DNA of 23,573 nucleotides, taken from positions 373 through 23,945 of the IMG/VR virus record IMGVR_UViG_3300029319_000511. The stretch is one strand, 5' to 3'. Positions 1-23,573 of the stretch are shown here, in pieces. A program made the translations under genes and the position numbers. Position 1 is the stretch's first letter, and each line of letters opens with the position of its first letter. The notes beneath the pieces are model-generated. The model did no database searches. It was not told the DNA's origin and saw only the letters and a program-made list of their open reading frames with translations. The stretch comes from a virus.

Positions 1-24
1 GCTTGACAAATAATAAATATACCT

Positions 25-47
25 TTAGTGTCTAAAATGTACACTAA
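25..47. promoter_or_regulatory. Inverted repeat, candidate operator ahead of the first gene
   Basis: The arms TTAGTGT (25-31) and ACACTAA (41-47) are perfect inverse complements separated by 9 bases. The spacer contains TAAAAT (33-38), a good match to a -10 box, and a TTGACA lies at 3-8, too far upstream (24 bases) to pair ideally with it. A dimeric repressor site overlapping a promoter would fit. A repeat with the same geometry occurs at 4601-4623. If this is an operator, the GTG at 28 and ATG at 37 are inside it and the first gene more likely starts at 58. The regulatory role is inferred. Confidence 0.4.
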
Positions 48-57
48 GTATCCAATG

Positions 58-537
58 TCAGATAAAATTAAAGTAGCTGTTTATCTTGATAAAGAGTTAG
101 ACGACTTTTTAGAGAAGAATAAAGGCGAAGAACTTAAAAAAACTCAATACATCCGAATTATTCTCAGACAGGAGATGAGAAGAAAGGAGAAAAAGGTAAA
201 ACCAAAAGAACTGACAAATGGATCAGATCCTTTTGCTTCTTCAGTAATCTCTCCAAATATGATTCCAGGTGATCTTAAGGAGTATGCTGATCTGATTGTT
301 GAATGGTGGGCTATAAGGCATCGAAATAAAGGAACTTGCTCTACAAGCGTCTCTAACAGGATATTTGATAAGTTGCGTAAATTCACACCTCAAGCTAAAA
401 AGACAGCCTTAGAGAAGGCAATAGCGGGTGGATGGAGAGATATTTATGAAGTAAAGCAATCTAAATTTACAGAAGAACCAAAAAATAATCACCCAGCATC
501 AAGAGTATTTACAGCTAAAGGAGGTTTTCAATCATGA
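58..537 (+). CDS. Ribbon-helix-helix protein with replication-loader-like C-terminus
   Basis: The frame is open from GTG 28; ATG 58 (160 residues) is preferred because the earlier starts lie in an inverted repeat and the recognisable domain begins right after it. Residues about 3-40 (KIKVAVYLDKELDDFLEKN onward) look like a ribbon-helix-helix DNA-binding domain: a basic beta strand followed by two helices. The C-terminal part (about residues 75-130) is helical and ends in GGWRDIY, similar to the 'gW.gl(f/y)' ending seen in phage replisome-organiser and helicase-loader proteins. A protein that binds origin DNA and recruits the host helicase is one reading; a plain RHH regulator is another. It is followed by an ATGA-overlapped gene, so it heads an early operon. 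The domain assignments come from pattern only. Confidence 0.5.
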   Translation, partial: SDKIKVAVYLDKELDDFLEKNKGEELKKTQYIRIILRQEMRRKEKKVKPKELTNGSDPFASSVISPNMIPGDLKEYADLIVEWWAIRHRNKGTCSTSVSNRIFDKLRKFTPQAKKTALEKAIAGGWRDIYEVKQSKFTEEPKNNHPASRVFTAKGGFQS

Positions 538-1001
538 AAGATTATTTATTCAACGGCAACAAAGAACTTAGAAAAGCTTGGGAGGAAGCCGATGCTCAGG
601 GTAAAAGAGAACTTGAAGAGATTGATAATTTTATTACAAGTCAACCAAAAGGTTGGAAAGATCAGTTTGTAAGTTTACCTAAAGATCAAGCTGGAATTTT
701 TGTAATGGAATCAATGCAAGAATATAAACATTATTTGGAAGTTGCAAAAAAAGAAACTGATAAAGATCTTAGAGATAAATTATTATCTTGTAGCCATGAA
801 GAACGCAAAGGTTTTTATTATGCAGCAGCAGAGGAACAAAGAAGATTATTATTTAAAGAACCTTGGTTGTTAAGGAATTTTGATTATGAAACTCGAATGG
901 AAATATTGTCTGAATACACACCTGAACAACAGGCAAATATGAAAGCAAGGATGGATTTGGAAGATGACTTCAGAAGAGAAAAAAGAAAGGGGTTTGGATA
1001 A
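534..1001 (+). CDS. Hypothetical early protein, charged and helical
   Basis: This 155-residue protein is rich in Glu, Lys and Arg with several predicted amphipathic helices (for example residues 10-35 and 120-150). It has no signal peptide or membrane segment. Its start is well fixed: the ATG overlaps the upstream stop as ATGA and is preceded by a strong Shine-Dalgarno GGAGG at 520-524 with 9 bases of spacing, one of the few clear ribosome sites in this arm. Its stop overlaps the next ATG as TAATG. The position between a DNA-binding protein and an exonuclease suggests a role in replication or recombination. I recognise no family. Confidence 0.6.
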   Translation: MKDYLFNGNKELRKAWEEADAQGKRELEEIDNFITSQPKGWKDQFVSLPKDQAGIFVMESMQEYKHYLEVAKKETDKDLRDKLLSCSHEERKGFYYAAAEEQRRLLFKEPWLLRNFDYETRMEILSEYTPEQQANMKARMDLEDDFRREKRKGFG

Positions 1002-1261
1002 TGGAAAAACTATTTGACGTATCTGTTATCAAAACTCTTAAAGATGCAATAAAAAGAGGTAAGTTTACTCTCAAAGATTTAGATACACCTCCCCCAGGTT
1101 GGACAGAAGTAGTAAACAACTGCAAAGGCAACCCAGCTTTCCCTCAAGGTTATCAAGGTGTCGAATATAAAAACCTTGCTAGGTTAAAAGAACCTATCCC
1201 ACCTCCACCAGAAGAAAAAGTAGAAGTAATCAACCCCAAAGACTATCCAACATTTTTTTAA
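1001..1261 (+). CDS. Hypothetical small protein with proline-rich segments
   Basis: The 86-residue product starts at an ATG overlapping the previous TAA by one base, and GGGG at 990-993 may serve as its ribosome site. An N-terminal helical part (residues 1-25, including TLKDAIKRGKFTLKDL) is followed by PPPGWTEVVNN, and later by PIPPPPEE at about residues 65-72, a flexible proline run. It ends with aromatic residues PTFF. Nothing identifies an enzyme. Translational coupling to its neighbours supports it being a real gene of the same early operon as the exonuclease that begins 6 bases downstream. Confidence 0.55.
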   Translation: MEKLFDVSVIKTLKDAIKRGKFTLKDLDTPPPGWTEVVNNCKGNPAFPQGYQGVEYKNLARLKEPIPPPPEEKVEVINPKDYPTFF

Positions 1262-1267
1262 TTAAAC

Positions 1268-1924
1268 ATGAAAACTATTCAAAAACTTCCTAAACTTCCT
1301 GTCTTCAGAAGTGAACGTGAACACAAATACTTTTGTGAAAAATCTAATAAATGGTTGAAGTATTCAACTACTCAGGTTTGTAATGAACTAGATGAGAAAG
1401 CAAAAGAAAACATTGAACATACAAGACATATCTGGCAACCAAGAGGAGAAACTGTTCATTACTGCTTAGAACAGAAGATGTTAGGTAGTGATGATATCGA
1501 TATGGGTGAATATGAAGAATGGGCTATCCCATTGTTTAAACTTGAACTGTTCACACATTTTGAACCTATGGGTGTTGAATATATGATGTCTAACCCTATC
1601 AAAGATGTTGGTGGTCAACTTGATCTTATTGGTTATGACACTAAAGCTAAGAAGATCAGATTAATTGACCTTAAAACTAAAGGCAATACAACATATGATT
1701 TTAAAAAGCGTACAGGTTGGACAGAACCTTACAAAACAGATAAACAATTAGGTTGCTACATCGAAATGTTGAAACTAAATTGTGATATAGAGCCAGATAT
1801 CTGTAATACTATCTGGGCATATAAGAGGAAATGTATGTTGAACGAAGATCAACCTGTGCAGAGATGTAAAGATGCATGGCAGGAAGCATGGGAAAAGTTT
1901 GAAGCTAAACAGGTGGTGTTTTGA
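1268..1924 (+). CDS. PD-(D/E)XK nuclease, RecB/Cas4-like phage exonuclease
   Basis: A 218-residue cytoplasmic nuclease. The family motifs appear in order: RGETVHYCLE at about 59-68 (helical motif with His64), GVEY with Glu104, GGQLDLIGYD with Asp119, the catalytic strand IRLIDLKTK with Asp134 and Lys136, and KQLGCYIEML with Gln160 and Tyr164. This is the RecB-like PD-(D/E)XK arrangement of phage exonucleases, which resect double-stranded ends to give single strands. The likely partner is the annealing protein at 4635, with the RusA-type resolvase at 4152 finishing the reaction. There is no clear Shine-Dalgarno; the leader TAATTAAACATGA (1259-1271) is identical to that of the annealing-protein gene. 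The nuclease call is firm. Exonuclease rather than another PD-(D/E)XK role is inferred from context. Confidence 0.8.
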   Translation: MKTIQKLPKLPVFRSEREHKYFCEKSNKWLKYSTTQVCNELDEKAKENIEHTRHIWQPRGETVHYCLEQKMLGSDDIDMGEYEEWAIPLFKLELFTHFEPMGVEYMMSNPIKDVGGQLDLIGYDTKAKKIRLIDLKTKGNTTYDFKKRTGWTEPYKTDKQLGCYIEMLKLNCDIEPDICNTIWAYKRKCMLNEDQPVQRCKDAWQEAWEKFEAKQVVF

Positions 1925-2092
1925 ATGACAGATGAAGAATTAAAAGAATTAATTGATCACTATAAACTTTTAAAAACATTTTTAAAAGTAGATAGAAGTT
2001 TACAAAAACAGGGTGTATGGGGTTTTATTCCTTCTGATCAGCTAGGTGATGTTTTGAAATTTGTAAGATCATTTGAAGCAATAGTACAATGA
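1925..2092 (+). CDS. Small hypothetical protein (55 residues)
   Basis: The reading frame starts at an ATG directly abutting the exonuclease stop (TGAATG) and ends at 2092, where its stop overlaps the next ATG as ATGA. The product begins MTDEELKELIDHYKLLK, is mostly helical, and contains QGVWGFIPSDQLGDVL near the middle. It is acidic at the N-terminus and has no cysteine pairs or membrane segment. The perfect stop/start junctions on both sides are the main evidence that it is translated. Function unknown. Confidence 0.6.
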   Translation: MTDEELKELIDHYKLLKTFLKVDRSLQKQGVWGFIPSDQLGDVLKFVRSFEAIVQ

Positions 2093-2172
2093 CAAAAAAA
2101 GAGAGAATAGAAGCTGCTCAGAAACGTATTGAGGAGCTAAGAAAACTTATCTCGGAGTGGACTAAAAGATGA
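2089..2172 (+). CDS. Micro-gene, 27-residue helical peptide
   Basis: The ATG at 2089 overlaps the upstream stop (ATGA), and its own TGA overlaps the ATG of the gene at 2169, again as ATGA. The peptide starts MTKKERIEAAQKRIEELRKL and is a single charged amphipathic helix with heptad-like spacing, so a short coiled coil or protein-binding helix is possible. It is too short for standard gene calling. Coupled overlaps at both ends make chance less likely but do not prove expression. Confidence 0.45.
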   Translation: MTKKERIEAAQKRIEELRKLISEWTKR

Positions 2173-2375
2173 GATATATACTTGATGTCTCAGGTAGAGA
2201 CTTAGAGCTTATTAAAGCTTCAATTGTTAACTTTGAAAGGTCATTAGAAATGTCATCACAAGGAGATTTTAGTCACTTGATTGATGAATTGAATGACACT
2301 TATCTAAGTTTGAAAAGACAAAAAAGAAAGCAACTAAATTCTAAGCTAAGAAGGAAATGGGGTGTTAATTTATGA
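2169..2375 (+). CDS. Small hypothetical protein (68 residues), basic C-terminus
   Basis: This 68-residue protein is coupled by ATGA overlaps to the genes before and after it. The first half (MRYILDVSGRDLELIKASI) resembles a short strand and helix. The second half ends in a strongly basic stretch around residues 48-64 (KRQKRKQLNSKLRRKWG), compatible with nucleic-acid binding. It has no membrane segment. Position in the recombination operon suggests an accessory role; no family is recognised. Confidence 0.6.
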   Translation: MRYILDVSGRDLELIKASIVNFERSLEMSSQGDFSHLIDELNDTYLSLKRQKRKQLNSKLRRKWGVNL

Positions 2376-2542
2376 AATGTTTTTATAAAGAATTGGAAGA
2401 AAGAAAAAAGTATTTAATAAAAAAATTATGGAAGGAACAGGCAGATAATGAATGGTTGTGGTATCAAAAAAAATTGACTCTTAAAGAATACATAGTAAAA
2501 GATTGGAATATCAAACAAAGAATAAGAACACTTGAAAAATAA
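2372..2542 (+). CDS. Small hypothetical protein (56 residues), Lys/Trp-rich helix
   Basis: The frame begins at ATG 2372, overlapping the previous stop as ATGA, and ends at TAA 2540-2542. The product starts MKCFYKELEERKKYLIKKLW and has four tryptophans (WKEQ, EWLW, DWNIK) on a basic helical background. It is the last gene of the first operon; a new promoter region follows at once. Evidence is the overlap and the protein-like composition. Function unknown. Confidence 0.5.
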   Translation: MKCFYKELEERKKYLIKKLWKEQADNEWLWYQKKLTLKEYIVKDWNIKQRIRTLEK

Positions 2543-2565
2543 ATTTCGTGAAATCTTTAGCTTTG

Positions 2566-2593
2566 TTGCATATATATGCTATATCTGTATAAT
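2566..2593 (+). promoter_or_regulatory. Candidate sigma-70-type promoter for the ParB-like gene
   Basis: A perfect -10 box TATAAT lies at 2588-2593, with a weak -35-like TTGCAT at 2566-2571 and 16 bases between. A perfect 12-bp palindrome GCATATATATGC (2568-2579) sits between the two boxes, and a 16-bp near-palindrome covers the expected start site at about 2600. The weak -35 plus flanking palindromes suggest a regulated promoter. It opens a new transcription unit beginning at ATG 2645. Confidence 0.5.
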
Positions 2594-2597
2594 AAAA

Positions 2598-2635
2598 AAG
2601 TTAGGTCTAACTTGGCTCTAACTTTCCTTAACTTT
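2598..2635. promoter_or_regulatory. Operator-like palindrome and phased CTAACTT repeats
   Basis: AAGTTAG (2598-2604), GT, CTAACTT (2607-2613) form a 16-bp inverted repeat. The half-site recurs as CTAACTT at 2618-2624 and TTAACTT at 2628-2634. The three direct half-sites start 11 and 10 bases apart, about one helical turn, so proteins bound to them would share one face of the DNA. The cluster lies between the -10 box and the ATG at 2645. Autoregulation by the encoded protein is a natural guess but untested. Confidence 0.45.
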
Positions 2636-2642
2636 CAATCTA
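2626..2642 (+). repeat. 17-bp leader repeat, copy 1
   Basis: CCTTAACTTTCAATCTA lies 3 bases before the ATG at 2645. The identical 17 bases recur at 3736-3752, 10 bases before the ATG at 3763. A shared leader before two neighbouring genes suggests a common translational or transcriptional signal, or duplication of the leader. Confidence 0.7.
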
Positions 2643-2644
2643 TC

Positions 2645-3712
2645 ATGACAAATACTAACTGTTACGATTTTCGTGACGATAAAAATCTCTGCACACTTGT
2701 AGAAGATATAAAAAAAGAAATCAGACCTTTGCAAAAATCTCGCATATATGATGCTTGTAAAAGTAGTGATGATTTATTTAGAACAGTAGTTCAATGTGAA
2801 CCAACAAATAGTCATCAACATTCTTATATGACTATGAGACAGCTATCAGAGATTAAAATGAATGATCCTGGTGAGCAGCAAATAGATTATAAAGCAATTG
2901 AAAAATTGTTTTTTGGTAATTATGGTTTTTTAAAGCATAAAAAAATACCTGATATGGATATTATTAATAAGCTTGTTATTCCCCCAAGAATTATTCTTTT
3001 TAAAAGTAATTCAGGTCAATTTGAAAATCCTGCTAATGGAAGCGGAAGGCATAGAAACTATGCTCTACAAATGCTTTGTGCAGCTTCTAATGTTGAATGG
3101 GAAGATATTATGAAACAAAAAATTTGGGTTGATAAAACCGTTGTATCAAATAATTTTGAATTTGAGATGGCTATGGTTTTATCTAATGGTGCTCAATGTA
3201 GAAAACAATCAAGAATGGAATTAACTTCTTTTTCTTTAACAACTGCTGGTATTTCAACTGATGACGCAGAACAAATCATTGATAATCGTTTTAACGTCAA
3301 AAAAAATCAATGGTCAGATTTATTTGCAAACTTAGTTATGCAATATATACCAAGTCATAAAGAATCAAATAAAAAAGATTATTTTAATAGAGCAAAAACA
3401 GGTTGGTATAAGACTTATCGTCTATGTGATGAAAACAAAAATAAATTAACTGATATTTATGAAAATAAGCCTCTAGAATTACAAAATATTGCTCAAGATC
3501 TTGGTAGAAATATGCATATTATTCATGATCAAGAATATAAAAATTCAAACACTATTAAGAAATTAACTCATAGAATTAATGAACGCATAGTTGATCAAAT
3601 TTGTGTAGCAGCAAATCTTGATAAACCAATTTGGCAGACAAAACAAGAGTTAGCAAAGAAAAAATTAGAAAACTTACATGAGCAGAAAGAACTGCTAGAA
3701 AAACATTTATAA
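2645..3712 (+). CDS. Hypothetical protein, possibly ParB-like
   Basis: The frame is open from 2576, but that ATG precedes the -10 box, so ATG 2645 (355 residues) is chosen. Around residues 125-140 the protein has PANGSGRHRNYALQML, reminiscent of the G-x-R-R-x-x-A box of ParB/Srx-fold proteins. It is followed by NGAQCRKQSRMELTSFSL (about 180-197), which could correspond to the helical region after that box. The C-terminus is a charged coiled-coil-like helix rich in Lys and Glu. Known ParB-like phage proteins act as DNA-binding partition factors, nucleases or regulators. The resemblance is partial and no catalytic residue is assigned. Palindromic half-sites just upstream fit a self-binding DNA-binding protein. 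A hairpin follows the stop. Confidence 0.4.
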   Translation: MTNTNCYDFRDDKNLCTLVEDIKKEIRPLQKSRIYDACKSSDDLFRTVVQCEPTNSHQHSYMTMRQLSEIKMNDPGEQQIDYKAIEKLFFGNYGFLKHKKIPDMDIINKLVIPPRIILFKSNSGQFENPANGSGRHRNYALQMLCAASNVEWEDIMKQKIWVDKTVVSNNFEFEMAMVLSNGAQCRKQSRMELTSFSLTTAGISTDDAEQIIDNRFNVKKNQWSDLFANLVMQYIPSHKESNKKDYFNRAKTGWYKTYRLCDENKNKLTDIYENKPLELQNIAQDLGRNMHIIHDQEYKNSNTIKKLTHRINERIVDQICVAANLDKPIWQTKQELAKKKLENLHEQKELLEKHL

Positions 3713-3735
3713 AAAAAAGAGGGCTTTATGCCCTC
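3711..3735 (-). terminator. Intrinsic terminator oriented leftward
   Basis: GAGGGC (3719-3724), loop TTTAT, GCCCTC (3730-3735) form a perfect 6-bp GC-rich stem. On the minus strand it is followed directly by eight T (complement of 3711-3718), the classic rho-independent form. On the plus strand no U-tract follows, so it would be a weak terminator for the gene ending at 3712. It therefore stops leftward transcription, although the nearest leftward genes end at 6193. Confidence 0.6.
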
Positions 3736-3752
3736 CCTTAACTTTCAATCTA
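3736..3752 (+). repeat. 17-bp leader repeat, copy 2
   Basis: This is identical to 2626-2642 (CCTTAACTTTCAATCTA) and directly follows the terminator stem. The bases after it (CTATCTAATGACA) also resemble those after copy 1 (CTATCATGACA), so the similarity runs into the start codon. Confidence 0.7.
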
Positions 3753-3762
3753 ATACTATCTA

Positions 3763-4155
3763 ATGACAGATAAAACTGCTATAACCTTGTCAGAAATTCA
3801 AATACCAAATGATAGATGGTATGGTTCTTCTGATGGATTAAAAATTAGAAAAGAAGAAATCGACCCATTGTTAATTACTCTTGATAATTTAAGAAGAGAA
3901 ATAAAAACTGTTGAAAAAGAATTAAAAAGACAAATAGAATTTAAAAAAGAAAAACATAACTATAAACAGATATGGTTAGGTTTTGATAATGCTTATAAAG
4001 ACAAAAAACAATTTTATATGACAACTAGCGTAGATTCAAATAAGAGATATGCAATGACTTGGGTAAAGAAAAGAGAAAAGAATTTGAAAATATTAAAAAA
4101 TAAATTAAATAAAATAAATAAAATGTTAGAGGTTTATTTACAACAAACAGTATGA
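3763..4155 (+). CDS. Hypothetical protein with coiled-coil helices
   Basis: A 130-residue product. Residues about 30-70 (LLITLDNLRREIKTVEKEL onward) and 100-125 (KREKNLKILKNKLNKINK) are long, charged, leucine-containing helices likely to form coiled coils. A central part has aromatic residues (YKQIWLGFDNAYKDKKQFY). It has no signal peptide or membrane segment. Its stop overlaps the ATG of the RusA-type gene as ATGA, so the two are translationally coupled. Lys content and codon use match the very AT-rich early arm. No family recognised. Confidence 0.55.
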   Translation: MTDKTAITLSEIQIPNDRWYGSSDGLKIRKEEIDPLLITLDNLRREIKTVEKELKRQIEFKKEKHNYKQIWLGFDNAYKDKKQFYMTTSVDSNKRYAMTWVKKREKNLKILKNKLNKINKMLEVYLQQTV

Positions 4156-4604
4156 ATGAAATAACAATAAGGGTAGTAGGAATTCCTGCTCCTCAAGGAT
4201 CTAAAACCCTTACACGTTGGGGTGCGATGATTGAAGCATCCAAGAAGGTAAAACCTTGGAGAACTGATGTAAAAGAAGCTGCTCTTGAATGTTATTCATC
4301 AGGAGCATTGAACTTACCTGTAAAGGCAGAAATAGAATTTGTTTTTCCCAGACCTAAGTCACATTATGGGACAGGAAAGAATGCAGATGTATTAAAACCT
4401 TCAGCACCTAAATATTGCGTCAGTAGAGGTAATGGAGACATTGATAAGCTTTCTAGGTCTACTTTAGATGGATTGTCTGTAAGTGCAGGTGGAAGTGTGT
4501 TAGAGGATGATTCTCTTGTTGTTGAACTAAATACAAAGAAGAGATATATAAATAAAAATGAATTACCAGGAGCATATATTGCAATATCCTCCATTTGTGA
4601 TTAG
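4152..4604 (+). CDS. RusA-type Holliday junction resolvase
   Basis: The 150-residue protein has the RusA signature: an N-terminal strand with GIPAPQGSK (10-18), a middle FPRPKSHYGTG, then GDIDKLSRSTLDGL with Asp96 and Asp98, followed by LEDDSLVVEL with Asp119/Asp120 and Lys129/Lys130. In E. coli RusA the corresponding aspartates bind Mg2+ and a lysine assists cleavage of four-way junctions. Length fits the family (about 120-150). It would resolve recombination intermediates made by the exonuclease and annealing protein encoded nearby, or clear branched DNA before packaging. It is coupled to the gene upstream and followed by a 30-base gap with a palindromic element. Confidence 0.85.
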   Translation: MNEITIRVVGIPAPQGSKTLTRWGAMIEASKKVKPWRTDVKEAALECYSSGALNLPVKAEIEFVFPRPKSHYGTGKNADVLKPSAPKYCVSRGNGDIDKLSRSTLDGLSVSAGGSVLEDDSLVVELNTKKRYINKNELPGAYIAISSICD

Positions 4605-4623
4605 TATACTATTAGTTTACTAA
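4601..4623. promoter_or_regulatory. Inverted repeat before the annealing-protein gene
   Basis: TTAGTAT (4601-4607), 9 bases, TTACTAA (4617-4623); six of seven arm positions pair. Counted as ATTAGTA and TACTAAT (4600-4606 and 4618-4624), the arms are perfect with 11 bases between. TATACT (4605-4610) inside it resembles a -10 box. Spacing and outer sequence match the element at 25-47, so one regulator could bind both. This is a pattern match only. Confidence 0.35.
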
Positions 4624-4634
4624 TCTAATTAAAC

Positions 4635-5363
4635 ATGACCACCACAACTCTGCCTAATTTAGCTGGGGTAATCAAAACCACTGACATCTATAAAAAGATG
4701 AAGTTTGATTATGTTGCTTGGGCTAAAACTGCACAAATACTTAGAGAACACGCTCCAGGCTGGCAATTCTGTCTTGATAAATCCACTTCTGAAGAAGGTA
4801 TATCATCTTATATTTTTCAAGCTCCCGATGGATCAGGATTTCTTATGGGATATTTTGAACATATTGATACAAGTATCAAAACTACTCTTTTTCCTTTTGC
4901 TATTACAGATAACACAAACAGACCTTTAAAAACGATTTCTTCCGTTAACTTTCAAAATTCACATCGTAGGTGTCTTTGTGCCTGTGCTTGTTTTACCTTT
5001 GGTCTAGCTTATGAATTATGGGCACAGATTGAAATAGAGGATGCAAAGAAAGAAGAAGCTTTACCAGAAAAAGAAGATCGTATAAAAAGAACTCCCAACA
5101 AACCTAATGACAAAGGAGAGCCTGTTGAATCTATAAAAGATAAGGACTATGGTAAGCCTATATCTCAACCTGCTCTTAAAACTGTAGTGGCTAAGATGAT
5201 AAATCTTACAAAACAATATCCTGATAAAAAAAATTCTGTAATAAAGAAATTTATGAAGATGTTTGATATTGAACAAGAAGGCATTGGTCCTGATGACATA
5301 AGAACGGCTGAACAAGGAAAAGCCCTTACACTTCTAATAAATGAAATTGATTCAACTCTATGA
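4635..5363 (+). CDS. DUF1071/Sak3-like single-strand annealing protein
   Basis: A 242-residue protein. The order of features matches DUF1071 (Sak3-type) phage recombinases: FDYVAWAKTAQILREHAPGW near residues 24-43 (family 'YLSWA.aw'), a central beta region ending in LFPFAITDNTNRPLKTISSV (about 86-105), then HRRCLCACACFTFGLAYELW (about 110-129; family 'RclvKAiA..GLG.yly'). Such proteins anneal complementary single strands in exonuclease-coupled recombination. Residues about 132-175 are a charged linker, and a helical tail (PALKTVVAKMINLTKQYPDK onward) follows. The start shares the leader TAATTAAACATGA with the exonuclease at 1268. ERF was considered; the motif order fits DUF1071 better. The four Cys in HRRCLCACAC are unusual for the family as I know it. 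Confidence 0.6.
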   Translation: MTTTTLPNLAGVIKTTDIYKKMKFDYVAWAKTAQILREHAPGWQFCLDKSTSEEGISSYIFQAPDGSGFLMGYFEHIDTSIKTTLFPFAITDNTNRPLKTISSVNFQNSHRRCLCACACFTFGLAYELWAQIEIEDAKKEEALPEKEDRIKRTPNKPNDKGEPVESIKDKDYGKPISQPALKTVVAKMINLTKQYPDKKNSVIKKFMKMFDIEQEGIGPDDIRTAEQGKALTLLINEIDSTL

Positions 5364-5572
5364 CTCAAGACGAAGCAGAATTTGCAGGGAAACAAGTTCT
5401 AAGTCAACTTCAAGAACGCAAGCAAGATCGCCATAAAGATTACAACAGAAACATCTTTTCTATCAGAACTGATGATCTTCTTGCAAAACAAATAAGAACT
5501 TATTGCAAAGACAATAATGTTCCTCCCAATCAATTTATTAAAAACGTTTTACAAAATTATTTCAATGGCTAA
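5360..5572 (+). CDS. Small ribbon-helix-helix DNA-binding protein
   Basis: A 70-residue protein coupled to the annealing protein by ATGA. After a charged N-terminus, residues 32-68 (FSIRTDDLLAKQIRTYCK, then NNVPPNQFIKNVLQNYF) fit the ribbon-helix-helix pattern: a short strand with alternating residues, a helix, a turn at N-x-P-P and a second helix ending in hydrophobic residues. Such proteins bind operators as dimers or tetramers. It may regulate the early operon, perhaps through the inverted repeats at 25-47 and 4601-4623; that link is inference. An antitoxin-like role is less likely, as no toxin-like partner is visible. Confidence 0.55.
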   Translation: MTQDEAEFAGKQVLSQLQERKQDRHKDYNRNIFSIRTDDLLAKQIRTYCKDNNVPPNQFIKNVLQNYFNG

Positions 5573-5885
5573 CCAACAACAAGAATTTAATCCAGCACTT
5601 CCATTACCTGTTAAATTTACTGTCAATGATGGTAGATTTGGTCCTCAACTAAGTTTGTTTATTCCAACAGAATCAGTTACACATCTGATGGATCACTTTC
5701 AAAATTTAGTAAATACAAAAACTGCTGGAGGTTCAGTTTATCTTGGAAAAGAAAAAGGCACAGTTAAAACTGAAGGTATATATATCAACGCTAAAGCGTT
5801 GGAATCAGATGACGGGAACGGATTTTTTGGTCAAATCAATCCACAGAAAATAGAAAACGTTTCTAGCTCACAAGGTCTGTTTTAA
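5565..5885 (+). CDS. Hypothetical protein, possible ssDNA-binding fold
   Basis: The frame is open from 5517, but ATG 5565 (106 residues, MANQQQEFNPALPLPVKF) overlaps the preceding stop by only 8 bases and begins the protein-like part, so it is preferred. The sequence is strand-rich: VKFTVNDGRFGPQLSLFIP, GGSVYLGKEKGTVKTEGIYI, FFGQINPQKIENV. The 'f.v.dgrFGpqlslfip' stretch resembles compact beta-barrel proteins encoded beside phage recombinases, so an OB-fold ssDNA-binding protein is possible. There is no acidic C-terminal tail typical of SSB, so function is unsure. Confidence 0.5.
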   Translation: MANQQQEFNPALPLPVKFTVNDGRFGPQLSLFIPTESVTHLMDHFQNLVNTKTAGGSVYLGKEKGTVKTEGIYINAKALESDDGNGFFGQINPQKIENVSSSQGLF

Positions 5886-5896
5886 ATTATTTACAA

Positions 5897-5922
5897 AAGG
5901 CATATGTTTTTGACTATGCCTT
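5897..5922. terminator. Hairpin between genes, possible weak terminator
   Basis: AAGGCATA (5897-5904) and TATGCCTT (5915-5922) are perfect 8-bp arms with a 10-base loop. It lies 11 bases after the stop at 5885. The plus-strand sequence after it is ATATTAAAAAAA, without a proper U-tract; leftward it is followed by TTTTG. It could end or attenuate transcription, or stabilise an mRNA 3' end. It contains the ATG at 5904, arguing that the next gene starts later. Confidence 0.45.
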
Positions 5923-5933
5923 ATATTAAAAAA

Positions 5934-6227
5934 ATGACACCAGTAAAAAAGTCTATTTTAAAGTTACGCAAACTTAAGGAAATAAGACGTAAAAATTTAG
6001 AAAAGAACTTTCTAGAAATACAAATGAAGGGAATGGATCATTATGTTTTTATAAAAGAAAATGGTAAAGCACAAGTAGTTTATGAAGAAGGTCGTTGGGT
6101 TAAAGAACATATAAGAACTGCAATACTTAAATACAATTATGAAATTGACAAGATTGATAAATTATTAATTAGAGATTTTACTGATGAAGAACTTAACGAA
6201 TACGAAAGAACTTCTTTATCGGATTAG
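5934..6227 (+). CDS. Hypothetical basic protein
   Basis: The frame is open from 5904, but ATG 5904 and ATG 5916 lie in a hairpin, so ATG 5934 (97 residues, MTPVKKSILKLRKLKEIRRK) is the likely start. The N-terminal 35 residues are strongly basic and helical. A middle part (DHYVFIKENGKAQVVYEEGRW) looks like beta strands, and the C-terminus is acidic and helical (FTDEELNEYE). It overlaps the convergent gene at 6193 by 35 bases. The role is unknown; a nucleic-acid-binding protein would fit the charge. Confidence 0.5.
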   Translation: MTPVKKSILKLRKLKEIRRKNLEKNFLEIQMKGMDHYVFIKENGKAQVVYEEGRWVKEHIRTAILKYNYEIDKIDKLLIRDFTDEELNEYERTSLSD

Positions 6228-6474
6228 TAGGTTTTCTTTTTTCTTTTCTAATTTCTTTAATTACTCGATCAGATTCCATTTCTATAAGTCTATTTAATAA
6301 CGAGGCCATAAAAACATCTTGATCAAATTTTTTTCTAAGCAAATGTGTACAATATCTTTTTACGTTATCTAGATCATTAGCTTGCATAATCTCTCTACAT
6401 TGCATTTCAATTTGTAATTCCATTTCTGGAGGTGCAGGTTCTATATCAATATTGAGGAATTTAGTTATTTTCAT
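6193..6474 (-). CDS. Small helical protein, cyanophage-type, weakly NblA-like
   Basis: A 93-residue protein starting directly after the stop of the gene at 6475-6651 (TAGATG). After an N-terminus with PAPPEMELQIEMQCREI (about 13-29) it is two long helices with the pattern E-x-Q-x-x-x-R-x-x ... YCTHLLRKKFDQDVFMASLL ... IEME (about 41-68), and ends in a basic tail. I recall similar small proteins in marine cyanophages. The L-x-x-E-x-Q spacing and helical hairpin recall NblA, the phycobilisome-degradation adaptor carried by some freshwater cyanophages, but length and key residues differ, so the comparison is speculative. It converges on the plus-strand gene ending at 6227. Confidence 0.55.
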   Translation of the reverse strand: MKITKFLNIDIEPAPPEMELQIEMQCREIMQANDLDNVKRYCTHLLRKKFDQDVFMASLLNRLIEMESDRVIKEIRKEKRKPTNPIKKFFRIR

Positions 6475-6651
6475 CTACTGAAGTCCAGTAGTAGAACCTG
6501 GGAACATTCTGGCTTCAATAAATTCAACTGCTTGGTCGTCTATCGTGTTGTCTGTCTGTTTAGCTATAGCCTTTAACAGATCCACAATTAATCTCTTCAT
6601 TGCTTTGGATTTAATAAAGATTAGAAGGATAGGTTTTAGAATTTTTACCAT
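6475..6651 (-). CDS. Small phage protein (58 residues), amphipathic/hydrophobic N-terminus
   Basis: Reading the minus strand from ATG 6651 gives MVKILKPILLIFIKSKAMKR followed by a helix LIVDLLKAIAKQTDNTIDD, then AVEFIEARMFPG, stopping at 6475 directly against the next ATG. Small proteins with 'VDLLkaia..TDNtiDD..v' are, from memory, common in marine cyanophages. An alternative internal start (MKRLIVDLL) would give 41 residues without the hydrophobic lead. A hairpin CTACTG/CAGTAG (6475-6480, 6486-6491) covers the stop and could affect coupling to the gene downstream. Function unknown. Confidence 0.6.
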   Translation of the reverse strand: MVKILKPILLIFIKSKAMKRLIVDLLKAIAKQTDNTIDDQAVEFIEARMFPGSTTGLQ

Positions 6652-6673
6652 CGTTTTTATGTGTTACTTCCCA

Positions 6674-6702
6674 AACATAGCTAAAATGCTAGTATTAGAC
6701 AA
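6674..6702 (-). promoter_or_regulatory. Candidate leftward promoter
   Basis: On the minus strand, TTGTCT (6702-6697) is followed after 17 bases by TATGTT (6679-6674); each box matches four of six consensus positions. A start near 6667 would give a short leader to the ATG at 6651. It lies in the 65-base divergent gap between 6651 and 6717. Confidence 0.35.
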
Positions 6703-6716
6703 GATTCTTTACTTTT

Positions 6717-6983
6717 ATGGAAGATCAAGAAGAAAAAGAAGGTAATCGTGTCGAAACGATTGTTAAAATTGCTGTTCTCGTATGGAGTGCTTCAATGTTA
6801 ACTCTTTCTTATTACGAACCTCCTAGTGGTAAAAAGATTGTTGACTTCGATCCAACTTTCATCGCTTCGATTTTTTCAGGAAGTCTAGCTTCTTTCGGAC
6901 TACAGGTAGGCAAGAAAAAGAATAATAATGGCAATTCGCCTAAAATAGTAGATAATAAAAACAACAAAGTAGGTATCAAATGA
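6717..6983 (+). CDS. Small two-segment membrane protein, holin candidate
   Basis: An 88-residue protein with a charged N-terminus (EDQEEKEGNR), a first hydrophobic segment IVKIAVLVWSASMLTLSYY (about 15-33), a short loop with PPSGKKIVDFDP, a second segment FIASIFSGSLASFGLQVG (about 48-65), and a Lys/Asn-rich hydrophilic tail. Two membrane segments with a charged tail fit class II holins, and similar proteins occur, as I recall, in marine cyanophages. It heads a plus-strand unit and is coupled by ATGA to the first exported protein. No endolysin gene is adjacent, so the holin role is a guess from topology. Confidence 0.5.
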   Translation: MEDQEEKEGNRVETIVKIAVLVWSASMLTLSYYEPPSGKKIVDFDPTFIASIFSGSLASFGLQVGKKKNNNGNSPKIVDNKNNKVGIK

Positions 6984-7504
6984 AAAAACTACTTCCCTTT
7001 TTATTTGTTATGTCAGCACCAGCTTATGCAGACATAACGCATAGTATTCAATCAGTAGCCAGTGTATCAACATTAGGTGCAAGTGCCACTTCAGAGCGTA
7101 TTGGATCGTCTATCAGCGTTGCAGGTACAAACGTCACACCAAAAGCTAATACAGTAGCGGGTCAAATAGGTTCTCTTGATTTAGCTGATGCTGGTATTAC
7201 CAATGGTGTTCCTACTGTTGACTACGACACTAGCTTTAATGTTGTAAACACAGGAGATGCGTTTTCGGCAAGTGAAACTTACATAGAAGCCGATGCTATC
7301 CCAAGTCTGCTATCTGCCACAGTGACAAACGGGGTAGTTCCATCACTACCCCTCCTTGGTAAAAATACAGTTACATCAGGTGGTGATGTAGGATCTGTAG
7401 CTATCACACTGGATAGTGGGCAAGCATTGACAGTAAACTTATCTGATATGGGTGCTGGTACAACTGCAACTCTTCAATCTACCATCACTCTTGGCCTTGA
7501 TTAA
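6980..7504 (+). CDS. Exported cyanophage-type protein 1
   Basis: A 174-residue protein starting at the ATGA overlap. The signal peptide MKKLLPFLFVMSAPAYA ends in an AYA cleavage motif before Asp18. The mature part is low in charge and rich in Ser, Thr, Ala, Gly and Val, with strand patterns (DITHSIQSVASVSTLGASAT; FNVVNTGDAFSASETYIEAD) and no cysteine. From memory, proteins beginning 'aDiTHSIqSs...' with 'vnTaGdaFsfSe' are widespread in marine cyanophages with unknown role. It would be moved by Sec to the periplasm or cell surface of the infected cell. Its stop overlaps the next ATG (TAATG). Possible roles in lysis, envelope modification or the virion are open. Confidence 0.65.
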   Translation: MKKLLPFLFVMSAPAYADITHSIQSVASVSTLGASATSERIGSSISVAGTNVTPKANTVAGQIGSLDLADAGITNGVPTVDYDTSFNVVNTGDAFSASETYIEADAIPSLLSATVTNGVVPSLPLLGKNTVTSGGDVGSVAITLDSGQALTVNLSDMGAGTTATLQSTITLGLD

Positions 7505-7932
7505 TGAAATGGTTTCTATGCCTGTTTCTTACAGTACCTAGTGCGTATGCTGGAAGTATTACACCAAGGTTTACTACAGGTCAAATGGAATCATCCAGTC
7601 GTAGCGTATCTACGATCCAAGAAACGATTGTTACTGAAAACTATAGAACAGGTTTCAGTTATACAGTTCAAGGCCATAATATTAAAACAGACTCATATAT
7701 CTCACCTGATGCAACATATACAACAAGTCAGAATACAGGCAATGGAGCAGTTAATTTTCAATGGGTGACACCAGAATTAACAAGCAAACCTCACTGGACA
7801 ATAGTAAACGAAGGTTCAGATTTCAGTTTGGTCGAAAATTTTCTTGCACCTGGATTAGATGCAGTTTCCGTAATAAATCGCACACAAACTATAGAGACTC
7901 AAAGCACATCCTTAAGTATCTTTTCCCAATAG
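7504..7932 (+). CDS. Exported cyanophage-type protein 2
   Basis: A 142-residue protein with the signal peptide MKWFLCLFLTVPSAYA, cleaved before Gly17. The mature part is Ser/Thr/Asn-rich, probably beta: SSSRSVSTIQETIVTENY, FSYTVQGHNIKTDSYISPDA, FQWVTPELTSKPHWTIVNEG, and near the end FLAPGLDAVSVINRTQTIE. No cysteines follow the signal. It starts on the previous stop and its last codons overlap the coding region of exported protein 3 in another frame. A heptamer A AAT TTT at 7836-7842 is in the phase for a -1 shift into that frame. The function is unknown; three consecutive secreted products suggest a complex acting outside the inner membrane. Confidence 0.65.
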   Translation: MKWFLCLFLTVPSAYAGSITPRFTTGQMESSSRSVSTIQETIVTENYRTGFSYTVQGHNIKTDSYISPDATYTTSQNTGNGAVNFQWVTPELTSKPHWTIVNEGSDFSLVENFLAPGLDAVSVINRTQTIETQSTSLSIFSQ

Positions 7933-8537
7933 GCTTACTGTTCACAAGTCCTGTTTATGCTAGTAATACAATAAGTTCTCCTTCCGCTTCATCATCTGGA
8001 ACGGTTATTAACAATGGATATCAAACTATAAATGGAAACTTTCCTACTCATAGATTTTCAAATGGAATACAATGCCAACTTCCTACTTTGGCTATCACTC
8101 CCTTTGTTACTAAAGGAGAAAATTTTTCCCTTCCAAGAAGTACAATCGCTCGAACCAATATTTATGACACTGCAAAAGACAGTGATACAGGCCAGTTGCT
8201 TAATCCTGGGAACATTTTATATGTTGCAGAACAGGAACGATTAGATCAAACAGTATATAACCTAAATTATGGAATCACTGCTAGTTTCCAAATACCTTTA
8301 GGCAAAAACTTCAATAAGGAATGTTTAGAAGCTGCCCAAACTTATAGAAAGTATCAAGAGTTTATGCTTGATGCTAAAAAGCTTGAGGTCAATCTTAACC
8401 GTCTTAAAATATGTGCCGAGCAACTAAAACTTGGTGTTAAGTATATAGGAGAAGATGCTGTCAGTTGCCGTAACGTGGTTTTAACAACTGTTCCAAATCA
8501 AGTTATCCCACATAATCATAAACTTAAGACTGATTAG
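7908..8537 (+). CDS. Exported cyanophage-type protein 3, apparent ATC start
   Basis: The signal peptide HILKYLFPIGLLFTSPVYA (ending VYA before Ser) begins within the last codons of exported protein 2. No ATG, GTG or TTG lies at its beginning: the codon where Met is expected is ATC at 7908-7910. The only upstream ATG in frame, 7761, would add 49 Arg/Lys-rich residues antithetical to a signal peptide and overlap gene 2 by 172 bases. Taking ATC gives 209 residues. The mature part has NGIQCQLPTLAITPFV, GQLLNPGNILYVAEQERL and KNFNKECLEAAQ, then a helical region with KICAEQLKLG and further Cys, a layout I recall from marine cyanophages. It overlaps the convergent gene by 14 bases. A sequencing error (ATG to ATC) is possible. 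Confidence 0.55.
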   Translation: MLKYLFPIGLLFTSPVYASNTISSPSASSSGTVINNGYQTINGNFPTHRFSNGIQCQLPTLAITPFVTKGENFSLPRSTIARTNIYDTAKDSDTGQLLNPGNILYVAEQERLDQTVYNLNYGITASFQIPLGKNFNKECLEAAQTYRKYQEFMLDAKKLEVNLNRLKICAEQLKLGVKYIGEDAVSCRNVVLTTVPNQVIPHNHKLKTD

Positions 8538-9141
8538 TTTTATCTTTCTTCTTTGTCAGCTTCTTTATTAGATTTTTTACCAAAGGTTTTACGACATTAA
8601 GGAGTAATGGAGTAGTGGCAGCGACAGTAGCAATAACAGCAGTGCTAACAAGCTGTGGAGGATTCGGTATGTACTGATCTTTGAAGGGTACGTCTTCATA
8701 AAGAGTGATACATTCAATTCCATCTTCTCCCCTTTTATAACCTTTTATACGCTCCAAACGCTTTTCATTAACAAAACTTCCTACTCTTAAATCTTTTTTA
8801 CCAGGACAAGGTGGTATTTCTATTGTTTCTTTCTCTTCTTTTTTCTTTGGTATAACAGGTCTATATTCTGGTTGTTTGGGAGACTGCGTAGGAGTTACAG
8901 TCTTTATAAGTTTACTTGGATCGTATTCTATTGGATTAAACGAAGGCATCTCTCCTTCTGGACAAGTTATGTATGCGTTTCTATCGTTGTATAAAATACT
9001 AGGATTTTTGGTTATCTCTAAATCTCTGTGATATAAATTACAACCTGGAATATTACCTGTTAAAACGTGTTCTGGTACAAGGGGTGTTTCTGGTATATCT
9101 ATTTTCGGTACTTTTATCTTTGGTACTTTTATTTCACTCAT
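8524..9141 (-). CDS. Proline-rich protein with C-terminal membrane segment, cyanophage-type
   Basis: A 205-residue protein beginning with a repeated [VI]PKI motif (KVPKIKVPKIDIPETPLVPE). The middle has IPGCNLYHRDLE, AYITCPEGEMPSFNPIEYDP and a Lys/Pro/Glu-rich linker. Next come IECITLYEDVPFKDQYIPNP (about 142-161), a hydrophobic stretch STAVIATVAATTPLLLNVV (about 166-184), and a basic tail (KKLTKKKDK). I recall this layout in cyanophage small-gene clusters, with no known function. The hydrophobic stretch is a probable membrane anchor, without a signal peptide. The start overlaps the gene upstream by 8 bases. Confidence 0.6.
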   Translation of the reverse strand: MSEIKVPKIKVPKIDIPETPLVPEHVLTGNIPGCNLYHRDLEITKNPSILYNDRNAYITCPEGEMPSFNPIEYDPSKLIKTVTPTQSPKQPEYRPVIPKKKEEKETIEIPPCPGKKDLRVGSFVNEKRLERIKGYKRGEDGIECITLYEDVPFKDQYIPNPPQLVSTAVIATVAATTPLLLNVVKPLVKNLIKKLTKKKDKTNQS

Positions 9142-9352
9142 CTTTATCTACATTGCCAATAGAAATAGACCAACCATCTTCTCCAAAAGTACCTTTCTCT
9201 ATGATTTTAGGTTTATTTTCTTTTTTATTTAATTCTTCGTGATATTTTTTTATGTCATTATCAAGTTTTAAATTAAACTTTTGCATACGCAACCAATAAA
9301 CTAATTTATCAACATAATATTTTATAAGTTTCTTGAAAAAATTAAATATCAT
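9134..9352 (-). CDS. Small protein with hydrophobic-amphipathic N-terminus
   Basis: A longer frame exists from 9400, but ATG 9352 shares a base with the stop of the zinc-ribbon gene (TAATG), so it is taken as the start, giving 72 residues. The N-terminal MIFNFFKKLIKYYVDKLVYW is aromatic and basic, likely membrane-associated. A Lys-rich helix follows, then KGTFGEDGWSISIGNVDKDE. There are no cysteines. It belongs to a leftward unit of four coupled genes. Function unknown. Confidence 0.5.
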   Translation of the reverse strand: MIFNFFKKLIKYYVDKLVYWLRMQKFNLKLDNDIKKYHEELNKKENKPKIIEKGTFGEDGWSISIGNVDKDE

Positions 9353-9513
9353 TAGTCGAAGGCATCTCTTTTCTTTAATATCTCTACCTCTGAAAAACAC
9401 TTAGGACACGATAAATTAGTCATTACCGAAAACTCAGGGTAAGTTGGCATGGATTCATCTATATCTATATCCCCACCCCAAATTAATTCAGTATCGCACC
9501 AGTAACATTTCAT
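9352..9513 (-). CDS. Small zinc-ribbon protein (53 residues)
   Basis: Reading the minus strand from ATG 9513 gives MKCYWCDTELIWGGDIDIDE with a first C-x-x-C (Cys3, Cys6), a spacer, and NLSCPKCFSEVEIL with a second (Cys36, Cys39), ending at 9352. Two CxxC knuckles about 30 residues apart are a classic zinc ribbon. Overlaps with both neighbours (ATGA upstream, TAATG downstream) confirm the frame. Small zinc ribbons of this type are frequent in phages, with undefined binding partners. It shows strong codon and motif evidence despite its size. Confidence 0.7.
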   Translation of the reverse strand: MKCYWCDTELIWGGDIDIDESMPTYPEFSVMTNLSCPKCFSEVEILKKRDAFD

Positions 9514-9728
9514 TTGATAATTGGCATGGATGGACCTGTAATCTTTGGTAATCCTTTATCTAATGCTTTTGGTATCATTCCTGATACCCGTTCCATTACC
9601 TTATCCATCATCATTTTTTCAAATTGTGGACTTGTTATCCATTTGTATCCAGCGTAGCCAGCACCAATAGTTGTTATAGAAATAACAAATGATAAAATAG
9701 ACAAAATAGATGAAATTTTATTTAACAT
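9510..9728 (-). CDS. Membrane-anchored small protein, cyanophage-type
   Basis: The frame is open to 9815, but ATG 9728 (72 residues) is preferred because the upstream part is antisense to a better-looking membrane protein gene. The product has a hydrophobic N-terminal segment SILSILSFVISITTIGAGYA (about 7-26), then a helix ITSPQFEKMMMDKVMERVSG, and a C-terminus ending LPKITGPSMPIIK. One membrane segment with a helical tail resembles small proteins I recall from cyanophages. It is coupled to the zinc-ribbon gene by ATGA. Confidence 0.55.
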   Translation of the reverse strand: MLNKISSILSILSFVISITTIGAGYAGYKWITSPQFEKMMMDKVMERVSGMIPKALDKGLPKITGPSMPIIK

Positions 9729-9861
9729 GATTCGTGATGCACTGATTAAAGCAAGCGTACCAATAACATTTATGGTACTTTTTTTAATTATAGGACTTGC
9801 TCCATTGCGTGTCATGTATGGAATTATTGATAAAAATATTCCAACAAAAACTAATATATAA
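9727..9861 (+). CDS. Small membrane protein (44 residues), divergently overlapping start
   Basis: From ATG 9727 the plus strand reads MIRDALIKASVPITFMVLFL, continues IIGLAPLRVMYGIIDKN, and stops at 9861. A basic/amphipathic start, one hydrophobic segment (about residues 11-26) and a polar tail form a convincing small membrane protein. Its ATG and that of the minus-strand gene at 9728 share the CATG at 9726-9729. It overlaps the convergent gene at 9851 by 11 bases. Because the region is open on both strands, expression is less sure. Confidence 0.45.
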   Translation: MIRDALIKASVPITFMVLFLIIGLAPLRVMYGIIDKNIPTKTNI

Positions 9862-10060
9862 TATCAACAATTCCTGCTTGTTTTATTTGTTTAGCTCTAA
9901 ATGCTTGAGTTTTGCACGTGCCACAACAATATATTTGTCTTTGTTCTTTTGTAAAATATTGTTTTTTACAATTAGGACAAATTTTTATCAATGAATTTAC
10001 ATCACATACTTTCTTGTAAATACAACCTTTATAAGTAATAAATTCTTCTACAATATCCAT
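9851..10060 (-). CDS. Small zinc-finger protein (69 residues)
   Basis: The N-terminal half (DIVEEFITYKGCIYKKVC) is followed by ICPNCKKQYFTKEQRQIYC and CGTCKTQAFRAKQ. This gives Cys-x-x-Cys (about 28, 31) and Cys-Cys-x-x-Cys (about 45, 46, 49), a plausible four-Cys zinc site with a basic helix. Similar small zinc proteins with 'CPxCgkxF....rqiYCs..C' occur in many phages and plasmids. It begins 5 bases after the fibre chaperone gene with no clear ribosome site. Function unknown. Confidence 0.6.
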   Translation of the reverse strand: MDIVEEFITYKGCIYKKVCDVNSLIKICPNCKKQYFTKEQRQIYCCGTCKTQAFRAKQIKQAGIVDIIY

Positions 10061-10065
10061 TTAAT

Positions 10066-10320
10066 TTAGACAGGTTTTGTAGGCCAAGTTATGTCATCTG
10101 GAAAACCAGCTTGTAGTGGAACATCTCTCAGTGCTTGTCTGTATGTTCTCCATTCATCCGTAATTCTATCAGCAAGTGCATATACATCCGACTCACTGAG
10201 AAGAATATTTCTTTGTTCACGAGCCATCGTAGGTTTCATGCTCTCTTCTTCAGTTTTCAGTGCTGCTATCTCTTCATCCGATAACTCATACTCAACACCG
10301 TCTATTATTTTTTTTACCAT
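10066..10320 (-). CDS. Phage tail fibre assembly chaperone
   Basis: ATG 10320, one base after the preceding gene's stop, gives 84 residues (MVKKIIDGVEYELSDEEIAA); the longer frame from 10380 overlaps that gene. The C-terminal half carries the family signature: REQRNILLSESDVYALAD (about 35-52), then WRTYRQALRDVPLQAGFPDD and a final WPTKP. This is the 'R..LL..sD....D....W..YRqaLRdip...gfP..i.WP' pattern of the phage tail assembly chaperone family (PF16778-like), which aids fibre folding or attachment. Its place next to the fibre genes agrees. Confidence 0.75.
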   Translation of the reverse strand: MVKKIIDGVEYELSDEEIAALKTEEESMKPTMAREQRNILLSESDVYALADRITDEWRTYRQALRDVPLQAGFPDDITWPTKPV

Positions 10321-10321
10321 G

Positions 10322-11614
10322 TTAACTATCCTTAATTCCGTAAAGTGATATTTTACCTGAATCAAAAGTATATGATCCACTTGCCTTAAATTGTACTTTA
10401 TTTATACGGGCTGACTGTGCAGTGGACATTCCCCCAGCACTTTGAATAGTTCCAGAATAAGATCCTCCATCAAAACCACTACAGAATGAAATAAATTGAG
10501 TATCACTCGTTTCTGATGCCCTAAATATTTTTAAAGAACCTACAATGTATTTAGATCTATCTACCATTACTGGGCCATTGTAGTTTGTACTTGTGGACGT
10601 CATACTATATCCGTAACTATTGTTTTGACTATAAACCTTATAGTCATTAACTATATAACTTGAACCATCGTCTTCACTAAATGAAAAGTATAGATGCGCT
10701 CGCCCTGCTGAATAAAAGTTAAACATAAACTCAAATTTATCATAGCCTGTAGGTAATGTAATTTCTATAGTTGCTACTGAAGACGATATAGTTGTATTTG
10801 ATATATGAACATAATCACCACTACCACCACCTCCACCTGAACCATTAGAAGCTGCTGTAATTCTTCCCTGTGCATCAACTGTTATATCTGCACTTGTATA
10901 GCTTCCAGCCGTAACAGCAGTATTAGCCATATTTAAAGTAACATCACCTGAAGTCCCACCTCCTGATAATCCTGTGCCAGCCGTAACTGCTGTAATGTCT
11001 CCGCTACCACCACCACCACCACCAGAATTTGCATCTACATAAGCCTTAATAGCTTTTGCGGAAGCCAACGTATCATCGCTACTTGAAACAGATGATAGAT
11101 CAGTATCTAAAACACCGCTTTTTAAATTATCAACCTCAATATTAGAAATAGTATTATTATCTACATCTATTGTTTTGTTGGTTAAAGTTTGTGTTGCTGC
11201 TGCTCCTACAATCTCTTGATCTCCCCCTGCAGGTAAAGTTAATACATTAGTAACAGAAGCACTGTGAGGTTGTGCTTTTACTGTCTGTCCATGTGAATTG
11301 TTTTCACAATTAAAAACAAGTGTTCCAGAGTTTGTATTACCTTTTAAAACTGTTTTACCTGTACCATTTGGAGCGAGTTCAATATCTGCATTTGAGGTAG
11401 TAACAATATCTTGACCGTTAACATCAAGGGATCCACCTAATTGAGGTGAGCTATCTTCAGAAACATTTTGAAGACCTCCACCTATTTCTTTAATAGTGCT
11501 GCTATCTCTTACATATAATTTCTTTGCCGAAGTATCAACAGCAACTTCACCATCAACAATATCGCTGGTTGTTGGTGTACTTGTACCTCTTTTTAGCTTA
11601 ATTACATTAGCCAT
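10322..11614 (-). CDS. Tail fibre / virion structural protein
   Basis: A 430-residue protein. Residues 1-45 (MANVIKLKRGTSTPTTSDIV; VAVDTSAKKLYVRDSST) are the N-terminal module found on many cyanophage fibres. It is followed by LGGSLDVNGQDIVTTSNADI and TQTLTNKTIDVDNNTISNI stretches. Two glycine-rich linkers (GGGGGG at about 198-203, GGGGG at about 260-264) flank a module with TAVTAGTGLSGGGTSGDVTL and ITVDAQGRITAAS, common in fibres. The C-terminal domain (about 268-430) is a beta-rich unit, probably receptor-binding. Translation is supported by a strong Shine-Dalgarno AGGAGGT (complement of 11623-11629). Next comes the fibre chaperone. Confidence 0.75.
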   Translation of the reverse strand: MANVIKLKRGTSTPTTSDIVDGEVAVDTSAKKLYVRDSSTIKEIGGGLQNVSEDSSPQLGGSLDVNGQDIVTTSNADIELAPNGTGKTVLKGNTNSGTLVFNCENNSHGQTVKAQPHSASVTNVLTLPAGGDQEIVGAAATQTLTNKTIDVDNNTISNIEVDNLKSGVLDTDLSSVSSSDDTLASAKAIKAYVDANSGGGGGGSGDITAVTAGTGLSGGGTSGDVTLNMANTAVTAGSYTSADITVDAQGRITAASNGSGGGGGSGDYVHISNTTISSSVATIEITLPTGYDKFEFMFNFYSAGRAHLYFSFSEDDGSSYIVNDYKVYSQNNSYGYSMTSTSTNYNGPVMVDRSKYIVGSLKIFRASETSDTQFISFCSGFDGGSYSGTIQSAGGMSTAQSARINKVQFKASGSYTFDSGKISLYGIKDS

Positions 11615-11634
11615 TAGTTTTTACCTCCTATGGT

Positions 11635-12903
11635 TTAGAAAGTTCCCCCGTCCACATCAAAACCTGATGTAGCACCATCTTCAAGAAATGTTACCAAATC
11701 ACTCAATGCAACTTGGACCATAGTCCCTGCATCATTTATTACCATACGATCTGCTGTCGCTAATGTTGTAGATGTTGCTGAAGTTCCACCATCAATAATA
11801 TTTAATTCAGCAGTTGTAACTGTTGCTCCATCGAGAATAGCCACTTCAGTTGAAGTAAGCAAAGCCAAAGCAGCAGAAGCTCCTGATTGACAACCAGATA
11901 AATTATCTAAATCAGCATCATAAGCTTGAACATTAGTACCAATAGCTAGTCCTAAAGCAGTTCTTGCTGCACTTGCACTTGTAGCACCCGTACCACCGTC
12001 ACTGACAGCTAAAGTTCCTGTGATAGAACTAGCACCAAGATCAACAGCCATTTCTGTCGATTCAATTACAATTCCACCATTTGCTTTTAAATCAACGCTT
12101 AATTCGTTTCCTGATTTATCAAGGCCATCTCCTGGCGTAACGTTCCCACTAGATGAAAATGTGCTAAATGCTAAGTTATTTGTCCCAACAACTGCACTTC
12201 CTTTATTACTCGTACAAACAAACCCTATATCAGCATTAGTAGAACCCTGTTCAACAAAAGTGAACATACCAGCAGCATCTACTCCAGCAGCTAAATCATC
12301 AGACCTTGCTGGTGAAGACCCAACTATGTAGATACCATTTTCTGATGCAGTAGACTGGTCTTTAACCAAAACTCTGTCATTTGTTGAAAGAGTTACACCA
12401 TCTAAAGTATCACCATTATTTAGAGCTGTTGAGATTGTTATATTTGCTGTAGTTGCTGCGACGCAACTATCTTTAACATCTAATCCCTGTGCAACTCCAT
12501 CAACATAAGATTTTGAGGCTGCATCAGCATCAGCAGTTGGTGTCGCTAGGTTTGTAATTTTTTGACTGTTAAGACTTACAGCACCATCTGGAGCAGTAAA
12601 TTCATTTAGCTTTAATAAATCAGCAGCTACTAATGCTCTAAAGGTAGGAGCTGCAGCACTTCCAGTTGTAGGACCAGCCAACACAATATTTGCATTTCTT
12701 GTTGTTGCTTTATCAAAAAACGCTCCAGAGCCGCCTATCGTAATTATTGAACTTGCAGAAGGTGGGGTAGATCCATTATCACCAAAACCATAATATAATG
12801 TTAAATCATTTTCATTAAAAGCTAATTCTGAAGGAGATAAACTTGATGGCGCACCAGCACTTCCACTTGCTGCTCTTTTTTTAATTCTTATAGTGTTAGA
12901 CAT
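11635..12903 (-). CDS. Tail fibre protein, cyanophage-type repeats
   Basis: A 422-residue fibre protein. It opens with IRIKKRAASGSAGAPSSLSP, a fibre N-terminal module, and ELAFNENDLTLYYGFG. Around residues 124-160 it has DADAASKSYVDGVAQGLDVK, followed by TNDRVLVKDQSTASENGIYI, the module typical of cyanophage fibres. Later come VSDGGTGATSASAARTALGL and AYDADLDNLSG. It ends in DVDGGTF, a C-terminus like that of the neighbour at 12907 (VNGGNF). Adhesion to the host surface or a structural stem role is expected. Confidence 0.7.
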   Translation of the reverse strand: MSNTIRIKKRAASGSAGAPSSLSPSELAFNENDLTLYYGFGDNGSTPPSASSIITIGGSGAFFDKATTRNANIVLAGPTTGSAAAPTFRALVAADLLKLNEFTAPDGAVSLNSQKITNLATPTADADAASKSYVDGVAQGLDVKDSCVAATTANITISTALNNGDTLDGVTLSTNDRVLVKDQSTASENGIYIVGSSPARSDDLAAGVDAAGMFTFVEQGSTNADIGFVCTSNKGSAVVGTNNLAFSTFSSSGNVTPGDGLDKSGNELSVDLKANGGIVIESTEMAVDLGASSITGTLAVSDGGTGATSASAARTALGLAIGTNVQAYDADLDNLSGCQSGASAALALLTSTEVAILDGATVTTAELNIIDGGTSATSTTLATADRMVINDAGTMVQVALSDLVTFLEDGATSGFDVDGGTF

Positions 12904-12906
12904 GAT

Positions 12907-13161
12907 TTAGAAATTGCCCCCATTGACGAGTGTAAGTTTGGTGGTAGTATCATCTGCTTTTAATGTACCACTTGCTGCGTGAAAATACAGTATTGAATCA
13001 TCAACTGCATTATCTAGGTTTATGGCAGTACCAGCAGGACCTTGTGGGCCTTGAGTTGATACTGTGATTACTGTCGCATTACCCTCTGTAACTGTAACAG
13101 TATTAGTAGTCTCATTAACTGTAACAGTATTTTTTTCTTCTGTAATTTGAACTGTATTCAT
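12907..13161 (-). CDS. Small fibre-associated protein with nonapeptide and collagen-like repeats
   Basis: An 84-residue protein. Residues 2-37 form four 9-residue repeats: NTVQITEEK, NTVTVNETT, NTVTVTEGN, ATVITVSTQ. Then comes GPQGPAG, a short collagen-like segment, and ILYFHAASGTLKADD, with the end VNGGNF. Alternating hydrophobic/polar residues in the repeats predict beta strands that could form a trimeric beta stem. The small size suggests a plug, trimerisation or adaptor part of the fibre complex. Its start overlaps the preceding stop (ATGA). Confidence 0.6.
   Translation of the reverse strand: MNTVQITEEKNTVTVNETTNTVTVTEGNATVITVSTQGPQGPAGTAINLDNAVDDSILYFHAASGTLKADDTTTKLTLVNGGNF
13089..13131 (-). 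repeat. 27-base tandem repeat within the small fibre gene
   Basis: TAACTGTAACAGTATT occurs at 13089-13104 and again at 13116-13131 on the plus strand, offset by exactly 27 bases (nine codons). This shows the nonapeptide repeat is visible in DNA, implying recent duplication or slippage. Confidence 0.7.
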
Positions 13162-13499
13162 GCTGTGTAACCCTCAGAAACAAATATAGTACCCTCTAAA
13201 TAATATTCTTTGTCACCTGATGCGTTTGTAAGAAGAACATCATATTTTAAAACATTTGGAGTAAAAGTTGCAGTTTGCGTATCTGTTAATGAAATACTTA
13301 CTGAACCTGCTGCTCTATCTGTATAGGCAACACTAAAATCAGCATATTTCGTGGTGCGTGTTTCTTCCCAAACCTGTGCTGCTACAGTAAATCCTGTTAA
13401 ATTTATCGCATTATTACTGCTATCTTTAAATAACAAAGGGATCGCATGATCTGATCTCCTCTGTAATGTAAAATTATACGTTGCTGGTTGAATTGCCAT
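13158..13499 (-). CDS. Beta-sandwich fibre/baseplate accessory protein
   Basis: A 113-residue protein without cysteines. It reads like a single beta-sandwich: YNFTLQRRSDHAIPLLFKD, INLTGFTVAAQVWEE, GSVSISLTDTQTATF, LKYDVLLTNASGDKEYYLEG. The pattern 'g.d..l.l.fkD..g..inLtG..v..qv' is similar to the N-terminal domain of phage baseplate upper (BppU-like) proteins and to small cyanophage fibre partners. It lies between the S74 fibre (start/stop overlapping) and the repeat protein, suggesting it links fibre to tail tip. Function inferred. Confidence 0.55.
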   Translation of the reverse strand: MAIQPATYNFTLQRRSDHAIPLLFKDSSNNAINLTGFTVAAQVWEETRTTKYADFSVAYTDRAAGSVSISLTDTQTATFTPNVLKYDVLLTNASGDKEYYLEGTIFVSEGYTA

Positions 13500-14695
13500 C
13501 AGCTACCTTCAAGTACAGCTACTTTAGCTTCTAATATTTCTATTTTAGCAATAGCTTCTTGTAATGCTGCTGTTAACAATGGAACAAGTTTACTTTGATC
13601 TATTCCTTGTAATATAGGCTCATTATCAGAATCAACTGCATCTTTTGTACCTGTTATTGCTTCTGGGACTGCTGTTACTTCATGCGCAAAGAAACCATCA
13701 ACTGTTTTTGTTGGATCAGCTTTGAAATTAAATCTATAAGGTTTTAATGTTTTTAATCTTGTAATACCATCAGTTATTGCTACTTCATTTTCTTTGATAC
13801 GATAATCTGAAGATGTGTTGTAAGCAGTAGCAGAACCGTTTGTATTAATAGATCCAACATCTCCATTTGTGTTTCTAAAAACAATTGCATTTCTATCAGC
13901 AGCATCTGTTGCGTTTGTACAAATTGCAGCAGTGGTTCCGCCTTGCACAGTTAGCAAGGCATTACTTAAAACGCTAGTTGTTCCAAGACTTAAATTTCCT
14001 GCAGCAATCATTCTAGCCTTTTCACTTCCATCCATTATTATTTGCAAAATGCTGTCTGCTACTGCATTTGTTGGGTCAACACTTATTAATCCCGATGCAC
14101 CTTGGTTGCCAAATAATGTTGAGCCTGTGTTATCTGTAGATTGATAAAAAGAACCTGCATCAGTACTTGTTGCAATCACTGAATCATCTGCGCCAAGATT
14201 TATATCTAATTTTGTACTAGGTGTTGCAGTACCAATTCCAATCCGATCAGCACTGGCATCTAAATAAAATAAATTTGCAACTGTATCACCTTCAATTTTA
14301 AAATCTACATCTGCACCACCTTCATTAAATATTGTTGCGGTTCCAAGCTGTAACCTCGAAACACCTGCTGTGGCAAAGGCCAATGTTTCAGTAGAGTTAT
14401 CTCTGAACATACCTGTTGAATTATTATTTATAAAAGCTAATGACGGATTACTTACAGTACCATCACCGAGAAGATAAACACCAGAGAGAAACAATAAAGA
14501 AATCCATCCATCATTTGAACTATTTCTAATCTTTAATATTCCAGTATTAGTATCAGCCCACCATTGATATGCGTATTTTGTAGCAGGTTCTGTTGCACTT
14601 GAGTTATTACTTACAATCGCAGCAAGGGCATTATTTAAATCTGTTCTAAATGCAGCCCCAGACGCATTGGCTAGGACATAATCATGTGTTGCCAT
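13499..14695 (-). CDS. Tail fibre with peptidase S74 intramolecular chaperone domain
   Basis: A 398-residue fibre. The N-terminal part (LNNALAAIVSNNSSATEPAT, YAYQWWADTNTGILKIRN) is a common tail-attachment module, and the centre is a repetitive beta stem (GIGTATPSTKLDINLGAD). The C-terminus from about residue 294 is a peptidase S74 domain: SSDYRIKENEVAITDG with the Ser296-Lys301 dyad, then LKPYRFNFKADP, GFFAHEVTAVPEAI and SKLVPLLTAALQEAI, ending in a coiled coil. S74 domains trimerise, guide beta-stem folding, then self-cleave just before the catalytic Ser. Cleavage near residue 295/296 is expected. A TATACT box (complement of 14710-14715) in the 56-base gap upstream may be a fibre promoter. 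Confidence 0.85.
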   Translation of the reverse strand: MATHDYVLANASGAAFRTDLNNALAAIVSNNSSATEPATKYAYQWWADTNTGILKIRNSSNDGWISLLFLSGVYLLGDGTVSNPSLAFINNNSTGMFRDNSTETLAFATAGVSRLQLGTATIFNEGGADVDFKIEGDTVANLFYLDASADRIGIGTATPSTKLDINLGADDSVIATSTDAGSFYQSTDNTGSTLFGNQGASGLISVDPTNAVADSILQIIMDGSEKARMIAAGNLSLGTTSVLSNALLTVQGGTTAAICTNATDAADRNAIVFRNTNGDVGSINTNGSATAYNTSSDYRIKENEVAITDGITRLKTLKPYRFNFKADPTKTVDGFFAHEVTAVPEAITGTKDAVDSDNEPILQGIDQSKLVPLLTAALQEAIAKIEILEAKVAVLEGS

Positions 14696-14751
14696 TACTT
14701 AATCTTTTTAGTATAACTATAGGATAACTTATAACCATAATTTAAACATAT

Positions 14752-17700
14752 TTATCCTCCTTTACCATATCCAATAGCAGAATATTTAAAATTAAGATCT
14801 TTAAAATTATTACTTGAATCTCTTACCTCTATAACAAATTGAGTTCCAGTTATTGAAGTAATTTTAAAATAATCTCCAGAAACAGCACCTTCAAGAGTAA
14901 TTCCTATTGTTGGTAAAAATGCACTACTTCCTCCTAAAGATGCAGTACCTATAAAAAACGGATGTGTAAAAGTTACTGTTTTTGCTGAAGTACCAGATGC
15001 TATAGATGTATTAACTGTTTCCACTCTTCGTCTTACAGTTGCAGTATATCCAAGTTCTGTGACATTAATATTTTGTGCTGGATCGTTTGATGTGAGTATA
15101 GTTTTAAATTTAAATCCTCTGGCTGTATATTCGCCATTTGTAAAAGTATTAAATTGAGTGAAATTAGCTCCATATGTACAAGCTGTTCCACTAGATATTG
15201 TTGTACTTGTAGTAGAAGTTACTGTGAAAGTATTTCCATCTGGTGTTGATTGTATTTCATAATTTCCACTTGTTGCACCACCAGTGAAAGTTATCACAAC
15301 AAAATCACCAACTAAATATCCATGGCTTGCTTTGGTTACAGTAATTGTAAAAGCACTTTGTTCGTAAGTTGCTGAAACTGAAGTTGTAGGTGAAATATCA
15401 GTAGTTGCAACAAGCAGTGATGCGTTTACATCTTCGGCAAGAGTACCGTCAAATTCAGTCCAAGTATCAATATTTGCAGTTCTAGAATCAAGTAAATCAT
15501 TTGGCAAAATACCAAATGTTGTAAATTTTCTTAAAAGTGATAAATTAAATTTTGATTCAAGATCCAAAACATCATTAAATTCATAACTACCGCTTGAAGC
15601 TATAGGACTAGCAAAATCAATATTAGATAAATCATCAATATTTTGTGTTATATCGTCAATTAATAATGTTCCACTTAAAAGCAAACCATCAAAAGTTGCA
15701 TCATAAAAAGTGTTTACTTTTTCCCCTTGAAATGGTGGGCCATCAGTATCTTCTCTTTCAGTAAGTATTATTTGATGAGGTTGTGGATCGGGTGCTGTAA
15801 CAATAATTTTTGCTGCATTACTTGATTTTCTACCACCATCATCAATAAATTTTATGAAATAAGTTCCAGTTAATGCAGGGACTATAGCTTCAGTAGCTGT
15901 GCCTGACAGTCTTGGTATAATATCTATAGAGTTTTGAAAAGTTTCAGTTCGACTTGTATTAGAACTATGTCTGACGGCAATTGTTCCCCCATGTAAAACA
16001 TCAAGATCCGTAGAGGCATCAAACCTTAGTCTGACAAAACGATCTGATATTGGCTCCATTGTTAATCCTGATGGGTCTGCTGGAAGAGCAGTTTTACCAA
16101 CAGCTTGAAAATTAACAGTTGAAGTATTTGAACTTAGAACACCTAAAGAATTAAAAGATTTTACTTTGAATGTATAAGATCCCAAACGTGATTCAAAGAG
16201 TTCAAAATCAGGTCTAGCAAGTCTTATTCTTTCTGGATTGTTATTTTCATATTGAAATTCAAGTAAATATTCCTTAACTCCTTGAACCGGTTGCCATGTA
16301 ACAAATATTTTTGACACAGCTCTATCATTTACAAGAACAATTTGTTCTGTTGCAGCTAAGTTTGATGGAGCATTTTTTTCTCCAATTAATGTTGATATTG
16401 TTTTTGGATTAAATGCAACAGTTGTATCTTCCACTTGAGCATATTTATCTGTGTCATGGATAATTGCAGAAATTGTATATTCAGAATTATCTTTCTCTTC
16501 TATTGATATGACTTTAAAAATTTGCAGCTTAGTTGATGGGCTTTCAATTGCATAAACACTGTTAGCTTGTGGAGTTGATGAAAATGCTGATGATACAGTG
16601 ATTGTTGTACCATCAATAGATGATATTGTTTTGCTTTCAGTAGATCCATCAGGTAAGACAACACTTAAAGTAGATCCTGACTCATGCGATAAATCATTTC
16701 CATCAATAGATCTTGCATCAACAATAATTTGAGTTGTTGACACACCTGTATTTATTCGGCCACCTTTCCTGACCCCAGATCGAACTGAATCTGCAATTGC
16801 AATGATTGTTGCTGGCCTGACAATAACACCAGCTTCAAGTGTAGTCGTAAAAGTAACCACCTCATTTTCTAATAAATTTGAATATAAAAACCATCTACCA
16901 AGACGATTAGCTTGACCAATCGAAGTACAAGCAAAAGCTCTTATCGTTTTTCTTGTTCGACCAAATTTATTAATTGCATCTATTCCTGTTGAACCTGAAC
17001 CCAAGGCTGTAATCTGGTCAGCCGTTATCAACTCAAATTCCATTGATTGTGTTTCATTGTCGAAATATTGAACCTCTACTTCTGTGTATTTGAGCCTTGC
17101 TGCCTGACTTTGATATACAAAACCTTCTTCAGTAACATTTGAATTATTAAAAACGTATTGAGCATCAGATGTATTTGTAGAAGTGTTGGTAGGTCTATCT
17201 TGTGATATTTGTAAAGTCCCATTGCTATAGAAAGGCATAGCGTTCATTACAGAACAAAGATCATTTATCAAGTTATAGGCATCATTTCTCTGATTTAAAA
17301 TCACATTGCAACTAAATCTCGGTTCTGTTGTGTTTGTTATTGGGTCAGTAATTAAAGTACTTGCATAAGCACTTGCCGAATAAAAACTAAAAACATCTAG
17401 ATTCTCTTCTTGTACTATTCCGTCAGTACCACCAAAACCTTTATCTGTTGTCAAAATGTCATACAAAATCCAAGCAGGGTCAGCACACCATTCTTTGTCT
17501 GTTTTGAATGTTCCATTAAATGTATAACCATCTGGATAAATAACCCTTCCATTTGTACTGTCTATTGTTGTTCCATGAGGAACCTTGATCTTAGTTCCTT
17601 TAATTCGGTACATCCGTCTAGGATAGCTTTGAAATTCTTGAGCATTAAATCTTAATGCCACATAAGCAAAACCTTGATATGCACTTGTATCTGTATTTAT

Positions 17701-18663
17701 TTCTGTATAAGAAAGCCAAGTCGTAGAATTTTGCAATCTACTACCTGAGTCATCATCTGTATTCCTAAAAACACTAAGAGTTAAAGGAAAATTCATAGCC
17801 CTCTCAAAAACAATTTCATAATCTTTTGCATAAGGACTTGTAGCTTTTCCATTAGTAATATCTAAAACTACAGGATTTATATTTGTTCCATTATTTTCAA
17901 TTATTCTTATAGATATTTTTACTTCTGCACCTATAACATCACCATCTTCTTTAAACTCTTGAAGCGATGGGAATTGGATTGTAACTCTAACTTTATCAAC
18001 ATCTGTATTTGATATAGTCCTTGATAATCCTTGACTTGTTTTTACAGTGCAGTCACCAGCAAAGGATGTATTTTCAAAGGTTGTGTTTATTACAAATTTT
18101 CCGCTATCAGGAACTGAAACAATATTCTGAGTTTGAGGATTATCAGTTTGAACAGTGCCAAGTGGACTTGTATTTGTCCAATGAACAACCTCACCAATAA
18201 AATATCCATGATTTGCAATTTCAACTAGCATTTGATTTGCTGTTAATGCAACACCACTTACTGTTTGACCATCGCTGCCTGCAAGTGTATAAGTTCCTGT
18301 TTTTGTTGTTGCAAAAGGTGAATTTGTTAAAGCAACCCCAACAGGAATAGTATTTTCTATTGCATTAATTTCTTGAAGTGCTGTTTGATTACTAGCACCA
18401 TTTTTTACAAATACTTCTACATCTGTGAAATTTTCCTGACCTAATGGGTTTTGTAATGGTGTTCTATCTAAAAAAACATTTTTTCTAAAAGTGCTTGAAC
18501 CTACTCCACCTTCATCAAATACCCCATCTATTTCTCCATAACCCAACAAATCAACTACTGTTGCAAACTGTTTTGACCTAAGACCACCATCTATTAAATC
18601 AGGATCAACAACTCTCCCATCAGGTGAATCTCCAAATAGTTGATCGCCTACTAATCTAACCAT
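14752..18663 (-). CDS. J: Lambda gpJ-like tail tip / host specificity protein
   Basis: A 1303-residue protein matching lambda gpJ. The N-terminus has LRSKQFATVVDLLGYGEIDG (29-48) and FLDRTPLQNPLGQENF (64-79). The hub region continues through residues about 215-760. A fibronectin type III domain spans about 765-855 (FVTWQPVQGVKEYLLEFQYE), with a second beta domain to about 958. The C-terminal domain (about 1215-1303) ends FKYSAIGYGKG, a common receptor-contact or trimer-end module. Two insertions lie at about 121-209 and 1097-1165, related to inserts in gpM and gpL. In lambda, gpJ forms the trimeric tip that binds the receptor. It starts at the gpI stop (overlap at 18663) and ends GGAGG-TAA, which may also act as a ribosome site. 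Confidence 0.85.
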   Translation of the reverse strand: MVRLVGDQLFGDSPDGRVVDPDLIDGGLRSKQFATVVDLLGYGEIDGVFDEGGVGSSTFRKNVFLDRTPLQNPLGQENFTDVEVFVKNGASNQTALQEINAIENTIPVGVALTNSPFATTKTGTYTLAGSDGQTVSGVALTANQMLVEIANHGYFIGEVVHWTNTSPLGTVQTDNPQTQNIVSVPDSGKFVINTTFENTSFAGDCTVKTSQGLSRTISNTDVDKVRVTIQFPSLQEFKEDGDVIGAEVKISIRIIENNGTNINPVVLDITNGKATSPYAKDYEIVFERAMNFPLTLSVFRNTDDDSGSRLQNSTTWLSYTEINTDTSAYQGFAYVALRFNAQEFQSYPRRMYRIKGTKIKVPHGTTIDSTNGRVIYPDGYTFNGTFKTDKEWCADPAWILYDILTTDKGFGGTDGIVQEENLDVFSFYSASAYASTLITDPITNTTEPRFSCNVILNQRNDAYNLINDLCSVMNAMPFYSNGTLQISQDRPTNTSTNTSDAQYVFNNSNVTEEGFVYQSQAARLKYTEVEVQYFDNETQSMEFELITADQITALGSGSTGIDAINKFGRTRKTIRAFACTSIGQANRLGRWFLYSNLLENEVVTFTTTLEAGVIVRPATIIAIADSVRSGVRKGGRINTGVSTTQIIVDARSIDGNDLSHESGSTLSVVLPDGSTESKTISSIDGTTITVSSAFSSTPQANSVYAIESPSTKLQIFKVISIEEKDNSEYTISAIIHDTDKYAQVEDTTVAFNPKTISTLIGEKNAPSNLAATEQIVLVNDRAVSKIFVTWQPVQGVKEYLLEFQYENNNPERIRLARPDFELFESRLGSYTFKVKSFNSLGVLSSNTSTVNFQAVGKTALPADPSGLTMEPISDRFVRLRFDASTDLDVLHGGTIAVRHSSNTSRTETFQNSIDIIPRLSGTATEAIVPALTGTYFIKFIDDGGRKSSNAAKIIVTAPDPQPHQIILTEREDTDGPPFQGEKVNTFYDATFDGLLLSGTLLIDDITQNIDDLSNIDFASPIASSGSYEFNDVLDLESKFNLSLLRKFTTFGILPNDLLDSRTANIDTWTEFDGTLAEDVNASLLVATTDISPTTSVSATYEQSAFTITVTKASHGYLVGDFVVITFTGGATSGNYEIQSTPDGNTFTVTSTTSTTISSGTACTYGANFTQFNTFTNGEYTARGFKFKTILTSNDPAQNINVTELGYTATVRRRVETVNTSIASGTSAKTVTFTHPFFIGTASLGGSSAFLPTIGITLEGAVSGDYFKITSITGTQFVIEVRDSSNNFKDLNFKYSAIGYGKGG
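15169..15375 (-). repeat. Insertion-domain copy in gpJ, C-terminal
   Basis: This encodes gpJ residues about 1097-1165: ATYEQSAFTITVTKASHGY, then VITFTGGATSGNYEI and NTFTVTSTTSTTISSG. It has the same HGxxxG...FTxGxAxxGxYxI...FTVT pattern as the inserts in gpL and gpM. Confidence 0.65.
18037..18303 (-). repeat. Insertion-domain copy in gpJ, N-terminal (divergent)
   Basis: This encodes gpJ residues about 121-209: KTGTYTLAGSDGQTVSGVA, then EIANHGYFIGEVVHW and SVPDSGKFVINTTFEN. It keeps TGTY, HGxxxGexV and the final FVxxTxx strand but is longer and diverged from the other copies. Confidence 0.5.
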
Positions 18664-19271
18664 TAGCTTATGCTCTGTCTAACTTGGGCAGTGTCAGTAC
18701 CAGAACTGATTAAAATTGATCCGCTAAAAACAAGACCATATAAAATTGGAACTGGAACTCCGCTTGTATTTACATTTTGAATACCAGAAAAAGTATAAGA
18801 ACCTCTTATTTTCGGATCAATTTCACTTACCTCAGAATTATTTGGTGGTGAAAAAACTGGAGCTATAAGATCTGTCACACCGCCAATAAGCATATTGGTA
18901 CCAACTGTAGCTATAACACCGCTCACAAATTTTGCACTTAAAAAAGTATTTGCAGCAACAAAAGTACCAATTTCTGCAGCAAATCCTGTTCCAATCAAAC
19001 CACCAATAATTGGAATTACAGGCCCTGATCCTGTTGCAACTGGAATAATTTTAATATCACCCTGACCAGACATTGTAAATAAATCTTCTGATATTACAGT
19101 GTTACCCATTTTTATTTTATAAATTTGATCATTCATGTGTTTTTGTAACCCCTCAAAATTAGCCATTAAAAAGCTTATGGCTTGTTGCGGTGATTTTACA
19201 GCAGCTTCAAAATATGATTTGCCTAAAAACTGTCTTAATTTTCCATAAACTTTTATTTTTTTAAGCTGCAT
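18663..19271 (-). CDS. I: Lambda gpI-like tail assembly protein
   Basis: A 202-residue protein. The N-terminus (LKKIKVYGKLRQFLGKSYFE through IKIIPVATGSG, residues 3-82) is the ubiquitin-like domain of gpI. A hydrophobic, glycine-rich region follows (VIPIIGGLIGTGFAAEIGTF, about 85-104, and SGVIATVGTNMLIGGVTDL). The C-terminus SYTFSGIQNVNTSGVPVPIL and LYGLVFSGSILISSG is the hallmark of gpI relatives. In lambda, gpI joins gpJ, gpK and gpL in forming the tail tip and is probably released during assembly. It overlaps gpK upstream and gpJ downstream, in the lambda order. Confidence 0.85.
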   Translation of the reverse strand: MQLKKIKVYGKLRQFLGKSYFEAAVKSPQQAISFLMANFEGLQKHMNDQIYKIKMGNTVISEDLFTMSGQGDIKIIPVATGSGPVIPIIGGLIGTGFAAEIGTFVAANTFLSAKFVSGVIATVGTNMLIGGVTDLIAPVFSPPNNSEVSEIDPKIRGSYTFSGIQNVNTSGVPVPILYGLVFSGSILISSGTDTAQVRQSIS

Positions 19272-19977
19272 ATCTATAAACCCCTCTCAGTGCTTGTTGG
19301 TATCTTAAATCAAAAGGTTCTCTACAGCTCAAAGTTTTTATATTATGATTTAATATCATGTTATCACCAATATAAACAGCTACATGATCTAAATTACCTG
19401 TGACTGATTGAAAAAGTAAAACATCGCCAACTTCTATATTTTTATTACATTCTTGTTTTTTAAATCCTGTAATCGGCAGTCCTTTTTCAAATAAAGGGTT
19501 TTCTATAAAATCTTTTATTCGTTTTGGTCTTTTCCATTCTTTCAATTTTATTTTCTTTGTTTCATAAAACCAATCAGAAATTATACTCCAGCAATCATAT
19601 TTACCCCAAATAAATCTTCGCCCAATCAATGAAGGTGCTTTCCAACCAGAAGGCTTTAAAAACTCCCAATGATTATGCTCAAGACTATAAATATAATATG
19701 GAAAGCCAAGATGTTCACAAGCTGCTCGATCGGTGTCTGAGGGTGTTGCAGCCCCTACAGGATGACTATGAATTACACCTATGATTTCTCCTGTATCTTC
19801 ACATTCTGCCCAATCATCTGGATCAAGAACAAAAAATTCAAATTTACCTTCTGCCAAATTTTTACAAGGCCAAAAAGTTTCTTTACCTTTTATGATGGCT
19901 AACAATCCACAAGCCTCTTCAGGTGCTTGTTTTGCTGCATATTTTATAAAAGATTCTTTCCAAGACATTTTAAGCAT
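19261..19977 (-). CDS. K: Lambda gpK-like tail protein with JAMM and NlpC/P60 domains
   Basis: A 238-residue protein with two enzymatic domains. N-terminal: a JAMM/Mov34 metalloprotease fold with PEEACGLLAI (Glu20/Glu21) and IHSHPVGAATPSDTD, giving His70, His72, Ser80 and Asp83, the zinc-site residues. C-terminal: NlpC/P60 with GKYDCWSIISDWF (Cys129), then GDVLLFQSV, LDHVAVYIGDNMILNH (His198; Asn210/His211). In lambda, gpK is part of the tail tip and may cut peptidoglycan cross-links or process a tail protein. All catalytic residues look intact. The start could be ATG 19977 (8 bases into gpL) or 19968 (MSWKESF), which leaves no overlap. Confidence 0.88.
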   Translation of the reverse strand: MLKMSWKESFIKYAAKQAPEEACGLLAIIKGKETFWPCKNLAEGKFEFFVLDPDDWAECEDTGEIIGVIHSHPVGAATPSDTDRAACEHLGFPYYIYSLEHNHWEFLKPSGWKAPSLIGRRFIWGKYDCWSIISDWFYETKKIKLKEWKRPKRIKDFIENPLFEKGLPITGFKKQECNKNIEVGDVLLFQSVTGNLDHVAVYIGDNMILNHNIKTLSCREPFDLRYQQALRGVYRYAA

Positions 19978-20788
19978 TTACAAAAGTACCTACCCCTGGA
20001 AAATCAGCTCTAGTAACAAGTTTTTTAGGTGCGTTAACACCAAACAAATCAAAAGATCCTACTAACTCAAAAACAACAATATCTCTATTTTCAATATTTT
20101 TTTTCTCAATAAAATAAACTTCCCTTGGCAGTTCAGCCGTTGGATCTACTGAGCCGACTTTATATGGATTAACATTTGATGGAAAATTTGCCTCATCAAG
20201 AAATCTTGCCATAGTACGCCTCCTAGTAACTTTTGCGCTTGTAAGATCACAAAAAGGAGTAGTTTGATTTGTAAGTTGTAATATTGCAGTAATAGTTCCT
20301 AACAAGTTAGAAAATGTGATTGTAGGTCTTGGAAGCTTTCCTTTGCCTGTATATTTATAGCCCTCTGCTTTTACTGGGATTTTTGTGTATGTATTTGACT
20401 GCCAAATTATATCGGTGCTATCTTTCATGTTATTGCCATTATGAAAAAGATAAACTGTAGGCACTGAAGGAGTTACATTTGAATTAAATGAAACAGCACC
20501 ACTGGTTGATTGTGAAACAGTGGCAGTAACAGTAAATTGATTTGTAGATTCAGTTTGTATTGTATATACTCCATCTTCAGCATTACCAGATGTAAAATCT
20601 AAAACAATAATCGTTCCAACTGGCATACCATGCCCAGTTGCACTAATTGTGATTGTAGTTCCGCTTTGTGTGTAAGTACCAGTTTGAGCAGTTTTTTCAA
20701 AATGCAAATCAGGTACTAATTCAACAGAAAATAACTCAATGATTGATTTATTTGTAAGTTGTTGTAATTCAGTTACAGGATTTGCCAT
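19970..20788 (-). CDS. L: Lambda gpL-like tail tip protein, no Cys-rich C-terminus
   Basis: A 272-residue homologue of lambda gpL. The matching core is IIWQSNTYTKIPVKAEGYKY, GKLPRPTITFSNLLGTITAI, TRRRTMARFLDEANFP, NPYKVGSVDPTAELPREVYF, and ending ELVGSFDLFGVNAPKKL. Lambda gpL continues with a cysteine-rich C-terminus that binds an iron-sulfur cluster. Here the protein stops at VGTFVNA with only Cys180, and gpK begins at once, so the domain is absent rather than frameshifted. Residues about 33-102 are the recurrent insertion domain, placed early between SVELVPDLHFEK and VPTVYLFHNG. The role is in the tail tip between gpM and gpJ. Confidence 0.8.
   Translation of the reverse strand: MANPVTELQQLTNKSIIELFSVELVPDLHFEKTAQTGTYTQSGTTITISATGHGMPVGTIIVLDFTSGNAEDGVYTIQTESTNQFTVTATVSQSTSGAVSFNSNVTPSVPTVYLFHNGNNMKDSTDIIWQSNTYTKIPVKAEGYKYTGKGKLPRPTITFSNLLGTITAILQLTNQTTPFCDLTSAKVTRRRTMARFLDEANFPSNVNPYKVGSVDPTAELPREVYFIEKKNIENRDIVVFELVGSFDLFGVNAPKKLVTRADFPGVGTFVNA
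20483..20692 (-). repeat. Insertion-domain copy in gpL
   Basis: This encodes gpL residues about 33-102: TGTYTQSGTTITISATGHG, then VLDFTSGNAEDGVYTIQTE and QFTVTATVSQSTSGAV. It is closest to the gpM copy, with near-identical DNA words such as CACAAAGCG and TTTACTGT. Confidence 0.75.
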
Positions 20789-21355
20789 TTACGGTTCAAA
20801 AACCTCTCTAAAAGTAGTATTAATTATTGCTCTATTGTTATATGGTATTGTTTTCGTCCAAGAATCACAAACAAACTGCCCTGCACCAGAAAGAGTAATT
20901 GAAACATTACCGCTATTTGTAGCAGATGAGGCAGCAGTTACAGTAAAGGCATCATCAGATGTCACAGATGCAACAGCAAAAGTACCATCAGTTGCAGAAC
21001 CAGATGTATAATCAATAGTTAAAATATCACCAATTCCAACGCCATGTGATGTGATAGAAATTGTCACAGTGGTTGCGCTTTGTGAGTATGTCCCTGTTTT
21101 TGTAAAACCTTCGGCAGGTGGTGTAAATGTAAAGCTTGCCTGATCGTTTACTCTACTTCTTAAAAACCCCTCTATGACATCTGCTTCGGTCTCAGACACA
21201 TTAAAAGTAAGGTCATATACTTTTGGGTCTTGAGTTAGCGGAAGACCATACAAAGCTCTAAACTCATATCCATCGCCAAGAGAAGAAACCCTAATCTTAG
21301 GACTGCTGTTTTTTCTCATCCCATAAGTAGGGGTGATTGAAGGGAAAGTAGCCAT
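20789..21355 (-). CDS. M: Lambda gpM-like minor tail protein
   Basis: A 188-residue homologue of lambda gpM. The N-terminus FPSITPTYGMRKNSSPKIRV and GDGYEFRALYGLPLTQDPKV (about 28-46) and the C-terminus WTKTIPYNNRAIINTTFREV (166-185) are family features. The canonical protein is about 110 residues. The excess is one insertion at about 86-157, sitting exactly between FTFTPP and QFVCDSW, where the core strand pair normally joins. In lambda gpM joins the tail tube to the tip complex. It abuts the tape measure gene (stop at 21356 on the same strand). Confidence 0.83.
   Translation of the reverse strand: MATFPSITPTYGMRKNSSPKIRVSSLGDGYEFRALYGLPLTQDPKVYDLTFNVSETEADVIEGFLRSRVNDQASFTFTPPAEGFTKTGTYSQSATTVTISITSHGVGIGDILTIDYTSGSATDGTFAVASVTSDDAFTVTAASSATNSGNVSITLSGAGQFVCDSWTKTIPYNNRAIINTTFREVFEP
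20885..21100 (-). repeat. Insertion-domain copy in gpM
   Basis: This encodes gpM residues about 86-157: TGTYSQSATTVTISITSHG, then TIDYTSGSATDGTFAVAS and AFTVTAASSATNSGNV. Clean boundaries in a small conserved protein make it the clearest definition of the domain. Confidence 0.75.
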
Positions 21356-23104
21356 TTATCTATTTAGCAATCCTCCTGCCCTTTGTTCATCTATTATAGT
21401 TGCCTGAACAACGCTGGCAATAAGACCTCCAAGTTGATCTGCTTCAGATCCGTTTCCTTGCACAGAAGATCCCGATGCGTCAACATTAACTGTAATCATA
21501 TTGTTTGTTGTACCGCCACCAATTTCGTTATTTGGAATAATATTGCCACCTCTTGAACCCATTTGCAAAATCTCTGGACCTTTTTCTCCAACAAGGTAAG
21601 CACCACCAGCAGCTACTGGACCACCTCTTTCTCTTTTTTTAAATAAACTACCTAAAAATCCTCCAACTTTATCTCCTATACCATCAACAGCCCTTTCAAT
21701 TTGTACTTCAATAATTTTTCTTTTTAAATTATTTAATACATTAACTGCTGCTTGTCCAAGACTTTGAGTTCCCATAACTGCATCAGTAAGATTACCAACA
21801 ATACTTTTTTCGACACTTTCTCCAATTTTTTCAAATTTTTTTGCTAAATCTTGTGCAGCATCTGCCTGATCTTTCAAACCTTGATTAATAGTAATATCAT
21901 TTTTTATTCTTTCAAGTTGTGTTGCATTTAAATCTTTCATTAATAAACCCATACTTTTAACTTTATCTTCAACAGCTTGATTTAATAAAAATTCTTCTTC
22001 CTTACCAGCAATAATTGCTTTATTTAATTCATTTTCTTTTTTTAACCCTGCTAATCCAGCAGTAATTAATTTATTTGTATTTGCTCGTATTTTATCCTTA
22101 TCTTTTTCTAAAACAGCACTTTCAGCAATCTCTCTTTTTTGTCTTTGTAAAGCATTTATTTGATCTTGAATATCTTTAACACCTCCTCTACCTGCACCAC
22201 TTTTTTGAGTTTCAAGATCAGCAATTTGTTTATTTATATCTGCAAAAACAGGTGCATTAGGATTTCGTTGTAAAAACTGACTTGTTCTTTGTTGAACAGA
22301 TCTATCCTCTCTATCACCTATAGTTCGATTTAATAATTTTGCGACAGCTACTTGTACTTTTGTAAAAAATAAAACAGTGCTATTTGTTAACTCTTGAAAA
22401 GTTTCACCAAATTGTTTTAATTCTTGTACATTTTGATCACCTATTTTATCTCCCATCATTTCTAAAGCTTCATTTAAAGCAGCCTGTTTACCTTCAGTTT
22501 GTTCAATAATCTGTAAACGTTTTTGTTCTGTCGTTCCTAATATCCCCATCTTTTCAGTTAATTTTGTTATGTCAGGATTCAATGTATTCATAGCCTGACC
22601 TAATTCACCAACAGCAGTAACTGCACTTTGAATCCCTGTAGCGATTGCAGTTCCAGCTAAACCTCCAGCAAAACCACCCATCTGACCACCAAATCTTCCC
22701 CCTAGAAATCCACCAGTAGCACCACCAAGAGCAGCAAATGGACCTTGTCCAAATAACAAAGGAAATACACCACTAATTATTGCACTGTTAAGACCAGCAC
22801 CACCGATTGCACCTCTTCCACCACCGCCTCCACCTGTTCTTGGAATAGGTTGTGTAGCAGCATTTGCTTTATTTGCTTTTATCTGTTGTTGTCTTACTTT
22901 TAAAATGCTTTGATCAGCTTTTAAAATTTGATTTTTAATAGCTAATTCTTTTTCAATAATCTTTATACTACTTGAACTTATATTTATTCCTTTTTTATTT
23001 AGAAGATTAACTTTTTTATCTAACTGCTCTGTTTTTTTTAATGCCCTATCTAACTTGGATTGACCAATTACCTTAAAATTTATATTTACACCGTAATTAG
23101 CCAA
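21356..23104 (-). CDS. H: Tape measure protein (lambda gpH position)
   Basis: A 582-residue protein beginning with a TTG start (MANYGVNINFKVIGQSKLD), the usual opening of this class. Coiled-coil helices cover about 15-80. A glycine-rich hydrophobic part follows, at about 91-160 (GGFLGGRFGGQMGGFAGGLA), which may insert into the host membrane. Further helices rich in Lys/Gln/Glu cover about 170-480. The C-terminal region has GGPVAAGGAYLVGEKGPEIL and GGNIIPN, common to tape measure proteins. The length sets tail length; the general rule of about 0.15 nm per residue suggests a tail near 85-90 nm, shorter than lambda's. It chaperones and is ejected with DNA. Confidence 0.85.
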   Translation of the reverse strand: MANYGVNINFKVIGQSKLDRALKKTEQLDKKVNLLNKKGINISSSSIKIIEKELAIKNQILKADQSILKVRQQQIKANKANAATQPIPRTGGGGGGRGAIGGAGLNSAIISGVFPLLFGQGPFAALGGATGGFLGGRFGGQMGGFAGGLAGTAIATGIQSAVTAVGELGQAMNTLNPDITKLTEKMGILGTTEQKRLQIIEQTEGKQAALNEALEMMGDKIGDQNVQELKQFGETFQELTNSTVLFFTKVQVAVAKLLNRTIGDREDRSVQQRTSQFLQRNPNAPVFADINKQIADLETQKSGAGRGGVKDIQDQINALQRQKREIAESAVLEKDKDKIRANTNKLITAGLAGLKKENELNKAIIAGKEEEFLLNQAVEDKVKSMGLLMKDLNATQLERIKNDITINQGLKDQADAAQDLAKKFEKIGESVEKSIVGNLTDAVMGTQSLGQAAVNVLNNLKRKIIEVQIERAVDGIGDKVGGFLGSLFKKRERGGPVAAGGAYLVGEKGPEILQMGSRGGNIIPNNEIGGGTTNNMITVNVDASGSSVQGNGSEADQLGGLIASVVQATIIDEQRAGGLLNR

Positions 23105-23141
23105 AGCAAATACAAAACTTTATTTTAGTGTACCGCTTTTA

Positions 23142-23327
23142 TTATTTTCTTGCTCGTGATTTATCCTTTGCATTTTGTATTGCTTTTTCTTCGTAATCTC
23201 GTTTTAACTCATAATAAGCTATCCAATTGACTAACTCTTCTTGTGTTAATTTAGCTGTTAACTCTTTGATAGTCATTTTTAATTCTGTAGCCAAAAAAAA
23301 TAAAAAGAACCAATCATTTTTAACTTT
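23142..23327 (-). CDS. T: Tail assembly chaperone, T-frame segment (expressed by frameshift or internal ATG)
   Basis: On the minus strand the T frame is open from 23327 to a TAA at 23144-23142. It encodes KVKNDWFFLFFLATELKMTI, then KELTAKLTQEELVNWIAYYE and a charged helical end (RDYEEKAIQNAKDKSRARK). The FFLATELxMTxxELxxxLTxxEL..W.AYYEL pattern is the C-terminal extension of phage tail assembly chaperones (lambda gpGT and relatives). An ATG at 23276 would yield only 44 residues and lose the first part of this pattern, supporting synthesis as a fusion with G. Relative to G the frame is +1 (or -2). It ends 37 bases before the tape measure start, the lambda position of T. Confidence 0.65.
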   Translation of the reverse strand, partial: KVKNDWFFLFFLATELKMTIKELTAKLTQEELVNWIAYYELKRDYEEKAIQNAKDKSRARK

Positions 23328-23573
23328 TTAAATCTGCTTTCGCTTCCTCCAATTTATATTCACTACCAGAATTTAACATTGCAAGTTGAATATCTTGTAA
23401 GGTAGATGCATTTACTTCTCTTCTTAAAGAAGCTTTATGACCATCTTGAAATAATCTTTTACCATCCTTATCAAGTGCTTTCTGTATTAGAAGATTCAAA
23501 GCAAATTCATCATTACTAGAATCCAAACCATTTCTTGATTGACCAATAATTGATTCTCTTTCAGCAAGAGTTA
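23320..23573 (-). CDS. G: Tail assembly chaperone G (partial, runs off the right edge)
   Basis: The minus-strand frame is open from the window edge to TAA 23322-23320; no true start is visible, and the TTG at 23526 (LDSSNDEF) should not be read as the start. Visible sequence includes SNDEFALNLLIQKALDKDGK, RLFQDGHKASLRREVNASTL and DIQLAMLNSGSEYKLEE. 'R.lF.dgh...L...v....l..i...m' is the end of many phage tail assembly chaperones, which bind the tape measure protein while the tube is built. Position upstream of T and H supports gpG. The N-terminal half lies outside the window. Confidence 0.65.
   Translation of the reverse strand, partial: TLAERESIIGQSRNGLDSSNDEFALNLLIQKALDKDGKRLFQDGHKASLRREVNASTLQDIQLAMLNSGSEYKLEEAKADLKS

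Follow-up and report, generated by a model that had tools for sequence, protein, structure and literature searches.

The tail-tip proteins of the marine phage described here contain the same inserted domain at four places, a small beta-barrel some 75 residues long and remotely related to the beta-barrel of endosialidases: once in gpM, once in gpL and twice in gpJ. The window (the whole 23,573-nucleotide stretch that was analysed) is part of a 23.9-kb virus record, IMGVR_UViG_3300029319_000511. Its tail genes lie on the minus strand in the order known from lambda, that is tape measure, gpM, gpL, gpK, gpI and gpJ, as identified with Pfam and PHROGs (Table 1). A first-pass annotation made from the sequence had described the three carrier proteins as adjacent, but gpK and gpI separate gpL from gpJ. 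Two other regions of the window are of note. Downstream of gpJ, positions 13499-14695 encode a protein that has, near its C-terminus, a Peptidase_S74 (endosialidase intramolecular chaperone) region with an E-value of 5.5e-4, slightly below the Pfam cut-off. On the plus strand, positions 7504-7932 match DUF6322 (5e-24) within a small cluster of signal-peptide-like proteins.

Table 1. Tail-tip genes of the window and the copies of the inserted domain that they carry.
Feature	Position	Strand	Basis
gpM homologue (lambda gpM / distal-tail ring protein), 188 aa, core 1-82 + 158-188	20789..21355	-	PF05939 50 bits, cut-off 39
gpL homologue, 272 aa	19970..20788	-	PF05100 97 bits, cut-off 25; TIGR01600 112 bits, cut-off 70.75
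gpK homologue (JAB + NlpC/P60)	19261..19977	-	Pfam
gpI homologue, without a copy in the window	18663..19271	-	PHROGs
gpJ homologue (tip attachment protein), 1303 aa	14752..18663	-	PF24801 86 bits; PF13550; phrog_31 5e-154
Copy 1: beta-barrel insert, gpM residues 84-157	20885..21106	-	blastp/HMM; predicted fold; empty sites in relatives
Copy 2: insert, gpL residues 33-106, near start of N-terminal (HDI) domain	20471..20692	-	blastp
Copy 3: insert, gpJ residues 1094-1167, loop LLVATTDxxPx / FTQFNTF	15163..15384	-	blastp; junction class
Copy 4 (diverged): gpJ residues ~117-208, nested in FNIII-A	18040..18315	-	indel; predicted fold; L128 orthologue

Sequence comparison puts it beyond doubt that copies 1 to 3 form one domain family, as the first-pass annotation had proposed. 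In a blastp comparison among the window's own proteins, the gpL and gpM copies are 49% identical over 71 aa (E 3e-15), and the gpJ C-terminal copy matches that of gpM at E 2e-9 and that of gpL at E 5e-9. The local-alignment scores of these three copies stand at 12-18 SD over 1000 shuffles. The junction class of copy 3 recurs in 82 distinct copies. A longer, diverged copy had also been proposed at gpJ residues 121-209. Its own sequence is too diverged to establish this: it scores weakly against shuffles (z 1.9-5.6), and a profile built without any copy from the gpJ N-terminal site retrieves it at E 0.18 in a 10,000-sequence search. The same profile, in a search of the same size, retrieves the orthologue at this site in a related locus (L128) at 2e-5. 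Because of this match and the predicted fold, residues ~117-208 are counted as a diverged fourth copy. A candidate fifth copy at the gpJ C-terminus (residues 1223-1303) is not supported, with z from -0.3 to 2.0 and best relatives at E >= 0.4.

Comparison with relatives shows that the segments are insertions at defined loops in gpM, in gpL and at the gpJ N-terminal site. In empty relatives, found by a scan with an insert-free gpM query, FTFTPPGESSSSEFVCESW stands in place of the window's FTFTPPAEGF[insert]QFVCDSW, and the interruption point first noted, between FTFTPP and QFVCDSW, is correct. At this site gpM is uninterrupted in lambda (109 aa), SSU5, S-CBS4, S-H1 and AG-345-A17, and gpL lacks the insert in these same five and in MED4-184. 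The gpM, gpL and gpJ N-terminal sites are all empty in Marine virus AG-345-A17, while MED4-184 has the gpM insert and an empty gpL (190 aa). The gpJ N-terminal site is a clean indel, filled in 11 of 26 aligned relatives and empty in the other 15. Evidence from empty homologues thus covers three of the four sites; at the gpJ C-terminal site an identical junction is seen in many relatives. These insert-free proteins refute, for the three sites, the alternative that the segments are ordinary family cores common to all homologues, and leave it with next to no probability. The cultured Prochlorococcus phages MED4-184 and MED4-117 (L024:19740-20312, L025:3278-3850), with gpM and gpJ C-terminal copies and an empty gpL, represent an intermediate state that is tractable in the laboratory. 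A closer relative, with an 82% identical gpM, lies on a contig of the single cell AG-426-I04 (uncultured Alphaproteobacteria); the Prochlorococcus phages are more distant kin, and neither settles the host of the window's phage.

Structure prediction covered two copies, those of gpM and of the gpJ N-terminal site; sequence homology joins the remaining two, in gpL and in the gpJ C-terminal region, to them. The gpM model (pLDDT 89) splits cleanly into core and insert. Its core superposes on lambda gpM (8iyk_E) along the full 109 residues (Z 13.5, 1.8 A), which together with the PF05939 score places the protein in the lambda gpM distal-tail family. The insert is predicted to be a six-stranded barrel with strands at 84-93, 96-100, 111-116, 124-133, 136-140 and 148-155. 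Residues 82-156 fit residues 255-338 of the phi92 endosialidase (4hiz) with Z 9.7, 2.0 A and 27% identity, and they also fit endoNF 424-506 (Z 8.7). The model of gpJ 1-400 has a pLDDT of 67.5 overall and of 72-90 within and around the insert. Here residues 117-212 fit phi92 255-340 (Z 8.8) and endoNF 424-506 (Z 8.6). The flanks match lambda FNIII-A 83-207 (Z 16.6), which places the insert within FNIII-A. In the models the six strands of this copy follow the order of the gpM copy, with an extra hairpin behind the first strand. The two modelled copies thus share one predicted fold, and the central claim of the first-pass annotation, one domain at several tip sites, holds on both fold and sequence.

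The inserted domain is a remote relative of the endosialidase beta-barrel. The sole sensible Pfam family is PF12195 (End_beta_barrel), which gpM (25.6 bits) and gpJ (22 bits) match below its gathering score of 35 bits and for which gpL is not listed. A profile of 19 copies searched against all PDB sequences gives significant homology to phi92 4hiz (1.3e-5) and K1F 1v0e (2.9e-4). The endosialidase barrel (also 3ju4 for K1F) resembles the inserts in sequence, shares their fold to within ~2 A, and has in common with them the HGxxxGD motif with the following loop. It differs in being part of a capsule-degrading tailspike and in contacting polysialic acid, whereas the inserts interrupt lambda-type tip proteins. 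One of the three polysialic-acid sites of K1F endoNF lies in its barrel, a host-discrimination hotspot in which S460 and S468 discriminate hosts (PMC12632334). Counted along the profile alignment, with an inferred 1v0e chain start of 245 that is consistent with both serines, S460 and S468 align with the two Asp of lDFTSGxATDG, the conserved loop of the inserts. These contact residues are not conserved, the aligned positions being mostly Asp in the phage inserts. As aligned, the loop appears common to the inserts and the K1F barrel while its chemistry differs, and sialic-acid binding is therefore not expected. The E1 FCCH domains (Uba6 7sol, Uba1) also fit the gpM insert, with Z ~9-9.7 over 72-75 residues at 2 A. 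They belong to eukaryotic enzymes and are 10-18% identical to the inserts. The annotation name 'E1 FCCH domain' was set aside as a family name because the fold agrees but there is no sequence match in Pfam or PDB.

The copies are not recent duplicates of each other. Shared DNA words had been taken as a sign of fairly recent duplication between gpL and gpM, but the longest word common to these two copies has 10 nt, equal to the null mean of 10.0, and such words are no more frequent than codon usage predicts. The gpM and gpL copies use identical codons at 19 identical residues where 15.0 +- 2.7 are expected. A nucleotide self-comparison of 14752-21355, which had been suggested as a check, yields only short weak repeat families, none spanning a whole copy. 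On a tree of 80 copies the site labels need 12 changes (minimum 11, shuffles 48), so the copies group by site and not by phage; this tree does not give the order among sites, and the columns are too few to tell spread within one genome from separate entry from other phages. Since the sharing of DNA fits codon usage and the copies cluster by site, recent duplication is rejected. In the comparison drawn from the best 80 each of the gpM, gpL and gpJ scans, no phage has a gpL insert without a gpM insert across the loci scanned. When the gpJ and gpM genes are both complete, a gpJ C-terminal copy always has a gpM copy beside it, and every gpJ N-terminal copy is accompanied by a gpL copy wherever the two can be read. 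The gpJ of locus L242 was considered as an exception and rejected, its insert being a different domain. This nested presence is most simply explained by a stepwise build-up. One change of state (support 99) accounts for the gpL insert on the core trees, and two account for the gpM insert. Identity of insert versus core is 76% versus 73% in gpM and 73% versus 78% in gpL; the inserts change about as fast as the cores, unlike a fast-changing specificity determinant.

The domain has other homes. Among unique complete ORFs from the best 80 of each scan, which give counts and not frequencies, it is present in 124 of 192 gpM, 47 of 173 gpL, 5 of 177 gpI and 0 of 150 gpK. In the gpI of some relatives the copy is at the C-terminus, and gpJ has at least six insertion sites across relatives. 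The major capsid protein of P-SSP2 and P-SSP3 contains the domain in a length-variable stretch (437 aa versus 375 in P-SSP7). Tail tube B has it at two sites, one of them cleanly empty in P-SSP7, and it also occurs in P-HM1 fibres and other virion proteins. Among the open-licence papers searched, none describes repeated insertion of this domain into proteins of the tip. Such a spread over many different carriers and gpJ sites, and its sporadic presence, would suit a mere passenger, a stably folded domain that moves by recombination into loops able to tolerate it and persists while bringing little benefit. We regard this as rather improbable, since motif residues are conserved over deep divergence, the gpM and gpJ C-terminal sites have long retained their copies, and changes of state on the core trees are few.

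At two of the loops another kind of domain also occurs. In L242 an insert occupies the same gpL loop as the barrel, between LDYALH and IYRFH, and another occupies the same FNIII-A loop of gpJ. The two are alike (alignment score 136) and unrelated to the barrel; they come from one locus, and one of them is weakly CBM5/12-like at E 0.03, below the cut-off. This domain, with the pattern FKCTVAGQxGxxEPxxF...DNxxTW (L242:4354-5283, 6579-8348), is also found at the gpL N-terminus. A gpL of the AG-345-A17 type (L030:7418-8410, L180:4345-5337, L171:711-1691) carries a different insert of ~110-130 aa at another site, with the motif TYxFxxSDxTNxxHPLxIKSDAGG...LRYYCxxHGNxMG. It has no match in Pfam and looks cupredoxin-like. 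We tentatively propose, at somewhat short of an even chance, that fixed sockets in the lambda-type tip of these marine siphophages (the hairpins of the gpM ring, of gpL HDI and of gpJ FNIII-A, and the gpJ C-terminal region) take interchangeable small beta domains. The barrels, loaded in nested order, would form a multivalent adhesive collar of low affinity; in another lineage two of the sockets would have received a CBM5/12-like domain.

The main rival view of the role of the barrels is structural decoration: they would contact one another or adjoining proteins of the tip, making it stiffer or sealing it, and would have no ligand on the host. The core-like rate of change speaks somewhat for this, as do the nested and retained presence of the copies and the occurrence of the family in proteins for which a role in stability is plausible, a major capsid protein and tail tube B. 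The FCCH fold, moreover, is not known to be tied to sugar binding. Yet relatives whose tips are otherwise similar leave each of three sites empty, so the domain is not needed for assembly there, and in L242 two of these loops hold a domain unrelated in sequence, so a tolerant outer loop fits better than a specific contact. We hold this alternative to be possible but doubtful. We give an even chance to the reading that the domain is a mobile barrel, added stepwise to tip loops, which probably serves as a low-affinity, glycan-type adhesive decoration. On this reading the barrel entered the gpM ring, the gpL hub, gpJ FNIII-A and the gpJ C-terminal region one after another. The barrels would sit on the outside of the tip, judging from the location of the loops, and their multiplicity may give many weak contacts with cell-envelope glycans. 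The lambda tip has a ring of six gpM subunits, and its gpL and gpJ are trimers (PMC10721106); with these subunit numbers the window's tip could therefore display ~15 barrels. Adsorption would be raised without host range being set, as with the carbohydrate-binding modules (CBMs) of 'evolved Dit'. Dit inserts aid (PMC10688798; PMC6669499) and restore (PMC10688798) adsorption in lactococcal phages. The reading draws on the filled and empty sites of relatives and on the kinship of the inserts, in fold and sequence, with the endosialidase barrels. Adhesion is suggested by analogy with the endoNF barrel, a polysialic-acid site whose S460 and S468 align within the conserved loop of the inserts. It is also favoured by the presence of the family on the capsid, tail tube B, gpI and fibres of other marine phages, and by the weakly CBM5/12-like domain that fills the same gpL and gpJ loops in L242. 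Against it stand the aspartates in place of the serines, the core-like rate, and the E1 FCCH domains, which have an endosialidase-barrel-like fold and are not known to have a sugar ligand.

The analysis carries the 'evolved Dit' idea beyond phages of lactic acid bacteria, to ocean phages that are abundant and have a tip of lambda type, and shows the order in which one adhesive-type domain joined successive tip proteins. A single domain links the tip, the capsid, the tail tube and capsule-degrading tailspikes. Cultured carriers, the Prochlorococcus phages MED4-184/P-HS2, P-SSP2 and P-SSP3, make the idea testable. As in the evolved Dit system, in which CBMs occur in lactococcal phage Dit, major tail and neck proteins (PMC6669499, PMC10688798, PMC7291167), a small beta domain here interrupts a loop of the distal-tail ring protein and sits in further virion proteins too, variably present among relatives; gpM is a Dit ring protein with an insert that relatives lack. 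The evolved Dit carries a BppA-type CBM fold in galectin-domain loops, whereas the tip here is of lambda type and its inserts lie in gpL, in gpJ and directly in the ring domain, and the gpM model consists of a ring core and an endosialidase-type barrel, with no galectin domain. T5 pb9 (4jmq, 6f2m) resembles gpM in having a ring core with one extra beta-barrel, and its whole chain matches the fold of the gpM model (PMC7291167). The extra barrel of pb9 is an OB-fold and not an endosialidase barrel, with ~10% identity in the fold alignment. A 2006 account by Fraser et al., cited in PMC10684548, is said to describe promiscuous Ig-like domains, small beta domains of one kind that recur in the capsid, tail and fibre proteins of phages unrelated to each other. 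The inserts have a different fold and, unlike the Ig-like domains, accumulate several per tail tip in a nested order.
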